Source: Pseudodesulfovibrio pelocollis
GTDB lineage: Bacteria > Desulfobacterota > Desulfovibrionia > Desulfovibrionales > Desulfovibrionaceae
Length of the DNA: 64,000 nucleotides
NCBI RefSeq assembly: GCF_030282845.1
Contig: NZ_JASTWE010000018.1
Location: 1 to 64,000, forward strand
Direction: 5' to 3'
Below, piece by piece: positions 1 to 64,000 of this stretch (positions are counted from its first letter, which is position 1; every line of letters starts with the position of its first letter). The notes beneath the pieces were generated by a model, which was not told where the DNA came from, made no database searches, and saw nothing but the letters and a program-made list of their open reading frames with translations. The position numbers were made by a program, and so were the translations under genes.

Positions 1-45
1 TTCTAGATTTTTCTACAGCCAGCTCAGCCACAGCCTGAAACGAAG

Positions 46-78
46 AAAGGCCGGGAAGCGACGCTTCCCGGCCTTTTT
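46..78 (-). terminator. Rho-independent terminator after cheA
   Basis: A 15-bp inverted repeat (positions 46-60 and 62-76) around a one-base centre is followed by T runs on both strands, so it could stop transcription from either side. It lies 20 bases past the cheA stop codon and most likely ends the chemotaxis operon. Confidence 0.85.
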
Positions 79-97
79 CAATGCAATGACCCGCAGG

Positions 98-3000
98 CTA
101 CTTGCCGCCGGGCAGGGCCGAGGCCGGGGTCTCCTTGCGCCCGAGCTGGGTCGAGAGGCTGTATATCTCGTGCGGATCAAGGATGAGGACCACTGAACCG
201 TCGCCCATGATGGTCGCGCCAGAGAGGCCCTTGAGGTTGAAATTGTTGAGATACTGGCCAAGGGGCTTGATGACGATCTCCTGGCGTTCCAGCAGCCGGT
301 CCACCACCAGCCCGAGGCGCCTGTCGTTGTCGTGGATGACCACCATGGGCAGCACGTCGCGCTCGGCCATGGATTGGGGCAGACCAAGCAGCTCGGCCAG
401 CTCGATGACGCCGAGCACCTCGCCGCGCAGGGTGACGGCCTTGCGGCTGTTGACGTCCGAGAGCTTCTCGGTCTCGATCTTGGTGGTCTCGGAAACCGCG
501 TCCAGGGGAATGGCGAAGGTCTCACCCGCCACCTGGACCATGAGGGCGTCGATGATGGCCAGGGTCAGGGGCAGGGTCAGGGTCAGCTTGGTGCCCTTGC
601 CCACCTCGGACTGAGTGTTGACGCTGCCCTTGAGGTTCTTGATGTTGGTCTTGACCACGTCCATGCCCACGCCGCGGCCGGAGATGTCCGTGACCTTCTC
701 GGCCGAAGAGAATCCTGGGGCGAAGATGAGGTCCAGGGCCTCGCGGTCGTCCATGGCGTTGGCCTCCTCGGGCGTGATCACGCCCTTGCGGATGGCCACC
801 TGCTTGAGCTTCTCGGGGTCGATGCCGCGCCCGTCGTCCTCCACCTCGATGGCCACGGAATTGCCCTTGTGGTAGGCGCGCAGCCAGACATGCCCCTTGG
901 GCTTCTTGCCCGCCTGGATGCGCTCCTGCTCGTCCTCCAGGCCGTGGTCCACGGCGTTGCGCACCAGATGCACCAGCGGATCGCCGATCTCCTCGACCAC
1001 GCTCTTGTCGAATTCCGTCTCCTCGCCTTCCATGATCAGTTCCACCTGCTTGCCGCTCTTGCGGCTCAGGTCGCGCACCAGTCGCGGAAAGCGCGAGAAC
1101 ACGGTCTGCACCGGGACCATGCGGACCTTCATGATGGTGTCCTGTAGATCGTCCGAGATACGGGCCATGGCGTAGGTGGTCTCGGTCAATTGCTGAGCGA
1201 CCACATGCACGTCCTCGTGACCATCCTCCAGAGCGCGGGCGAGCATGGAATAGCGGTTGCGGTTGATGATCAGTTCGCCGATGACGTTCATCAGGTGATC
1301 GAGCTTGTGGTGATCCACCCGGATGGTACTCGACGCCTTGGGCTTGGCCTGCTGGGCGGCCGCCGCGCCTGAGCCGGAAGCGACTGTGCTTGGAGTGTTT
1401 GACATGGGTGCCTTGGCCGCCGGACGGGCGGGCTTGGGTGCGGGTTTGGACGCCCCCTGTGCCGGGCGCGTCTGGGGCGCGGCTGCGACGTCGCCATCGT
1501 CGTCGGGCTCGTCCTCGAAATCGGGTTCCGCCCGGGCCGGGGGTGCGGGCTTTGGCGCAGGCGCGGCCTTGGGGGCGGCCGGTGCGGACCTGGGGGCAGG
1601 CTTGGAAGCGGGCTTGGCGGCAGCGACGACGAGATCGCGCGTCGGATCTGTCACGGCTTCGCCCGAGATGTCGGCCATGGCCTTGAGCAGCATGTCCTTG
1701 AGGATGGCGAACTCCTGGTCGAGAATGTCGAGCATCAGGCTGAAGTCGATGTTGCTCTTGCGCCCCTGGTCCACCAGCCCAACGGTACGGGCCGAGTATT
1801 CCTTGATCTCGGCCAGGCCCATGTAGCCCGCCGAGTTCTGGATGGTCTGGAAGGTACGGAACAGGCCATCAACGATGTCCGGCTGCCCAGCGTCCTCGCG
1901 CAGCATGGCCAGGGCCGTGGCCGCGCTCTCAAGCTGCTGCTTGATGGTCTGAAGGAACAGGGCCACATCCTCGGGATCGTAGTCCGAGGGTGAGGCAGTG
2001 GCACCCTTGGCCCCTGCGTCGGGTGACGGGGCCGCCGCGTGCGATGCCTCGGCCGCAGGCGCAGGAGGTGTCGCCGCCCTGCCCGGATCGTGGTGCTCGC
2101 CCTTGATGGCGGCCAGGGCCTCGGCCACCACCGCCACATCGCCCTCCTCGGTCACCTTCTGAAGCAGCTGCGCCATGACCGAGGTGTCCACCGGGGTGAC
2201 GCGGTTGGTTTCCACATCCACCTTGCCCACCAACTCCTCGATCAGATCCACCGAGGAGAGGAGCAGGTCGATGAGCCCCTGGCCGCACTCAATGTCGCCC
2301 TTGCGGACCTTGTTGAGCAGGGTCTCGGCCTCGTGGGTCAGGGAGTTGAGTTCCTTGAACCCGATGATGCCGCTGTTGCCCTTGAGATTGTGAAAATAGC
2401 GGAAAGTGTCGTTGATCATCTCCTCGCTGTCGTCCGGATGGCCCTCCAGTGCGAGGAGGCAGCGGTTGAGGTTTTCAATGATCTCCGTGGCCTCCTCCAG
2501 GAAGTCAGCGAGGTGGCCTTCGCCCACGGTGCTCAGTCCGTAGGGGGCGTCGTCGAAATCGGGATCGGGCTGGGGGAGAAACGATACTGTCATGGCGACC
2601 CTTTCCGTGTTGACCGCCTGGGGCGCGGGTTGCGGTTCGGAAGCGACGTCCTCGGGCTGGAATTCTTCTGCGGCGACGTATTCGACGACCGGCTCCGTGA
2701 TTTCGGACTCATCGCCCGAAGCCGGGTTGGGCATCGCCTTGGCCAGGGGCGCGTCGCCTTCGTCGAGGGTGCCGGCCAGGGCGGCCTCGATCCTGGCGAT
2801 GATGGGGGCGGTGTCCACGTCGCCCTCGACGCCGCGGTTCTCAAGGTTGTCCACCATGGTGCGCAGGGCGTCGGTGGCCGAGAGGATCAGGTCCATGATC
2901 CCGCCGGTGACACGCATGGACCCCTGGCGCAGCTCGTCGAGGATGCTTTCCGCCTTGTGGGCCAGACCGTTTATCCTGTTGAGCCCGAGAAAGCCGGACG

Positions 3001-3163
3001 CGCCCTTGAGGGAGTGCATCGGGCGGAAAATCTCGTTGAGCAGCCCGAGGTTGTCGGGTGCCTTTTCCAGTTCGAGCAGATTGGGCTCGATGGTCTCCAA
3101 GTGCTCTTTCGCCTCAACAAAAAAATCGGCTAAGATTTCTGGATCGAGAAAATCCTGGCTCAT
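98..3163 (-). CDS. cheA: Chemotaxis histidine kinase CheA with three HPt-like domains
   Basis: CheA passes phosphate from receptors to CheY and CheB. The protein is 1021 aa, much longer than the usual 650-700 aa. Visible order: HPt 1 (His50 in HSLKG), HPt 2 (His258 in FHNLKGNSG), a third HPt-like unit around 395-500 where Gln439 stands in the His position, a long Pro/Ala linker (515-610), the dimerisation helix pair, the HATPase domain (N box HLVRNAVDHG near 732, G1 DDGRGID near 776, G2 GRGVGMDVV near 829) and a C-terminal CheW-like domain. An in-frame TTG lies one codon upstream, but ATG at 3163 with AAGGGA upstream is preferred. It is the last gene of a five-gene operon. Confidence 0.96.
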   Translation of the reverse strand: MSQDFLDPEILADFFVEAKEHLETIEPNLLELEKAPDNLGLLNEIFRPMHSLKGASGFLGLNRINGLAHKAESILDELRQGSMRVTGGIMDLILSATDALRTMVDNLENRGVEGDVDTAPIIARIEAALAGTLDEGDAPLAKAMPNPASGDESEITEPVVEYVAAEEFQPEDVASEPQPAPQAVNTERVAMTVSFLPQPDPDFDDAPYGLSTVGEGHLADFLEEATEIIENLNRCLLALEGHPDDSEEMINDTFRYFHNLKGNSGIIGFKELNSLTHEAETLLNKVRKGDIECGQGLIDLLLSSVDLIEELVGKVDVETNRVTPVDTSVMAQLLQKVTEEGDVAVVAEALAAIKGEHHDPGRAATPPAPAAEASHAAAPSPDAGAKGATASPSDYDPEDVALFLQTIKQQLESAATALAMLREDAGQPDIVDGLFRTFQTIQNSAGYMGLAEIKEYSARTVGLVDQGRKSNIDFSLMLDILDQEFAILKDMLLKAMADISGEAVTDPTRDLVVAAAKPASKPAPRSAPAAPKAAPAPKPAPPARAEPDFEDEPDDDGDVAAAPQTRPAQGASKPAPKPARPAAKAPMSNTPSTVASGSGAAAAQQAKPKASSTIRVDHHKLDHLMNVIGELIINRNRYSMLARALEDGHEDVHVVAQQLTETTYAMARISDDLQDTIMKVRMVPVQTVFSRFPRLVRDLSRKSGKQVELIMEGEETEFDKSVVEEIGDPLVHLVRNAVDHGLEDEQERIQAGKKPKGHVWLRAYHKGNSVAIEVEDDGRGIDPEKLKQVAIRKGVITPEEANAMDDREALDLIFAPGFSSAEKVTDISGRGVGMDVVKTNIKNLKGSVNTQSEVGKGTKLTLTLPLTLAIIDALMVQVAGETFAIPLDAVSETTKIETEKLSDVNSRKAVTLRGEVLGVIELAELLGLPQSMAERDVLPMVVIHDNDRRLGLVVDRLLERQEIVIKPLGQYLNNFNLKGLSGATIMGDGSVVLILDPHEIYSLSTQLGRKETPASALPGGK

Positions 3164-3246
3164 CAAGTTCCCTTTGGCGGCGGCCGTCTGTCAGCGTTTC
3201 AGGCGCAGCTTTCCATTACAATGTCGTGCATTTCCCGGCTCGCGGG

Positions 3247-3615
3247 TCATCCAAGCAGCATCTTGACGTTGCGCACCAGCTTTTCGGGCTGGGCGGGCTT
3301 GACCATGTACAGGTTGGCCCCCACGGTCAGGCCGGTCTGGATATCCTTGTCCTGGCCCTCGGTGGAAAGGACCACGATGGGGATGTCCCTGTATGCCTCC
3401 TGCTCGCGGACGGTCTTGATGAAGGTCAGGCCGTCCATGCGGGGCATGTTGACATCGGAGACGATGAGATCGACCTCGGCGGCGCTATAGAGCTTTTCGA
3501 GGCCGTCCAGCCCGTCTTCGGCGGTGGTGACCTTGAACCCTTCCTTCTTCATGATGAAGGCGACCAGGTTGCGCACCGTCTTTGAGTCGTCCACTATCAG
3601 AATATGCTTCGCCAT
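3247..3615 (-). CDS. cheY: CheY-like single-domain response regulator
   Basis: A 122-aa stand-alone receiver domain. The phospho-acceptor Asp sits in VSDVNMPRMDG, the acidic pair in IVDDSK, the conserved Thr in VVLSTEG and the Lys in VKPAQP, so all catalytic positions are present. The start is ATG at 3615 behind GGGGG; a longer reading from 3639 has no better ribosome site. It lies between cheR and cheA, so it is probably the CheA target of this cluster, acting on the flagellar motor or as a phosphate sink. Which of these applies cannot be told from sequence. Confidence 0.92.
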   Translation of the reverse strand: MAKHILIVDDSKTVRNLVAFIMKKEGFKVTTAEDGLDGLEKLYSAAEVDLIVSDVNMPRMDGLTFIKTVREQEAYRDIPIVVLSTEGQDKDIQTGLTVGANLYMVKPAQPEKLVRNVKMLLG

Positions 3616-3702
3616 GATTCCCCCTTGGTCCAGTAACACGGAATCCGTCGTTTTATCAAATCCTCCGAAGGGCGCTGCTCTCCCGCCCCGCGGCCATGGT
3701 GC

Positions 3703-4578
3703 CTACCCCTCTTTCTTGTAGATGATGGCACCCGGAAAATGGATGGGCTTGAAGGCGCGAGTAATGTTGTGCAGCGACTCCGAATGCCCGATGATCAGGT
3801 ATCCGCCGGGAAGCAGGTTGTCATAGAATGCACTGATGACCTGCTTCTTCATGGCGTCGTCGAAATAGATGATGACATTGCGGCAGAACACGATCTGGGA
3901 GCGCTCCACCCGCTTGAGCTGCGCCCTGTCGCGCAGGTTGATCTGGCCAAAGGAGACGAGCCGCTTCACCTCCGGCTTGACGGCGTACAGTCCGTTTTCC
4001 GGCTCGAAATAGCGCTGCACGATCTCCTTGGGCGTGGTGCGCAGGGTGTAGTCGTTGTACTCGCCCTTGCGCGCCGATTCGAGCACCCGGTCCGAGAGGT
4101 CGTTGGCCGTGATGCGGATGTCCCAGTTGGCGACATCGGCCCGGAGCAGCTCATGGATGATCATGGCGATGGTGTAAGGCTCCTCGCCAGTGGAGCAGCC
4201 TGCCGACCAGATGCGCAGCTTGCGCCCGCTTGCCCGGCAGCCCTCCAGCACATCGGTGAGCACCTTTTCCTGAAACACCTGCAACTGAGGCGGATTGCGG
4301 TAGAAGCTGGTCTCGTTGGTGGTGATGACCTCGAAGAGCTTCTTCATCTCCCCGACCTTGCCAGCGTCGAAACGAAGATAGTTGTAATACTCGTCGAAGT
4401 TCCTGAGATTGAGCTTCTTCAACCTGTTTCCCAGCCGGTTTTCCAGCAGGTACTTGCGGTTGTCGGCAATGTATATGCCGCACTGCTCGTAGATGAAATC
4501 CCGCAGGTTGGCGAACTCCTGATCGGTGATCTTGAGTTCCTTGCCAAGGGCGATGGTCTTGGAAAAAAGCGAGGACAT
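3703..4578 (-). CDS. cheR: Chemoreceptor glutamate methyltransferase CheR
   Basis: CheR transfers methyl groups from S-adenosylmethionine to glutamates of chemoreceptors. At 291 aa it has the usual family length: an N-terminal helical domain (about 15-85) and the SAM-binding domain (about 90-285). The SAM motif SAGCSTGEEPY and the NETSFYRNP segment are intact. No C-terminal pentapeptide-binding extension or TPR repeats are seen. It starts 9 bases after the HEAT-repeat gene and precedes cheY, in the same operon as cheB, its functional opposite. Confidence 0.95.
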   Translation of the reverse strand: MSSLFSKTIALGKELKITDQEFANLRDFIYEQCGIYIADNRKYLLENRLGNRLKKLNLRNFDEYYNYLRFDAGKVGEMKKLFEVITTNETSFYRNPPQLQVFQEKVLTDVLEGCRASGRKLRIWSAGCSTGEEPYTIAMIIHELLRADVANWDIRITANDLSDRVLESARKGEYNDYTLRTTPKEIVQRYFEPENGLYAVKPEVKRLVSFGQINLRDRAQLKRVERSQIVFCRNVIIYFDDAMKKQVISAFYDNLLPGGYLIIGHSESLHNITRAFKPIHFPGAIIYKKEG

Positions 4579-4587
4579 CGGGTCCGC

Positions 4588-6525
4588 CTACTCCTGAGCT
4601 TCCTGCATTCTGGCGATGGCCTCCTCGGCGGCGTTGATCAGCTCGTACTCGTCGCCGTTGGCGATGTCCAGCAGGGCGCGGAAGGCGGTGGGACCTCCGA
4701 TGCCGCCCAGGGCCTCGATGAGCTTCATGACCACGAACCGATTCGGATTGTCGAGCATGCCGATCAGGCGCGGCACGGCCTGGGCCGAACGGTGTTCGCC
4801 CAGGGCGTCGATGGCCCTGATCTTGACCCAGTCGTCCTCGTCATTCAGGGCGTCGATCAGGTAGGGGACGGAACTCTCAGAAAAACACTTGCCAAGGATT
4901 TCAATGACCGTGAGGCGGACATCCTTGCTTTCATCGCCCAGCCTGGAAAGGACCAGGGGCTGCCAGTCGTCATTCACGTCGCATTCCGAGGCCAGGGCCT
5001 CCAGGGCCACCTTGCGGATGTCGGGCACGGCGTCGTCAAGGGCCCGCTTGAGAATATCGAGGTTGGCCGAGACGCCGAGCTTGCCCAGGGCGTAGACAGC
5101 CATCAGCCGATGGATCGGCTCGGGGCTCTCGTACATGGCCGCGAAACGGTCGCGCACCCGGGGGCCGTTGATGGCGATGCACGCCTCCAGGGCGGCCTCC
5201 TTGACATCGTCGTACTGATGATCGAGCAACGGGAAGATGCGGTCTGCCACCTCGGCCAGCCGCAGCTTCTCGCCCAGCAGATAGACCGCGCTCTTGAGCA
5301 CGGTGCCGTCGGGGTGCTCATCGAGAATCCTGATGAAGAAATCCTTGGAGTGCTCGTTGCCCCGCTCGGCGGCCACGCCCACGATCTGGCGCTGGATGGG
5401 CAGGGACACCTTCCAGAAGGCCTCCATGAGCACGCGGCAGACCGCGTCGTCGCAGCCGCAGGATTCGGGCGAGATCATGGAGAGCACCTGCACGGCCACA
5501 TGGGCCATGCCCTCGTCCTCGCCGAGCATGCCGGCCTTGAGGGCGTCGGTCATCCCGATGACCGCCAGACCGCCGATGATGGTGGCCAGCCGCTCCTGGT
5601 CACGGTCCTGATCCAGCCGGGCCGCGATGCGCAGGATGCCCTCCGAGGCCTCCTCGCCGCCCACATGGGCCAGCCCCTGGATGGCGGCGTCCTGTATCTC
5701 CACATCCTCGTCGCGCAGGGCCACGAGCAGATACTCGCGAAACCGCTCGCGCTCGGTCACGCTGAGCAGGTTCAGGGACTTGCCGCCCAGAATCTTGACC
5801 ACTGCCTTGACTATCTTGTTACGCAGGGCCGTGGGCGACTCGTCCATGCGCCGCAGCAGCATGGTCACGGCCTTGATGTCGCCCAGCTCGCCCAGAGAGT
5901 CGATGATCATGGAGGCGACCAGGTCCGAGGCGTGGTCCAATGCCTTGACCAGCGCCCCCACCGAGCTTGCGTGGCCGATCTTGGTCAGGGCCTCGATCAC
6001 CGAATACTGTACCCACTCCTCGTCCTCGATGGCCTTGTTCAGGCAGGGCGCGGCCTCGGCCATGCCCAGTTCCCCCAAGCTCACGGCCGCCTGATAGCGG
6101 ACATTGACCTCGGGATCCTTGAGCAGGGCATCGCACAGGGGCTCGACAGCCAGCGGGCTGGCCGTGGAGCCGAGGATGTCGGCCACGAAAATGCGGATGT
6201 CCGGGTCGTCGTCGTGGATGAGGGTGACGAGGGAGGGCATGTCCTGCCCGCCCACCTCGCGCAGGATGTCCATGGAAAGATTGCGTACCGGGGCCTCGTC
6301 GGAGCGCAGCAGCGGCAGCACCGCCTGCACGGTCTCGCGCCCGCCGATCTTGCGCAGCGAGCTGTCCGCCGCCTCCTGCACGCCCAGATGGTTGGTCAGC
6401 AGCAGTTCCGCCAGCAGCCCCACGGCCTCGACACAGTTGTCTTCGCCCGCGCGAAACGCGCCCTCGCGGACAATTTCCTTGTCATCGCTCTTCAGCAGCG
6501 AAAGATAATCGGTGCACCCCGCCAT
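4588..6525 (-). CDS. HEAT-repeat protein of the chemotaxis operon
   Basis: A soluble 645-aa protein made almost entirely of HEAT/PBS-lyase-like helical repeats of about 30 residues, recognisable by recurring patterns such as AVPRLIGMLDN and ALGELG. No catalytic domain or membrane segment is seen. Start ATG at 6525 has a strong GGGAGG site upstream; a reading from 6579 would overlap the end of cheB. It lies between cheB and cheR with short gaps, so it is probably co-transcribed. Such repeats usually act as protein-protein scaffolds. An adaptor role in the chemosensory array is inference. Confidence 0.85.
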   Translation of the reverse strand: MAGCTDYLSLLKSDDKEIVREGAFRAGEDNCVEAVGLLAELLLTNHLGVQEAADSSLRKIGGRETVQAVLPLLRSDEAPVRNLSMDILREVGGQDMPSLVTLIHDDDPDIRIFVADILGSTASPLAVEPLCDALLKDPEVNVRYQAAVSLGELGMAEAAPCLNKAIEDEEWVQYSVIEALTKIGHASSVGALVKALDHASDLVASMIIDSLGELGDIKAVTMLLRRMDESPTALRNKIVKAVVKILGGKSLNLLSVTERERFREYLLVALRDEDVEIQDAAIQGLAHVGGEEASEGILRIAARLDQDRDQERLATIIGGLAVIGMTDALKAGMLGEDEGMAHVAVQVLSMISPESCGCDDAVCRVLMEAFWKVSLPIQRQIVGVAAERGNEHSKDFFIRILDEHPDGTVLKSAVYLLGEKLRLAEVADRIFPLLDHQYDDVKEAALEACIAINGPRVRDRFAAMYESPEPIHRLMAVYALGKLGVSANLDILKRALDDAVPDIRKVALEALASECDVNDDWQPLVLSRLGDESKDVRLTVIEILGKCFSESSVPYLIDALNDEDDWVKIRAIDALGEHRSAQAVPRLIGMLDNPNRFVVMKLIEALGGIGGPTAFRALLDIANGDEYELINAAEEAIARMQEAQE

Positions 6526-6575
6526 GTGGTCAACCCTCCCCAGAAAATGGATTCGCCGGTCAGACCGGCGTGCAA

Positions 6576-7631
6576 TCACTTGTACAGATTCGCGATGATC
6601 GCCTCGGCCATGTCGTCGAGATCAACAACTTCGTCGGCCAGGTTTTCATCAACGATGGCCTTGGGCATGCCGTAGACCACGCAGGTGGAATCGCTCTGGG
6701 CCAAGGCACGCCCGCCGCGTCCCTTGAGCTCGCGCACGCCCTCGCAGCCGTCGTTGCCCATGCCCGTCAGGATCACCCCGAGCCCGCGCTTGCCCACGGC
6801 CTGGGCCACGGAACTGATGAGCACGTTGGCCGAGGGCTTGTAGAGGGCGTCGGCGGGCTGGTCCGTGACCACCACGTCCACCCGGCTCACCCGCTGATCG
6901 AGGACGATGTGCCTGCCGCCGGGAGCCACGAAGGCATACCCGGGCCGGAGCACGTCGCCGTTCTCCGCCTCCTTGACCGTGAGCTTGCTGACACCGTCGA
7001 GCCGCTTGGCAAAGGGGCCGGTGAAGGCCGCAGGCATGTGCTGGGCGATGACGATGGCGGCCGGAAAATCGGCCGGAAGGGACGAGAGGATCTTCTGGAC
7101 CACGGGCGGCCCTCCGGTGGACACGCCGATGGCCACCACATCGCGCAGCGGCCTGCCAGCCGGGGTGACGGCCTGCCTGGGCGCGGCGGTCGCGGCGGAC
7201 CTGGGTGCGGCCCCCCGGGCCGGCACATGGCGCATCTTGCGCGCGGCCACGGTCTTGACCCGGGCAATGAGGTCCTTTTCGATCTTGACGATGTCGAGGG
7301 AAACCTTGGAAAGCTGCTTGGGGATGAAGTCGACGGCACCCAGTTCCATGGCCTTGAGGGTGGCCTCTGCGCCCTCGGTGGTCAGCGAACTGACCATGAG
7401 CACGGGCCTCGGGGCCTCCATCATGATCTGCCTCAGAGCGGTCAGGCCGTCCATCTTGGGCATCTCGATGTCCATGGTCACCACATCGGGGTCGAGGCGG
7501 CGCACCATCTCCAGACCCTCCAGCCCGTCGCGCGCCGTTCCCACCACCTTGATTCCCGGGTCCTTGCCAAGCATCGTGCTGATGGCCTTCCTCATGAAGG
7601 CGGAATCATCCACGACAAGAACTTTTATCAC
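6576..7631 (-). CDS. cheB: Chemoreceptor methylesterase/deamidase CheB
   Basis: CheB removes receptor methyl groups and deamidates glutamines when phosphorylated. An N-terminal receiver domain carries the phospho-Asp in TMDIEMPKMDG. After a short linker the methylesterase domain shows the catalytic Ser in GVSTGGP, His in IAQHMP and Asp in MGNDGCEG. The start is taken as GTG at 7631, 8 bases after AAGGAG; TTG at 7634 is possible. It is the first gene of the operon. A small inverted repeat (6554-6570) lies just past its stop codon, with no T run. Confidence 0.94.
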   Translation of the reverse strand: MIKVLVVDDSAFMRKAISTMLGKDPGIKVVGTARDGLEGLEMVRRLDPDVVTMDIEMPKMDGLTALRQIMMEAPRPVLMVSSLTTEGAEATLKAMELGAVDFIPKQLSKVSLDIVKIEKDLIARVKTVAARKMRHVPARGAAPRSAATAAPRQAVTPAGRPLRDVVAIGVSTGGPPVVQKILSSLPADFPAAIVIAQHMPAAFTGPFAKRLDGVSKLTVKEAENGDVLRPGYAFVAPGGRHIVLDQRVSRVDVVVTDQPADALYKPSANVLISSVAQAVGKRGLGVILTGMGNDGCEGVRELKGRGGRALAQSDSTCVVYGMPKAIVDENLADEVVDLDDMAEAIIANLYK

Positions 7632-7826
7632 CAATGCATCTCCTTAGGGTTCCCGGCCACGGCGCTCAAGGCGTTCCCGGCGGTGCGAAGCCGTCATGAT
7701 CATACCCGATGCCGCCCGTGACGGCCACCGCGCAAACGTGACGTTTTCCGCTCAATCTTCCAAACGGGAATGATAGGCGTATTTACCTGTTTTGTCCATC
7801 GCCTTGCGCCCTTCTCATTTTTTGCC

Positions 7827-7855
7827 TTGCCTTTTCACACCCGCTGGGCTAAACA
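7827..7855 (+). promoter_or_regulatory. Probable sigma-70 promoter of the tRNA gene
   Basis: TTGCCT (7827-7832) and TAAACA (7850-7855) are separated by 17 bases and end 15 bases before the tRNA, the spacing expected for a stable-RNA promoter. The -10 element is a weak match. Confidence 0.45.
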
Positions 7856-7870
7856 CCCCTCTCACGCCAA

Positions 7871-7947
7871 CGGGATGTGGCTCAGTCTGGTAGAGCGCTG
7901 CGTTCGGGACGCAGAGACCGGAGGTTCAAATCCTCTCATCCCGACCA
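7871..7947 (+). tRNA. tRNA-Pro (anticodon CGG)
   Basis: A 77-base cloverleaf: 7-bp acceptor stem (CGGGATG with CATCCCG), D arm GCTC/GAGC, anticodon stem CTGCG/CGCAG with loop TTCGGGA giving anticodon CGG, T arm GGAGG-TTCAAAT-CCTCT, discriminator A and an encoded CCA end. No integrase or repeated tRNA fragment lies nearby, so it is not visibly used as an attachment site. Confidence 0.96.
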
Positions 7948-7957
7948 AAGAAATACA

Positions 7958-7991
7958 GGCACTTGCGAATGGTTTTCGCGAGTGCCTTTTT
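7958..7991 (+). terminator. Terminator after tRNA-Pro
   Basis: A 12-bp stem (7958-7969 with 7975-7986, one G-T pair) and a 5-base loop, followed directly by five T, 10 bases past the tRNA. Confidence 0.88.
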
Positions 7992-8233
7992 CTTGGTCAC
8001 ATTGCCTGTCCTATTGTAATGAAATGCCCCGCTTTGGGCGGTTTTCGTGACAGACTTGTGACCGTCGGAACAAGGCAGGAAGCAAATCTCAATATTCCAA
8101 CATATTACACCTAAACATTTCTATTGACTTATTCCCCACTTAGGAAGATTTAGCTGTCTACAGGATGCCCCTCCCGTGGTTGGGCTTTTTTTGTGTGTTT
8201 TGGTGGGGTCATCCGATCAGAGGAACAAACACG

Positions 8234-9685
8234 ATGTTTATGAACAAGGTATCACCCGGCCAGGGGGGCGCGAGCGTCGGCCGCGCGGGGTATGCCATGG
8301 CTTCCGGCAACGCCGGGGGCTCCGTCTGGATGAAGGGATTTCTGGCCGTGAGCATCATGGTGCTCCTGGCCCTGCTCGTGTTCAACTGCCTGCTGTATGC
8401 GGGCAAGGTACACCTGTCGCTGTCCATGCCCCTGAGCGCAGTCTGGCGGGCCGGGGTCTATCTGTTGATCCTGACCAACCTCGGCGTGCTCGCGTGGCGG
8501 GTCTATCTGGTTCTGCGCTACCGCCCGGCGGCCCACTGCGCCGACGAGGCGCTGGTGTCCTGCACGGTCATCATCCCGGCCTACAACGAGGGCCGACAGG
8601 TGCTCGATACCCTGCGCAGCGTCATGGCCAGCGACTATCCGGCCGACAAGATGCAGGTCATCTGCGTGGACGACGGCAGCAAGGACGACACCTGGCTGTG
8701 GATGCTCAAGGGCGGCGAGGAGTTCGGCGACCGCGTCGAACTGATCCGCTCGCCCAGGAACCAGGGCAAGCGCCACGCCCTGAACGAAGGCTTCCTGCGC
8801 GCCACGGGCAGCGTCCTGGTCACCATTGATTCGGATTCCGAAATTGAGCCCACGACCCTGCGCTCCATGGTCAGCGTCTTCTGCCGCAATCCGCGCGTGG
8901 GCGCCGTGGCGGGCAACGTCCGGGTGCTCAACACCCGCCAGGGCGTCATCCCCAGGATGCTCGACGTGGCCTTCACCTACTCCTTCGACTTCATCCGTGC
9001 CTCCCAAAGCACCTTCAACACGGTCATGTGTACCCCGGGCGCCCTCTCGGCCTACGATGCCGCCCTGGTCATGAAGGTCCGCGAGGCATGGCTGCGCCAG
9101 ACCTTTCTGGGCCAGCCCGCCAACATCGGCGAGGACAGGGCCATGACCAACCTCATCCTCAAGGAAGGGCGGCTGGTCCACTTCCAGAGCGATGCCGTGG
9201 TCTACACCAACGTACCCGTCAAATATCGCGGCCTGTGCAAGATGATGCTGCGCTGGGCGCGCTCCAACATCCGCGAGACCATCGCCCTGAGCCGATTCGG
9301 CTTCACCCGGTTCCGGCCCGAGCCGGTGCTGGGCGCCCAGGTGGACCTCTCACACCAGTGGCTGCGCCTCACCTGCAACGAGTTGCTCAAGCTCGGGCTT
9401 GTCTCGTCCCTGATCAACTGGCCGGGCGTGACACTCTACGGCCTGATGGTCGGCATGTTCTTCGCCTCCATCATGCCCGCCTTCCTCTATTTGCTTAAGT
9501 ATCGCTCGCTGGCCTGCCTCTGGGCCTTTCCCTACACGGTGTTCATGCTCTTCGGGCTGACCTGGATCAGCCTCTACGCCCTGTTCACCCCGCACAAGAA
9601 CGGCTGGCTCACCCGCGACCTCGCCACCGCGCCGGTCGGGGCGGACGCCGTGCAGGAGCGACAGTGGCAGGATGAAGCGGCCTGA
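8234..9685 (+). CDS. Family 2 processive glycosyltransferase (PgaC/NodC-like)
   Basis: A membrane enzyme of 483 aa likely to polymerise a beta-linked polysaccharide from a UDP-sugar. Two N-terminal membrane helices (about 35-57 and 73-95) precede the GT-A domain with VDDGS (145-149), DSDSE (199-203), GEDRAMT (299-305) and the RWARS motif (340-344) that matches the Q/RxxRW signature of processive synthases. Three C-terminal helices follow. Start ATG at 8234 has AGAGGA upstream; earlier in-frame ATG has no site. No pgaB, pgaD or export partner lies beside it, so the product (poly-GlcNAc, cellulose-like or other) is open. Confidence 0.82.
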   Translation: MFMNKVSPGQGGASVGRAGYAMASGNAGGSVWMKGFLAVSIMVLLALLVFNCLLYAGKVHLSLSMPLSAVWRAGVYLLILTNLGVLAWRVYLVLRYRPAAHCADEALVSCTVIIPAYNEGRQVLDTLRSVMASDYPADKMQVICVDDGSKDDTWLWMLKGGEEFGDRVELIRSPRNQGKRHALNEGFLRATGSVLVTIDSDSEIEPTTLRSMVSVFCRNPRVGAVAGNVRVLNTRQGVIPRMLDVAFTYSFDFIRASQSTFNTVMCTPGALSAYDAALVMKVREAWLRQTFLGQPANIGEDRAMTNLILKEGRLVHFQSDAVVYTNVPVKYRGLCKMMLRWARSNIRETIALSRFGFTRFRPEPVLGAQVDLSHQWLRLTCNELLKLGLVSSLINWPGVTLYGLMVGMFFASIMPAFLYLLKYRSLACLWAFPYTVFMLFGLTWISLYALFTPHKNGWLTRDLATAPVGADAVQERQWQDEAA

Positions 9686-9721
9686 TTACTGCCCCGCGAC
9701 CAGCCGAAACAACGTAACACA

Positions 9722-9754
9722 AAACCCCCGCCTGCCTCACGCATGCGGGGGTTT
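9722..9754. terminator. Bidirectional hairpin terminator
   Basis: A 10-bp perfect stem (9722-9731 with 9745-9754) rich in G-C, with short A and T tracts at its ends. It lies between the converging glycosyltransferase and feo genes. Confidence 0.7.
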
Positions 9755-9812
9755 CTCGTGCCCGGCCCGGGCCGGAACACCGCCAGGGCTCGGACAGGCC
9801 GCGCCAGGACGC

Positions 9813-10073
9813 CTATTCGGTGCGATTCCTTGAAGGCTCTGCGCCATTCTCCGCGGTGGCATCATCTGTTTCGGCCTCACTGGCCCCGGCCTCGCCGGAT
9901 TTGATGTGGCCAACCGAATCATCGCAGGTTCCCGCGCCATCGGCCCCGCTCCCCCCGCAACTGCTGCCGCAGCCGCAGCCGCAGCCCGACTTGCCGGAAA
10001 GCCTGCCCGTCATGCGCAGATAAAGATAGACAGCGGCCGCCGCCACGATGATGAGTACAATCACTGTATCCAT
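9813..10073 (-). CDS. FeoB-associated Cys-rich membrane protein
   Basis: A small 86-aa protein with one N-terminal membrane helix (about 3-20) and a Gly/Cys cluster (Cys31, 33, 35 and 39), then an acidic tail rich in Glu and Asp. This matches the FeoB-associated Cys-rich family that often ends feo operons and is thought to help ferrous iron uptake. Start ATG at 10073 has AAGGAG 8 bases upstream; a longer frame from 10130 lacks a site. It follows the DUF4198 gene by 184 bases, with a hairpin between. Confidence 0.85.
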   Translation of the reverse strand: MDTVIVLIIVAAAAVYLYLRMTGRLSGKSGCGCGCGSSCGGSGADGAGTCDDSVGHIKSGEAGASEAETDDATAENGAEPSRNRTE

Positions 10074-10192
10074 GCACTGCTCTCCTTTGGTTCGCCCATG
10101 GCCCAACTGGTGGCAGGATCCTTTGCGCACGACCGTCCCGGCCCGTGCCGGGCTTTCACTCCGAGACCGTGTGTGCCCCTTCCCGCATGGGA

Positions 10193-10223
10193 CGCGGCGG
10201 CCCGGACCATCCGGACCGCCGCG
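10193..10223 (-). terminator. GC-rich hairpin between the DUF4198 gene and the Cys-rich gene
   Basis: Arms 10193-10206 and 10210-10223 pair with one mismatch around a 3-base loop. No T run follows on the minus strand, so it may protect mRNA or attenuate rather than terminate fully. Confidence 0.45.
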
Positions 10224-10257
10224 CCCGCCAGAGGGGGCTGCGCGGGTTGCGGGATGG

Positions 10258-11085
10258 TTACTTCATGTCCACGGCCTTGACCCAGATGACGGCGTCCTGG
10301 GACAGCTCCTTGCCGTTGTGCTCGGTGTCCGGGCCGATGCCCAGGGCGGCAAAGCCCCACCATCCGGCCTTGGGGATGCCGAAGGTGATGTAGCCGTTGT
10401 CGTCCGAGAAGATGGTCTGGGTGACGAAGGCGTCGTGGGGATATTCGACGGAAGAGGCCTCGGGCATGGAGTTGGTCTTGAGGTCGGGCATGTGGCTCAT
10501 GAACTCCACCTCGACCTCGGCACCGGCCACGGGCTTGCCCTCGGAGAGTACCTGGCCCACGAAGACGTTGCCGGTCCACATGGCGTAGGGCTTGATCAGA
10601 GGCACGATCTCGCAGGGCAGGCCCACGGGATCGGCCCAGTTGCCGGGCACGCCGCCCACGTTCATGACCACCTTGGTGATCTGCTGCATGTAGATGTCTT
10701 CTTCCTTCTCGTAGTAGTAGCCGGGCTTCATGACGATGACGTAGTCACCCATGGAGCGCACTTCCTTCCTGGGGACCACGCCCGCGAAGGCCGGGGCCTT
10801 GGAGCCGGGATTGGACCACTCGATCTGCTTCAGGTAGCCCTTGAGGTCGATCTTCTTGGGCTCGGAATCACCGCGCTGGAACATGGCGTAGAATTCTTCC
10901 ACACCACCCATGTCCATCATGTGTCCGGCTTCGGCGGGATGGGTGAACAGGATGCGCACATCCATGTCTTCGGCCTGCTCCACCGCGATCTCCGGGGTGT
11001 AGACCACCATGAAGTGGGCAAAGGCCGAGCTGACGACGGCAAGCACGCAGACAGCGGTCAGAAGCATGATGAACCGTTTTTTCAT
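10258..11085 (-). CDS. Periplasmic DUF4198 protein linked to feo
   Basis: A 275-aa exported protein: signal peptide 1-23 (MKKR start, hydrophobic core, AFA cleavage site) then a DUF4198-type beta-rich domain starting with HFMVVYTP. Met- and His-rich stretches (HPAEAGHMMDMGG near 49-61) look suited to metal contact. DUF4198 proteins are often found with nickel, cobalt or iron transporters and are thought to be periplasmic metal-binding or sensing components. Here it lies after feoB and the 105-aa gene, and behind its own Fur-like box. Iron binding is inference. Confidence 0.78.
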   Translation of the reverse strand: MKKRFIMLLTAVCVLAVVSSAFAHFMVVYTPEIAVEQAEDMDVRILFTHPAEAGHMMDMGGVEEFYAMFQRGDSEPKKIDLKGYLKQIEWSNPGSKAPAFAGVVPRKEVRSMGDYVIVMKPGYYYEKEEDIYMQQITKVVMNVGGVPGNWADPVGLPCEIVPLIKPYAMWTGNVFVGQVLSEGKPVAGAEVEVEFMSHMPDLKTNSMPEASSVEYPHDAFVTQTIFSDDNGYITFGIPKAGWWGFAALGIGPDTEHNGKELSQDAVIWVKAVDMK

Positions 11086-11103
11086 GAAACCTCTCCTTGG
11101 GAT

Positions 11104-11128
11104 GAAATCGAATGTTATTATCAGTCAA
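11104..11128 (-). promoter_or_regulatory. Candidate Fur box and -35 element before the DUF4198 gene
   Basis: Bases 11104-11122 match 13 of 19 positions of the classical Fur box when read on the minus strand. They directly adjoin a good -35 hexamer TTGACT (11123-11128, minus). No clear -10 hexamer is seen. The -35 plus box layout is like that at 22129-22157. Confidence 0.5.
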
Positions 11129-11178
11129 GCCATATGAAAATGGCGCGTGACGGCACGGCCGCCGCGCGCCGTACTTCC

Positions 11179-11496
11179 CTACTCCACGATATTGGCGCCG
11201 TCGATGACCACGCCGTGCCCCTCGCCCGCGTCGAAGACCACGGTGTACGCACCCTCGGGCTTGTCAAAGGTGTACTCGCTGTCCTGGTTCATCTTGCCTT
11301 CCATGAGCGCATTGCCGTCAGGACCTTTGACGATCATGGACACACCGGCTGCGGACGAGCCGTCGGAAAACCCGCCCTCGCAGGTCACGGTGCCGTCGCC
11401 GTTGTCAAAGCAGCTCATGAGCGGGCTGTGGGCGTACGCCTGGACAGACAGGACCAGCAGGCCTGACAACAGGCCGAGAACCAACAGTTTCTTCAT
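11179..11496 (-). CDS. Small exported protein of the feo operon
   Basis: A 105-aa protein with a clear signal peptide (about 1-22, cleavage near AYA-HS) and a mature part of about 83 aa that looks like a single Ig-like or carboxypeptidase-regulatory beta-sandwich (TVTCEGGFSDGSSAAG, EYTFDKPEGAYTVVF). One Cys pair (29 and 39) could form a disulfide. Start ATG at 11496 follows GGAGGAG, 14 bases after the feoB stop, so it is co-transcribed with feoB. The domain resembles a short form of the DUF4198-type fold encoded next. Its function is not known; it may assist iron delivery to FeoB. Confidence 0.8.
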   Translation of the reverse strand: MKKLLVLGLLSGLLVLSVQAYAHSPLMSCFDNGDGTVTCEGGFSDGSSAAGVSMIVKGPDGNALMEGKMNQDSEYTFDKPEGAYTVVFDAGEGHGVVIDGANIVE

Positions 11497-11510
11497 TTTC
11501 TTACTCCTCC

Positions 11511-14015
11511 TTAAGAGCAATTTTCTTTGCAAGGTTCCTTCCCGTCCTCTGATGCGGCCCGGGCTTCTTCTCGTGACGGTATCATGGCCATGACCACGGT
11601 GACGGCCACGCACAGGGCGTAGAAGGCCCACATGGCCTGGAATCCACTCAAGGCGAGCATGCTCCCGCCGGTGAAGACAAGGGTGGCCACCAGCAGGCCC
11701 AGCAGCGACTGGTACCCGATGGAGAACATCATCCACTTGGTGGAGTTGGACTGGTGGCGCACCATGATCGAGGTGGGGATGCACGGCGGATACAGGGCCA
11801 TGAAGAGCATCAGGGCCAGGGCGTGCAGCGGGGTGAACCCGGCCTCTTCCTGCTTCATGCTCTCCTCCACGGACTGGCCGGAACCGTCGATGCCGTAGAT
11901 GGCACCCAGGGTGGCCGCGCTGTTTTCCTTGGCCGCGAAGGCGGACAGGAGCGCGATGTTGATACGCCAGTTGAATCCGGCGTACTGGGTGACGGGCTCG
12001 ATGGCGCGGCCGACCACGCCGAGGAAGCTGCCCTCGAACCGCTCGGTGCGCATCTCGCGCCGCAGCTGCTTGCGAACAGAGACGACTTTGCGAAGCTCCC
12101 GGTTCAGGGTGCGCCCGGAGTCGCCCTGCCGCCTGACCACGGCCGAATAGACCGGATTGGCGGTATCGAAGCGCTCGTTGATGGTGTCGGACACGGCCTG
12201 ATCGGTCACGCCCACCTTGGCCTGCCTGAGGGCCTCGTCAAAGAGGATGATGCCCAGCACGTCGTCGTGGGTGATCACGCCCTTGTATTCGGTCTTGTCC
12301 ACCTCGACCATGAAGGCGTCGATGGCGGCCTTCTCCTCGGCGGCGTAGTGGGCCCTGCGCGTGTCGCTCAGGCCCGGGAAGTTGATGAGCACGAAGATGA
12401 CCACGGCCACGGCCGCCACCACGGTGATGATCTTCTTCACGAAAAGCCAGGTGCGCTCGATGGAGCGACGCGCCACCCCGCCCATGGTCGGCACATGGTA
12501 GGGCGGCATCTCCATGATGAAGGGTGCCTGTTCCTTCTTGCGCAGGATGGTCAGGGAGAGCGCCTTGGCCACGGGCAGGGCCATGAACAGGGTCACCGTG
12601 GCGATGAAGAACATGGCCAGCCCGCCCATCTGCGGGAAATAGGCGTCGATCAGGATCAGATACAGCGGCACCTTGGCCAGGCAGTTCATCATGGGCACGA
12701 TGAGGATGGTGGCCAGCCGGGCGCGCTCGTCGGGGATGGCCTTGGTGGCCATGACCCCGGGGATCGCGCAGCCGCCCACATACACTCCGCCTAGGATCAT
12801 GGGCAGCGTGGACTGGCCGTGCAGGCCGAAGCGCCGGAAGAGCCGGTCGAGGATGAAGGCCATGCGCGGCATGTATCCGCTGTCCTCCATCGCGGCGATG
12901 AAGGCGAAGAGCAGCAGGAAGATGGGCAGGTAGTTGAGAATGGCGGTCATGGACTTGACCACCCACTCGCCCAGGGAGCGGACAAGCGGGTCCTCGGCAA
13001 AACCGGCCGCAGGCAGCATATCCGAGACAAAGGTCTCGATGCCGCCCCAGAGGGGCCACACCTCGGCCGCCAGCCAGCCGCCAAAAACGATGGAGACCTG
13101 ATACAGGGCCAGCAGGATGAGCACGAGAATGACCGGGCCGAGGAAGCGATGGCAGATGAACCGGTCCGCCCTGTCCGACAGGGAGCGCCCCCTGCCCTCC
13201 TCGACCGCCACCACCTCGCGCGCGATGCGCCCTGCGGCGGCGTGCCGGGCATAGGCAATATGGCGCTCGATATCGCGCCCCTCGCCTTCGAGGAACCCGG
13301 CCCGCGCCAGGACCACTGCGTCGAGCACGCCCTGCGGGGCCGAATGGACGCGGCGCAGCAGGACCTCGGCCTCATGATCGTTCTCAAGCAGCTTCACTGC
13401 CAGCCAGCGCACGGGATACTGGGCACCCAGGGTCGGGTCTCCGGCCAGCATGGCTGAAATTTCATCAATGCGGGATTCGAGGGGGCCGTAATCCACCACG
13501 AACGGGGCCACGGTCTTCTCGGCGTGGGCATGCTCCACGGCGATGCGGACGGCCTCCTTGCCCTCCCCCTTCTTGGCCACGGTCGGCACCACCGGGACGC
13601 TGAGCAGTTGCTCCAGCTTGGCAATGTCCACGCTCTGGCCGCGCCGGGTGGCCACGTCCATCATGTTCAGCGCCACCACTGTGGGCACTTCCATCTCAAG
13701 GAGCTGGATGGTGAGATAGAGGTTGCGCTTGAGATTGGAGGCGTCGGCCACATCGATGACCACGCCGGGGTTGTCGTTGAGCAGGAAATCCCGGGCCACC
13801 CGCTCTTCCAGGGAATAGGACGTCAGGCTGTACGTTCCGGGCAGATCCACCAGTTCGACGCGCATGTCGCCCAGGGAGAAAAAGCCCGTCTTCTTCTCGA
13901 CGGTCACGCCCGGATAGTTGGCCACATGCTGCCGGGCTCCGGTGAGCATGTTGAATACGGTCGATTTGCCGCAGTTTGGCTGTCCCGCCAAGGCGACCAG
14001 AAGACTCGAACTCAT
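11511..14015 (-). CDS. feoB: Ferrous iron transporter FeoB
   Basis: FeoB imports Fe(II) across the inner membrane. At 834 aa it is longer than usual (about 700-770). The cytosolic G domain shows G1 GQPNCGKS (11-18), G2 Thr in NYPGVTVE, G3 DLPG (57-60) and G4 NMMD (117-120), followed by a helical domain. The membrane part holds both gate motifs, including GGCAIPG (414-420). A hydrophilic insertion of about 110 residues (551-660) separates two membrane helices, where typical FeoB has a short loop. The start overlaps the feoA stop by 4 bases, showing coupling. Confidence 0.97.
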   Translation of the reverse strand: MSSSLLVALAGQPNCGKSTVFNMLTGARQHVANYPGVTVEKKTGFFSLGDMRVELVDLPGTYSLTSYSLEERVARDFLLNDNPGVVIDVADASNLKRNLYLTIQLLEMEVPTVVALNMMDVATRRGQSVDIAKLEQLLSVPVVPTVAKKGEGKEAVRIAVEHAHAEKTVAPFVVDYGPLESRIDEISAMLAGDPTLGAQYPVRWLAVKLLENDHEAEVLLRRVHSAPQGVLDAVVLARAGFLEGEGRDIERHIAYARHAAAGRIAREVVAVEEGRGRSLSDRADRFICHRFLGPVILVLILLALYQVSIVFGGWLAAEVWPLWGGIETFVSDMLPAAGFAEDPLVRSLGEWVVKSMTAILNYLPIFLLLFAFIAAMEDSGYMPRMAFILDRLFRRFGLHGQSTLPMILGGVYVGGCAIPGVMATKAIPDERARLATILIVPMMNCLAKVPLYLILIDAYFPQMGGLAMFFIATVTLFMALPVAKALSLTILRKKEQAPFIMEMPPYHVPTMGGVARRSIERTWLFVKKIITVVAAVAVVIFVLINFPGLSDTRRAHYAAEEKAAIDAFMVEVDKTEYKGVITHDDVLGIILFDEALRQAKVGVTDQAVSDTINERFDTANPVYSAVVRRQGDSGRTLNRELRKVVSVRKQLRREMRTERFEGSFLGVVGRAIEPVTQYAGFNWRINIALLSAFAAKENSAATLGAIYGIDGSGQSVEESMKQEEAGFTPLHALALMLFMALYPPCIPTSIMVRHQSNSTKWMMFSIGYQSLLGLLVATLVFTGGSMLALSGFQAMWAFYALCVAVTVVMAMIPSREEARAASEDGKEPCKENCS

Positions 14016-14236
14016 TGGCGTTCCACCTCGACATACCTGGCCTCGTCGTGCCGGATGCTTACATTGTACCCGTCAAGGTGCAGCACCACGGGATCGACCA
14101 GCGGCGCGTTGCGCACCACTTCAATGTTCGCGCCCGGGCAGAAGCCCAGGTCCATGAGCCGCTGCCCGAGTGGTCCGGCGGTGTGCAGATCCACCATGAC
14201 GCACAGCGTGCCGGGCTTCATCTCATCCAGTGTCAT
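14012..14236 (-). CDS. feoA: FeoA (first of two copies), SH3-like
   Basis: A 74-aa SH3-like cytosolic protein that supports FeoB. It shows the family core from LDEMKPG through LMDLGFCPGANIEV to VVLHLDGYNVSIR. Start ATG at 14236 follows a purine-rich site within 8-14 bases. The stop overlaps feoB, so the two are translationally coupled; this copy is the one directly tied to FeoB. Confidence 0.93.
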   Translation of the reverse strand: MTLDEMKPGTLCVMVDLHTAGPLGQRLMDLGFCPGANIEVVRNAPLVDPVVLHLDGYNVSIRHDEARYVEVERQ

Positions 14237-14290
14237 TCCCTGTTCCCCCTTGATCCGGCCAGACCGGATCCGTTGCAAGTGATATTCGCG

Positions 14291-14339
14291 CCGCGGATCG
14301 CCATTTTGCACCATACTGCGGTTTTGCGATCATCCGCGG
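14291..14339 (-). repeat. Inverted repeat between the two feoA genes
   Basis: Arms 14291-14301 and 14326-14339 are complementary apart from a 3-base bulge. The repeat lies just past the stop of the upstream feoA copy. No T run follows, so a processing or regulatory role is as likely as termination. Confidence 0.5.
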
Positions 14340-14343
14340 CCTG

Positions 14344-14568
14344 TCAAGCAACCAGCACCCGGGCGGCCACGCCACGCTCGACCATGATCCGTCCCTCACC
14401 CACCGAGACGATCAGCGGCCCGCTGCCGTTGTTGAGCACATCCACCTCAATGCCGGGGATGATGCCCATGGATTCGAGCCTGGCCCTGGCCTTGGCCCCG
14501 GCATCCACGGCCAGCACAAGGGCCGCCCCCCCGTCCGGCACTCCGGCCAGCGTTCTTCGCGAAGACAT
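14344..14568 (-). CDS. feoA: Second FeoA-family protein
   Basis: A 74-aa SH3-like protein with the FeoA signature ARLESMGIIPGIEVDVLNN and a C-terminal RIMVERGVAARV strand typical of the family. It is clearly diverged from the feoA at 14012. The start is taken as ATG at 14568 with GGGGGT a few bases upstream; ATG at 14580 is possible. It is the first gene of the feo operon and lies behind a Fur-like box. Tandem feoA genes are common in anaerobes; whether both contact FeoB is not known. Confidence 0.87.
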   Translation of the reverse strand: MSSRRTLAGVPDGGAALVLAVDAGAKARARLESMGIIPGIEVDVLNNGSGPLIVSVGEGRIMVERGVAARVLVA

Positions 14569-14598
14569 AGTCACCCCCATCACGATCCCAGATTGCGG

Positions 14599-14655
14599 TT
14601 GCAATTGATAATGAATTTCGGTATCAGGAATAGGCTTTGGGGCGCAAGAGGTCAA
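14599..14655. promoter_or_regulatory. Divergent promoter region with Fur box
   Basis: Bases 14607-14625 match 14 of 19 positions of the classical Fur box. In the plus direction, TTGCAA (14599-14604) and TATCAG (14622-14627) with 17-base spacing place the box in the spacer of a possible fur-paralog promoter. In the minus direction, TTGACC (14650-14655) and TATTCC (14627-14632), also 17 apart, would drive feoA with the box just downstream. The hexamers are imperfect; the box is the stronger call. Confidence 0.6.
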
Positions 14656-14779
14656 CAAAAAGTTGCAATTGAGACGCAGTGTCACCAAAACCTCTGAACG
14701 ACAAGCCCGGAAGCAGGCGAGATGACACTGCCATCGCCATGATGCCCTAGGATACCTATTGGGAGACACTGGAGAGGAC

Positions 14780-15265
14780 GTGAAAGAGGCACTCAAGACA
14801 TTCAAGAACTATCTGGCCACCAACAGGCTCAAGCTGACACAGCAGCGGCTGCTCATCTTCAAGGTGTTCCTGAGCCAGGATTCGATGCTGACCTCGGAGG
14901 GATTGCTTCGGAAGGTCGCCGAGATGGACGACACCATCAGCCGGTCAACAGTCTACAGGACGGTCAGACACCTGCACCAATCCGGCGTAGCCCGCTGCAT
15001 CCGGCTGGCCGACGGCACCACCCACTATGAGCCCATGGGCGACCACCACAGCCGCATGGTCTGCGAGCGGTGCGGCCGCCAGTTTCCGCTGATCAACCCC
15101 TACCTCGACTGCCTCCAGCGCGAGTCGGCCCGGCAGCAGGGGTTCACCCTCTTCCACTTCCAGACAGTGCTGCACGGCCTTTGCCACGACTGTACCAATC
15201 AAACCAGTGGCGTCGCGGACCGCGCATGGGACGCAGTTCACGACGCGACACGGGAGAAACAATGA
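14780..15265 (+). CDS. Fur-family regulator with altered metal site
   Basis: A 161-aa Fur-family repressor: winged helix (about 1-80, with the recognition segment STVYRTVRHL) and a C-terminal dimer domain. Two CxxC pairs (CERC and CHDC) form the structural zinc site. Where canonical Fur has HHDH, this protein reads HHSR, so the regulatory metal site is partly changed. Start GTG at 14780 with GGAGAGG upstream is preferred; TTG at 14759 is possible. It is divergent from feo across a shared Fur box and overlaps the next small ORF by 4 bases. It could be Fur, a Zur-like protein or a non-metal variant. Confidence 0.85.
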   Translation: MKEALKTFKNYLATNRLKLTQQRLLIFKVFLSQDSMLTSEGLLRKVAEMDDTISRSTVYRTVRHLHQSGVARCIRLADGTTHYEPMGDHHSRMVCERCGRQFPLINPYLDCLQRESARQQGFTLFHFQTVLHGLCHDCTNQTSGVADRAWDAVHDATREKQ

Positions 15266-15426
15266 CCACACGCAGCTCCATTGCCAGCAACAGGGACGCT
15301 CGCGCCTTCCTCGGGCGTGGTATCCGCTCCATGTTCGCGATCAGGAAGGACGAAAGCGCCACCCCGCCGGTGGACACGGAATCGGAACGCAGGAAAGACC
15401 AGGAAAATCCTCCTGCCCGGAAGTGA
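15262..15426 (+). CDS. 54-aa basic protein coupled to the Fur paralog
   Basis: A short ORF of 54 aa whose ATG overlaps the stop of the upstream Fur-family gene in an ATGA junction, with GGGAGAAA as ribosome site. The sequence is polar and charged (RSSIASNRDARAF, then a basic/acidic tail) with no Cys, membrane helix or known motif. The coupling and good site argue that it is made. It could be a modulator of the regulator or a small stress peptide; no family is recognised. A GC-rich hairpin (near 15449-15466) follows. Confidence 0.55.
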   Translation: MTTRSSIASNRDARAFLGRGIRSMFAIRKDESATPPVDTESERRKDQENPPARK

Positions 15427-15531
15427 TCTCCGCCCCCGGAAACAGGGCCGGGCCCTTGCGGGCCCGGCCGGGCTCCATCCGCCTGCGGGGGGAGGATGCG
15501 GCGGATAACCCGAAAGACGATGCGGCGCGCC

Positions 15532-15969
15532 CTACGCCGCAGCCCCAGAGCAGGCTGGGCAGATGCCGAAAAGAACCATGCGGTGCCGGGTCAGGGTGAA
15601 GCCGTTCTCTTCGGCAAGGGCCGCCTGTCGGCGCTCGATGGTCTCGTCCACGATCTCCACCTTGCGGCCGCACTGGGCGCAGACCAGATGGTCGTGGTGG
15701 GCGTGGCCGTAATGGTGCTCATAGAGGGTCACCCCCTCGCCCAGGTCAAAGGCGTCGGCCAGGCCGGATTCAACAAGCAGCTTGAGGGTCCGGTAGACCG
15801 TGGCCTGACCGATGTCAGGCGCCTGTTTCGACACGCGGGAGTAAAGCTGCTCCGCCGTGAAGTGCCCCTCGTTCTCAAGGAAGCTCTCCACGATCACCCT
15901 GCGCTGGTGGGTCAGGCTCATCCCGTTGTCGCCCAGAAACTCAATGAACACCTGTCTTGCCGATTTCAT
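15532..15969 (-). CDS. fur: Ferric uptake regulator Fur (canonical form)
   Basis: A 145-aa Fur-family protein. The winged-helix domain ends in ATVYRTLKLLVESGLA, the canonical regulatory site HHDH is present (in GHAHHDHLVC), and the zinc CxxC pairs are CAQC and CPAC. Start ATG at 15969 has AGGAGAGG upstream; the reading from 15996 adds nine residues without a site. It converges with the other Fur paralog and follows the unknown gene of the Sia operon by 23 bases. It is the better candidate for the iron-sensing Fur acting at the boxes in this window, though a PerR role cannot be excluded. Confidence 0.88.
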   Translation of the reverse strand: MKSARQVFIEFLGDNGMSLTHQRRVIVESFLENEGHFTAEQLYSRVSKQAPDIGQATVYRTLKLLVESGLADAFDLGEGVTLYEHHYGHAHHDHLVCAQCGRKVEIVDETIERRQAALAEENGFTLTRHRMVLFGICPACSGAAA

Positions 15970-15992
15970 CGTCCTCTCCTGTTTCAAAACTC

Positions 15993-16454
15993 TCAAAACC
16001 CGGCCGCAGCCAGAAAGCGCGCCGTGACCACGCCGCTGGCGATGTGCTTCCTGGTGGCATCTGTCAGCTCAAGCTCGCAGACGATGTCCAGCGGCACGCT
16101 GTCGTAGGCGGCGGTCAAGACCATCTCGAAGTCGCGACGCAGCCGGGAAAAAGCCTCTTCCACGTCGCCGAAGGTGGCCCCGGGGCCCCGCCAGGGCAGG
16201 GTCAGGGTCTCCCCATGGCTCTTCATCACATGGCTTGGCGTCATCAGCCGATGCCAGCCTGGCAACGCCCCGGCCCGCTCGTCCTGGCCGGGATGACAGA
16301 AGGAGCGCCAGGCCGATGGCGGCCGGACCACGGCCTTGTCCAGCACCACCTGGGGCACCGCCAATTCGATCTCGAAGGGCTCCAGTTCGATGGAGTAACT
16401 GAGCACGGGCCGATGATAGCCGCGCCGTTTCCTGATTTCCCATTGCATCTTCAT
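15993..16454 (-). CDS. Unknown protein at the end of the Sia/MoxR operon
   Basis: A 153-aa soluble protein with no recognised domain. It starts with a basic segment (IRKRRGYHRP), then a beta-rich part (VLSYSIELEPFEIELAVP) and a C-terminal part ending in VVTARFLAAAGF. The start overlaps the VWA gene stop by 4 bases (ATGA), so it is translationally coupled and probably works with the VWA protein or MoxR ATPase. No signal peptide or membrane helix. No function is assigned. Confidence 0.75.
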   Translation of the reverse strand: MKMQWEIRKRRGYHRPVLSYSIELEPFEIELAVPQVVLDKAVVRPPSAWRSFCHPGQDERAGALPGWHRLMTPSHVMKSHGETLTLPWRGPGATFGDVEEAFSRLRRDFEMVLTAAYDSVPLDIVCELELTDATRKHIASGVVTARFLAAAGF

Positions 16455-17800
16455 GCGCCATCCTCCCTGTCCGCCACCTCGACCATGTCGCCGAAGGGGG
16501 GGACGGTCCCGCCGCCGCCCACGCGCGCCCAAAGTACCGGATACTCCGGCTCGCGCTCGGGAAAACGGGGGCACTCCATGTCCGTGAGATACACGAGGCA
16601 TGCCGGGACCATGCCCTCGGCCTCCACCCAATCAAAAACCGGTCGATAGTCGGTTCCGCCGCCGCCCACAGGCTCGATCTCCAGGGGGAGATCAGCCCGG
16701 CTGAAGATGCGGACCGAGGTCAGCCCCGCGTCGCAGCAGAGCACATGGACCGTGGTGTCGTAGGTTTCAAGCAAGCCGGAAAGCTCGGCCACGAACTGTT
16801 CCAGCTCCCGATCGTCCACGCTGCCCGAGGTGTCCAGGGCCAGGACCACCTCCGGGAGCCTGCGATGCGAGAGGGACGGCAGGATCACGTTCATGTGCAG
16901 AAAACGCCTGTTGGGCGGGGTCCAGCTGTAGTCGTCCCTGGCCCGCTCGCTGATGTACCGGGAGAGCAGCTCGCGCCAGTCGAGCCGGGGCGTGAGCAGC
17001 TCGCGCACCAGCCGCTCCAGGCCGCCGGGCAGCTCGCCGGACTCACGCGCCTGGCGCACGGCATTGGCCAGGGCGATCTCCCATTCCTGGTCTGTTTCGT
17101 CGCCCGATGGCCCGCCTCCGGCGTCAAGGTCGCGGGAGTCGCGCACCTCGCCGCTGCCGCCCGGATCACCGGACATCTCGGATTGCATCTGCGCCTCCTG
17201 ATCGCCATCATCGTCGCCCCCTTCGCCGCCCCCGTCGCCATCGTCGCCAGCCTTTCCCGCACCATCGCCACTGTCGGCGGGCTCGCCGGGCTCGCCTTGC
17301 TCGTCAGTGTCGCCGGGGCTGGGCAGGACTTCGTGCTGCTCTTTCTCACCCGTTTCGCGGCCATCGCCGGTGCCCTCCGAGGGCATGCCGTCGCTGCCGC
17401 GCACGGCGGCCAGCTCGGCATAGATGGCGTCCGCGCTCATGCCCCGGTAGACGGAATCGTCCAGATGGCCCGGCGGCAGGGTGAACCCCGCGTCCAGAAG
17501 CACCCAGTTGATGGCGTGGTCGCAGGCCGCATTCCACAGCCCGGCATCGCGCCCGTTGCGCCGAACATGGTGCTGGCAGGCTGGATGCATGACCGTGTGG
17601 GCGAGCATGCCCAGCACCTGGGCCTCGCTCAGGCCCTCGACAAAGGCCGGGTTGTAGGCAAGGACGCGGCCATCGGTCCAGGCCGTACGGCAGGAACGAT
17701 CCTCCCGTGGCTCCATGCGCATGCACAGGGAACCGAAAAAGGGATGGTCCAGCAGCAGCGAAGTCCGCGCCCGGACCACTTTCTTGCGGGCCGCGTCCAT
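16451..17800 (-). CDS. DUF2201-type VWA protein with degenerate peptidase motif
   Basis: A 449-aa cytosolic protein. The N-terminal DUF2201-like peptidase domain has HTVMH at 68-72 and a later His pair (77-78), but the usual HExxH Glu is Thr, so peptidase activity is doubtful. A long acidic, Gly-rich linker (about 150-240) follows, then a C-terminal VWA-like domain with an intact MIDAS (LDTSGSVDD, and LTDME further on). MoxR ATPases and such VWA proteins act as pairs that assemble or remodel partners, and moxR lies directly upstream. Start ATG at 17800 is preferred over 17854, which would overlap moxR. Confidence 0.85.
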   Translation of the reverse strand: MDAARKKVVRARTSLLLDHPFFGSLCMRMEPREDRSCRTAWTDGRVLAYNPAFVEGLSEAQVLGMLAHTVMHPACQHHVRRNGRDAGLWNAACDHAINWVLLDAGFTLPPGHLDDSVYRGMSADAIYAELAAVRGSDGMPSEGTGDGRETGEKEQHEVLPSPGDTDEQGEPGEPADSGDGAGKAGDDGDGGGEGGDDDGDQEAQMQSEMSGDPGGSGEVRDSRDLDAGGGPSGDETDQEWEIALANAVRQARESGELPGGLERLVRELLTPRLDWRELLSRYISERARDDYSWTPPNRRFLHMNVILPSLSHRRLPEVVLALDTSGSVDDRELEQFVAELSGLLETYDTTVHVLCCDAGLTSVRIFSRADLPLEIEPVGGGGTDYRPVFDWVEAEGMVPACLVYLTDMECPRFPEREPEYPVLWARVGGGGTVPPFGDMVEVADREDGA

Positions 17801-17802
17801 GG

Positions 17803-18786
17803 TTAAAAGAGCACATCCGAGTTGGCCGTGGCCCAGTCGGAAAAGGCCGGGCACTCCACCACGCAGGGGGCAGTCCTGACCGAATCACGCACCAGGAGCA
17901 CAGCGAACTCGGCGGGCAGCCGCGAGGCATAGGTGATGATGCTCCCGGCGGTGTCGGCTCCGGCCTTCCTGGCCAGGGCGCCGCACAGGGCATACAGGGT
18001 GGCCGGTTCCTCGGGGATCTCGGCCACATCGGGGCGGTCGATGACCGCGTCGGGGTCGGGCAGTTGGCGATGGATGCGGGCGAATCCGATGAACTCGGCC
18101 GCCGCGCCAGGCCCGACCGCGCCGCGCAGCAGATCCGCCTCCACCTCCGGGGCCGGTCCGGCCGCGAGCATCCGGGCAGCGAACTCCCAGGACCGGGGCG
18201 AAGGAAACGCCTTGTCGTCGCGCTTGGGGTCAAAGCTGTGCAGCAGATTGGGCCGGTAGCGGACAAAGGCGCGAACTTCGTCGGGCAGCCCCTGCGCCGC
18301 GGCCCAGTCGAGCCACTGGTCCACGTCTACCTCGAAGTCGAGATGCACGAACCGGTTGGAAAGGGCCGAAGGCATCCTATGGGTCACGGCCCGGTCGCCC
18401 TCGCGGTTGCCCGCCGCGATCACGGTCCACCCCTCGGGCAGCTCGTATTCGCCCACGCGCCGGTCCAGGATGAGCTGGTAGCAGGCGGCCTGCACCAGCG
18501 GCGGCGCGGCGTTGAGCTCGTCGAGGAAGAGCACGCCCCGGCCCGAGACGGGCAGGAAGGCGGGCGGGCACCAGCGGGCCGTGCCGTCGGCCGAGACCGA
18601 GGGAATGCCGCGCAGGTCCACGGGATCGAGCAGCACGGCCCGCAGGTCGGTCAGCTCGCATTCAAGCTCGGCGGCCACCTGGGCCACCACCTGACTCTTG
18701 CCCACCCCGGGCGGGCCCCAGATGAACACGGGCTGGCGGATGGGAATGAGCGTCCGCAGGGACGCCTTGATCTGGCTTGGGGTCAC
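17803..18786 (-). CDS. MoxR-family AAA+ ATPase
   Basis: A 327-aa AAA+ ATPase with Walker A GPPGVGKS (24-31), Walker B GVLFLDELN and the sensor segment IAAGNREGD. It lacks a long extra domain. MoxR proteins act as chaperone-like ATPases with VWA partners, and the VWA gene follows after 2 bases. It sits after siaC, so it appears to be part of the same transcript as the signalling genes, which is an unusual link. Target complex not known. Confidence 0.9.
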   Translation of the reverse strand: MTPSQIKASLRTLIPIRQPVFIWGPPGVGKSQVVAQVAAELECELTDLRAVLLDPVDLRGIPSVSADGTARWCPPAFLPVSGRGVLFLDELNAAPPLVQAACYQLILDRRVGEYELPEGWTVIAAGNREGDRAVTHRMPSALSNRFVHLDFEVDVDQWLDWAAAQGLPDEVRAFVRYRPNLLHSFDPKRDDKAFPSPRSWEFAARMLAAGPAPEVEADLLRGAVGPGAAAEFIGFARIHRQLPDPDAVIDRPDVAEIPEEPATLYALCGALARKAGADTAGSIITYASRLPAEFAVLLVRDSVRTAPCVVECPAFSDWATANSDVLF

Positions 18787-18811
18787 TGTTCGCCTCTCAT
18801 TTGCTGACGGG

Positions 18812-19198
18812 TCAATCCACGTATTCCACGAGGTTGAACCGAATGTTTTGCACGTCTTCCATGAACTCCTCGCCGCACTCCATGGCGGTCTCGTTCTCCT
18901 CGTGGTAGCGCCAGTTGACCACGATGGTGCGGCCCTTGGCGGCCTCGGAGTCGAGCATGTCGAAGAGGTCCATGAAGGTCTTGGAGGAGGAGCTGTTGAA
19001 GTAGAGTATCTCCATGTTCAGCTCCACCCGATCGTTGCGGGCATCGGACAGGAACCGCTCAAGCCAGTCAAAGACCGGGCCATAGAAGCCTGAGCAGTTT
19101 TCCGGGTAGGACTCGCCCCGAATCTCCAGGATGCGGGTCTCGGGGTCGAAATCTATGTGCGGGGACGACTTGGTCGCCTGAACGCTGAAACGGGTCAT
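18812..19198 (-). CDS. siaC: SiaC-like regulatory phosphoprotein (DUF1987)
   Basis: A 128-aa DUF1987/SiaC-family protein. In Pseudomonas aeruginosa, SiaC is switched by kinase SiaB and phosphatase SiaA, and unphosphorylated SiaC stimulates the diguanylate cyclase SiaD. The conserved loop reads YFNSSSSKT (66-74), where the Ser69 position matches the regulatory Thr/Ser of the family. All partners are encoded upstream in this operon. Family assignment is firm; the mechanism is carried over from the known system. Confidence 0.88.
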   Translation of the reverse strand: MTRFSVQATKSSPHIDFDPETRILEIRGESYPENCSGFYGPVFDWLERFLSDARNDRVELNMEILYFNSSSSKTFMDLFDMLDSEAAKGRTIVVNWRYHEENETAMECGEEFMEDVQNIRFNLVEYVD

Positions 19199-19207
19199 GG
19201 CAAACTC

Positions 19208-19762
19208 CTACTGGGCCACTACTTTCATGGAAAAAAACGAGGTCTCGCAATCCAGAGGAACAAAGTCGTAATCCATGGGCCGCGACGACTGGCGGGCCAT
19301 TTCGATGAAGCCGAGGCCAGCGCCCTTGGAATCCGTGTCAGGCAGGCTGCGGCGGCGTTCGCGATAGTAGGCCTTGAGATCCTGCCTGCCCATGGCGCGC
19401 AACGCCTCAAGCTGGCTGGCCAGCCTGTCCACATCCTCGGCGCGCACCTTGTTGCCGCAGGCCACGAAGAAGCTGCCGTCGCTCTCGCGACCGACAACAA
19501 CCTGGCCATGGGCCATCTCGCCCAGTCCCTCGCAAGCGTGAAGGGAGCGCTCGGACGAATAACGCACGATGTTCTGCATCTGTTCCACCAGGATGGAGAA
19601 GACACGCTGCACGCTGGCCATGCCCGCGTCCTCGGCGCGCATCTTCTCGCGCATGAGTCCAGCCAGCCCCTCGACCATGGTCTGGGACACCGGCCCGTTG
19701 AAATAGAGGATTGTGCCCTTGGCCCTCATTTCTTCGTAATATTTGTACAAATTAGATGCCAT
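19208..19762 (-). CDS. siaB: SiaB-like protein kinase (DUF6272)
   Basis: A 184-aa protein of the SiaB family, a GHKL-like kinase that phosphorylates SiaC. The N-terminal part (YKYYEEMRAKGTILYFNGP) and the helix with VEQMQNIVRYS, carrying the Asn expected of a GHKL N box, are visible. A downstream Gly-rich segment KGAGLGFIEMARQS fits the ATP lid. ATG at 19762 is the start; the 284-aa reading runs back into the siaA gene. It lies between siaA and siaC. Confidence 0.87.
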   Translation of the reverse strand: MASNLYKYYEEMRAKGTILYFNGPVSQTMVEGLAGLMREKMRAEDAGMASVQRVFSILVEQMQNIVRYSSERSLHACEGLGEMAHGQVVVGRESDGSFFVACGNKVRAEDVDRLASQLEALRAMGRQDLKAYYRERRRSLPDTDSKGAGLGFIEMARQSSRPMDYDFVPLDCETSFFSMKVVAQ

Positions 19763-19773
19763 ATCATCCTCCG

Positions 19774-20952
19774 TCACTGTACCTCGAAGCCGAGTACGGT
19801 CATGTCGTCGCGGCGGGGCTCGTCGCCCTGATAGGCCTTGACCAGGTCCAGCAGATCCTGGCCGATCCCGCCCACGGGCCGATCCGCCCGTTCTTCCAGA
19901 AACCGCATCAGCCGACTTTTGCCAAAGGGCAGCCGCCGGGGGCCGCCCACCTGATCCACGATGCCGTCGGTGGCCATGCAAACCCGGATTCCGGGCGACA
20001 GCGCCAGCTCGACATCGGTAAACAAGAAATCCCGCGGCGAGCGGACATGGCCGAGGCCGCAACGGTCGCCCCGGATGCGACGGGCCCTGCCCGCTTCAAC
20101 CACATACAGGGGCGTGTTGGCCCCGGCGAAGACAAGGCGATGCGCCCCGGGCGAAATATGGCACAGGGCGCAGTCCATGCCGTCGTCGGAACGGGCCTCG
20201 CCCCCCTTCTGACCCAGGGCGTCCTTGATCAGGGTGTTGGCCCTGGCCAGCATTCCCGCCGGAGAAGTATCCCCCTCGACCAGCGCTTTTTCCAGAAGCG
20301 ACTGCACGATAAGGGTCATGAACGCGCCGGGCACGCCATGGCCCGTGCAGTCGATCACCCCGACAAAGAAGCCGTCGCCCCAAGGCTTGACCCAGTAGGC
20401 ATCGCCGCCCACCACGTCTCGTTGGCACCAGAGCAGAAAATGGTCGGGCAGCACGGCCGCAAGCTCTGCCTCGTCGGGCAGGAAGGCGGCCTGGATGTGC
20501 GAAGCGTAGTCGATGCTTTCAAGGATCTGGTTGCGCGCCTCGGCCAGGGCCTGCATGGCCGTGGCAAGCCTGTGCTGGCGGCTGGCGATGGCATGGCCCA
20601 TCCAGTGCATGTTGCGCTTGAGGTTTGCGAAGTCATGCCGGTCCTCTTCATCGGGCGGCGGCTCGGTCATGACGTACTCACCGCGCTTGAGCAGCTGGCA
20701 CTGGACGTTGAGTTCGCGGATATTGCGCAGGGCGATGACATGGCTCAGCCACTTGGCCAACGGCACCACCAGGATGATGCCGACCACCAGAAACCCGACC
20801 ATGAAGTTGATGACCCCCTCCTGCGCGCCGGAATGCCAGAGCACCAGGGCGGTCAGGGGAAAGGCCACCATGGACGCGCAGAGCACGGCCGTCATCTTGG
20901 CCTCGACACTCATGGACGAGGCGGCCCGGAGCAGACCCGAGGCGGCGCGCAT
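19774..20952 (-). CDS. siaA: SiaA-like PP2C/SpoIIE phosphatase
   Basis: A 392-aa membrane-bound serine/threonine phosphatase. Two N-terminal membrane helices (about 20-45 and 48-70) flank a very short outer loop, unlike the larger sensor domain of Pseudomonas SiaA, and are followed by a HAMP-like linker. The PPM/SpoIIE domain shows metal-binding motifs GVIDCTGHGVPGAF, MATDGIVDQ and RRDDMTVLG. It likely dephosphorylates the SiaC-like protein. Start ATG at 20952 has GGAGGG 7 bases upstream. Confidence 0.88.
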   Translation of the reverse strand: MRAASGLLRAASSMSVEAKMTAVLCASMVAFPLTALVLWHSGAQEGVINFMVGFLVVGIILVVPLAKWLSHVIALRNIRELNVQCQLLKRGEYVMTEPPPDEEDRHDFANLKRNMHWMGHAIASRQHRLATAMQALAEARNQILESIDYASHIQAAFLPDEAELAAVLPDHFLLWCQRDVVGGDAYWVKPWGDGFFVGVIDCTGHGVPGAFMTLIVQSLLEKALVEGDTSPAGMLARANTLIKDALGQKGGEARSDDGMDCALCHISPGAHRLVFAGANTPLYVVEAGRARRIRGDRCGLGHVRSPRDFLFTDVELALSPGIRVCMATDGIVDQVGGPRRLPFGKSRLMRFLEERADRPVGGIGQDLLDLVKAYQGDEPRRDDMTVLGFEVQ

Positions 20953-20954
20953 GG

Positions 20955-22097
20955 TCAGCCCTCCCCGCCGTCCGGGCAGGCCGGACCGTGTTCCGCGCTC
21001 CTGCGCGGGCAGACCGACCGGCGATAGACCTCCACCCGGTCCCGGCCGTTCTTCTTGGCTGCGTACAGGGCGATGTCCGAATACTTGAGCAGCGAATCGA
21101 TGCTGTCCTGCGGCCCCTCAAGCGAAGCCAGACCGATGGACACGGTCATGCGCAGCGGCCCGGCCAGGGACTCGACCACGGCCGCTCGCACGGCCCGGGC
21201 CACCCGGGCGGCCACGGCGCAGGCGTCCTCCACCGAGGCATCGGGCAGCAGCACGGCGAATTCCTCGCCGCCAAGCCTGGCGACCACATCCACCTCGCGA
21301 ACCGACTCGTCGAACAGGCGGGCCAGCTCCACGAGAGCGATGTCACCCGCATCGTGGCCGTGGGTATCGTTGATCGCCTTGAAGTGGTCCACGTCGATCA
21401 TCAGCAGCGCAAGGTCGCACCCCTTGCGTCTGGCCCGGTTCAGTTCACGTCCGGCCAATTCCATGAAATATCCGCGGTTCCACATGCCGGTCAGGCTGTC
21501 AGTGCGTGCCAGACGGCACATTTCCTCGATCATTGCCTTGCGCTCCGTAACATCCACCAGCACGCCGACAACGCTCCCGGGGCCTGCTCCGTCCGCCGCC
21601 ACCACACTGGCGCTTATCTCGACCCACAAGGCGTCCGAACCCGGGCCGCAAACGCGGGCCTCGTAGCGCCGGGCGTCTCCCGAGACGAGCAGGGCCTCGT
21701 AAATCCGAAAGTCGTCCGGGTCACTGAAGATGCGGTGCAGCACGCCCACCTCGGCCACGAACGCCTCCGGACCCCCGCAGCCGAACATGGCCGCCATGGC
21801 CGGGTTGACCTCCACCAGACGCCCGGCCGAATCGCACCGATAGATGCCCTCGGTCACATTCTCGAAGATGCTCCGGTATTTGCCTTCGCTGGCGGCAAGA
21901 TCGCGGTTGAGGTTGCTCAGGGTCTGCTGCATGCGATCACCCATGGTGACCAGTCTGCGGCTTTGGCGATAGAGCTTCTCGTACTCGGCCACCAGCACGG
22001 CAAAGGCGCTGGCGTCGCACTGCCCGGCCTCTCCGCCCAGAGCCTCACGGGCTATGGCCAGCACCCGTTCTTCCCTTCTGAACACTTCCTTCTGCAT
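20955..22097 (-). CDS. siaD: PAS-GGDEF diguanylate cyclase (SiaD-like)
   Basis: A 380-aa soluble enzyme making c-di-GMP. An N-terminal helical segment (1-75) is followed by a PAS domain (about 80-200, YRSIFENVTEGIYR) and a GGDEF domain with the active motif RLGGEEF. The I-site RxxD (REVD) lies five residues before GGEEF, so feedback inhibition is expected. Start ATG at 22097 has AGGGGG upstream; an earlier in-frame ATG lies within the promoter. It is the first gene of the operon, next to SiaA, SiaB and SiaC homologues, which makes it the likely target of SiaC. Confidence 0.9.
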   Translation of the reverse strand: MQKEVFRREERVLAIAREALGGEAGQCDASAFAVLVAEYEKLYRQSRRLVTMGDRMQQTLSNLNRDLAASEGKYRSIFENVTEGIYRCDSAGRLVEVNPAMAAMFGCGGPEAFVAEVGVLHRIFSDPDDFRIYEALLVSGDARRYEARVCGPGSDALWVEISASVVAADGAGPGSVVGVLVDVTERKAMIEEMCRLARTDSLTGMWNRGYFMELAGRELNRARRKGCDLALLMIDVDHFKAINDTHGHDAGDIALVELARLFDESVREVDVVARLGGEEFAVLLPDASVEDACAVAARVARAVRAAVVESLAGPLRMTVSIGLASLEGPQDSIDSLLKYSDIALYAAKKNGRDRVEVYRRSVCPRRSAEHGPACPDGGEG

Positions 22098-22128
22098 GGT
22101 TCCCCCTGGCGGCGTGTCGCCCGGAAAA

Positions 22129-22157
22129 GTGATATTGAAATTCATTTTCATTGTCAA
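22129..22157 (-). promoter_or_regulatory. Fur-controlled promoter of the Sia/MoxR operon
   Basis: On the minus strand, a perfect TTGACA (22152-22157) and TATCAC (22129-22134) are 17 bases apart. The spacer contains a Fur-like box (22131-22149) matching 15 of 19 positions of the classical box. A repressor bound here would cover both hexamers. The start codon lies about 25 bases past the predicted start point. Confidence 0.75.
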
Positions 22158-22486
22158 CGCAAAATGCGGGCAAGAAATCCGGTGCGACGAGGCGGGAAGC
22201 AAGTGGCGCGAGGCGCCGTGCCGGGCCGGAGTGCCAAGGCGAATCTCCGATGCCGCCCGCGGCCAGCTACTGGAGCAACTCCCAGGCGGGCGGCCAGCGC
22301 ATCAGGAACCATGCGCGCGAGTGTCGAGGTGGCGTGTCATGCCGAAAGAGCTATGAAGGGGCCGTGGCGGTTTCGGCACTGCGGGAATGAATATTTTTTG
22401 GAAACAGCTGACGTAGAGCGAAGAAAATTGACCACTTGCCGCATCGCACCGTCAAATACCCCTTCACTTGACCGGGATTATGGCAT
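22158..22486. other. Intergenic stretch between divergent genes
   Basis: A 329-base stretch between the Sia promoter and the binding-protein gene. It contains a candidate plus-strand promoter: TTGACC (22428-22433), 18-base spacer, TCAAAT (22452-22457), about 30 bases before the start codon. No convincing small ORF, tRNA or long repeat is seen in the rest. Confidence 0.5.
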
Positions 22487-23323
22487 ATGATGTCAGTTAT
22501 GATTCTCACAGAATTTCCCCCCTGCCCGACGGCATCGTCCCGCACGGGTTTTCCATGGACCCTGGCCGCGCTCCTGATATTGACGGCAACCTTGGGCCTG
22601 GGCCTGACACTCGTCCTGCGGACGCCTGCTGCGGCGCAACCCGCGCCCATCGCCGAGGTGGTCTCGGCCGGGAAGTCCTGGGACACCTTCACCAATACCG
22701 ACGGCACTGGACTCTACCACGAAATCCTGGACGCGGTCTTTGGCCTGCACAACATCCCGGTGCGCCACGAATACGCCGCCTCGGAGCGGGCCCAGGAGAT
22801 GGTCAGCCTGGGGCAGGCCGACATGATGCTCTGCGCCGACAGGGCGGACCCGCCCCTGGTCATGGCCCGCATGCCCATGTACGAAAACGCCTTCCACGTC
22901 TTCTTCAACCGCGACCGCATCGGCCAGTGGCGGGGGCCAGAGAGCCTGCGCGACAAGATGGTCCTCAGCCAGCCCGGCTATTATTCGAGGGCCAACTTCC
23001 CGGTGCCGGTGCGCCTCAAATTCGTGACCAACGGTGCCCAGGCCCTGGGCATGATCCTGCTGGGCAGAGCCGATTTCTATGTGGACGACATGGCGCTCAT
23101 TGGCGAATCGGTCCGGGACAACACCATTCCATTTGACATGGACGACTTCGACATCCGCCAGGCCGGGGTCCGCTCCTACCACCCTCTCGTCAGCATCTCC
23201 GAGCGCGGCGCGATGATCATGGAGCTATACGACCAGGGCATACGCACCCTGCACACCCGGGGCGTTCTCAAGGAAATATACGACAAATGGGGACACCCCT
23301 ATCCGGATTTCGACAGCCGATGA
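22487..23323 (+). CDS. Periplasmic solute-binding protein, family 3
   Basis: A 278-aa exported protein with an N-terminal hydrophobic segment (about 24-50, ending at AAAQP) and a family 3 (SBP_bac_3) binding domain from about 55. The usual landmarks are there: TGLYHEILDAVF, the GQADMMLCADRA turn, and the C-terminal TLHTRGVLKEIYDKWG. No permease or ATPase gene follows; a serine dehydratase gene does. It may serve an orphan transporter or act as a sensor subunit. Start ATG at 22487 has only a weak site. Confidence 0.72.
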   Translation: MMSVMILTEFPPCPTASSRTGFPWTLAALLILTATLGLGLTLVLRTPAAAQPAPIAEVVSAGKSWDTFTNTDGTGLYHEILDAVFGLHNIPVRHEYAASERAQEMVSLGQADMMLCADRADPPLVMARMPMYENAFHVFFNRDRIGQWRGPESLRDKMVLSQPGYYSRANFPVPVRLKFVTNGAQALGMILLGRADFYVDDMALIGESVRDNTIPFDMDDFDIRQAGVRSYHPLVSISERGAMIMELYDQGIRTLHTRGVLKEIYDKWGHPYPDFDSR

Positions 23324-23432
23324 CGTGAATCTGGGGTGATACGGGCTTCTCCTTTTTCCCATTCTTGGCTATATTGCGACAAAATGGGCATTCTGCCCGA
23401 GACTTCATCTCATCGTGACAAGGAATAATCCC

Positions 23433-24794
23433 ATGCCCGCCATATCCACCTCTGTCTTCGAACTGCTCAAGATCGGCCCAGGGCCGTCGAGTTCCCACAC
23501 CATCGGCCCCATGCGGGCCGGATTCGATTTCATGGAGCGCGTCCGACAACTGCCCGAAGCTGACCGGCTCGGCGCGGACGGGATGGAAGTCCGACTGTTC
23601 GGCTCGCTTTCGGCCACCGGCGGCGGCCACGGAACCCCCAGGGCGATCATGGCCGGACTGCTCGGCCACCAGCCCGACACCTGCCTGCCAAACGTCCTGG
23701 AACAGTTCGACGACGAGGCACCCCCCTTTGCCCTCGACCTGGGGGGCAAGACCCTCCCCTATCGCACCGGTGACATCATCTTCGACGCCGTGCAGCACGA
23801 CTACCCGCACAGCAACACCATGATCTTCCGGCTGCTCAGAGGGGGCGACACCGTGCTTGAGCGGGTCTACTTCTCCGTGGGCGGCGGCTTCCTGCGCTGG
23901 GAGGGATGGCAGGAGCCTGAGCGCGGCCAGCCCGCCTACCCCTACGAGACCATGGGCCAGGTCAAGGAGCATCTGCGCGCCAACTCCATGCGCCTGCACG
24001 AACTGCTGCTGGCCAACGAACAGGCCATCACCGGCATGACCGAGGAGCAGATATGGGCCGGGCTCGACCGGATCATCGAGATCATGGAAGGCGCGGTGGA
24101 GACCGGCATCGTCACCGAGGGCGTGCTGCCCGGCCCCATCGGGCTGCAGCGCAAGGCCCCGGTCATGTACCGCCGGGCCAAGAGCGAATATTTCCAGGGC
24201 TCTGGCTTTCTCAAGGCGGTCAACGCCTATGCCCTGGCCGCCTCCGAGGAGAACGCCGCCGGGCACTGCGTGGTCACGGCCCCCACCTGCGGCGGCGCGG
24301 GCGTGCTGCCCGCCATCCTCTACACCATCAAGCGCCACATGGGCGCCTCGCCGGATGAGGTCCGCCAGGGGCTGCTGGTGGCCGCCTGCTTCGGCTTCCT
24401 GGCCAAGCACAATGCGTCCATCTCCGGGGCCGAGGTGGGCTGCCAGGGCGAGGTGGGCGTGGCCTCGGCCATGGGTGCCGCCTTTCTGGCCTATGCGCGC
24501 GGCTATCGCTTCCAGGTCACGGAAAACGCCGCCGAGATCGCCATGGAACACCACCTGGGCCTGACCTGCGACCCGGTGGGCGGCTATGTCCAGATACCCT
24601 GCATCGAAAGAAACGCCATGGGCGCGGTCAAGGCCTTCAACGCCTACCTCATCGCCTCGACCCTGGACGAATCGTACCAGAAGGTGGACTTCGACAAGGT
24701 CATCAAGGCCATGGCCCAGACCGGGCAGGACATGTCGCGCAAGTACAAGGAGACCTCGCTGGCGGGTCTGGCCATGAGCATGACCGAGTGTTGA
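23433..24794 (+). CDS. sdaA: L-serine ammonia-lyase (Fe-S), single chain
   Basis: Converts L-serine to pyruvate and ammonia with an oxygen-sensitive [4Fe-4S] cluster. At 453 aa it is the single-chain type. The beta domain opens with ELLKIGPGPSSSHTIGPM. The Cys positions of the cluster are visible in APTCGGAG, SGAEVGCQGEVG and LTCDPVGGYVQIPC. ATG at 23433 follows AAGGAATA. It lies before an amino acid importer, so the two may serve serine use, though a 163-base gap separates them. Confidence 0.95.
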   Translation: MPAISTSVFELLKIGPGPSSSHTIGPMRAGFDFMERVRQLPEADRLGADGMEVRLFGSLSATGGGHGTPRAIMAGLLGHQPDTCLPNVLEQFDDEAPPFALDLGGKTLPYRTGDIIFDAVQHDYPHSNTMIFRLLRGGDTVLERVYFSVGGGFLRWEGWQEPERGQPAYPYETMGQVKEHLRANSMRLHELLLANEQAITGMTEEQIWAGLDRIIEIMEGAVETGIVTEGVLPGPIGLQRKAPVMYRRAKSEYFQGSGFLKAVNAYALAASEENAAGHCVVTAPTCGGAGVLPAILYTIKRHMGASPDEVRQGLLVAACFGFLAKHNASISGAEVGCQGEVGVASAMGAAFLAYARGYRFQVTENAAEIAMEHHLGLTCDPVGGYVQIPCIERNAMGAVKAFNAYLIASTLDESYQKVDFDKVIKAMAQTGQDMSRKYKETSLAGLAMSMTEC

Positions 24795-24957
24795 CCCCAG
24801 CCAGGCACCGCGCCATGGCAAGCGCGACGACGCGCCCGGCTGAAACGCACCATGCGCCGAAATCGGCCCCGGCTCTGCCTGAATTGATTGCCCAGCGACG
24901 AGAATTCTGCTAGGAGTCCACTGGCCTTGAGGCAGATACCATTTCCGGGGAGAAAGC

Positions 24958-25686
<729 letters not shown>

Positions 25687-25762
25687 GCTTACTGGATAGG
25701 CCCCGGCGGGCGCGGTGCGCGTCGCGGGCGCTTGGCACATTCAACCGTTGAAGGAGTGGTAA

Positions 25763-26587
25763 ATGAGAGTCCTCAAAATCAGTGTTCTGGCCGCCCTGCT
25801 CGTCATGGCCGCCAGCGTGGCCTTCGCCGGCCCCACCTACGACCGGGTCATGGCCGACAAGGTCGTCCGCGCCGGCGTATCCAACCAGGGCATCCCCTTC
25901 GGGTTCATCAACGACAAGAACGAGTGGGTCGGCTTCGACGTGGACATGGCCACCGAGATCGCCAAGCGCCTGGGCGCCAAGCTCGAAATGGTCGTGGTCA
26001 ACAACAACACCCGTATTTCCTTTGTCCAGACCGACCCGCCCAAGGTTGACATGGTCCTCTCCAACATGACCCACAAGCGCGAGCGCGACAAGAAGATCGA
26101 CTTCTCCATCACCTACTTCTTCGACGGCCAGAAGTTCCTGGCCCTCAAGGGCGCGGTGAAGGACGTCAAGGACCTGGCCAACATGCGCGTCGGCTCCATG
26201 CAGGGCACCACCTCCATCATCAACGCCACCGAATACCTGAAGAAGCTCGGCAACCCCGATCCCAAGGTCACCGGCTATGACGGCGAGGTCGCCATGTTCG
26301 AGGCCCTGCGCTCCGGCCGCGTCCAGGCCATCACCACCGACTCCACCATCCTCCTGGGCTACGCTGCCAAGGAGCCCGGCAAGTACGAGCTGGTGGGCGA
26401 CTTCATCTCCGACGAGCCCTACGGCATCGGCCTGCCCCAGGACGACTCCGCGTGGCGCGACACCATCAACTTCACCATCCAGGACATGTGGGCCGACGGC
26501 ACCTACATGACCATCTACAACAAGTGGTTCGGTCCTGATTCCGACTACCCGTTCCCCATGACCGAAAAGATCGAGATGTGGCCGTAG
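25763..26587 (+). CDS. Amino acid ABC transporter binding protein
   Basis: A 274-aa family 3 binding protein with a signal peptide (1-22, AFA cleavage) and landmarks VGFDVDMATEIAKRLG and KIDFSITYFFDG. The C-terminal TYMTIYNKWFG segment is usual for this family. GAAGGAG is at 25750-25756. A perfect hairpin follows (26610-26640), which probably keeps the level of this protein higher than that of the permease. Confidence 0.93.
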   Translation: MRVLKISVLAALLVMAASVAFAGPTYDRVMADKVVRAGVSNQGIPFGFINDKNEWVGFDVDMATEIAKRLGAKLEMVVVNNNTRISFVQTDPPKVDMVLSNMTHKRERDKKIDFSITYFFDGQKFLALKGAVKDVKDLANMRVGSMQGTTSIINATEYLKKLGNPDPKVTGYDGEVAMFEALRSGRVQAITTDSTILLGYAAKEPGKYELVGDFISDEPYGIGLPQDDSAWRDTINFTIQDMWADGTYMTIYNKWFGPDSDYPFPMTEKIEMWP

Positions 26588-26609
26588 GCCGCACGGCACA
26601 AGCCCAACC

Positions 26610-26640
26610 AGGTCCCGGAGCGTAACGCTCCGGGACCTTT
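26610..26640 (+). terminator. Intercistronic hairpin, attenuator or mRNA stabiliser
   Basis: A perfect 12-bp stem (26611-26622 with 26626-26637), three-base loop and a short TTT tail between binding-protein and permease genes. The weak tail suggests partial read-through. Confidence 0.65.
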
Positions 26641-26655
26641 GCTTCGGAAAAACAG

Positions 26656-28419
26656 ATGTTCAAACGCCATTTCGACAAAATTTGGGTCCAGAACCTCGCC
26701 CTGCTGACACTCCTCGGCCTGGCGTTCTACTATTTCGCCTTCGTCTTCGAGTTCAAGTACGATTTCGACTGGACCATCTTCGTCAAGGAAGGCCAGTACG
26801 GCCACATGGGCAAGCTGCTGCTGGGCGGCCTGAACACGACCATCACCATCACCCTCTACTCCACGGTCATCGCCCTGGTCCTGGGCACCCTCTTCGGCTT
26901 GGCCCGGCTCTCAAAATTCAAGCCGGTCTACTATTTCGCCACCTGCTATGTGGAGTTCTTCCGCAACACGCCGCTGCTCATCCAGCTTTTCTTCTGGAAT
27001 TTCGCCCTGCCCTACGCCTTTCCCGTGGAGCTGCGCATGCAGCTCTTTGAACTCAACTTCGAGTTCTGGATGGCCACCATCGGCACCGGCATCTTCACCG
27101 GCGCCTTTGTGGCCGAAATCGTGCGCGCGGGCGTCCAGTCCATCCCCAAGGGGCTCCTTGAGGCGTCCTATTCCTCCGGCCTCAACTTCAGCCAGACCCT
27201 GCGCAAGATCATCCTGCCCCTGGCCTTTCGCGAGATCATCCCGCCCCTTGGCAGCGAGATGCTCAACAACATGAAGAACACCTCACTGGCCATGACCATC
27301 GGCGTGACCGAGGTCTGCTGGGCCATGCAGGAAATCACCGCCCTGACCTATCACAGCTTCGAGGCCACGGTGGCCGCCACCATCATCTATCTCTCCCTCT
27401 CGCTGATCATCGCGGGCGTGCTCAACCTCGTGAACATCAAGCTGAAGATCATGCCAAGCGGACGCAAGCCGCTGATGCGAAAGGTGGCGGACACGATCTT
27501 CGCGCCGCTCGGGCTGCTGGCCCGAGGCGTGGAATACGTGCTGTGGCATCTGCGCCGCCCGGCCGACGCCTCAAAGACCGTATCGCCCCTGCGCCGCCTG
27601 CTGCGCAGATCGCGCAAGGGATTCGTGCTGGCGGCCAAGGCCGCCTTCGTCCTCCTGCTGGGCGTGGTCCTGCTCAAGGCCCTGGTGGCCGTGGCCGGGT
27701 TCAACTTCCAGGTCATCGCCGACAACTTCGTCACCCTCCTGATCTGGCGCTTCCCCGGCGGTTCGGAGACCGAATTCTTCATGGGCCTGGGCGGCCTCGC
27801 GGGCGCGCTGCTCATGGCCGCCATCGCCATCTCCGGCAGCTTTGTCATCGGCCTGTTCGTGGGCATGGGCCGCACCTCGCAAAACCGCGCCCTGCGCGTG
27901 CCCTGCACCATGTATATCGAACTGATCCGGGGCAACCCCCTGATCATAGTCATCTTCTGGATGTACTTCTTCATCCCCATCATCCTGAAAATCGACCCGC
28001 ACGTGTTCTGGTCGGCCACCATCGCCCTGACCGTCTTCTTCGGCGCGTACATCGCCGAGATCGTGCGCGGCGGCATCGAAAACATCCCACCCGGGCAGGT
28101 GGAGGCGGCCAAGGCGTCCGGCCTGAGCTACTTCCAGACCATGCGCAAGATCATCCTGCCCCAGGCCCTCAAGCAGATGCTGCCCGCCCTGGTGGGCATG
28201 TTCATCGCCGCCTTCAAGGACACCTCGCTGGCCTACATCATCGGCGTCATGGAGCTGACCCGGGCGGCTTACGCCATCAACAACCGGATCATGATCCACC
28301 CCTTCGAGATATACACCACCGTGGCGCTCATGTACTTCGTGTTCAGCTACCTGATGAGCCTATACGCCAAGCGGCTTGAGCGCAAGCTCAGCCCCGAAAC
28401 CGTCAGAATCGAGATGTAG
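26656..28419 (+). CDS. Fused double permease of amino acid ABC transporter
   Basis: A single 587-aa ORF holding two complete HisM/GlnP-type permease domains, joined by a basic linker (about 275-310). Each half has its own EAA loop: EIVRAGVQSIPKG through LRKIILPLA near 155, and EIVRGGIENIPPG through MRKIILPQA near 470. About ten membrane helices are expected. Normally two permease genes or a homodimer are used; here both halves differ in sequence, so this is a covalent heterodimer. The other operon in this window (51418-52914) keeps two separate genes. Confidence 0.9.
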   Translation: MFKRHFDKIWVQNLALLTLLGLAFYYFAFVFEFKYDFDWTIFVKEGQYGHMGKLLLGGLNTTITITLYSTVIALVLGTLFGLARLSKFKPVYYFATCYVEFFRNTPLLIQLFFWNFALPYAFPVELRMQLFELNFEFWMATIGTGIFTGAFVAEIVRAGVQSIPKGLLEASYSSGLNFSQTLRKIILPLAFREIIPPLGSEMLNNMKNTSLAMTIGVTEVCWAMQEITALTYHSFEATVAATIIYLSLSLIIAGVLNLVNIKLKIMPSGRKPLMRKVADTIFAPLGLLARGVEYVLWHLRRPADASKTVSPLRRLLRRSRKGFVLAAKAAFVLLLGVVLLKALVAVAGFNFQVIADNFVTLLIWRFPGGSETEFFMGLGGLAGALLMAAIAISGSFVIGLFVGMGRTSQNRALRVPCTMYIELIRGNPLIIVIFWMYFFIPIILKIDPHVFWSATIALTVFFGAYIAEIVRGGIENIPPGQVEAAKASGLSYFQTMRKIILPQALKQMLPALVGMFIAAFKDTSLAYIIGVMELTRAAYAINNRIMIHPFEIYTTVALMYFVFSYLMSLYAKRLERKLSPETVRIEM

Positions 28420-28457
28420 CCCGCGCCGCAACAGCAGCAAGACAAAGGAGAAAATCC

Positions 28458-28862
28458 ATGGGCAAGACCATCATGCAGCGCCTGAGAAAGGGCGAGGACC
28501 TCGTGACCGAACTGACCCGGGTCTGCCGAGAAAACGCCATCACCCGGGGATCGATCCAAGTCATCGGGGCCATGGAGCAGGCCAGCCTGGGCTACTATCA
28601 CCAGGACACCCGCAAATACGAGACCCACGCCATCGACCAGCATGTCGAAATCCTGGCCGGCATCGGCAACGTCTCGCTCCTCGACGGCGAGACCTTCGTC
28701 CACCTCCACCTGACCCTGAGCGACGCCACCTGCCAGTGCATGGGCGGCCACGCCATGGAGGGCAACATCATCTTCGCGGCCGAGGCGATCATCACAGAAA
28801 TCCCGGGCGAGGCGCTCAACCGCGTCTTTGACGAGCCCACCGGTCTCAAGCTCTGGGGCTGA
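28458..28862 (+). CDS. PPC-domain (DUF296) protein
   Basis: A 134-aa protein made of one PPC domain, with landmarks IGAMEQASLGYYHQ, the central HLHLTLSD and GGHAMEGNI. Bacterial PPC proteins form trimers with a putative metal or ligand site; plant forms are linked to AT-hook DNA-binding proteins, but there is no AT hook here. ATG at 28458 has AAAGGAG upstream, 38 bases after the permease, so it is probably the last gene of the transporter operon. Its role there is not known. Confidence 0.82.
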   Translation: MGKTIMQRLRKGEDLVTELTRVCRENAITRGSIQVIGAMEQASLGYYHQDTRKYETHAIDQHVEILAGIGNVSLLDGETFVHLHLTLSDATCQCMGGHAMEGNIIFAAEAIITEIPGEALNRVFDEPTGLKLWG

Positions 28863-28887
28863 CCCCGGACCCGGCCAGGACCATCAG

Positions 28888-28912
28888 GCCCTCCCCCGCG
28901 GAGGGCTTTTTC
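28888..28912 (+). terminator. Terminator after the amino acid ABC operon
   Basis: A 7-bp GC-rich stem (28888-28894 with 28900-28906) with five T following, 26 bases past the PPC gene. Confidence 0.85.
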
Positions 28913-28918
28913 TTGCCC

Positions 28919-28952
28919 TGCGCACCAAAGACACTTTTGTCGCTGGTGCGCA
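28919..28952 (+). promoter_or_regulatory. 34-bp palindrome, candidate activator site
   Basis: Outer 9-bp arms (28919-28927 and 28944-28952) and inner 4-bp arms (28930-28933 and 28938-28941) form one nested palindrome. Its centre lies about 106 bases upstream of the predicted start of the sigma-54 promoter at 29016, the range expected for an enhancer-binding protein site. An RNA hairpin role is possible too. Confidence 0.55.
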
Positions 28953-29015
28953 ATTTTCGTACACCATCACTGACACCTCGTAGTTTTTCATGTTACAAAT
29001 CAGCGTTTTGTGATC

Positions 29016-29030
29016 TGGCACACGGCTTGC
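29016..29030 (+). promoter_or_regulatory. Sigma-54 promoter of the tetraheme cytochrome
   Basis: TGGCAC (29016-29021), five bases, then TTGC (29027-29030): an exact match to the -24/-12 consensus with correct spacing. The start point is expected near 29042, 27 bases before the cytochrome ATG. Confidence 0.85.
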
Positions 29031-29068
29031 GTTGACATGGGCAAACACCTGCAACCCGGAGGATTCCC

Positions 29069-29473
29069 ATGTCCCGCATCATGCTCGCCACCACCGCCCT
29101 TGCCCTGGCCCTGACCACCACGCTGGTTCTGGCCGCGCCAGCCCTGGCCTCGCCGCCTGTTCCGGCGGACATGCTCCTGGCACCGCCGCCCTTCATCGAG
29201 GCCACCCGCGCCTCCGTGCCCTTCTCGCACGAATTGCACGACAAGGCGGGCGTGGCCTGCGTCACCTGCCACCACACCTGGGACGGCAAGGAAGAGATAG
29301 GCAGCTGTTCCGTGGCAGGCTGTCACGACCAGCCCGGCAGAAAGGGGGAAACGACCTTCTACTCCGCCTTCCACGCCCGGGACAATGACGCCAGCTGTCT
29401 GTCCTGCCACAGGTCCATTGTCCAGGAGGGGGGCCAGGCACCCATAGCCTGCAAGGACTGCCACATCAACTGA
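29069..29473 (+). CDS. Periplasmic tetraheme cytochrome c (class III, c3-like)
   Basis: A 134-aa exported cytochrome with signal peptide (1-27) and four heme sites: CVTCH, CSVAGCH (a CX4CH type), CLSCH and CKDCH. The FSHELH segment ahead of the first site supplies an axial His, as in class III cytochromes of sulfate reducers. ATG at 29069 follows CGGAGG. It stands alone between terminators, with its own sigma-54 promoter. It may shuttle electrons between periplasmic hydrogenases or formate dehydrogenases and membrane complexes; the partner is not known. Confidence 0.92.
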   Translation: MSRIMLATTALALALTTTLVLAAPALASPPVPADMLLAPPPFIEATRASVPFSHELHDKAGVACVTCHHTWDGKEEIGSCSVAGCHDQPGRKGETTFYSAFHARDNDASCLSCHRSIVQEGGQAPIACKDCHIN

Positions 29474-29485
29474 CCGCACAAGCAC

Positions 29486-29515
29486 GAAGGCCCGCTCACG
29501 CGGGCCTTCTCTTTC
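29486..29515. terminator. Bidirectional terminator
   Basis: A stem of about 10 bp (29486-29495 with 29500-29509) followed by a T-rich tract on the plus strand, between converging cytochrome and (p)ppGpp synthetase genes. Confidence 0.75.
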
Positions 29516-29541
29516 CTCGGAAATACGAGACGGCAACTCGG

Positions 29542-31722
29542 TCAGGACACGCGCAGGGCCTCCTGCACGGCCTTGAGGGCCTTGACCTTGGACAGGGCAC
29601 TGTAAAGCTGGTCCAGATCCTTGACCTCCACCGTGAACTCCAGCACCGAGGTGCCGTCCACCTTGGACTCGAAGCTGCCCGAGTCGATGTTGACGTTCTG
29701 CTCGGCCAGCAGGGTGCATATCTTGCCGAGCATGCCGGTCTTGTTGAGACACTTGATCCGGATTCTGGCCGGATACGGCTTGTCCTCGACGCCCTCCCAG
29801 TTGACGCCGATGAGCCGCTCATCCTCGAAATTCTTGACGTTGTGACAGTCGATGCGGTGAACTGTCACCCCCCGGCCCCGGGTGATGTAACCGATGATGG
29901 GCTCACCGGGCAGCGGATTGCAACAGCTGGCGAAGCGGACCAGGACGTTGTCCACGCCGGAAATCTGCAACCCGTCCGTCTTGGGCTTCTTCTTCGCCTC
30001 GGGATGGCTGGCGGCGGCCTCTTCGCGCTCCCGGGCCTTGCGTATGTCCGCGCTCTCGCCGTGGATGACGGCATAGAGCTTCTTGACCACCTTGCGCGGC
30101 GTGAAGCGAGAGAAGCCCACCTGGGTCAGCAGATCGTCCACGCTTCCACAGTTGAAGCTTTCCACAAGCTTGTGGAACTCACCCTCCTTGATTGTCTTCT
30201 GGACATTGATGCCCACCCGGCGGCCTTCCTTTTCCAGCAGCTCCTTGCCCAGGGCGATGGCCCGCTCGCGCTCCACGGTGCGGATGTACTGCTTGATTCG
30301 GGTGCGCGCCTTGGCCGTCTTGACGAACTTGAGCCAGTCGCGGCTGGGCATCCGGTTCTTGTCGGTGATGATCTCCACCGAATCACCGTTCTTGAGGGCG
30401 GTGTGCAGCGGCACGATGCGGCCGTTGACCTTGGCCCCGGCGCACTTGTCGCCCACCTCGGAGTGGATGGCGTAGGCGAAGTCCACCGGGGTCGCGCCCT
30501 CGGGCAGCTCCTTGATGTCCCCATTGGGCGTGAAGACGTAGACCTCTTCCTGGAACATCTCGAGACGCAGCGAGGCCATGAACTCGCGCGGGTCCGAAAG
30601 CTCGCGCTGCCAGTCCATGATCTGCCGAAGCCAGGTGTAGCGTTCGGCGTCGCGGGTGTCGGCGCTCCTGGCCCGCTTGCTCCCCTTACCCACCTCCTTG
30701 TACTGCCAGTGGGCGGCCACGCCGTATTCGGCGATGCGGTTCATCTCCTCGGTACGAATCTGCACCTCGATGCGCTCCCCGTCCGGGCCGATGACGGTGG
30801 AGTGCAGGCTCTGGTACATGTTGGCCTTGGGGATGGAGATGTAATCCTTGAACCGGCCGGGAACGGGCCGCCAGATGGAATGGATGAGCCCCAGCACCGC
30901 GTAGCAATCCTTGATGGATTTCAAGATGATGCGAAAGGCGATGAGGTCGTATATCTCGTCGAAGGTCAGCCCCTGCTGCTCCATCTTGACGTGGATGGAG
31001 TGCAGGTGCTTGGTGCGGCCATAAACGCGCCCCTTGATCTCGTTTTTCCGAAGCATGTCCACGATCAGGTCGATGACCTTGTCGATGTAGGGCTCGCCCG
31101 CGGCGCGGTGCTCTGAAACGGCCTGACTGAGCTGATCGAAGACATCGGGCTTGAGATAGCGCAGGCAGAGGTCCTCAAGCTCGGTCTTGACCCGGTGCAG
31201 GCCCAGCCGGTTGGCCAGGGGCGCGTAGATATCCTGGGTCTCCTGGGCGATGAGCCGCCGCTTGACCGGTTTCATGAACTCCAGGGTGCGCATGTTGTGC
31301 AGCCGGTCGGCCAGCTTGACCATGAGCACGCGGATGTCCTCGGCCATGGCCAGGATGAGCTTGCGGATATTCTCGGCCTGCTGCACGGCCTTGGACTCGA
31401 AGTCCATCTGGCTGATCTTGGTCACCCCGTCCACGATGTCGGCCACGTCGGAACCGAAGAGTTCCTCGATCTCGTCCACTGAAGCCTGGGTGTCCTCCAC
31501 GGTGTCGTGCAGCAGCCCGGCGGCCACGGTGGCCTCGTCGAGTTGCATCTCGGCCAGCAGATAGGCCACGTTCATGGGGTGGGAGATGTACGGCTCGCCC
31601 GAACGGCGGACCACGCCGTCGTGGGCCTGGGCGGAAAATATGTAGGCCCGCTGGATCAGGTCCAAGTCAGGATTCTCTATGTAAGACGCCACCTTGTCGG
31701 TGATCTGGTTGATACGAATCAT
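29542..31722 (-). CDS. Bifunctional (p)ppGpp synthetase/hydrolase
   Basis: A 726-aa RelA/SpoT homologue. The N-terminal HD hydrolase domain has the HD pair at 72-73 in LLHDTVED, so hydrolysis should be active. The synthetase domain (about 230-345) has RFKD (290-293), the RxKD form found in bifunctional enzymes. A TGS domain (about 385-445) and a C-terminal ACT domain (about 650-725) complete the usual architecture. It is likely the main stringent-response enzyme of the cell (Rel/SpoT). It precedes, by 15 bases on the opposite side of transcription, the end of a peptide-binding lipoprotein gene. Confidence 0.95.
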   Translation of the reverse strand: MIRINQITDKVASYIENPDLDLIQRAYIFSAQAHDGVVRRSGEPYISHPMNVAYLLAEMQLDEATVAAGLLHDTVEDTQASVDEIEELFGSDVADIVDGVTKISQMDFESKAVQQAENIRKLILAMAEDIRVLMVKLADRLHNMRTLEFMKPVKRRLIAQETQDIYAPLANRLGLHRVKTELEDLCLRYLKPDVFDQLSQAVSEHRAAGEPYIDKVIDLIVDMLRKNEIKGRVYGRTKHLHSIHVKMEQQGLTFDEIYDLIAFRIILKSIKDCYAVLGLIHSIWRPVPGRFKDYISIPKANMYQSLHSTVIGPDGERIEVQIRTEEMNRIAEYGVAAHWQYKEVGKGSKRARSADTRDAERYTWLRQIMDWQRELSDPREFMASLRLEMFQEEVYVFTPNGDIKELPEGATPVDFAYAIHSEVGDKCAGAKVNGRIVPLHTALKNGDSVEIITDKNRMPSRDWLKFVKTAKARTRIKQYIRTVERERAIALGKELLEKEGRRVGINVQKTIKEGEFHKLVESFNCGSVDDLLTQVGFSRFTPRKVVKKLYAVIHGESADIRKAREREEAAASHPEAKKKPKTDGLQISGVDNVLVRFASCCNPLPGEPIIGYITRGRGVTVHRIDCHNVKNFEDERLIGVNWEGVEDKPYPARIRIKCLNKTGMLGKICTLLAEQNVNIDSGSFESKVDGTSVLEFTVEVKDLDQLYSALSKVKALKAVQEALRVS

Positions 31723-31737
31723 GGGGCCTTCTTGATC

Positions 31738-33381
31738 CTAGGGCTGCATTTGCAGCGACTTCGGTATCCACCACTGGGGGAAGTTGTAGGTGATGCCCGC
31801 CGGAGCGGCCTCGATGTTCTGCACCCGGGCCTGGACGATGGGCAAGGATTTCGGCACATACAGGAAGCAGTAGGGCACGTCGTCGTGCAGAATGCGCTGC
31901 ACCTCGTCGTAGATGGGCTTGCGCTCCTTCGGATCGACCAGCCTGCGGCCCCGCTCCAGCAGGTCGTCCAGCACGGGGTTGACATAGCGGGTGAAGTTGA
32001 GCCCCCGCTCCACGGCCTGGGACGAATGCCAGACGCTGTAGATATCCGGGTCCTGAAGGATGTTCCAGCTCAGGATAACCGCGTCGAACCGCCCCTTGTC
32101 CACGAATTCCTTGATGAAAGCCGCCCACTCCACAGTGCGCAGCTCCACCTTGATGCCCACGTCCGCAAGGCGCTGCTGGATGATCACCCCGGCCTTGATG
32201 CGCTGGGTGTTGCCCTGGTTGGTGATGATGGAGAAGGCAAAGGGAACGCCATCCTTGTCCAGCAGGCCGTCGCCGTCGGTGTCGGCCCAGCCCGCCTCGG
32301 CCAGCAGCGCCCTGGCCCGCTGCGTGTCGTATTCACGCGGAACGACGTCCTCGTTGTATTGCCAGGTGCCCGGCTTGTAGGGCCCGTTGGCCATCTCGCC
32401 CAGGCCGAAGAGCACGCCCATGACGATCTCGCGCCGGTCGATGGCGTGATCGATGGCCCGGCGCACCCTGACATCCTGAAAGAATGGATGCTTCATGTTG
32501 AAGCCGAGGAAGGCATAGCCGGACGCCAGGTATTCGAACTTGTGGAAGCTGCCGTCCCAGCCCGGCCCGGTGGTCTGGAAAAGGTATTGCAGCGGGGTCA
32601 GGTCCATGGTGTCGAGGTTGCCCGCCTTGAGTTCCAGGAACTGGGTGGAAAGGTCCGGGATCATGCGGTAGATCACCCTGTCGATATGGGGCCGCCCCTC
32701 GAAATAGTCCGGGTTGGCCTCCAGCACGATACGTGTTCCCGGCGTCCACTCCCTGAGCTTGTACGGCCCGGCCCCCAGGGGCTGGCGGCTGTACCGGGTG
32801 TCCAGCAGATTCTCGCCCTCCAGGGCGTGTTTGGGCAGGATGTCCATGGCCCAGGTGATGAGCGCCTTGGCAAAGGGCTGGTCGTACTCCACTTCGAAGG
32901 AGAACGGGCCGGTCAGCCGGAACGCCTTGACCGCCTTGAAATTCTCCGCATAGGCCGTGGGCGTCTCCGGGTCGATCATCAGCCGGTAGGTGAACTCCAC
33001 GTCCTCGGCCGTGAGCGGTCGGCCGTCGAACCAGCGGATATCCTCGCGCAGGGTGAACCGGAGCAGTCGTCCTTGGTCGAGCACCTCAAAGGATTTGGCT
33101 GCGTGGGGCACAACCTCGATGTCCTTGTCGTACTTGATGAGACCGACATAGATGCGCGAGGCCACGGCGTGGGAGGCCGAGGTGGTGGAGAGCATGGAGA
33201 TGAGGTTGTCCGGCTCGCCGAGCATGGCCTCGACCAGGGTGCCCCCGTCCTCGGGCTCGGCCGGGATGGTCGCCAAATCCACCGGCCGGACGGGCGTGGC
33301 CGGTCCGCCGCCCTCGCCGCAGGCGGCGACAAGGGACAGGACCAGTGCCATGAGCAGGAACGTGAGGACAGGCAGTCTCAT
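31738..33381 (-). CDS. Peptide-type ABC binding lipoprotein (SBP family 5)
   Basis: A 547-aa lipoprotein: signal peptide with lipobox VAAC (about Cys21), then the SBP_bac_5 fold with YDKDIEVVPHAAKSFEV near the start and NQGNTQRIKAGVIIQQRL further on. Start is ATG at 33381; an earlier TTG is less likely. No permease genes follow; it lies upstream of the (p)ppGpp synthetase, with a 15-base gap, so the two may be co-transcribed. It may feed a distant dipeptide or oligopeptide importer. Confidence 0.88.
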   Translation of the reverse strand: MRLPVLTFLLMALVLSLVAACGEGGGPATPVRPVDLATIPAEPEDGGTLVEAMLGEPDNLISMLSTTSASHAVASRIYVGLIKYDKDIEVVPHAAKSFEVLDQGRLLRFTLREDIRWFDGRPLTAEDVEFTYRLMIDPETPTAYAENFKAVKAFRLTGPFSFEVEYDQPFAKALITWAMDILPKHALEGENLLDTRYSRQPLGAGPYKLREWTPGTRIVLEANPDYFEGRPHIDRVIYRMIPDLSTQFLELKAGNLDTMDLTPLQYLFQTTGPGWDGSFHKFEYLASGYAFLGFNMKHPFFQDVRVRRAIDHAIDRREIVMGVLFGLGEMANGPYKPGTWQYNEDVVPREYDTQRARALLAEAGWADTDGDGLLDKDGVPFAFSIITNQGNTQRIKAGVIIQQRLADVGIKVELRTVEWAAFIKEFVDKGRFDAVILSWNILQDPDIYSVWHSSQAVERGLNFTRYVNPVLDDLLERGRRLVDPKERKPIYDEVQRILHDDVPYCFLYVPKSLPIVQARVQNIEAAPAGITYNFPQWWIPKSLQMQP

Positions 33382-33577
33382 TTTTTCTTGCAAAACTACA
33401 GGGCTTGGACCATATAATCGGGAGAGCGTCGGCCACTTCGGTCACTATGAACCATCGAAACCGAAAAGCCAAGTGAACGAAAGGCCGCGCAAAGGTTTTT
33501 ATTCAACTTGCCCAATGCTGTGGATACGTGTATGCACACGTGTTCAGCGATACCGGCAAGCGACAGAGAGTGCCCGA

Positions 33578-36500
33578 ATGAGCAGCGGCGAAGAACAAAT
33601 AGTCAAGTCAATCCTCCAGAACTTCATCGGCGACAGCATCCCGGAGTACATTCTGGAGAGTGCGCGGGAAGTCGTCGCGGCCAATGGGGTCTCCAAGCTC
33701 GACCTCAAGAAACGCGACCAGTACTGGGACATTGACGGACAGGTGCAGGGAGACGACTTCCAGAATTACACCTCGGAGATCGGCGTCAACCTGAGCGACC
33801 GGAGCGTCAATTTCTATTGCAACTGCCCTGACTCCTTCTCCGGTGTCTGCCGCCATGTGGCGGCCACTGCGGTCAAGCTGCTCAAGTCCCTGAACTCGGA
33901 ATCCGGGGAAAAGGCCCCGATCACGCGCACGGACTGGCGCCAGACCTTCCGCCCATTCTTCGCCACCGAGCTTGAGCCCGAGGCCGGACGGCACTATCTC
34001 ATCTACCGCATATTCCCCGAACTGGGGCGGCTCCAGGTGGCCTTCTTCCGCGCCCGCCAGAACAAGTCGGGCATCTCCCAGGTGCAAAACGAAGTCACCC
34101 TGGCCCAGATCGTGGAAAACCCGGACTGGTGCGACACCTCCCCGGCCCTGCCCGGCGTGGCCGAGCAGATCGGCCACTACCTCGACTACTGGGGCCACCG
34201 GGTCGAGATTCCGGCGGGCCTGCACTCCTGGTTCTTCCGCGCCGTGAAGAACGAATATTACCTCTTCCTACGCGAGACCGACCAGCCGGTGAGCATCGAG
34301 TCCAAGACCATGCAGCTCAAGCTCTCGCCCACCTTGAGCGAGGACGGATTGATGTTCGACATCCTCCTTTCCCGGGAGGACAAGATGCCCTTCTCCATCA
34401 CCAACGAGGAGGAAATCTATTTCTACGGGCGGCTGCCGCTGTGGGTCTATTACAAGAACGCGTTCTACCCGGTGCAAACCGGCCTGGACCCCAAGCTGGT
34501 GCAGGGCATGGTGGAGAAAAAACCCATCGTGCCCCACGCCGATGTGTCCGAGTTTCTCGACCGCGTCTGGACCCGCATCCCGGTCTCGGATCTCTACGGC
34601 CAGGAGGACTTCCTGGAGCGCGTGGGGCCGATATTCCAGGATGCGGAATACAACCCCAAGCTCTTCCTAGACGAGGAGGGGAGCCTGCTGGTGCTCAAGG
34701 TCCAGAACATCTACGAGAACGAGCAGGGCGAATTCATCATGCCCGGTCCCAACCCGGATTTGCAGACCGGCAGTTATCACGCGGAAGGCAAGAGCTACCT
34801 CATCCGCCGCGCCCAGGAGGAGGAGGCCAATCTGCTGGCCGAATTGCAGGACATGAATTTCCAGCCCAGGAGCAACCACATCTGGTTCATGGAGCAGGAG
34901 GAGGCCATCAATTTCCTGCTCGACCACTATCCGCAATTGGTGGAGGCGTACCGCGTCTACGGCGAGCAGAACCTGACCCGCTACAAGGTGCGCACCACCC
35001 AGCCCGTGGTGGTGGCCGAAGTGGAATCGGACGAGGAGGACAAGTGGTTCAACCTCGAACTCTCGGTGGAATACGACGACCAACGCGTGCCCATCGACGT
35101 GATCTGGGAGGCGTGGACCAAGGGCAAGCGCTACGTCCAGCTCAAGGACGGCTCCTACACCAGCCTGCCCGAATCCTGGCTCCAAAAGCTCGGCCACAAG
35201 CTCAAGGCTCTGGGCTTTGACCCGGAAAAGGCGCCCAAGAAGCAGTTCAACCAGTTCGAGGCCCCGGTTCTCGACAAGATACTCGAAGACCTGCCCCAGG
35301 CCCACACCGACGCCTATTTCGTCAAGCTGCGGGAAAAAATAAACAACTTCAGCGAAATCAGGACCGTTGAGCAGCCAAAGAAGCTTCAGGCGACCCTGCG
35401 ACCCTACCAGCTCCAAGGCATGAGCTACCTCAACTTCCTGCGCGAGTACGGGTTCGGCGGCATCCTGGCCGACGAGATGGGCCTGGGCAAGACCATCCAG
35501 ACCCTGTCCTACATCCAGTCTTTGGTGGACTCGGGGATCACCGGGCCGAACCTGATCATCGTCCCCACCTCGGTGCTGCCCAACTGGGAGCGCGAGGCCC
35601 AGAAGTTCGTGCCGGAACTCAAACGGCTGACCATCTACGGAGCCAAGCGCGACGACCTCTTCCAGCACATCAAGGACTCGCATCTGGTCATCACCACCTA
35701 TGCGCTGCTGCGCCGCGACCTGGATGAACTGCTCAAGTACGAATACGCCAGCGTCATTCTCGACGAGGCGCAGAACATCAAGAACCCCAACACCATCACC
35801 GCCCGCTCGGTGCGCAGGCTCGAAGCGGGGCTGCGCGTCTGCCTCTCAGGCACGCCCATCGAAAACAACCTCTTCGAGCTGTGGTCGCTCTTTGAATTTC
35901 TCATGCCCGGCTTCCTCGGGTCCCAGCATTCCTTCCAGCGCGGCATCGTCAAGCCCATCAAGGACGGGGACGAGGAAACGCTCGATTACCTGCGCTCCCG
36001 CGTAAAGCCCTTCATCCTGCGCCGCACCAAATCCGAGGTGGCCAAGGACCTGCCGCCCAAGATCGAGACCACCCACTACTGCGATCTGGTGGATGAGCAG
36101 CGCGACCTCTACAACGCCCTGGCCAAGAAGCTCAAGGATCAGGTGCTGCGCGACGTGGAGGAAAAGGGCATGGCCAAGAGCCAGATGTCCATCCTCGACG
36201 CCCTGCTCAAGCTGCGCCAGATCTGCTGCCACCCGCGCCTGCTCAAGCTCGACATGCCCGGCGTGTCCACCAATCTGCCCTCGGGCAAGTTCGACGCCTT
36301 CAAGGATCTGGTGGTGGACATCATCGAGGGCGGGCACAAAGTGCTGGTCTTCTCCCAGTTCGTGCGCATGCTCCACATCATCCGCAACTGGCTGCAGATC
36401 CGCGAGATTCCCTTCGCCTACCTCGACGGCTCATCCAAGGACCGCTTCGAGCAGGTGGACCGGTTCAACGACAGCCCGGACATCCCCATCTTCCTCATCT

Positions 36501-36787
36501 CGCTCAAGGCGGGCGGCACGGGCCTCAACCTGACCAGCGCCGATTACGTCATCCACTATGACCCGTGGTGGAACCCGGCCGTGGAGAACCAGGCCACGGA
36601 CCGCACCCACCGCATCGGCCAAAAAAGGCAGGTCTTCGCCTACAAGATGATCTGCCAGAACACGGTGGAGGAGCGCATCCTCAAGCTCCAGGAGCAGAAG
36701 AAGGACGTGGCCGAATCCATCATCCCGGGCCAGTCCGCCCTCAAGGGACTGACCCGCGACGACCTTGAAATGCTCTTCGAGATTTGA
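33578..36787 (+). CDS. SNF2-family helicase with N-terminal SWIM zinc finger
   Basis: A 1069-aa protein. A SWIM finger (CNCPDSFSGVCRH, near 84-96) is followed by a long middle region of unknown fold and a SNF2 ATPase: motif I DEMGLGKT, motif II DEAQ in VILDEAQNIKNP, motif III LSGTPIENN, and helicase C motifs including VFSQFVRM, SLKAGGTGLNL and QATDRTHRIGQ. Such enzymes remodel protein-DNA or RNA polymerase complexes. ATG at 33578 has AGAGAG upstream. A possible promoter (TTGCAA 33388-33393, TATAAT 33413-33418, 19-base spacer) lies further upstream. Confidence 0.9.
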   Translation: MSSGEEQIVKSILQNFIGDSIPEYILESAREVVAANGVSKLDLKKRDQYWDIDGQVQGDDFQNYTSEIGVNLSDRSVNFYCNCPDSFSGVCRHVAATAVKLLKSLNSESGEKAPITRTDWRQTFRPFFATELEPEAGRHYLIYRIFPELGRLQVAFFRARQNKSGISQVQNEVTLAQIVENPDWCDTSPALPGVAEQIGHYLDYWGHRVEIPAGLHSWFFRAVKNEYYLFLRETDQPVSIESKTMQLKLSPTLSEDGLMFDILLSREDKMPFSITNEEEIYFYGRLPLWVYYKNAFYPVQTGLDPKLVQGMVEKKPIVPHADVSEFLDRVWTRIPVSDLYGQEDFLERVGPIFQDAEYNPKLFLDEEGSLLVLKVQNIYENEQGEFIMPGPNPDLQTGSYHAEGKSYLIRRAQEEEANLLAELQDMNFQPRSNHIWFMEQEEAINFLLDHYPQLVEAYRVYGEQNLTRYKVRTTQPVVVAEVESDEEDKWFNLELSVEYDDQRVPIDVIWEAWTKGKRYVQLKDGSYTSLPESWLQKLGHKLKALGFDPEKAPKKQFNQFEAPVLDKILEDLPQAHTDAYFVKLREKINNFSEIRTVEQPKKLQATLRPYQLQGMSYLNFLREYGFGGILADEMGLGKTIQTLSYIQSLVDSGITGPNLIIVPTSVLPNWEREAQKFVPELKRLTIYGAKRDDLFQHIKDSHLVITTYALLRRDLDELLKYEYASVILDEAQNIKNPNTITARSVRRLEAGLRVCLSGTPIENNLFELWSLFEFLMPGFLGSQHSFQRGIVKPIKDGDEETLDYLRSRVKPFILRRTKSEVAKDLPPKIETTHYCDLVDEQRDLYNALAKKLKDQVLRDVEEKGMAKSQMSILDALLKLRQICCHPRLLKLDMPGVSTNLPSGKFDAFKDLVVDIIEGGHKVLVFSQFVRMLHIIRNWLQIREIPFAYLDGSSKDRFEQVDRFNDSPDIPIFLISLKAGGTGLNLTSADYVIHYDPWWNPAVENQATDRTHRIGQKRQVFAYKMICQNTVEERILKLQEQKKDVAESIIPGQSALKGLTRDDLEMLFEI

Positions 36788-36914
36788 CGCGCACCTCCAG
36801 CGGCAAAGCAGGAAAGATTCCCGTTTACCGTGCCGCCCTGCTCTGCTACCTCTGTGACCGGGGCGCGGCCCCGGGTCCGCAACGCCGGACACCCACATCG
36901 ACAGGACACGACGC

Positions 36915-37796
36915 ATGCACGCGATGGACAAGCTCTTCAACGGGGTCACCTACGTCTTCGACCCCCTGCACCACTTCTGGGAGAAGGACTCCACCCAGCG
37001 AGCCGTGGGCGGCGGGCTCATCGCCGTCTTCGTCCTCGCCCTGATCACCATCGAGCTGAACCGGCAGGGGCTGCTCACGGGCCGTCTGGCCGAGATGACC
37101 CCCACCAGCCACTACATGGCCATCAACCTGGCCTTCACCCTGGTCCTTGTCCTCGAGGTGGTCAGCCTGATCTTCACCCTGCCCTGCTCCATCTCGAAAT
37201 CCGTGGGCAAGCAGTTCGAGATCCTGGCCCTGATCCTGCTGCGCAGCGCCTTCAAGGGGCTGGCCGATTTTCCCGAGCCTCTGACCATCGTGGGCTATGA
37301 GAAGGAATTGCTGGTCATCCTGGCCGACGGCGGCGGGGCCGTGGTCATCTTCGCCCTGCTCGGGGTCTACAGGATGCTGCGCCAGCGCATGCAGGAAACA
37401 GGCATGGCCGGGCCGACCCTGTTCCGGTTCGTGGCGGCCAAGAAGCTCGTGGCCCTGTTCATCCTGGCCATCTTCATCGGCATGGCCGTGGAAAACTGCC
37501 TGCTCCTGGCCTCGGGCCGGATGCCCCACGCCTTTTTCGAGAAATTCTACACGGTCCTGATCTTCAGCGACATCATGCTGGTGCTCATCGCCCAGCGCTT
37601 CCTGCCCGAGTTTCGCGCCGTCTTCCGTAACTCCGGCTTTGCCCTGGCCACCCTGCTCATCCGCGTGGCCCTGACCGCGCCGCCCTACAACAACGTGCTC
37701 ATCGGCATCGGCGCGGCCGTGTTCGCCTGCGCCCTGACCCTGGTCTACAACACATTCTACTCCACCCCGGTCAAGCGCACCAAGGCCCCCCGCTAA
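36915..37796 (+). CDS. Multi-pass membrane protein of unknown function
   Basis: A 293-aa integral membrane protein with about seven hydrophobic segments (near 33-50, 68-95, 100-115, 135-155, 173-195, 205-225, 240-275) and a basic C-terminal tail. The sequence is not recognised. A charged loop RMLRQRMQETG lies between helices. The start is ATG at 36915; ATG at 36924 is possible. It follows the helicase gene by 127 bases. Confidence 0.75.
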   Translation: MHAMDKLFNGVTYVFDPLHHFWEKDSTQRAVGGGLIAVFVLALITIELNRQGLLTGRLAEMTPTSHYMAINLAFTLVLVLEVVSLIFTLPCSISKSVGKQFEILALILLRSAFKGLADFPEPLTIVGYEKELLVILADGGGAVVIFALLGVYRMLRQRMQETGMAGPTLFRFVAAKKLVALFILAIFIGMAVENCLLLASGRMPHAFFEKFYTVLIFSDIMLVLIAQRFLPEFRAVFRNSGFALATLLIRVALTAPPYNNVLIGIGAAVFACALTLVYNTFYSTPVKRTKAPR

Positions 37797-37814
37797 GCAT
37801 CCCCGCCAGCCACA

Positions 37815-37841
37815 AACAAAAAGGGTGGCCGAAACCACCCT
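37815..37841 (-). terminator. Terminator after ssb
   Basis: A 7-bp stem (37822-37828 with 37835-37841) followed on the minus strand by a T-rich run. It lies 70 bases past the ssb stop and just past the converging membrane-protein gene. Confidence 0.7.
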
Positions 37842-37911
37842 CTTCGTCTCGCGATCCCGTGCCGCCGTGTCAGCAGCGCGGGGGCTTCCCGACACTCGCC
37901 GACACGCCCGG

Positions 37912-38472
37912 TCAGAAGGGCACGTCGTCCATGCCGCTGGCCTCGGAGGGGAAGGCCGGGCCCAGGTCCTCCTCGGGCTCCTGCTTGCGCGTCTGGGGCC
38001 GCTGGCCCTGGCCCGCGCCCTGCTGCTGATATCCGCCCTGCTGCCCCTGCTGGCTGTGCTGCTGGTATCCGCCCTGGCCCTGCTGGTCCTGCTGATAGCC
38101 GCCCTGCTGGCCTCCGGCGTGCTGGCCATCCGGAGCGCGATCAAGCCCCTGCACGTTGTCAGCCACGATCTCGGTCATGTAGCGGTCCTGACCGGTGGTC
38201 TGATCCTGCCACTTGCGGGTCTGCAACTTGCCCTCCACCAGCACCAGCCGCCCCTTGGCCAGATAGTTGCCGCAGAACTCCGCGGTCTGCCTCCAGGCCA
38301 CGATATTGTGCCACTCGGTGCGCTCGACCTTCTGGCCGGTCTGCCGGTCCCGATACCCCTCGTCGGTGGCGATGGAGAATTTGGCCCGGGCCTGTCCGTT
38401 GGGCGTATAGGACAGCTCGGGATCGCGCCCCAGGCGGCCTATGAGGATCACTTTGTTCATACTTCCAGCCAT
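37912..38472 (-). CDS. ssb: Single-stranded DNA-binding protein
   Basis: A 186-aa SSB. The N-terminal OB fold (about 1-112, [14 protein letters not shown] at the start) is followed by a Gln/Gly-rich linker made of imperfect GGYQQ repeats and an acidic tip MDDVPF, which recruits repair and replication partners. ATG at 38472 has AAGGAG upstream; ATG at 38460 is also usable. It ends the minus-strand run that begins at motA. Confidence 0.96.
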
Positions 38473-38516
38473 ATCAACTCCTTACATATAAACATTCGCT
38501 TTGGCCTTATCATCTA

Positions 38517-38861
38517 TCAAAAATTGCGGGCAATGTCTTCCAGGGCGTCGAGGCATCCTTCGAGTTCATAGGAGAGGGTGTCCGCCTCTGCGGGCTGGCG
38601 GGCTGCCAGGGCATCCTGAACCTTGAAGCGCAGGGCCTCGGCCTCTTCCGCCCTCTCGCGCAGCGGCTCGCGCTGCTCCTTTGGAATGAGCCCGGCGCGC
38701 ACGGCGTCGAACACGGCCTGGGCCAATTCCATCACCCCCTTGCGCGGGATGGCGTCGCCGCCCTCGCCCCAGACCAGTTTCCACAGGGCGGGCCAGGTCT
38801 TTGCCACCTCGTCCTCGCTGAAGGTCGATGCCGAAACGCGAATCTGCAGTAACTTGCCCAT
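38517..38861 (-). CDS. Conserved-looking small protein, unknown function
   Basis: A 114-aa soluble, largely helical acidic protein with no recognised family. Patterns include TWPALWKLVWGEGGDAIPRKGVMELAQAV and repeated Glu/Ala-rich helices toward the C terminus. It lies between the biotinyl-domain gene and ssb, with short gaps, and has a ribosome site (GGGAGG) before ATG 38861. No function assigned. Confidence 0.65.
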   Translation of the reverse strand: MGKLLQIRVSASTFSEDEVAKTWPALWKLVWGEGGDAIPRKGVMELAQAVFDAVRAGLIPKEQREPLRERAEEAEALRFKVQDALAARQPAEADTLSYELEGCLDALEDIARNF

Positions 38862-38925
38862 GGTCCCTCCCGGGTGCGCGGTTTATGGCCGCAGGCCACC
38901 TTGCGCGGGCCTGCGGCCAAAACGA

Positions 38926-39573
38926 TCATTCCTCTTCCCACTCGCTCTGGATGCGGGCGACCACATCCTGGATGACCGACAGCTGGTCCTCGGGGCAGAC
39001 GCCGATGAGGGGCTCGCCCTCGTCCACGTTGTCGCCCCGGCCGAAATACACGGAATAGATGATGCCTTCCGGGCCTGAGTACGAAAGCGGCGTCTCTCGC
39101 TTCATGCGGGAAACAATCATCAGCTCCATGCCCTCGCGCACCTTGACCGAGCGCTTGCCCGAGACCTTGAGCTTCTGGTCCACCTCGGGCACGAAATAGT
39201 ATTTGGCCCTCTCCGGGGCGCGGAAGAGATACAGCGCCTTCTGCAGGACCAGTTCGATAACCTCCTGGCGGGTCAGGAAGTGCTTGATGGTCACCAGCGG
39301 CTCACCGGCCTCGACGAATTTCCCTTCAAGCTCGGTGCGGATCATCCCGACCTCGCCCTTCTCGGGCGCGTGGATCGGCTTTTTGTTCTTCTCGCGGGTC
39401 AGGTGTCCGAGCAGGGTTCCGGGCTTTTCCTTGTATTCGCCGAAGCGGCCGTGGACACGATCGCCCGCCTTGAGACCGGTGAACTCCACCACCCCGGTGT
39501 GGGGCGCATGGATGACGATTTCGCGATAGGGCGAAGCTTTGACGGTATCGAGTAATTCCTTGATATTCAGCAC
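38926..39573 (-). CDS. Biotinyl-domain protein with non-canonical lysine site
   Basis: A 215-aa protein with two biotinyl/lipoyl-like halves. The second (about 140-195) aligns well with BCCP: the segment LMIVSRMKRE followed by EGEPLIG. Lys158 takes the biotin position, but the motif is RMKR in place of the usual AMKM. The first half (about 18-97) resembles the fold without an MK pair. It ends the carboxylase set and presumably carries biotin between the biotin carboxylase and carboxyltransferase encoded upstream; biotinylation needs proof. Confidence 0.75.
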   Translation of the reverse strand: MLNIKELLDTVKASPYREIVIHAPHTGVVEFTGLKAGDRVHGRFGEYKEKPGTLLGHLTREKNKKPIHAPEKGEVGMIRTELEGKFVEAGEPLVTIKHFLTRQEVIELVLQKALYLFRAPERAKYYFVPEVDQKLKVSGKRSVKVREGMELMIVSRMKRETPLSYSGPEGIIYSVYFGRGDNVDEGEPLIGVCPEDQLSVIQDVVARIQSEWEEE

Positions 39574-39624
39574 GTACTCTTCCTTGATTTCGATTTTGGT
39601 GGCAGGCGCGCCCCGGCGGGCGGG

Positions 39625-41889
39625 CTAGCGATAATAAAGGTTGCGGCCACCCATGGTCAAGAGGGCCTGGTGCAGGTTCTTCCGAACCTCGCGTCGGTCC
39701 CAGATGCCGTGAATATGCCCGCGCGACAGCGCGTGGTAGGCGCTGTGATAGTCCGGGGCCACGGCCATGCCCGTGGTCTCGGCAATGACGCCCGGCCCGG
39801 CAAAGCCGATGTTCGACGAGTGGACCGCGAACTGATAGGGCGAGCAGCCAAGGAAGCTGGCCACCGGCCCGGCATAGGAGTTGGTGTCGTAGAGCACGAG
39901 GTAGAGCCCGCCTCCGTCGATGTAGCGGCGCACCGCGATGGTACAGCGCGGCATCTGGATGACGCCGTTGACGCCCTCCTGGATGCGAATGCCCGCCGTG
40001 CCATGCACATAGGCGATGAAGGGCTGGCGCTTGCGTCCGGCCCGCTCGGCGGCGCGGATGAACTTCTCACCCTCGGCCGCGCCCACGCTGCCCCCGCGAA
40101 ACGGCGCGCACAGCACGGCCACCACGGTCTCGACCCCGTTGATGGCCGTTTCAAAGGTGATGCAGGCGGACTTGAGGCCGGTGCGCTCCTTGGCCTGATC
40201 GAGTTTGGCGTCGAACTGCTCGTAGCCCAGCGGATTCATGGATTCCAGCCGCTGGTTGAACTCCCGGGAACGGTCGTAGTCGAAGACATTGTGGAGATAC
40301 CACGGGTATTCCATGGGAAAATGGTGGCCGCAACTGGGGCAGACCCCGGCGAAATCGCCGTACAGATCGGGCACCCACAGATCCGGGCAGTGGTGGGTGC
40401 GCACCTGGGGACAGGACACGGTCCTGTCTTCCTGGCTGCGCGGGCTGATCCACGCCCACTCGCTGCCCACCAGACAGGCTCCGTCCTCGGGGCAGGAGAG
40501 CCGCGTCAGTCTGTCCCTGACCGCGTCGCCCTTTTTCTGCTGCTCCACATTGGTCACGGGCAGGATGCTGTCCATGATCCGCTTGAGCGGCATGAGCAGC
40601 TTTCGCCGCACGATGTGGGCCTCGGCCCCCAGGTCTTCAAGCATGGCGTCCAGCCGTTTCTTCTGCCGTCCCAGCAGATCGTAGCGCAAAAAGGAATTGG
40701 CCGCCCAGACGGTGCCTCTGGCCGAGGCGGCCATGCGCTTGATCAGCCCGGTGCCGTCCAGGCAGGCGTGGCGGCTCATGGCCCGGAACTTTCGCTGGCG
40801 CAGGTCTACCAGCCGGTTCGAGGCCGAGCTGGAGAGATTCCAGCGCATGAAGACGACCTCGGCATCGCCGACACTGGCACGCACGGCCATGGCCCGGAAC
40901 AGCTTCATGGACCTGACCTCGCTGACAGCCTCGTTGGTGGCCTGGATCAGCTCGCGCCGCAGGTCGCGGAAAAAGTCATAGTGCGTGGGCCGCGCCCCCA
41001 GCGGCGGCTCCTGAAGCACCCGGTCCACATAGCCGTTTTCGAGATTGTCCAGGGCCGTGATGCGCAGCTGGCGGGCGCATTTCTCTATGAGTTCCGGCGT
41101 GGCCCGGCTGTCTGTCCGCAGGCCGCCCTCGATGGCCGCCGCCCCCTCGGGCGAGATGACCGAATAATAGCCATGGGAGAGCATGATCCGCCGGTCGGCA
41201 AGGCCCACTGCCTCGGCCCCGCCGGAGCCGCCTTCGGAAAAGACCGCAACCACCGGTGCCCTGAGGGCGGCCATCTCATAGAGATTCCTGGCGATTTGCT
41301 GAGCCGCGCCGGGCCAGTCCTCCACCGGGTAGGCCCCGGGGGTGAAGACAAAGGTGTGGATCGGGATGTTCTCCGTCTCGGCCACCTTCATGTAGTGCAG
41401 GGCCTTGGCGTTGCCCCAGGGCTTGACCGAGCCGCCGTTGCGATACGCCTCGCCGTGGCCCTTTTCCTGCCCGATGACCATGACCATCTGGTTGACGATC
41501 CGCTCCCCCACCCGCCTGGAGAAATAGGCCCGGGCGATGAGCATGCTCGGGTCGATGTTGAACTCGCCCCGCCCGCCGATTTCGGTATAGTTGTCGTAGA
41601 CGTTTTCCAAGATGTCCTTAAGACAGATGCGCTGCGGGTGGCGCACGATGCGCACCCGGTCCATGGGGGTGAGTTGGGTGTCGAGCTTGCGCTCGGAAAA
41701 GGCGAAGAGGTCTTCGAGCCGGGACAGTTCCTCGGCCTGCACGCCGCCGGGGGTGGCGGCATCGCGATCAAGCACCTCGCCGAGCTTGGCCGTGAGCAGG
41801 CGGATGTGATCGTCCTCCTTGCCCCCGAAAATGTCGCGGATGTAGGCGAGGCGGTCCTTGATGTCCTGGATTCGTCTGTCTGTGTCCAT
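39625..41889 (-). CDS. Fused acyl-CoA carboxylase carboxyltransferase (alpha then beta)
   Basis: A 754-aa protein joining both carboxyltransferase parts. The N-terminal half resembles AccA (IGQEKGHG, SEGGSGGAEAVG). The C-terminal half resembles AccD, with a zinc-finger-like region (CP and CPSCGHH) and then the carboxyltransferase core (FIAYVHGTAGIR). The order alpha-beta is the reverse of that in most fused forms. It follows the biotin carboxylase gene by 2 bases. Acetyl-CoA is the likely substrate for fatty acid synthesis, but another acyl-CoA is possible. Confidence 0.87.
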   Translation of the reverse strand: MDTDRRIQDIKDRLAYIRDIFGGKEDDHIRLLTAKLGEVLDRDAATPGGVQAEELSRLEDLFAFSERKLDTQLTPMDRVRIVRHPQRICLKDILENVYDNYTEIGGRGEFNIDPSMLIARAYFSRRVGERIVNQMVMVIGQEKGHGEAYRNGGSVKPWGNAKALHYMKVAETENIPIHTFVFTPGAYPVEDWPGAAQQIARNLYEMAALRAPVVAVFSEGGSGGAEAVGLADRRIMLSHGYYSVISPEGAAAIEGGLRTDSRATPELIEKCARQLRITALDNLENGYVDRVLQEPPLGARPTHYDFFRDLRRELIQATNEAVSEVRSMKLFRAMAVRASVGDAEVVFMRWNLSSSASNRLVDLRQRKFRAMSRHACLDGTGLIKRMAASARGTVWAANSFLRYDLLGRQKKRLDAMLEDLGAEAHIVRRKLLMPLKRIMDSILPVTNVEQQKKGDAVRDRLTRLSCPEDGACLVGSEWAWISPRSQEDRTVSCPQVRTHHCPDLWVPDLYGDFAGVCPSCGHHFPMEYPWYLHNVFDYDRSREFNQRLESMNPLGYEQFDAKLDQAKERTGLKSACITFETAINGVETVVAVLCAPFRGGSVGAAEGEKFIRAAERAGRKRQPFIAYVHGTAGIRIQEGVNGVIQMPRCTIAVRRYIDGGGLYLVLYDTNSYAGPVASFLGCSPYQFAVHSSNIGFAGPGVIAETTGMAVAPDYHSAYHALSRGHIHGIWDRREVRKNLHQALLTMGGRNLYYR

Positions 41890-41891
41890 GG

Positions 41892-43310
41892 TCAGAACTC
41901 CAGGATTTCACCGGTCATTCCGGCAAGATACCGGATATTTGTGTAAAACGCGCCCTCCCTGCCCGAGACCGTGCCCTCAAGAACCAGCTCGTCGAGAAAG
42001 CGCAGGCCGCGCGCCTTGGCCTCGTCAAGGTCGGTGCCCCAGACAATGGCCAGGGCGAGGTTGGGGTCGTACTCCATGGGAATGTCGTAAGGCGCGTCCG
42101 GCGGCACCTGGGTGAAGACCCGGAGCCAGTCGTGCTCCTGCCAGGAAAGACGGGTGACAGTCCCGGCGCAGGGGGTGAAGCGGTTGTCGGTGTTCTCGGC
42201 CACGATGCGGTACTCGATGCCGACCCCCTCAAAGGCGATGTCTTCCTGGGAATAGCCCAGGGACTGGCCAAGGGCGAGGCGTATCTGCTCGGTGATGATG
42301 TCCACGGGCTGGCCCTTCACACGCGAGATCACGGCCGAGACACCGTTTTCCACCTGGATGCGCGTATTGACCTCCATGAGGAAGGGCTCGCCCCTAGGGG
42401 TGACGATCCACTCCCAGGTGCCCACGTTGTCGTACCCGGCCTCCCGGGCCATGGCCAGGGAGTAGTCGGTGATGTCGGCCAGGGTCCTGGCCGCGTCAAA
42501 GGTGTAGGGCACGACCCCGGGCGCGAAACCGGGGGCCACCTCCACCCTCTTCTGCTTGCCCGTGCTCTGGATGGAACAGTTGCGCGTGCCGAAATGGACG
42601 TGGTTCCTGCCGCCGCGCTCGGAGACCACCTGCACCTCCAGGTGGTTGAAATCAAAGATGCGCTGCTCGATGAGCACGCCCTCGTCGCCGAAATTGCGCT
42701 TGGCGTAATTGCGGATGCGCCGGAACACGGAGCGGAACTCGTCGAAGCTGCCCACCTCCTCAATGCCCATGCCCCCGCCGCCCGCCGAGGCCTTGACCAT
42801 GATCACACCGTCGATGATGCCCTGAGTCGCCTGGAACTCGAAGAGGCTGGCCGCTATCTCGTCGGCCTCCATCTCGCTGTACACCGGCCTGTCCGAACCG
42901 GGCACGGTGGGCACGTCCAGGCTGCGGGCGATGCGCTTGGTGTTGATCTTGTCGCCCAGGTCGCGGATGACCCACCACGACGGGCCGATGAACTCCATGG
43001 GCCGGTCACGGCGCACCACCCGGCGGGCGAAGCGGAAATCCTCGGCAAAGAAGCCGTAGCCCGGATGCACGGCCGTGGCTTTGGCCGCATCGGCCACGGC
43101 GAACAGCTCGTTGGCGTCGAGGTAGGAGTGGATGCGATAGACGGCTCCCTCGCCGCCCAGTTCCCGGGCCAGCCTGACGTGGCCGCTGTGGACATCCTCA
43201 GGCGTGTGGACGCAGACAAAGTCGAGGCCGAGCCCCACGCAGGCCCGCATGACCCGCATGGCGATCTCGCCCCGGTTGGCGATAAGAACCTTGTGCCCGG
43301 TTCCAGACAT
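41892..43310 (-). CDS. Biotin carboxylase subunit
   Basis: A 472-aa ATP-grasp biotin carboxylase. Starts MSGTGHKVLIANRGEIA; the Gly-rich ATP loop KASAGGGGMGIEE and the RNCSIQ segment are visible. It is less like E. coli AccC than usual, with an altered N-terminal domain. Start ATG at 43310; the longer reading from 43559 runs back into pilZ and is rejected. It follows the pilZ gene by 10 bases and precedes the fused carboxyltransferase. Confidence 0.9.
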   Translation of the reverse strand: MSGTGHKVLIANRGEIAMRVMRACVGLGLDFVCVHTPEDVHSGHVRLARELGGEGAVYRIHSYLDANELFAVADAAKATAVHPGYGFFAEDFRFARRVVRRDRPMEFIGPSWWVIRDLGDKINTKRIARSLDVPTVPGSDRPVYSEMEADEIAASLFEFQATQGIIDGVIMVKASAGGGGMGIEEVGSFDEFRSVFRRIRNYAKRNFGDEGVLIEQRIFDFNHLEVQVVSERGGRNHVHFGTRNCSIQSTGKQKRVEVAPGFAPGVVPYTFDAARTLADITDYSLAMAREAGYDNVGTWEWIVTPRGEPFLMEVNTRIQVENGVSAVISRVKGQPVDIITEQIRLALGQSLGYSQEDIAFEGVGIEYRIVAENTDNRFTPCAGTVTRLSWQEHDWLRVFTQVPPDAPYDIPMEYDPNLALAIVWGTDLDEAKARGLRFLDELVLEGTVSGREGAFYTNIRYLAGMTGEILEF

Positions 43311-43320
43311 AGGCGACCGG

Positions 43321-43704
43321 TCAGCCTTCCTGCTCGCGCTGTTTCTTGCGCAGTTCGATGAGCCGCTTTTGCACCTCAAGCACGAGCTTGTCGAGCTTGA
43401 CCTGCTTCTGGCGCTCAAGGTCCACGAAGTTGATGCCCACGATGCCGTTGTCGAGCACGCGCATGACCTGGGCCGTGGCCGCGGCGAGGAATATCTTCTT
43501 GCTGATGAGCAGATCGACGTCCAGCGGCTGCCCCTCCTTGAACCCCTTGGCCGGATCAAGGACGGCGAACCCTGTGGCGCTCAGGTCCTTGACCTCGAAG
43601 ACTTTGTCAAGGGCCGGAAATCGCGCTGTCAGGCCGGGAACCTTGGTTCGGAAAGCCTTGCGGAGCTGATCGTCGCCGCTTGGTATGTCTAAGTCGAATC
43701 CCAT
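43321..43704 (-). CDS. PilZ-domain c-di-GMP-binding protein
   Basis: A 127-aa protein with a PilZ domain. The RxxxR motif is RKAFR and the second motif DLSATGF matches D/NxSxxG, so c-di-GMP binding is expected. A charged C-terminal helix follows (VQKRLIELRKKQREQ). ATG at 43704 has a GGGGGG tract close upstream; ATG at 43728 is possible. It follows motB by 43 bases, so it is a good candidate for adjusting the stator or the motor in response to c-di-GMP. Confidence 0.85.
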   Translation of the reverse strand: MGFDLDIPSGDDQLRKAFRTKVPGLTARFPALDKVFEVKDLSATGFAVLDPAKGFKEGQPLDVDLLISKKIFLAAATAQVMRVLDNGIVGINFVDLERQKQVKLDKLVLEVQKRLIELRKKQREQEG

Positions 43705-43747
43705 ATCCCCCCCGATGGTTGCATTCACGATTCGTCAGGCCGGAAGC

Positions 43748-44491
43748 CTAATTGCCGGTGACCCGTTTTTCAAGCACGAACTCCACCCGCCGGTTCCTGG
43801 ATCGATACTCCTCGGACGTGTTTGGATAGATGGGGTTGAGGTAGGCCAGCCCAGTGGCGGTCAGCCGGGTGGATTCGATGCCCATGTCCAGCAGCTGGCG
43901 CAGCACATTGACCGCACGCAGGGCCGATATCTCCCAGTTGTCCACGAAACGCGAGTTCTTGCTGGGATTGATATTGTCCGTGTAGCCGATGATCTTGATG
44001 TTCTGGTCGCGGTGCTGGATGAAGAAATCCTTGAGCGCGGCGACCACCTCGACGCCCCGGGGCGATAGGGCCACCTGACCCGAGCCGAACATGACGTCGC
44101 CCGGCACCCGCAGGGTGATGACCCCGTCCTCGAAGTTGGCCGAGACCAGCCCCTCCACGCCCTTCTTGGTTTGCAGGGTCTTGACCTCGGCGAACACCTT
44201 GCGCTGCGACTCGATGATCTGGCGGCGCATGATGGCCTGATCAATGAGCACCCCGGCCTCTTCCTGGGTGATGCGGCTGGTGGAAATCTTGTCGAGCTTG
44301 CCCTGCAGGGCCTGGGTCACGGACGAGAAGGTCTTGGAAAACTTCTCGGTATCCAGGGTGGACATGGAATACAGCAGCACGAAAAAGACGAGCAGGAGCA
44401 GGGCCAGATCGGCCAGGGTCGTCAACCACTCCGGGCCGGAATCGTCCTCTTCCTCGCGGATGCCAAGGATGTCCTCGTAGTTTTCGCTCAT
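43748..44491 (-). CDS. motB: Flagellar stator protein MotB
   Basis: A 247-aa protein with one N-terminal membrane helix carrying the proton-binding Asp28 (in LADLALLLL) and a C-terminal OmpA-like peptidoglycan-binding domain (about 125-240, with TDNINPSKNSRF and RSRNRRVEFVL). No plug anomalies are visible. Its ATG overlaps the motA stop in a TGATG junction, which shows coupling. Confidence 0.95.
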   Translation of the reverse strand: MSENYEDILGIREEEDDSGPEWLTTLADLALLLLVFFVLLYSMSTLDTEKFSKTFSSVTQALQGKLDKISTSRITQEEAGVLIDQAIMRRQIIESQRKVFAEVKTLQTKKGVEGLVSANFEDGVITLRVPGDVMFGSGQVALSPRGVEVVAALKDFFIQHRDQNIKIIGYTDNINPSKNSRFVDNWEISALRAVNVLRQLLDMGIESTRLTATGLAYLNPIYPNTSEEYRSRNRRVEFVLEKRVTGN

Positions 44492-45243
44492 CAGCGTGTC
44501 TCGCGCTCGTGCGGAGCCAGGAACGACGACAGCTTCTCGTACACGAGCCTGGGGTTGTTGTTCTCCAGGATGGACTTGGCCCCCTCGAAGATGACCTCAA
44601 GGTGCAATTGTTCCTGTAGGGTCCGCGCTTTGAGCTTGGCCGCCATGGGGATGAAGATCAGGGTGGACATGGCGCTGCCGTAGAAGGTCGTCAGCAGGGC
44701 CACGGCCATGGCCGGGCCGATGGACTTGGGATCGTCGAGCTGCGACAGCATCTGGACCAGACCGATGAGGGTTCCCATCATTCCGAAGGACGGGGCCAGC
44801 GCGGCCAGCCGCTTGAACACGTCCTGCCCCACCTGATGCCGCCTGCGCATGGAGCTGATCTCGATGGCCAGGGTGGTGCGGATCAGGGCCGGGTCGGCGT
44901 TGTCCGCGATGAGCTGGCAGGATTTCTTGAGGACCATGTTCTCGGTCTGGACGTTCTCCAGGGCCACCAACCCCTCTCGGCGGCTGATCTCGGCGACCTT
45001 GACCATGATGTTGACCACGTCGCGGACCTTGGTCTTGCGCTGCACGAACATCTTGAACCCGGCGTTGAAGCCCTGTATGACCTCTTCAAACGGGAAAGCC
45101 ACCATGATGGAGGCCAGCGTTCCGCCGAAAACGATCATCATGCCGGGAACGTTGATGAAGACATCGACAGCCCCGCCGATGACGATGGCGCCGATGATGA
45201 GTGACAATCCGACGGCGAGGCCAAGTAGCGTCACGATATCCAT
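44491..45243 (-). CDS. motA: Flagellar stator protein MotA
   Basis: A 250-aa MotA-type protein with four membrane helices (two near the start, two at about 155-215) and the cytoplasmic loop between helices 2 and 3. The family core is seen in LAPSFGMMGTLIGLVQML and MAVALLTTFYGSAMSTL. ATG at 45243 starts MDIVTLLG; the longer reading from 45381 is rejected as it covers a divergent start region. With MotB it forms the ion channel that powers the flagellum. Confidence 0.95.
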   Translation of the reverse strand: MDIVTLLGLAVGLSLIIGAIVIGGAVDVFINVPGMMIVFGGTLASIMVAFPFEEVIQGFNAGFKMFVQRKTKVRDVVNIMVKVAEISRREGLVALENVQTENMVLKKSCQLIADNADPALIRTTLAIEISSMRRRHQVGQDVFKRLAALAPSFGMMGTLIGLVQMLSQLDDPKSIGPAMAVALLTTFYGSAMSTLIFIPMAAKLKARTLQEQLHLEVIFEGAKSILENNNPRLVYEKLSSFLAPHERETR

Positions 45244-45336
45244 AATATCTGCCAGTCCTTGGGTTCTGTTCGGTCGATCAGTGGGCAACCTGTCCCCGAT
45301 CCGGCCCGCAGTGCTCGCCGGATATGGGGAGTCCGC

Positions 45337-46182
45337 ATGAAATACCATGAGATGGTACGACAGTCTGCCGCATACATACACGAAAAGCTAGGCAAAATTC
45401 AAGCCGGGAGTGCGGGGCTTGTCACCGGCACCGGCCTGGGCGGGCTGACCGAGGCCATGGAGAACCAAAAAAGCCTATCCTACGGCGATATTCCCGGCTT
45501 TCCGGTCTCCACCGTGGCCAGCCACGCGGGCCGTCTCGTGGTGGGCACCGTCGAGGGAACGCCGGTCATCGCCCTGCACGGCCGCCACCACCTCTACGAA
45601 GGGTTCGACGCCCGACAGGCGACCCACGCGGTGCGCACCCTGGGCGAGATGGGCGTGGGCGTCCTGATCCTGACCAACGCGGCGGGCGCGCTCAACCCCT
45701 CCTTTGCCACGGGCTCGCCCATGCTCATCGAGGACCACATCAACCTGACCGGCACCACCCCGCTGCGCGGCGACAACCACGAACCCTGGGGGGAGCGCTT
45801 CCCGGACATGTGCGAGGTCTACGATTCCCGGCTGCGCCGACTGGCCGTGGACAAGGCGCTGGCCCTTGGCATACGCCTCGAACGGGGCGTCTACATGCAG
45901 GTCATGGGTCCGAACATGGAGACCCCGGCCGAGACGCGCATGTACCGCGCCATGGGCGCGGACGCCATCGGCATGTCCACCTGCGTGGAGGCCATCGCCG
46001 CCCGGCACATGGGCATGCGCCTACTCGGCCTCTCCTGCCTGACCAACAAGAACCTGCCCGACTGCATGCAGGAGGCGTCCCTGGAAACCGTCATCGCCCG
46101 GGCCGGGGAGGCGTCTGCGGCCCTGTCTGCCCTGATCAGGGCAATCCTAAAGGAAATCCGAGAGTTGACCGATGAGGCTTGA
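45337..46182 (+). CDS. Purine nucleoside phosphorylase, trimeric type
   Basis: Cleaves purine nucleosides with phosphate in salvage. The 281-aa protein shows GTGLGGL at the phosphate loop, LHGRHHLYEGF, NAAGALNP and MGPNMETPAETRM, all hallmarks of the PunA/XapA class; AIGMSTCVEAIAARH follows. An inosine/guanosine preference is typical; an MTAP-type enzyme is less likely. ATG at 45337 has GGGGAG upstream. It is divergent from motA and followed at once by a lipoprotein gene. Confidence 0.92.
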   Translation: MKYHEMVRQSAAYIHEKLGKIQAGSAGLVTGTGLGGLTEAMENQKSLSYGDIPGFPVSTVASHAGRLVVGTVEGTPVIALHGRHHLYEGFDARQATHAVRTLGEMGVGVLILTNAAGALNPSFATGSPMLIEDHINLTGTTPLRGDNHEPWGERFPDMCEVYDSRLRRLAVDKALALGIRLERGVYMQVMGPNMETPAETRMYRAMGADAIGMSTCVEAIAARHMGMRLLGLSCLTNKNLPDCMQEASLETVIARAGEASAALSALIRAILKEIRELTDEA

Positions 46183-46240
46183 GAACCACCACGCGACCGG
46201 CTCCCGGCACGCGCGGTCAACGACAACCAGCGGGCATCGC

Positions 46241-46900
46241 ATGCACAAGACATCCCTCGTTTTTCTCGTCCTGGCTGTCCTCCTCTCGGCCCAGGGCTGC
46301 GGCAACAGGTTCTGGGAGGACACCAAGCGTGCCACGGGCAAGACCTACGACTACGTCTTCGACACCGCGCCCACATCCCGCTCTTTCCACGACCAGGCCG
46401 CCGTGCCCATCGAGGAGATCAACTTCCGGGCTGCCAACGTGCTCTACGCCAACGTCGGCAAATACGAGCTGTCGTCCAGATCGCCGATCTACGCCAAGCG
46501 GTTCACGAACCACGACGACCCGACTGACACGACCATCTTCGGCACCGTGGTCATGGAGCAGGTGGTGGACAGACTGGTGCAGCGCGGCATGGTCATCACC
46601 GGCGGCGACCCCAAACCCACGGACTACTTCCTGCCCAAGGGAATCGAGCCCGAGAAATACGCCAAGCCGACCACGGGCAGCCTCGAACACCTGCCGCCAC
46701 GGGCGGCCATGCTCTCCGGGGCCTATGTCATCGGCGACAACTTCGTCTATGTTTCCGCCAAGATCACCCGGCTCGACGACCGGGCCGTGATCTCGGCCCA
46801 CACCTGGACAATCCCCATCACGGACAACGTCCGCCAGCTCCTGCCCCAATTGCGCAAGGACGACGGGCTCGACCCCACGGTCAAGACCTCCTTCAACTAG
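46241..46900 (+). CDS. FlgO-like outer-membrane lipoprotein
   Basis: A 219-aa lipoprotein: signal peptide with lipobox-like AQGC (about Cys19; Gln is unusual at that position), then a FlgO-type domain with DQAAVPIEEINFRAANVL and AAMLSGAYVIGDNFVYVSAKI. FlgO proteins support flagellar assembly in Vibrio. The start may be ATG at 46241; ATG at 46172 overlaps the phosphorylase stop and adds 23 residues before the signal. A terminator follows. Confidence 0.75.
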   Translation: MHKTSLVFLVLAVLLSAQGCGNRFWEDTKRATGKTYDYVFDTAPTSRSFHDQAAVPIEEINFRAANVLYANVGKYELSSRSPIYAKRFTNHDDPTDTTIFGTVVMEQVVDRLVQRGMVITGGDPKPTDYFLPKGIEPEKYAKPTTGSLEHLPPRAAMLSGAYVIGDNFVYVSAKITRLDDRAVISAHTWTIPITDNVRQLLPQLRKDDGLDPTVKTSFN

Positions 46901-46917
46901 ACCCGTAGCAAGCGAAA

Positions 46918-46947
46918 GGGGCACCGGTCGCCCGGTGCCCCTTTTTA
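46918..46947 (+). terminator. Rho-independent terminator
   Basis: A 10-bp perfect stem (46918-46927 with 46932-46941), a four-base loop and five T. It ends the phosphorylase/lipoprotein operon; the kor operon converges here from the other side. Confidence 0.92.
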
Positions 46948-46966
46948 TTCGCCATCGTATCAAACG

Positions 46967-47569
46967 CTAGTCGCGCTCGGAGTCTTCCACGCGCCAGACT
47001 TCTCCGGCGTCGTCGCCCCATTCCTTTTTGGCCAGCCGGTGGCCGAGGTTGAAGGCCTTGACGTTCACGGCCCGAATCTTGGCCGGGAGCGAGGACTCCA
47101 GGCTCTTGCGCATGACCGACTGGCTGATGAACGGCAGCAGGTGCGAAAGAGCACCCAGGACCACGGTGTTCATGGCCTGGGCCACCCCCACCTTGTCGCG
47201 GGCCAGGCTGGTGAAGGGCAGGCCGAGGAAGCGGTTGGTGGGCGGCTGTTTGACCAGATCGGACTCCAGCACCAGAGCGCCGCCCGGCTTGAGATAGGGA
47301 TAGTAGGCGTTGCACGCCTCCTGGGAGAGGGCCACCAGCAGGTCGAGGCTCTCGGCCTTGGGATAGCTGATGGGCTCGGAGCTGATGACCAGATCGCACC
47401 GGCTGGACCCGCCTCGCGCCTCGGGGCCGTAGCTCTGGGTCTGGGTGACGTTGTATCCGTGGCCCAGGGCGAGTCCCTGGCCCATGACCCTGCCCAGGGT
47501 GATGATGCCCTGGCCGCCAAGGCCGGAGAAGCGGATCTCGAAACGGTGGAGTTGCTGCTGCTGTTTCAT
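46967..47569 (-). CDS. korC: 2-oxoacid:ferredoxin oxidoreductase, gamma subunit
   Basis: The 200-aa gamma subunit of a four-subunit oxidoreductase that makes acyl-CoA from a 2-oxoacid and passes electrons to ferredoxin. Its start FSGLGGQGIITLGR and SYGPEARGG segments are typical. Start ATG at 47569 overlaps the beta-subunit stop (TGATG); a GTG one codon upstream is possible. It is the last of four co-transcribed genes. 2-Oxoglutarate is the likely substrate; branched-chain oxoacids are an alternative. Confidence 0.87.
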   Translation of the reverse strand: MKQQQQLHRFEIRFSGLGGQGIITLGRVMGQGLALGHGYNVTQTQSYGPEARGGSSRCDLVISSEPISYPKAESLDLLVALSQEACNAYYPYLKPGGALVLESDLVKQPPTNRFLGLPFTSLARDKVGVAQAMNTVVLGALSHLLPFISQSVMRKSLESSLPAKIRAVNVKAFNLGHRLAKKEWGDDAGEVWRVEDSERD

Positions 47570-48411
47570 CACTTGCCCCCCTTGGCCCGCATCTGCGCTT
47601 GCAGGGACAGGTAGCGCTCCTCGAATCCCGAACGGTCCTCGGCCACGAACACGCCGATGGGCAGCCGGTCGGTCCGCTGCTCTTCGGTCATTTCTTCATA
47701 GCGATCAATGGGCACGGCGGCCTTCTTGAGCCACTTGTACATGTCCACCGGGGTCTTGTAGCGATTCTTGCGGCCGTACTGGGTGTGGCAGGGCGTGATG
47801 GCCTCCACCACGCTGAAACCGGGCCGGGAGATGGCCTCGACCATGATCTTCTCGAGCCGCTTGACGTGAAAGACCGTGCCGCGCGCCACATAGTTGGCCC
47901 CGGCCCCCCTGGCCAGCGCCACGGTGTCGAAGCTGGCGTCGAGCTGGCCGTAGGGGTTGGTCATGGTGGTCGATCCCTCGGGCGTGGCCGGGGAGCTTTG
48001 CCCGCCGGTCATGCCGTAGATGTTGTTGTTGAGGATCAGGGCGGTGACGCCGATGTTGCGCCGGGCCGCGTGGATCAGGTGGTTGCCGCCGATGGAGAGC
48101 GCGTCGCCGTCGCCCATGATGCAGATGACGTTGAGCTTCGGGTTGGCCATCTTGATGCCGGTGGCAAAGGTCAGGGCACGGCCGTGGGTGGTGTGGACCG
48201 TGTTGAAGTCCACATACACGGCCAAGCGGCCCGAACAGCCGATGCCCGCCACGATGACCACGTCGTCCTTGGGAATGGCCAGCGTGTGGATGGCCCGGAT
48301 GAGGGTGCCCAGCACGATGCCGTGGCCGCACCCGGCACAGAGCACGTGCGGGAACTTCTTGTTGTGCCGCAGATACTGGTGGATGATCTCGTTGCCTGTG
48401 ATTTCGTTCAT
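47569..48411 (-). CDS. korB: 2-oxoacid:ferredoxin oxidoreductase, beta (TPP) subunit
   Basis: A 280-aa thiamine-diphosphate-binding subunit. CAGCGHGIVLG near the N terminus and the GDGDALSIGGNH plus NNNIYGMTGGQ segments form the TPP-Mg site and match the KorB/VorB class. It follows the alpha subunit by 4 bases and overlaps the gamma start. Confidence 0.92.
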   Translation of the reverse strand: MNEITGNEIIHQYLRHNKKFPHVLCAGCGHGIVLGTLIRAIHTLAIPKDDVVIVAGIGCSGRLAVYVDFNTVHTTHGRALTFATGIKMANPKLNVICIMGDGDALSIGGNHLIHAARRNIGVTALILNNNIYGMTGGQSSPATPEGSTTMTNPYGQLDASFDTVALARGAGANYVARGTVFHVKRLEKIMVEAISRPGFSVVEAITPCHTQYGRKNRYKTPVDMYKWLKKAAVPIDRYEEMTEEQRTDRLPIGVFVAEDRSGFEERYLSLQAQMRAKGGK

Positions 48412-48415
48412 CTGG

Positions 48416-49561
48416 CTACCCCTGCATGATGACCTTGAGGATTTCCGAGGGAGTGACGATCTGGCCGTCGATGCGGTTGATGGTCCTGACCGAGGCCCGG
48501 CCCATGTTGACGCGCTTCACCTCGCGGGACATCTGGCCCATGTTCATCTCGGGCACCACAAGGGTGCGGGCGTGGGCCAGCACCTTTTCGGTCTGCCTGC
48601 GCGGATAGGGGAACAGGGTCTTGAGCTTGAGCAGCCCGGCCCGCACGCCGTTTTCGCGCGCCTGACGCACGGCCAGCTCGGCCGAACGGGCCACGCTGCC
48701 GTAGGCGATGACCACCACATCGGCATCGGCGGTCTCGATGGTGTCCACCAGTTGGATGTCGTAGAAGAACTGGTCGATCTTCCGGTGAAGACGCTCCAGG
48801 AGTTCCACGATCTCCTCGGGCCGCTGGGTGGGGAACCCGTTGCGGTCGTGGACCAGCCCGGTGACGTGGAAACGGTAGCCCGAGCCCAGCGGCGGCATGG
48901 GCGGCACGCCGCGCACTGTCTCCTCGTAGGGCTTGTACCACTCGGGCGGCATGCTCGGCACCGTGCGCGAGAAAACCTCGAACTCGCCGGGATTGGGAAT
49001 CTCGATCTTCTCGCGGGTGTGGGCCGTGACCTCGTCGAGCAGCAGGATGACCGGGGTGCGGTACTTCTCGGCCATATTGAAGGCCGTGATGGTCATGTCC
49101 AGACATTCCTGCACATTGGATGCGGAGAGCACGATGATGGGGTGGTCGCCGTGGGTGCCCCAGCGCGCCTGCTGCACATCGCCCTGGGCCGGGCTGGTGG
49201 GCAGCCCGGTGGACGGCCCGCCGCGCATGACGTTGACCAGAACCATGGGCGTCTCGGCCATGATGGCGTAGCCCAGGTTCTCCTGCATCAGCGAGAAGCC
49301 GGGGCCGGAGGTGGCCGTGAGCACCTTGCGCCCGGCCAGGGATGCGCCGATGATGGCCCCCATGCTGGCGATCTCGTCCTCAAGCTGAATGAACACGCCA
49401 TCCTCGGTAAGGGGCAGCCGGGCGGCCATGATCTCCATGATCTCCGAGGACGGGGTGATGGGATAGCCGCCGTAGAAGGAACAGCCCGCCAACAGCGCGC
49501 CCTCGACCACGGCCTCGTTGCCCAGCGCGAAGATTTCCTTGCGTTTTCTCGGTCTGGCCAT
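48416..49561 (-). CDS. korA: 2-oxoacid:ferredoxin oxidoreductase, alpha subunit
   Basis: A 381-aa subunit with the pyrimidine-binding fold. GNEAVVEGALLAGCSFYGGYPITPSSE opens the protein and TSGPGFSLMQENLGYA follows, both class hallmarks. It starts 3 bases after the ferredoxin gene. Together the set matches KorDABC. Confidence 0.92.
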   Translation of the reverse strand: MARPRKRKEIFALGNEAVVEGALLAGCSFYGGYPITPSSEIMEIMAARLPLTEDGVFIQLEDEIASMGAIIGASLAGRKVLTATSGPGFSLMQENLGYAIMAETPMVLVNVMRGGPSTGLPTSPAQGDVQQARWGTHGDHPIIVLSASNVQECLDMTITAFNMAEKYRTPVILLLDEVTAHTREKIEIPNPGEFEVFSRTVPSMPPEWYKPYEETVRGVPPMPPLGSGYRFHVTGLVHDRNGFPTQRPEEIVELLERLHRKIDQFFYDIQLVDTIETADADVVVIAYGSVARSAELAVRQARENGVRAGLLKLKTLFPYPRRQTEKVLAHARTLVVPEMNMGQMSREVKRVNMGRASVRTINRIDGQIVTPSEILKVIMQG

Positions 49562-49564
49562 GGG

Positions 49565-49837
49565 TTACTCCCCCTTGTCCGTTGTTTTGGCGGAACGACG
49601 CCTGGGGAGCTTGTCCGCCTCCACGAAATCCTTGTCCTGGACCACGATGGCGAAGTCGGGACAGTGCAGCTCGCAGAATCCGCAGCGGATGCAATCCTGC
49701 TCACGCACCACGGTGGCCTTGCCCTGGCTGCTCAACTCCAGCACCCTGCCCGGGCAAAACTCGACACAGATGCCGCACCCCTTGCACCAGTCCGGGTATA
49801 CGGTGATCTTGCTCTTACCCTTTTTCTTGTTGGCCAT
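49565..49837 (-). CDS. korD: Ferredoxin-type delta subunit
   Basis: A 90-aa ferredoxin with two [4Fe-4S] motifs, CKGCGICVEFCP and CIRCGFCELHCP, and a basic N-terminal tail plus charged C-terminal tail. It is the first gene of the kor operon and likely takes electrons from the TPP subunit. Start ATG at 49837 follows AAGGAG. A GC-rich hairpin (49864-49880) lies in the leader. Confidence 0.92.
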   Translation of the reverse strand: MANKKKGKSKITVYPDWCKGCGICVEFCPGRVLELSSQGKATVVREQDCIRCGFCELHCPDFAIVVQDKDFVEADKLPRRRSAKTTDKGE

Positions 49838-50098
49838 AGCTCCTTCCAACGCTTGACAGCCCTGGGCGGGCGAACCGCCCGCAGTTCATGAACGCACTGA
49901 CATCACCCCGGAATATCAGGGCAATATCACCACAACCCGACACAGACGCCTCCCCCTGCCGCCCTCAAAGGGTTGGCCATGAGATCGGCAACAAAAAGAA
50001 ACAGATACGCCAGGAGCCGGGGGCCGACAGAATAAGCGTCGGCAACACCGGCCCCGGGGCGACGTTTCTCCACCCGTATACGAAGAAAAAGAAGAAAT

Positions 50099-50743
50099 CT
50101 AGGAAAACTCCCGGGCAATTATGCACAGGGCATTGACCACGCTGGCAGCCAGGGCGGACCCGCCCTTGCGTCCCTCGATGGCGATGAAGGGCACCGGGCG
50201 GCTCATGAGCAGCGCCTTGGACTCGGCAGCGTTGACAAAGCCCACGGGCATGGCCACCACCAGGGCCGGGGCAGGCATGCCCGCGTCCAGGTGCTCCACC
50301 AGCCGGATGAGGGCGGTGGGCGCGTTGCCCACCACGAAGATGTCGGGATGAATCTCGTCCACAGCCACATCCACGGCTGCCGTGGCCCGGGTGATGTTTT
50401 CGGCTTTGGCCCGGGCGACCACCCGCCCGTCGTTCATCAGGCAGTGCACGGTCGCGCCCAGGGGTTCGAGCCGACGCACCGGGATTCCCTGCCGGGCCAT
50501 CTCGGTATCGGTGACAATTTTCGCCCCGGCACGCAGCGCCTGAAGCCCGGAGTGGACCGCATCGGGATGAAAACGGACCAGTTCGAGCAGCTCGAAATCC
50601 GCCGTGGTGTGAATCATGCGGCGCACGATCTGCCATTTATCACCGGAAAAAAGACGCGGTTTCGGTACCTCGGCGTCGATGATTCGCAGAGATTCGGCTT
50701 CGATTTCGTCCGGGGAAAAGAAATTCTGGAGCGGAAAATCCAT
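50099..50743 (-). CDS. cbiC: Precorrin-8X methylmutase (CbiC/CobH)
   Basis: Moves a methyl group in cobalamin (corrin) ring synthesis. The 214-aa protein shows the family run MIHTTADFE, TDTEMARQG, and VGFVNAAESKALL. No other cobalamin gene lies nearby. ATG at 50743 overlaps the deoC stop (TGATG) with GGAGGG upstream; TTG at 50746 is rejected. Being the last gene of an amino acid transporter operon is odd; it may be co-expressed by chance. GC-rich inverted repeats (50018-50056) lie past its stop codon. Confidence 0.9.
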   Translation of the reverse strand: MDFPLQNFFSPDEIEAESLRIIDAEVPKPRLFSGDKWQIVRRMIHTTADFELLELVRFHPDAVHSGLQALRAGAKIVTDTEMARQGIPVRRLEPLGATVHCLMNDGRVVARAKAENITRATAAVDVAVDEIHPDIFVVGNAPTALIRLVEHLDAGMPAPALVVAMPVGFVNAAESKALLMSRPVPFIAIEGRKGGSALAASVVNALCIIAREFS

Positions 50744-51417
50744 CAAAAACCCTCCGGGTTTTTGGCGGAAACGATACCCACAGAGGCCGATGCGCCGATG
50801 CGATTGGCCCCGGCTTCGAGCATGGACAGCGCCTTTTCATAGGTGGATATGCCTCCGCTGGCCTTGACGCCTACCTCTGGCCCCACTGTGACGCGCATGA
50901 GCCGGACAGCCTCCACCGTAGCCCCGCCCGGACCGAATCCGGTACTCGTCTTGACGAAAACCGCGCCGGAATCCACGCAGATTTTGCACGCCAGAACGAT
51001 TTCAGCATCGCCAAGCAAGGCGGTTTCGAGGATGACCTTGACCGATGCCCCCTGCGCTGCCTTGACCACGGCAGCCACATCCTCGGCCACGAGGGCGTGA
51101 TCGCCGTCCTTGAGGGCGCCGAGGTTGAGGACCATGTCGATCTCCCGCGCGCCCTGCTCCACGGCCATGGCCGTTTCCAGCGCCTTCACGCCCGAGGGCG
51201 AGGCACCCAGGGGAAAACCGACCACCGACACCGGCACAGGCGACTCCCCGGCCAGCCGACGGCTGACATGGCCGACGCGCGCGGAGTTCACGCACACCCC
51301 GTAGAAGCCGAAACGCACGGCCTGGGAGCAGAGTTCGTCCAGCTCCCGGGCCGTGGCATCGGACTTGAGCAGCGTATGATCAATGAAACGGGCGAGCTTT
51401 TCCTGAGTCAAGACCAC
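50743..51417 (-). CDS. deoC: Deoxyribose-phosphate aldolase
   Basis: Cleaves 2-deoxyribose 5-phosphate to glyceraldehyde 3-phosphate and acetaldehyde. A TIM barrel of 224 aa; the Schiff-base Lys is in FVKTSTGFG and a second Lys in GVKASGGIST. The start is GTG at 51417, with AGGGGG about 6 bases upstream. It sits between transporter permease and cbiC genes, all on one strand with tiny gaps, so it is probably co-transcribed. Confidence 0.94.
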   Translation of the reverse strand: MVLTQEKLARFIDHTLLKSDATARELDELCSQAVRFGFYGVCVNSARVGHVSRRLAGESPVPVSVVGFPLGASPSGVKALETAMAVEQGAREIDMVLNLGALKDGDHALVAEDVAAVVKAAQGASVKVILETALLGDAEIVLACKICVDSGAVFVKTSTGFGPGGATVEAVRLMRVTVGPEVGVKASGGISTYEKALSMLEAGANRIGASASVGIVSAKNPEGF

Positions 51418-52134
51418 CTAGCGCCCCCTGGCCTGATAGCGCGACAGGTGGGCCTCCATGCGTCGGCTGATGGATGTCAGCACGTAGCAGATACAGAAAT
51501 AAAGCGCGGCAATGGTGATCCATATCTCGAAGGAGGCGACCATCTCGCGGTTGTCCACCTGGACGCCGGTGCGAGTCAGCTCGTTGACGCCGATGACCGA
51601 GGCCAGGGAGGTATCCTTGGTCAGGGAGACGAACTGGTTGACAAAGGACGGGATCATGTTGCGCAAGGCCTGGGGCAGGATGACGTAGCGCATGGCCTGA
51701 TAGCGGGAGAGCCCGGAGCCGCGCGCGGCCTCCATCTGCCCACTGGGGAGAGCCAGCACACCCGCGCGCACGATCTCGCCGATGTAGGCACCGGTGAAGA
51801 TGATGAAGCAGACGAGCGTGGTCGAGAAGGCGGGCAGTGACTTGCCGAGCACCACCGGGGCCAGGAAGAAGAACCAGAAGATGAGCAGCAACAGCGGCAT
51901 GCCGCGTATCACTTCAATGTAAGCCACGGCCGGATACTTGATCCACCACCGCTTGGACAGGCGCATCAGCCCGGCCGCAAGGCCGATCCAGAAAGCGCCC
52001 AGGATGCCGAAAAAGGCCAGGATGATGCCTGCGGCCATGCCGCCCACATCGTGGACAAAGGGAAACACCCCGTCCACGGAAGCGCGCCCCCAGAGGAAAT
52101 AATCAAAGTTGTCTATGACGACGTTCCAATGCAT
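51418..52134 (-). CDS. Amino acid ABC transporter permease (second)
   Basis: A 238-aa permease of the HisM/GltK type with about five membrane helices. The EAA loop reads EIVRAGVLALPSGQMEAARGSGL, where the coupling Gly is present. It partners the permease at 52147. Its stop is directly followed by the deoC start. Confidence 0.92.
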   Translation of the reverse strand: MHWNVVIDNFDYFLWGRASVDGVFPFVHDVGGMAAGIILAFFGILGAFWIGLAAGLMRLSKRWWIKYPAVAYIEVIRGMPLLLLIFWFFFLAPVVLGKSLPAFSTTLVCFIIFTGAYIGEIVRAGVLALPSGQMEAARGSGLSRYQAMRYVILPQALRNMIPSFVNQFVSLTKDTSLASVIGVNELTRTGVQVDNREMVASFEIWITIAALYFCICYVLTSISRRMEAHLSRYQARGR

Positions 52135-52146
52135 GCCCGGCCTCCC

Positions 52147-52914
52147 CTAGTAGCTGACCTGGATCAAGAAGTGCTTGTTGTACATATTGATGCAGAAGGA
52201 CACGAAGAGCGAGATGACCAGGTAGATCAGCAGGGCTGCGGAAAAAGCCTCGAATGGCGCGCCATAGTAGGACTCCACCTGGCTCGCCATGAACATCAAC
52301 TCGGTCACGCCGATGACCATGCACAAGGATGAGTTCTTGATCAGGTTGAGGGACTGGGAAATGAGCGGCGGAACAACGATGCGCAGGGCCTGCGGCAGAA
52401 TGACGTACCGGTAGGCCTGGATGAACGAGAGCCCCACCGAGCGGGAGGCTTCGAGCTGCGTCTTGGGAATGGAGAAGATGCCCGAGCGGATCTCCTCGGC
52501 GATGAAGGCGGAGGTGTACACGGTCAGGGCAATGACGCCGGTGATGAACTCCACGTTGAAGAGCATCCATTGGCCCGCGAACTCGTGCCCGAACAGGGTG
52601 AATGGGCCGGGAAACCAGTGATAGAGCGCATTCATCCACTTGTTGATGGATGCGGGAATGACGAAATGGGATGCGTTGTACCAGAAGAATATCTGCACCA
52701 AAAGCGGCGTATTCCGGAAAAATTCGGTGTAGGCGAGGCTGAACCATTGCAGCAGGCGAAACGGCGTCATCCGAAAAACGCAGATGATGATGCCAAGCAG
52801 CATGGAGCAGACAAGGGAAATGGACGCGATCTGCAATGTGGTGACAAACCCCTCCCACATCCAATGGGCGGGCTCGCCGGAGAGCATGATCTTCCAATTG
52901 AAGTTGTAAGACAA
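52147..52914 (-). CDS. Amino acid ABC transporter permease (first)
   Basis: A 255-aa permease of the HisM/GltJ type; the EAA loop reads EEIRSGIFSIPKTQLEASRSVGL and FRNTPLLVQIFFWYN is the typical first-helix run. A loop of about 40 aa (near 85-125) is longer than in its partner. It is separated from the binding-protein gene by a perfect hairpin. Confidence 0.92.
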   Translation of the reverse strand: MSYNFNWKIMLSGEPAHWMWEGFVTTLQIASISLVCSMLLGIIICVFRMTPFRLLQWFSLAYTEFFRNTPLLVQIFFWYNASHFVIPASINKWMNALYHWFPGPFTLFGHEFAGQWMLFNVEFITGVIALTVYTSAFIAEEIRSGIFSIPKTQLEASRSVGLSFIQAYRYVILPQALRIVVPPLISQSLNLIKNSSLCMVIGVTELMFMASQVESYYGAPFEAFSAALLIYLVISLFVSFCINMYNKHFLIQVSY

Positions 52915-52952
52915 GGCGGTATCCGTCGGTTATGGGTCAGAAAAACGGGAAA

Positions 52953-52980
52953 GTCCGGGAGTGCCGAGGCACTCCCGGAC
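52953..52980 (-). terminator. Intercistronic hairpin between binding-protein and permease genes
   Basis: A perfect 13-bp stem (52953-52965 with 52968-52980) around two bases. No T run follows on the minus strand, so it more likely stabilises the upstream mRNA. A like-placed hairpin is found in the other amino acid operon (26610-26640). Confidence 0.6.
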
Positions 52981-52998
52981 GGACGAATCAGGCCGTAA

Positions 52999-53805
52999 TT
53001 ACATGGGCCACAGCTCCATCTGCCAACCGGCGGGCAGATCGTAACCCATCCACTTCTTGAAGGTCGCATGATAGGTGCCGTCGAGCCACATCTCGTTGAG
53101 GCACAGGTTGACGAAGTCGCGGAACTTGGATTCGTTCTCGGGAACGCCGAGGCCGTAAGGCTCGGAGGAGAAGAACTCGCCGACGATCTCCCACTTCTCG
53201 GGATCGACATCGCCAGCCTTCAGGCCGGCCAGGATGCCGGAGTCGGTGGTCACGGCCACGACCTTGCCCTGCTTCAGAGCCATGAAGGCCTGCGGGTACT
53301 CGTCGTAGGAGATGACCTGGGAGGCGGGCTGGGCGTCCTTGATGTTCTTCTCGGAGGTGGAACCCTTGACGGTGCCGACCTTCTTGTTGGCCAGATCGGC
53401 GGTGGACTTGATGCCGGAGCCCTTCTCGACCAAGAGCTTCTGGCCATCCATGAAGTAGGTGATGGAGAAGTCTATCTGCTCGTCGCGGGAGAACTTGTGG
53501 GTCATGGTGGCGGCCACGATGTCCACGGCACCCTGCACCAGCATGGGGATGCGGTTGTTGGAGGTGACGACCTTGAACTGGATGTCCACGCCCAGCTTGT
53601 TGGCGATGTAGCGGACCACGTCGATGTCGAAACCGACCAGGTCCTTGGTGTTGGGATCAACGAAACCGAACAGGTTGGTGGAATCCCTGACACCGGCCAC
53701 GAGCACGCCCCTGGCCTTGATCTCTTCGAGCTTGTTGGCGTGGGCGGCGGACACGCCGACGATCATGGTCAGAACCAGAGCCAATACGACTACCAAACGT
53801 TTCAT
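52999..53805 (-). CDS. Amino acid ABC transporter binding protein
   Basis: A 268-aa family 3 binding protein with signal peptide (about 1-23, HAN cleavage) and mature landmarks LVGFDIDVVRYIANKLG and QIDFSITYFMDG. It follows the ATPase gene by 43 bases. It is related to the binding protein at 25763, so the two operons are likely ancient paralogs. Glutamate or aspartate is the likely ligand. Confidence 0.92.
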   Translation of the reverse strand: MKRLVVVLALVLTMIVGVSAAHANKLEEIKARGVLVAGVRDSTNLFGFVDPNTKDLVGFDIDVVRYIANKLGVDIQFKVVTSNNRIPMLVQGAVDIVAATMTHKFSRDEQIDFSITYFMDGQKLLVEKGSGIKSTADLANKKVGTVKGSTSEKNIKDAQPASQVISYDEYPQAFMALKQGKVVAVTTDSGILAGLKAGDVDPEKWEIVGEFFSSEPYGLGVPENESKFRDFVNLCLNEMWLDGTYHATFKKWMGYDLPAGWQMELWPM

Positions 53806-53848
53806 ACTTCCTCCTCTCTCTTTTCAAGTGCACAATCGGATATCGGAC

Positions 53849-54577
53849 CTAAAGAATTTCCTTCAGGAAGTTCTTTGTACGCTGGTGCTGGGGGTTCTTG
53901 AAAAACTCATCGGGCGGGGCCTGCTCCACCACCACGCCGCCATCCATGAAGAGCACCCGGTCGCTCACCTCGCGGGCAAAGCCCATCTCGTGGGTGACGC
54001 AGAGCATGGTCATCCCCTCGCGGGCGAGATCCTTCATGACGTTAAGCACCTCGTTGATCATCTCGGGATCAAGGGCGGAGGTGGGCTCGTCGAAGAGCAT
54101 GACCTTGGGTTTCATGGCCAGGGACCGGGCGATGGCCACCCGCTGCTGCTGCCCGCCGGAAAGCTCGGCCGGATACTTGTGGGCCTGATCGTGAATGCCC
54201 ACGCGCTCAAGCAGGGCCAGGGCCAGTTCCTCGGCCGCGTCCCTTGGGATGCTCTTGACCTTCATGGGGGCCAGGGTGACGTTTTTCAGAACCGTGAGAT
54301 GGGGATACAGATTGAACTGCTGGAAGACGATGCCGATTTCGGCGCGCAGGCTGTTGATGTTGATGTCCTTGTCGTGGATGTCCTTACCGTCGAAGAGGAT
54401 TGTTCCCTTCTGGTATTCCTCCAGCCGGTTGATACATCGAATGAAGGTGGATTTTCCCGAGCCGGACGGCCCGCAGATGACCAGAACCTCCCCCTTGTTC
54501 ACCGATTCGGTGATGCCCTGAAGGACGTGAAAATCGCCAAACCATTTATGCAGCTTCTGCACTTCAATCATTGCCAT
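53849..54577 (-). CDS. Amino acid ABC transporter ATPase
   Basis: A 242-aa GlnQ/GltL-type ATPase with Walker A GPSGSGKS, signature LSGGQQQR, Walker [16 protein letters not shown] and [10 protein letters not shown] at 54577 has GGAG eight bases upstream. First gene of the operon; a promoter candidate lies about 100 bases upstream. Confidence 0.94.
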
Positions 54578-54676
54578 GTAGGATACTCCGCACGTGAATT
54601 GGGCAAAAAAAATGGACCCGAAAAGACTGCAAGCCCCCGTTGGCCAGGCTTTCCGGGCATCGTTTTCGCCTGTATC

Positions 54677-54704
54677 TTGTTATCCGAATCCACCTGAAAG
54701 TCAA
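54677..54704 (-). promoter_or_regulatory. Candidate promoter of the second amino acid operon
   Basis: On the minus strand, TTGACT (54699-54704) and TAACAA (54677-54682) are 16 bases apart, which would start transcription about 95 bases before the ATPase start. The -10 is a weak match. Confidence 0.4.
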
Positions 54705-54828
54705 GGCCCTTATCGTTTTACCGCAGCCGGGAACCCCTTCCAGAGTGATTTGCCGTTGCACAGAATCCTGCCACAGCGTATGAAACGACATCCCTTTTTC
54801 TCCCAATCCGCCTCGAACCGGAGCAAAC

Positions 54829-56022
54829 ATGACCAATACGCCACACTTTTGCCATCCCGGATCACTGCCGAAAAATCTTGCGCCCCGTTTCGCCGTGTCC
54901 GCCATGGGTCTGCTCTGCCTGCTGCTTGCCCTGGCCGGATGCGGCGGGGAAAAGGAAGCCGCGCACCGTCCGCCCGCCCCGGTGACAACCGTCCAGGCCA
55001 AGGCCATGGACACCCCGGTGACCATCAAGGCCGTGGGCAACGTCAAGGCATCCAACTCCGTGACCGTCAAATCACGCGTGGACGGCCACATCATGCGCAT
55101 CCATTTCCTGGATGGCGACATGCTCACCGCCGGGCAGCTGCTCTACACCATAGACCCGGAAACCTACATCTACACCCAGCGGGGCGCCCAGGCCAGTGTG
55201 GCCAGCGACCGGGCCACCGCCGAGTACGCGCGCAAGGAATACCTTCGCTACAAGGATCTTTACGACCAGAACGTGATCTCCCGCGACGAGTACGAGGTCA
55301 AGCTCACCGCCTACGAGACCGCGCGCAAGGCCATGGAGGCGGATTCCGCCCAGGTGGATATCGCCAGCCGCAACGTGAAGTTCACCCAGATCACCTCGCC
55401 CATCAACGGCATGGCGGGCAGCACGCTTCTCGACGAGGGCAACCTTGTGGGCGCGGACAAGGACGAACTGGTGGTCATCAAGACCCTGGCCCCGGCCGAC
55501 GTGCAGTTCTCGGTGCCCGGCTTTGAACTGCCTCGCATCCGGGCCGAATACGTGGACAACCAGCTGACGGTCCTGGCCACGCCTGCCCTCTCCGGGGCCG
55601 AGCCCGCCCGGGGCGTGCTCACCTTCATGGACAACTGGGTCAACCCGGACACCGGCATGATCAACCTCAAGGCGCGCTTCCCCAACCAGGATACCGCCCT
55701 GTGGCCCGGCCAGTTCGTGACCATCGACCTCATCCTCTCGATCAGGGAGAACGCGGTGCGCGTCCCGGCCCAGGCCGTGCAGCGCGGCCCGGACGGCAGG
55801 TACATCTTCGTTGTCGAGGATGGCAAGGCCAAGGTCAGGCCCGTGGTGCCCGGCCTGCGCGTGGACGAGGAGGTGGTCATCGACTCTGGCCTCGCCGCCG
55901 GGGAGACCGTGGTCGTCGAGGGCATGCTCCGGCTCTTCCCGGACGCGCCCGTGGCCATCAAAAACGCCCCTCCGGCGCCCGGCACTGACGCCAACGCCAC
56001 CAAAGGCCAGGAGAACTCCTGA
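54829..56022 (+). CDS. RND efflux periplasmic adaptor lipoprotein
   Basis: A 397-aa membrane-fusion protein. The lipobox LAGC marks Cys38. A lipoyl-like strand pair, a helical hairpin (about 110-190, with KDLYDQNVISRDEYE), a beta barrel and a membrane-proximal domain make the usual adaptor. The stop overlaps the RND permease start (TGATG), so the two work as a pair. No outer-membrane factor gene is present; a chromosomal TolC-like protein would complete the pump. Confidence 0.93.
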   Translation: MTNTPHFCHPGSLPKNLAPRFAVSAMGLLCLLLALAGCGGEKEAAHRPPAPVTTVQAKAMDTPVTIKAVGNVKASNSVTVKSRVDGHIMRIHFLDGDMLTAGQLLYTIDPETYIYTQRGAQASVASDRATAEYARKEYLRYKDLYDQNVISRDEYEVKLTAYETARKAMEADSAQVDIASRNVKFTQITSPINGMAGSTLLDEGNLVGADKDELVVIKTLAPADVQFSVPGFELPRIRAEYVDNQLTVLATPALSGAEPARGVLTFMDNWVNPDTGMINLKARFPNQDTALWPGQFVTIDLILSIRENAVRVPAQAVQRGPDGRYIFVVEDGKAKVRPVVPGLRVDEEVVIDSGLAAGETVVVEGMLRLFPDAPVAIKNAPPAPGTDANATKGQENS

Positions 56023-59000
56023 TGCAGGTCACCGAACTCTTCATCCGCAGGCCGGTCATGACGGCCCTGACCATGCTGGGTCTGCTCTTCTTCGGCATCG
56101 TCTCCTACCTGCACATGCCGGTGAGCTACCTGCCAGCGGTAGAATTTCCCACCATCCAGGTCTCTGCCTCCATGTCCGGGGCCAACCCCAAGACCATGGC
56201 CTCCAGCGTGGCCTCGCCCCTTGAGCGCGAGTTCTCCTCCATTGCCGGACTCCAGTCCATGAGTTCGGTCAACTCCATGGGCTCCACCACCATCACCCTG
56301 CAATTCGACCTCGACCGCAACATCGACGGCGCGGCTCTGGACGTGCAATCGGCCATCGCCCGCGCCTCAAGCAACCTTCCCCAGGAGATCACCGACCCGC
56401 CGAGCTTCCAGAAGGTCAACCCGGCGGACACGCCCATTCTCTATCTCTCGGTGCGCTCGGAAATCCTGCCCATGTCCACGGTCAACGACTACGCCAAGAC
56501 CTTCCTCACCCAGACCATCTCCATGATTCCCGGCGTGGCCCAGGTGCTCATCTACGGCGAAAAGCAATACGCCGTGCGCATCCGGCTCGACCCCCGCGAG
56601 CTGGCCTCGCGCAGCCTTGGCATCGACGAGGTCAGAGACGCCGTGGCCAAAGCCAACGTCAACCTGCCCCTTGGCACCCTGGAAGGGTCCGAACAGTCCC
56701 TCATGCTCGAAGACAACGGCCAGCTCCTCACGGCCGACGAATACCGCGACGTGGTGGTGGCCTATCGTGGCGGCCAGCCCGTGCGCCTGAGCGACCTCGG
56801 CCTGGTGGAGGACGGCGTCAAGGACGAGCGCTTCAGCTCCTGGCTCAACGACAAGCACAGCCTGACCATCGCGGTCAAACGCCAGCCCGGCACCAACACC
56901 ATCGAGATAGTGGACTCCATCAGGCAGAAGCTGCCCTGGATCACCTCGCAGATGCCCGCGGCCATCACCCTCGACATCGTTCACGATAACAGCCAGTTCA
57001 TCGAGGAGTCGGTCAACGACGTCAAATTCACCCTGGCCCTGGCCGTGGCCCTGGTCATCCTCGTGGTCTTCATCTTCCTGCGAAACATCGCCTCCACCTT
57101 CATCGCCTCGGTGGCCATCCCCTTCTCCATCGTCGCCACCTTCGCGGTCATGCACCTCATGGACTTCACCCTCGACACCTTCTCGCTCATGGCGCTGACC
57201 CTGTGCGTGGGCTTTGTCGTGGACGACGCCATCGTCATGATCGAGAACATCATCCGCCACCTGGAAATGGGCAAGACCCCCATGCAGGCGGCTCGCGACG
57301 GCGCAAGGGAAATCGGCTTCACCATCATCTCCATGACCCTCTCGCTGGCCATCGTCTTCGTGCCCATCATGTTCATGGCGGGCATCGTCGGCCGCGTGCT
57401 GCACGAATTCGCCACCACCATCACCGCGGCCATCCTCGTCTCGGGCGTGGTCTCCCTCTCGCTCACCCCAATGCTCGGCAGCCGGCTGCTCAAGAGCAAG
57501 ACCCGCATCGCCGAGTCCGACCCCGTGTTCGACCGGCTCATGGGCTGGTACAAGGCCAGCCTGCACTTCTGCCTGCGCCACCGCGGCTCCACCATGATCG
57601 CCTCGGGCCTGCTCCTGTCGGTCACGGCCTGGGCCTTCATCGTCATTCCCAAGGGATTCCTGCCCAGCGACGACCAGGGGTTGATCATGGGCTTCACCCA
57701 AGCCCGCCAGGGCATCGCCTACGAGTCCATGGAGCGCCAGCAAAAGGATACCGTGCCCATCATCGGGGCCAATCCCGGCATCAAAAACCAGATCCAGATC
57801 ATCGGCTACCCCCTCTCCAACCAGGGCATGATCGTGGCCCTGCTCAAGCCGGCCAGCGAGCGAAAGAGCCTGGACGAAATCCTCCGCGAACTCTGGGGGC
57901 CGGTCAATTCACTGCCGGGGCTGGAAGTCTTCCTGGTCAACCCACCCATGATCCCCATCGGCGGCAAGCAGGCCAAGGGCGACTACCTCTTCACCCTGCT
58001 CTCGCCCGACTCGGCCACCCTCTACGCCAGCGCCGAGCAGTTTGAAGTGGACCTGCGCAAGCATCCGCTGCTCACCGGCGTCAACAGCGACCTCCAGATC
58101 AGCACTCCCCAGGTCGAGATCGAGATCGACCGCGATCTGGCCAGCAGCCTCGGCGTCACGGCAAACGACATCGAAAACGCCCTGTTCACCGCCTACGGAG
58201 AACGCCAGATATCCACCATCTACACCGTGGTGGACGAGTACAAGGTCATCATGCAGCTCAAGCCCGAGTTCCAGCGCAACTCGGACGCCCTCTCCATGCT
58301 CTACATCCGCTCCGACGCAGGCAACCTCATCCGCCTTGATGCCCTGGCCAGGATCAAGGAAACCACCGGGCCGGTCACGGTCAACCACACCGGCCAGCTC
58401 CAATCCGTCACCTACGCCTTCAGCGGCAAACCCGGCACCTCCATGGGCCAGATCACCCAGGCCGTGGAGGCGTTGGCCCACGAAAAGCTCCCCCAGACCG
58501 TGAGCACCATCTTCGAGGGCACGGCAGGTGCCTTTGCCGAATCCATGAACTCCCTCTACTTCCTGCTCTTCATCGCCATCGTGGCCATCTATATCCTGCT
58601 CGGCAGCCTCTACGAATCCTTTATCCACCCCCTGACCATCCTCTCGGGCCTTCCCTCCGCGGCCTTTGGGGGCCTGCTCACCCTCATGCTCTTCGGTTAC
58701 GACCTCGACCTCTACGGCATGGTCGGCATCATCATGCTCATCGGCATCGTCAAGAAGAACTCCATCATGGTCGTGGATTTCGCCATCGAAGCCGAGAAAA
58801 CAGGCCTCACCCCGCAAGAGGCCGCCTTCCAGGGCGCGACCATCCGGTTCCGGCCCATCATCATGACCACTCTGGCCGCCATCATGGGCGCCATGCCCAT
58901 CGCCCTGGGCTTCGGCGCGGGCGCGGAAATCCGCCGCCCCCTCGGCCTGGCCGTGGTCGGCGGCCTCGCCTTCTCCCAGATCGTCACCCTCTACCTCACG

Positions 59001-59090
59001 CCCATCTTCTACACCTACATGGACGAATTCCAGCGCTGGCTCGACGCCCGCACCGCGCAACCAGAGGACGCCCCGGGAGAATCCGCGTGA
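56022..59090 (+). CDS. RND efflux permease (HAE1 class)
   Basis: A 1022-aa inner-membrane antiporter with 12 helices in two repeats and two large periplasmic loops. The acidic pair in helix 4 (GFVVDDAIVMIEN) is present, as expected for proton coupling. The ends MQVTELFIRRPVMT and the second repeat from about 540 are typical of AcrB-like multidrug pumps; a metal or solvent role cannot be excluded. Confidence 0.94.
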   Translation: MQVTELFIRRPVMTALTMLGLLFFGIVSYLHMPVSYLPAVEFPTIQVSASMSGANPKTMASSVASPLEREFSSIAGLQSMSSVNSMGSTTITLQFDLDRNIDGAALDVQSAIARASSNLPQEITDPPSFQKVNPADTPILYLSVRSEILPMSTVNDYAKTFLTQTISMIPGVAQVLIYGEKQYAVRIRLDPRELASRSLGIDEVRDAVAKANVNLPLGTLEGSEQSLMLEDNGQLLTADEYRDVVVAYRGGQPVRLSDLGLVEDGVKDERFSSWLNDKHSLTIAVKRQPGTNTIEIVDSIRQKLPWITSQMPAAITLDIVHDNSQFIEESVNDVKFTLALAVALVILVVFIFLRNIASTFIASVAIPFSIVATFAVMHLMDFTLDTFSLMALTLCVGFVVDDAIVMIENIIRHLEMGKTPMQAARDGAREIGFTIISMTLSLAIVFVPIMFMAGIVGRVLHEFATTITAAILVSGVVSLSLTPMLGSRLLKSKTRIAESDPVFDRLMGWYKASLHFCLRHRGSTMIASGLLLSVTAWAFIVIPKGFLPSDDQGLIMGFTQARQGIAYESMERQQKDTVPIIGANPGIKNQIQIIGYPLSNQGMIVALLKPASERKSLDEILRELWGPVNSLPGLEVFLVNPPMIPIGGKQAKGDYLFTLLSPDSATLYASAEQFEVDLRKHPLLTGVNSDLQISTPQVEIEIDRDLASSLGVTANDIENALFTAYGERQISTIYTVVDEYKVIMQLKPEFQRNSDALSMLYIRSDAGNLIRLDALARIKETTGPVTVNHTGQLQSVTYAFSGKPGTSMGQITQAVEALAHEKLPQTVSTIFEGTAGAFAESMNSLYFLLFIAIVAIYILLGSLYESFIHPLTILSGLPSAAFGGLLTLMLFGYDLDLYGMVGIIMLIGIVKKNSIMVVDFAIEAEKTGLTPQEAAFQGATIRFRPIIMTTLAAIMGAMPIALGFGAGAEIRRPLGLAVVGGLAFSQIVTLYLTPIFYTYMDEFQRWLDARTAQPEDAPGESA

Positions 59091-59175
59091 GTGGATGACT
59101 GATGCCTCCGGCGGCCGGGCTCTGCCCGGACCCGCCAGGGGCCTGGACCCCAAGCGAGCCTCCGGCTGTCAAGAA

Positions 59176-59241
59176 GCCGCGAGAAATGGAAACGGGCCGC
59201 CCATCCTTCGGGATGGGCGGCCCGTTTCCATTTCTCGCGGC
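59176..59241. repeat. Perfect 31-bp hairpin with TTCG loop
   Basis: Arms 59176-59206 and 59211-59241 are exact complements around a stable TTCG tetraloop. It lies 85 bases past the RND permease. It may be a strong terminator or RNase barrier for the efflux mRNA; there is no clean T run directly after the stem. Confidence 0.8.
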
Positions 59242-59423
59242 GTGGGGGCTGAAAGAATCTTTGGTAGGCGCGGCCCGTTCAGCCGCGCCTGTAATCCTAC
59301 TGCCCGGTCCCCGTCAGTGACCGAAGGGAATCAAGCGACAGTTCACTGTCTATTCTCTTTCCTTCCACAACCAGCCATTCTCGAACAACGATCCCAGTTG
59401 CTTCATGAATCCTCATCCCACGA

Positions 59424-59456
59424 AAGCAAAAAGGCCCGCTCTTTCGAGCGGGCCTT
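59424..59456 (-). terminator. Terminator after qrcD
   Basis: An 11-bp stem (59431-59441 with 59446-59456), four-base loop, and T-rich tail on the minus strand, 22 bases past the qrcD stop codon. Confidence 0.9.
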
Positions 59457-59477
59457 GGAGTGACGGGAATACCGAAC

Positions 59478-60716
59478 CTACTTGTTCTGGTAGTTCAGCT
59501 TGGTCTCCAGGGGGAAGACCGGCAGATAGCGGTAGCTGAGACTCAAGACCAGGAAGCCGTAGGCGACGATCATCAGCGAGGTGGCGTACTCGACCCAGTT
59601 GGCGTAGTACACATGCCAGCTGTCAAAGGGCATGACCGGATGCGCCAGCGACTGGACCGTGAACACATAACGGTTGATGCACACGCCGATACAACCGAGG
59701 ATGGCGGCCGTGTAGAGCATCGCGGGCCGGTTTCTGATGGACGGCGTCACCAGCATGATGGCCGGGACAACACCGCACACCACAAGCTCGGTCCAGAGCA
59801 TCCACTTGCCGTAGGCAATGCCGTAGAACATCTCGTCAAAGGTCAATCCCACGGTAGGCAGGTAGCCGACAGCCCAGGCCCAAGTGTCCAGGATCTTGAA
59901 GAACATGTAGACACAAAGCATGGAGCCGGCGATCTTGCCCATCAGGGCCTTGGTCTTGAAGTCCACCAGCTTCTTGCCCGTGAGCTTTTCCATGAAGGTG
60001 GCGACCAGGACGGTGAAGACCGGGCCGGTGCCAACAGCGGAGAGCACGAACAGGAAGAAGGTCCAGGGCCAGATGAAGAAGCCCTCGCGGAAGGCGTAGG
60101 GGCGACCGATGAGGACGCCGTACATGCCGCCCAGCGAACCCTGGTGGAAGGTGGACAGGAAGGCGCCAAGGCCTGCGAACAGAGCCATGTTGACGTGCAT
60201 GTTGTGCGCCAGCGCATGGATGAAGGGAATCTTGTTCAGCTGCTTCTGCTCCAGGATCAGCGGGACGAACTCGATGATCAGGACGGTGCAGTAGCAGGTG
60301 ATGCAGAAGATGACTTCCGTCAGCATGGAGTGGACGTTCGGATGCCAGTAGCCGAACCATGCGCGGCCCGGCTGGCCGATGTCGAGCGTCAGCACCAGCA
60401 TGGCGCCGGAGTAGCAGATGAAGCCGACGATGACCGTCAGGTTGATGATCTTCTCAAGCTGTTTGATCTTGAGGATGTATTTGAGGAACCCCGTGAAGAA
60501 CGCGCCAGCGCCCAAGGCGATGACGGCGAGGTCAAAGGTGATCCACGCGCCGAACCCGAAGTAGTTGTCCAGTCCGGTGGTGCCGATGCCGTTGTAAAGC
60601 ACCAGCACGGCACCATACAGCCCCCAGACCAAGACGCCGAGAATCGGCACCATCCAGAGGGCGAACTGGCCAAGCGAGCACCGCTGGACCCCTTCCGGGA
60701 AGAGTTTGCTATCCAT
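59478..60716 (-). CDS. qrcD: Menaquinone reductase membrane subunit QrcD (NrfD type)
   Basis: A 412-aa NrfD/PsrC-family protein with about ten membrane helices, which holds the quinone site of the Qrc complex. It takes electrons from periplasmic cytochrome c3 to menaquinone. Start ATG at 60716 has AGGAGG upstream. It follows qrcC by 10 bases; the arrangement qrcA-B-C-D matches that known from Desulfovibrio. Confidence 0.93.
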   Translation of the reverse strand: MDSKLFPEGVQRCSLGQFALWMVPILGVLVWGLYGAVLVLYNGIGTTGLDNYFGFGAWITFDLAVIALGAGAFFTGFLKYILKIKQLEKIINLTVIVGFICYSGAMLVLTLDIGQPGRAWFGYWHPNVHSMLTEVIFCITCYCTVLIIEFVPLILEQKQLNKIPFIHALAHNMHVNMALFAGLGAFLSTFHQGSLGGMYGVLIGRPYAFREGFFIWPWTFFLFVLSAVGTGPVFTVLVATFMEKLTGKKLVDFKTKALMGKIAGSMLCVYMFFKILDTWAWAVGYLPTVGLTFDEMFYGIAYGKWMLWTELVVCGVVPAIMLVTPSIRNRPAMLYTAAILGCIGVCINRYVFTVQSLAHPVMPFDSWHVYYANWVEYATSLMIVAYGFLVLSLSYRYLPVFPLETKLNYQNK

Positions 60717-60726
60717 TGCTCACCTC

Positions 60727-61551
60727 CTAGCCGTGATTGTTGGACGCAGCGCCGTCGCCGCCATTGTAGTTGTCGCCCTGCATGCGCACCCATTCGCGCT
60801 CGGTCATGTAGTAGACCTGGGGGTCCAGACCGAGTTTCTCGAGCAGGCGGAAGGATTTCTTGCTCTTGGCAAGCTCATACACCTTGTGCTCGGGATTGTT
60901 CAGATCGCCGAAGGTGATGGCCTTGGTGGGGCAGATTTCCGCGCAGGCCGTGTTGTACGCGCCGTCGGCAAGGTCCATGGGGTCGGAGCCCTCGGCCCGG
61001 GCCTTGTTCTTGGCGTCCAGGTAGCGGCTGTGGCAGAAGCTGCACTTCTCGACCACGCCGCGCGGACGCACCGAGGCGTTGGGGCTCAGTCCCTTGTCCA
61101 TTCCCTCGGGCCAGAGGGGATCCCACCAGTTGAAGTACCGGGCGTGGTAGGGGCACGCAGCCATGCAGTACCGACATCCGATGCAGCGGGGGTAGATCTG
61201 GGAGACGATGCCACCTTCCTCGTTCTTGTCGGTGGCCACGACCGGGCACACGGGCACACAGGCAGGATGACCACACTGCATGCAGGGCCTGGGCAGGTAC
61301 GCAACCTCGTGGTCCGGGAAGACCTTTTTGTTGGAGAGTTCGTACACGGTCATCCAGGTCAGGGTCCGCAGCTTGTTGGACGCATCGTCGCGATGCGTGG
61401 TCAGGGCCTGAACATAGTTATATGGGTCTTTCTTGGTCATGGGAGCGATATTGTTCTCCACCTGGCAGCCGACCATGCAGGCTCCGCAACCGGTGCACTT
61501 GTCAATATCAATGACCATGCCCCACTTGATTTTGAATTCTTTTATTTCCAT
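60727..61551 (-). CDS. qrcC: Menaquinone reductase iron-sulfur subunit QrcC
   Basis: A 274-aa periplasmic Fe-S protein with four Cys clusters: CTGCGACMVGC, CMQCGHPACVPVC, CIGCRYCMAAC and CSFC with CAEIC further on. It links QrcA/QrcB to QrcD. Start ATG at 61551 with GGGGGAA upstream; no signal peptide is seen, so export probably occurs as a complex with QrcB (Tat). Confidence 0.93.
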   Translation of the reverse strand: MEIKEFKIKWGMVIDIDKCTGCGACMVGCQVENNIAPMTKKDPYNYVQALTTHRDDASNKLRTLTWMTVYELSNKKVFPDHEVAYLPRPCMQCGHPACVPVCPVVATDKNEEGGIVSQIYPRCIGCRYCMAACPYHARYFNWWDPLWPEGMDKGLSPNASVRPRGVVEKCSFCHSRYLDAKNKARAEGSDPMDLADGAYNTACAEICPTKAITFGDLNNPEHKVYELAKSKKSFRLLEKLGLDPQVYYMTEREWVRMQGDNYNGGDGAASNNHG

Positions 61552-61562
61552 GTCGGTTCCCC

Positions 61563-63512
61563 CTAGATTTTGGCGATGTTCACAGTGGAACCGGCCCATG
61601 TGGAGGTGCCGGTGGCAGCCTCCGAGCTCACCGTGAGAATCTTGTAGACATTATCGCCCTTGCCCTTCGAGAACTCGTCGCCCACGGTATGGCCCATGCC
61701 CAGGGGGGCGGCCACGACGCCGGGCAGGACGCCCTCGAATATCTGGACCAACGCCACGCACTCCCCGTTTCCACCGGAGAGCTTGACCTTGGTGCCGACA
61801 TCCACGCCAAGCTTCTTGGCCGTGGCGGAAGCCATCATGACGACCATGTGGTCGCCGATGAGCTGGTTGTTGCTTATGGTGCAGGGGGCGTTGGGCGTGG
61901 TGGCCTGATTGGCCGTGCCCACGTTGAGCAGCGTGTAGGGGGCCAGGGCCACGGCTCCGGTGCCCTTGACGGGCACGGCGGCCTTGCCCAGCACGCTGGA
62001 GGCCAGGGTGACTCCGCCCACATCGGCCGAGCCGCCCGCCACATGGGCGGTGCCGGACATCAACCTGCGCTTGTTGGCGCCGATGGCGGACACCTTGGCG
62101 TCGAGCACCTCCTCGAAGGTCTCGAAACCGAGATCGACCAGACCGAGCACGAAGTCGCCAGCGTTCATGACATCAAGAGCCGGCTTGGAAACCGAGGCTC
62201 CGATGGTATAGGTGGCGACGGGCATGCCGTAGGGGCTGACCATGTCGTCGAACCGCTCGTAGGAGTGCGGGGTGGGCAGCACCAGGTCGGCGGCCGCCGT
62301 GGTCTCGGTCTCCACGCTGTCGAAGGCCACGGTGAATCCGGCCTTGACCTGCTCGGGCAGGGCGTAGACCGGGTTGGCCTCGTAGACCAGGAGCAGGTCC
62401 GCGCTGACGCCCTGAAGGATGTCCTTCTTGAGCATCTCGCTGCGGGACATGGCGGTGTCGATGGCCTTGTCGAACTCCGGCAGCACCGTCATGGCGCCGC
62501 CCAGGAGCAGGTTCAGGGCAAAGGCGGCCGCGTCGGCGGCTACGGAGCCAGCCGGAACGACCACGGGATTGCGGGCGGTGAGCAGGGTCCTGGCGAGGTC
62601 GGCCATGGTGTCGGCGGGAACGCCGGTGGTGGCCTCGACCTTGGCCGGGGTGTAGTTGCTCACGACCATGGACTTGAACTGCTCGAAGTCGGCGGCATCG
62701 ACGGACCGGCCAGCCTGCATGACATAGTAGCAGATGCCCAGCGTGAAGGCGGCCATGCCCTCGGACGGGACCGGCACCCACTTGCTGGTAACGGCCGCAG
62801 TGCGGGTCTGCATCGGCCCGGCAAAGATGAACTTGCCGGAGTCGTTGGCGGCAAAGGCCTGCATGTTGGCGACGGTGGGTCCCCAGGACTCCAGGGCATC
62901 GGCACCGGCCAGCAGGACCACATCGGCCTTTTCGAGATCGTATCCGACCTGACCGGAACCGCCCATGAGGCCTGCCCACGCCTTGTCGGCCGTCTGCATT
63001 TCGCAGGGCATGGCGTAGAAGTCGTCGCTGCCCTGGTTGGTCAGCAGCGCCGAGAAGACCTCGTTGATGGTGCCGCTCTGGTCTCCGCTGATCACGGCGA
63101 CCTTGCTGCCCGCCGCAGCGAGCTTTTCGGCCACTATCGTGCGCGCCTCGTCCCAGGATATTTCGGCTCCGTTGAGACGGGGAGCCTTGATCCGGGTCGG
63201 GCTGTACATGACCTGGACGCCGTTGGCGCACAGGGGGCAGATACCTCCGCCCGAAAGGGGGTTGTCCGCGTTGCCCTCGGTTCCGAAGGCTTGGCCCGCC
63301 ACGGTGCGGACCTTCACGGCACAGCCGGATTCACACATTTTGGACACGGTGGGCAGACCCTTGACTTCCCCGTATTTCAGCGTGGGAATCCAGGGCCAAT
63401 TCTGCGTCCAGATGGACACGTCGTCCAGGGCAGTCCAGACCGTCGGAGTAAAAAGGATACCGACGGACGCGCCCACACTCATCTGTATAAAAGCTCTGCG
63501 TGCTACGCTCAT
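61563..63512 (-). CDS. qrcB: Menaquinone reductase QrcB, molybdopterin-family subunit without cofactor
   Basis: A 649-aa member of the molybdopterin oxidoreductase family. The N-terminal Tat-like signal VARRAFIQM is followed by a Cys-containing segment (CESGCAVKVR, CPLCANG) that could hold a cluster. The family Mo ligand and cofactor contacts are reported to be missing in QrcB. ATG at 63512 follows AGGGGAA. Context with qrcA, C and D supports the call. Confidence 0.92.
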   Translation of the reverse strand: MSVARRAFIQMSVGASVGILFTPTVWTALDDVSIWTQNWPWIPTLKYGEVKGLPTVSKMCESGCAVKVRTVAGQAFGTEGNADNPLSGGGICPLCANGVQVMYSPTRIKAPRLNGAEISWDEARTIVAEKLAAAGSKVAVISGDQSGTINEVFSALLTNQGSDDFYAMPCEMQTADKAWAGLMGGSGQVGYDLEKADVVLLAGADALESWGPTVANMQAFAANDSGKFIFAGPMQTRTAAVTSKWVPVPSEGMAAFTLGICYYVMQAGRSVDAADFEQFKSMVVSNYTPAKVEATTGVPADTMADLARTLLTARNPVVVPAGSVAADAAAFALNLLLGGAMTVLPEFDKAIDTAMSRSEMLKKDILQGVSADLLLVYEANPVYALPEQVKAGFTVAFDSVETETTAAADLVLPTPHSYERFDDMVSPYGMPVATYTIGASVSKPALDVMNAGDFVLGLVDLGFETFEEVLDAKVSAIGANKRRLMSGTAHVAGGSADVGGVTLASSVLGKAAVPVKGTGAVALAPYTLLNVGTANQATTPNAPCTISNNQLIGDHMVVMMASATAKKLGVDVGTKVKLSGGNGECVALVQIFEGVLPGVVAAPLGMGHTVGDEFSKGKGDNVYKILTVSSEAATGTSTWAGSTVNIAKI

Positions 63513-63525
63513 CTTCAGTTCCCCT

Positions 63526-64000
63526 TTACTTGTGGCAGGTGTAGCAGGCGTTGGACTGGCCCATGAGGGCATGGCACCGTTCACACTTCCACATCTTCAT
63601 GGTCATCTTGCTGTAGCCGGACAGAATGTTCCGCTCAAGGGGCGGAAGGTCATTGCTCGTGTGGACATCCTTGAGATGGCACAGGTTGCAGTTCTGCTCC
63701 GCGGGCTCGTCAAAGACCGACTTGTCCACCACCCGTGCCAACTCGTTCTTCATCGAGGCCAGCTCGGCGATGTCGAGTTCGGCATGGGCCTGGTGGGAGA
63801 AGTAGACGTTGTCGGGCTGGTACTGGTAGTTCAGCCACGGCACTTCCTTGCCCTGGATGAGGTACTTGACGAGGTACTCACGCTCGGCCTGGATGTCCTC
63901 CTCGGACGCGGAGAGGATGCTGTCCTCAATGACGTCGAGCTTGGCCTGCATGATGGCTTCGTAGTCGTTGGGATCAATGCCCGCCTCGGCGATGGCCTCC
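63526..64000 (-). CDS. qrcA: Multiheme cytochrome QrcA, 5' end outside window
   Basis: The 3' part (158 aa) of a cytochrome c; the frame is open through the window edge with no start codon needed at 63951. Three CxxCH sites are visible (CNLCH, CERCH, CYTCH) and end the protein. QrcA has six hemes, so about half is shown. It is the periplasmic entry point for electrons from cytochrome c3. Confidence 0.88.
   Translation of the reverse strand, partial: EAIAEAGIDPNDYEAIMQAKLDVIEDSILSASEEDIQAEREYLVKYLIQGKEVPWLNYQYQPDNVYFSHQAHAELDIAELASMKNELARVVDKSVFDEPAEQNCNLCHLKDVHTSNDLPPLERNILSGYSKMTMKMWKCERCHALMGQSNACYTCHK

Follow-up and report, generated by a model that had tools for sequence, protein, structure and literature searches.

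The promoter of a putative c-di-GMP operon in Pseudodesulfovibrio pelocollis raises the question of whether iron supply, read by the regulator Fur, sets the expression of a diguanylate cyclase (DGC). The promoter lies within a stretch of 64,000 nucleotides (contig NZ_JASTWE010000018.1, positions 1 to 64,000), referred to here as the window, which was analysed as a whole. The initial annotation of this DNA had placed the Sia genes in the same window as feoAB and two Fur-family genes, and their positions were borne out by annotation.

The promoter and its Fur boxes

Read on the minus strand from 22157 to 22129, the promoter consisted of TTGACA, the spacer ATGAAAATGAATTTCAA and TATCAC. This reading confirmed both the perfect TTGACA -35 element (22152..22157, minus strand) and the spacer length of 17 bases that had been proposed from the sequence. 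TTGAC(N) was found at the same position at other loci, from several genera. The -10 element (TATCAC, 22129..22134, minus strand) was weak, matching at four of six positions, and a TATCAN -10 was kept in L045, L046, L055, L056, L123, L124 and L135. A generic promoter scan missed the promoter, as it requires a T at the last -10 position and the -10 element is weak. A ribosome-binding site, AGGGGGA (22101..22107, minus strand), preceded the ATG at 22097.

The 17-bp spacer coincided exactly with a Fur box (Fur box 1, 22135..22151, minus strand), which differed by a single mismatch from WTGAAAATNATTTTCAW, the published delta-proteobacterial Fur palindrome. Using a weight matrix built from published Fur sites (maximum score 30.1), the box scored 28.3. 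A second box, ATGAATTTCAATATCAC, was shifted by 6 bp and overlapped the -10 element (Fur box 2, 22129..22145, minus strand, score 18.9). Overlapping boxes offset by 6 bp are a feature of Desulfovibrio Fur sites (PMC545781). The initial annotation had reported a 15/19 Fur-box match inside the spacer. The count was right for the E. coli Fur 19-mer (22131-22149, plus strand; two such matches in the window), but the location was not, as the match reaches four bases into the -10 element and is not wholly contained in the 17-bp spacer. The E. coli 19-mer was not retained as the sole basis for the box, being weaker evidence than the delta-type 17-mer.

The operon and its relatives

The first gene of the operon (20955..22097, minus strand) encodes a DGC of 380 aa, in which an N-terminal stalk is followed by PAS and GGDEF domains, as recognised by Pfam and by motifs. 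GGEEF and the RxxD I-site were both intact. The stalk carried the motif RQSRRLVTMGDRMQ, and its stretch RRLVTMGDRMQ resembled published SiaD residues that contact SiaC. Queried alone against PDB, the stalk of the window DGC returned no match, and none to 7e6g; the shorter cyclase of L113 aligned to 7e6g from the stalk onward. The next three genes, all on the minus strand, were Sia-like. They encode a SiaA-like PP2C/SpoIIE phosphatase with a short membrane part (19774..20952; Pfam SpoIIE, PDB 6k4e with E=3e-50, catalytic motifs), a SiaB-family protein kinase (DUF6272, 19208..19762; 191 bits for NCBIfam SiaB_fam_kinase against a cut-off of 85, PDB 6kko_A) and a SiaC-family phosphoprotein (18812..19198; Pfam SiaC 154 bits, PDB 6kko_C). 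The SiaC protein possessed a serine at the T68 position, with the phosphosite N68-S69-S70. NCBIfam equivalog cut-offs were missed by SiaA (231 < 700), SiaC (117 < 150) and SiaD (181 < 290), and we therefore consider these three to be Sia homologs rather than Pseudomonas equivalogs. Judging from their sequences, the Sia homologs of the window probably work like Sia.

A gene for a MoxR-like AAA ATPase (17803..18786, minus strand; Pfam AAA_5/AAA_3) began 25 bp behind siaC and was followed by one for a CoxE-like VWA protein (16451..17854, minus strand; Pfam DUF2201), in an order conserved in the genus. The latter, coxE, is likely to be the last gene of the operon. Within the genus the MoxR and CoxE/DUF2201 pair (16451-18786) was tied to the sia operon, and for Desulfovibrio desulfuricans G20 an independent prediction lists a MoxR-CoxE operon among the Fur targets (PMC545781).

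Cyclase orthologs were detected in 12 same-genus relatives; in a single relative the ortholog was split over two frames. In all 13 same-genus loci examined (L001-L013, window included), a strong Fur box preceded the operon, positioned 50 to 610 bp ahead of the cyclase and usually accompanied by a partner shifted by 6 bp. The box was kept in orthologs with 57-86% protein identity, although the flanking DNA had diverged. The order cyclase, SiaA, SiaB, SiaC, MoxR, CoxE was found in 11 relatives, with a gap of 1.4 kb ahead of MoxR in one. In most same-genus relatives fur adjoined the operon, and feoAB often did as well. Extra small genes separated the box from the cyclase in five same-genus loci. 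A DUF2325 gene was found in this position in L050 and L051, and short ORFs in L049, L052 and L053; the ORFs of L052 and L053 (about 62 aa) had a single predicted membrane helix, and that of L052 had no Pfam match. In L056 (G009) the cyclase and SiaA were each split into two frames, possibly owing to decay or sequencing error, and extra Fur boxes preceded both the DGC and SiaA.

Two promoter layouts were recognised. In the clade of the window and in several other genera, TTGAC(N) and a TATCA-like -10 element were 17 bp apart, and the box itself filled this spacer. The remaining loci and species had TTGACA-17-TATTNN, with the box just downstream and covering the start region. As far as can be judged from sequence, both placements would suit repression.

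Across Desulfovibrionales, SiaC was found in 70 of the 348 genomes. We fetched 72 loci, and the tree of SiaB and SiaC contained 71 rows, including the window. All Fur-boxed loci fell into one group of 43 rows, made up of 35 boxed loci, four that were cut or not scored and four unboxed ones. With an SH-aLRT support of 82 on its branch, this group is likely, though not certain, to be one clade. A Fur box was present at the operon in 35/39 scorable loci inside the group and in 0/28 outside it (Fisher p = 6e-15, kinship ignored), and comparable sites occurred in 1.2% of random 1.7-kb control windows taken from the outside loci. Two genomes, G088 and G289, each possessed a boxed sia locus alongside an unboxed one, and they serve as a within-genome control. 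When Sia loci outside Desulfovibrionales were scanned, no delta-type Fur box was found at the operon, though other phyla may have different Fur motifs.

The four box-less members of the group had feoB within the operon (one locus) or feoAB directly behind it (three loci). In four genomes from three genera (L113, L125, L121 and L107), siaA and siaB flanked feoB, with all three genes on one strand. The order in L113 (1087-8214) was Fur box, Cys-rich periplasmic protein, DUF4198, SiaA, FeoB, SiaB, SiaC and GGDEF. In g50 (L134), feoAB lay directly behind sia, and a gene pair resembling the Cys-rich and DUF4198 periplasmic genes adjoined the sia-feo genes.

Such arrangements might mean that the Sia module has been redirected, with partner switching acting on FeoB or on MoxR-CoxE and with c-di-GMP as one output only. 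The position of feoB between siaA and siaB, the feoAB genes that directly follow sia in g50 and the joining of MoxR-CoxE to the operon in the genus of the window all point in this direction. However, almost every complete locus of the clade encodes a GGDEF protein with GGEEF, and the SiaC-binding-like stalk motif was kept wherever it could be read. A shared operon alone, moreover, does not demonstrate physical coupling. We regard such a redirection as possible but rather unlikely, and favour a Fur-controlled operon for c-di-GMP synthesis.

The regulator and the strength of the motif

If Fur does control the cyclase operon, a candidate for the protein that binds the box is the Fur-family regulator adjoining the operon (15532..15969, minus strand; Pfam FUR 116 bits), which most genomes of the genus had in the same place. 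This fur gene, located behind coxE, had a strong Fur box of its own about 30 bp upstream in the relatives L047, L049, L106 and L111, and lacked one in the window. A second Fur-family regulator was encoded nearby (14780..15265, plus strand; Pfam FUR 78 bits), and a third Fur-family gene was found elsewhere in the genome, at C29. The window also contained the feoA-feoB ferrous iron transporter (11511..14314, minus strand), in which FeoA was identified by Pfam and FeoB had 70-91% identity in relatives. A weaker Fur box preceded feoA (14605..14621) and was the second best in the window, with a score of 19.1.

A pattern search of the 3.43-Mb genome recovered five sites with at most one core mismatch. 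One was Fur box 1. Of the other four, two preceded a fur paralog and an HD-GYP-like gene, and two preceded genes for a DUF2325 protein and a periplasmic DUF4198 protein. With up to two core mismatches there were 14 sites, compared with one for a reversed control, and a two-mismatch site was located upstream of a second feoB in the genome. The genes behind the sites with two mismatches or fewer plausibly form a Fur regulon. The small DUF2325 gene (L058:216-497; G000 contig C7, site 180) had its Fur box 37 bp ahead. The HD-GYP-like gene (L057:3277-4086; G000 contig C4, site 103861), which had a one-mismatch Fur box upstream, encodes an HD_5 protein with the motif HHERFDGAGYP and is probably the hdd of Rodionov 2004. 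Fur control may extend to a c-di-GMP phosphodiesterase of this HD_5/HD-GYP-like type, and the Fur-boxed gene suggests that iron may set both the synthesis and the breakdown of c-di-GMP.

The presence of two Fur-family genes in the window and of a third at C29 leaves room for the box to be read mainly by another member of the family, a PerR- or Zur-like protein, in which case the signal would be peroxide or another metal. Neither of the two paralogs in the window scored above the curated NCBIfam cut-off for Fur, which would agree with this. However, the same motif was found before feoA/feoB and the fur paralog in this genome and in relatives, and the published iron regulon of these bacteria carries an identical motif (PMC545781). 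The sia clade is also tied to feo and not to peroxidase or zinc genes. A PerR- or Zur-like reader is improbable, and Fur itself is preferred as the regulator.

The score of Fur box 1 (28.3) exceeded the best values reached when the 64 kb were Markov-shuffled 100 times (19.7) and when the local 100 bp were shuffled 20,000 times (20.1). For the delta-type 17-mer it was the sole match in the window at three mismatches or fewer, the mean in shuffles being 0.12. That the resemblance to a Fur box arose by chance from AT-rich sequence in an ordinary promoter is disfavoured and hardly credible, for although the Fur consensus is itself AT-rich and promoter-like and a 15/19 match that occurs twice in the window is not decisive alone, no shuffle reached the score, every same-genus ortholog kept the box at 57-86% protein identity despite diverged flanks, and just 1.2% of the random 1.7-kb control windows held a comparable site.

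Fur repression is the best reading of the site, given the rarity of the motif, its presence in 13/13 orthologs, the single boxed Sia clade and the exceptions that carry feo. Fur control of the operon, as claimed in the initial annotation, is supported as a prediction by the motif, the same-genus boxes, the 35/39 boxed clade loci, the adjacency of fur and feo and published predictions. It is very probable that Fur binds exactly at the promoter of a c-di-GMP operon. We consider it highly likely that the site works as a Fur operator within the core promoter of DGC-siaA-siaB-siaC-moxR-coxE, that the operon is repressed by iron and that c-di-GMP synthesis is then gated by Sia. The weak -10 element, the missed equivalog cut-offs of SiaA, SiaC and SiaD, the choice among three Fur-family proteins and the four clade members with no scorable box weigh against this reading. 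Since the Fur-box link has been kept in dozens of related sulfate reducers, iron shortage is probably wired directly to a c-di-GMP signal.

From the operator, operon order, fur/feo association and intact motifs that were observed, we infer Fur binding, repression and, on derepression, a rise in c-di-GMP. With plentiful iron, Fe2+-Fur would occupy the two overlapping boxes, in the spacer and over the -10 element, and block RNA polymerase; this predicted repression step is strongly supported by sequence comparison. With scarce iron the operon would be derepressed together with feoAB. A second, post-translational gate would operate as in Pseudomonas aeruginosa, with SiaC phosphorylated by SiaB and dephosphorylated by SiaA. 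Unphosphorylated SiaC would then bind the DGC stalk and switch on c-di-GMP synthesis. Homology suggests this gating of the cyclase by SiaA, SiaB and SiaC, and the intact GGEEF and I-site motifs, taken with the Sia homologies, point to c-di-GMP as the product of the operon. Aggregation may be the outcome, by analogy with P. aeruginosa SiaD.

Comparison with known systems

The prediction of a Fur-GGDEF link in Desulfovibrio (2004) and the Fur repression of a Yersinia pestis diguanylate cyclase are already known. Within the open-access literature, an iron-dedicated Sia clade, some members of which have feoB between siaA and siaB, appears to be new. In that literature SiaC, FeoB and Fur were found together only in a general review of chelation and iron pathways, and no paper was found on DVU0763. 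We tentatively suggest that Desulfovibrionaceae possess an iron-dedicated Sia clade in which both the synthesis of c-di-GMP and the transport or handling of Fe2+ would be set in amount by Fur and in activity by SiaA-SiaB-SiaC phosphorylation. If so, iron status and sessile life would form one regulated unit, with FeoB inside the operon and MoxR-CoxE at its end. This would link the iron status of sulfate reducers, organisms that corrode iron and form iron sulfide, directly to c-di-GMP and in a way that can be tested. The Sia switch, which has been studied in Pseudomonas with carbon and temperature cues, would also have a clade tied to iron by its operator and gene neighbourhood.

The Fur regulon predicted in 2004 for Desulfovibrio vulgaris and D. 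desulfuricans G20 includes gdp, which encodes a GGDEF protein, and a MoxR-CoxE operon (PMC545781). It resembles the present case in its 17-bp operator, its 6-bp-shifted box and its GGDEF and MoxR-CoxE targets. Unlike in the window, gdp and MoxR-CoxE are separate there and no Sia genes are mentioned. The exact published gdp operators of D. vulgaris and G20 had no match among the genomes searched, which included neither strain.

The Y. pestis diguanylate cyclase HmsT is not known to have a partner switch of the SiaA-SiaB-SiaC kind or to be encoded in a feo-linked operon. It is similar in that its gene is a direct target of Fur repression at the promoter and that Fur lowers c-di-GMP; binding to hmsT and its repression were proven by footprint and reporter (PMC3528687).

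P. aeruginosa SiaABCD has the homologous phosphatase, kinase, phosphoprotein and cyclase, and the phosphosite position is kept, along with a putative counterpart of the stalk motif (PMC8457831, PMC7647112). Unlike in P. aeruginosa, the DGC of the window is encoded first in the operon and has a PAS domain, the phosphosite has a serine in place of threonine, SiaA lacks the large N-terminal part and MoxR-CoxE has been added. The predicted input also differs, being iron through Fur here and the carbon or temperature cues named for Pseudomonas (PMC8457831, PMC7647112).
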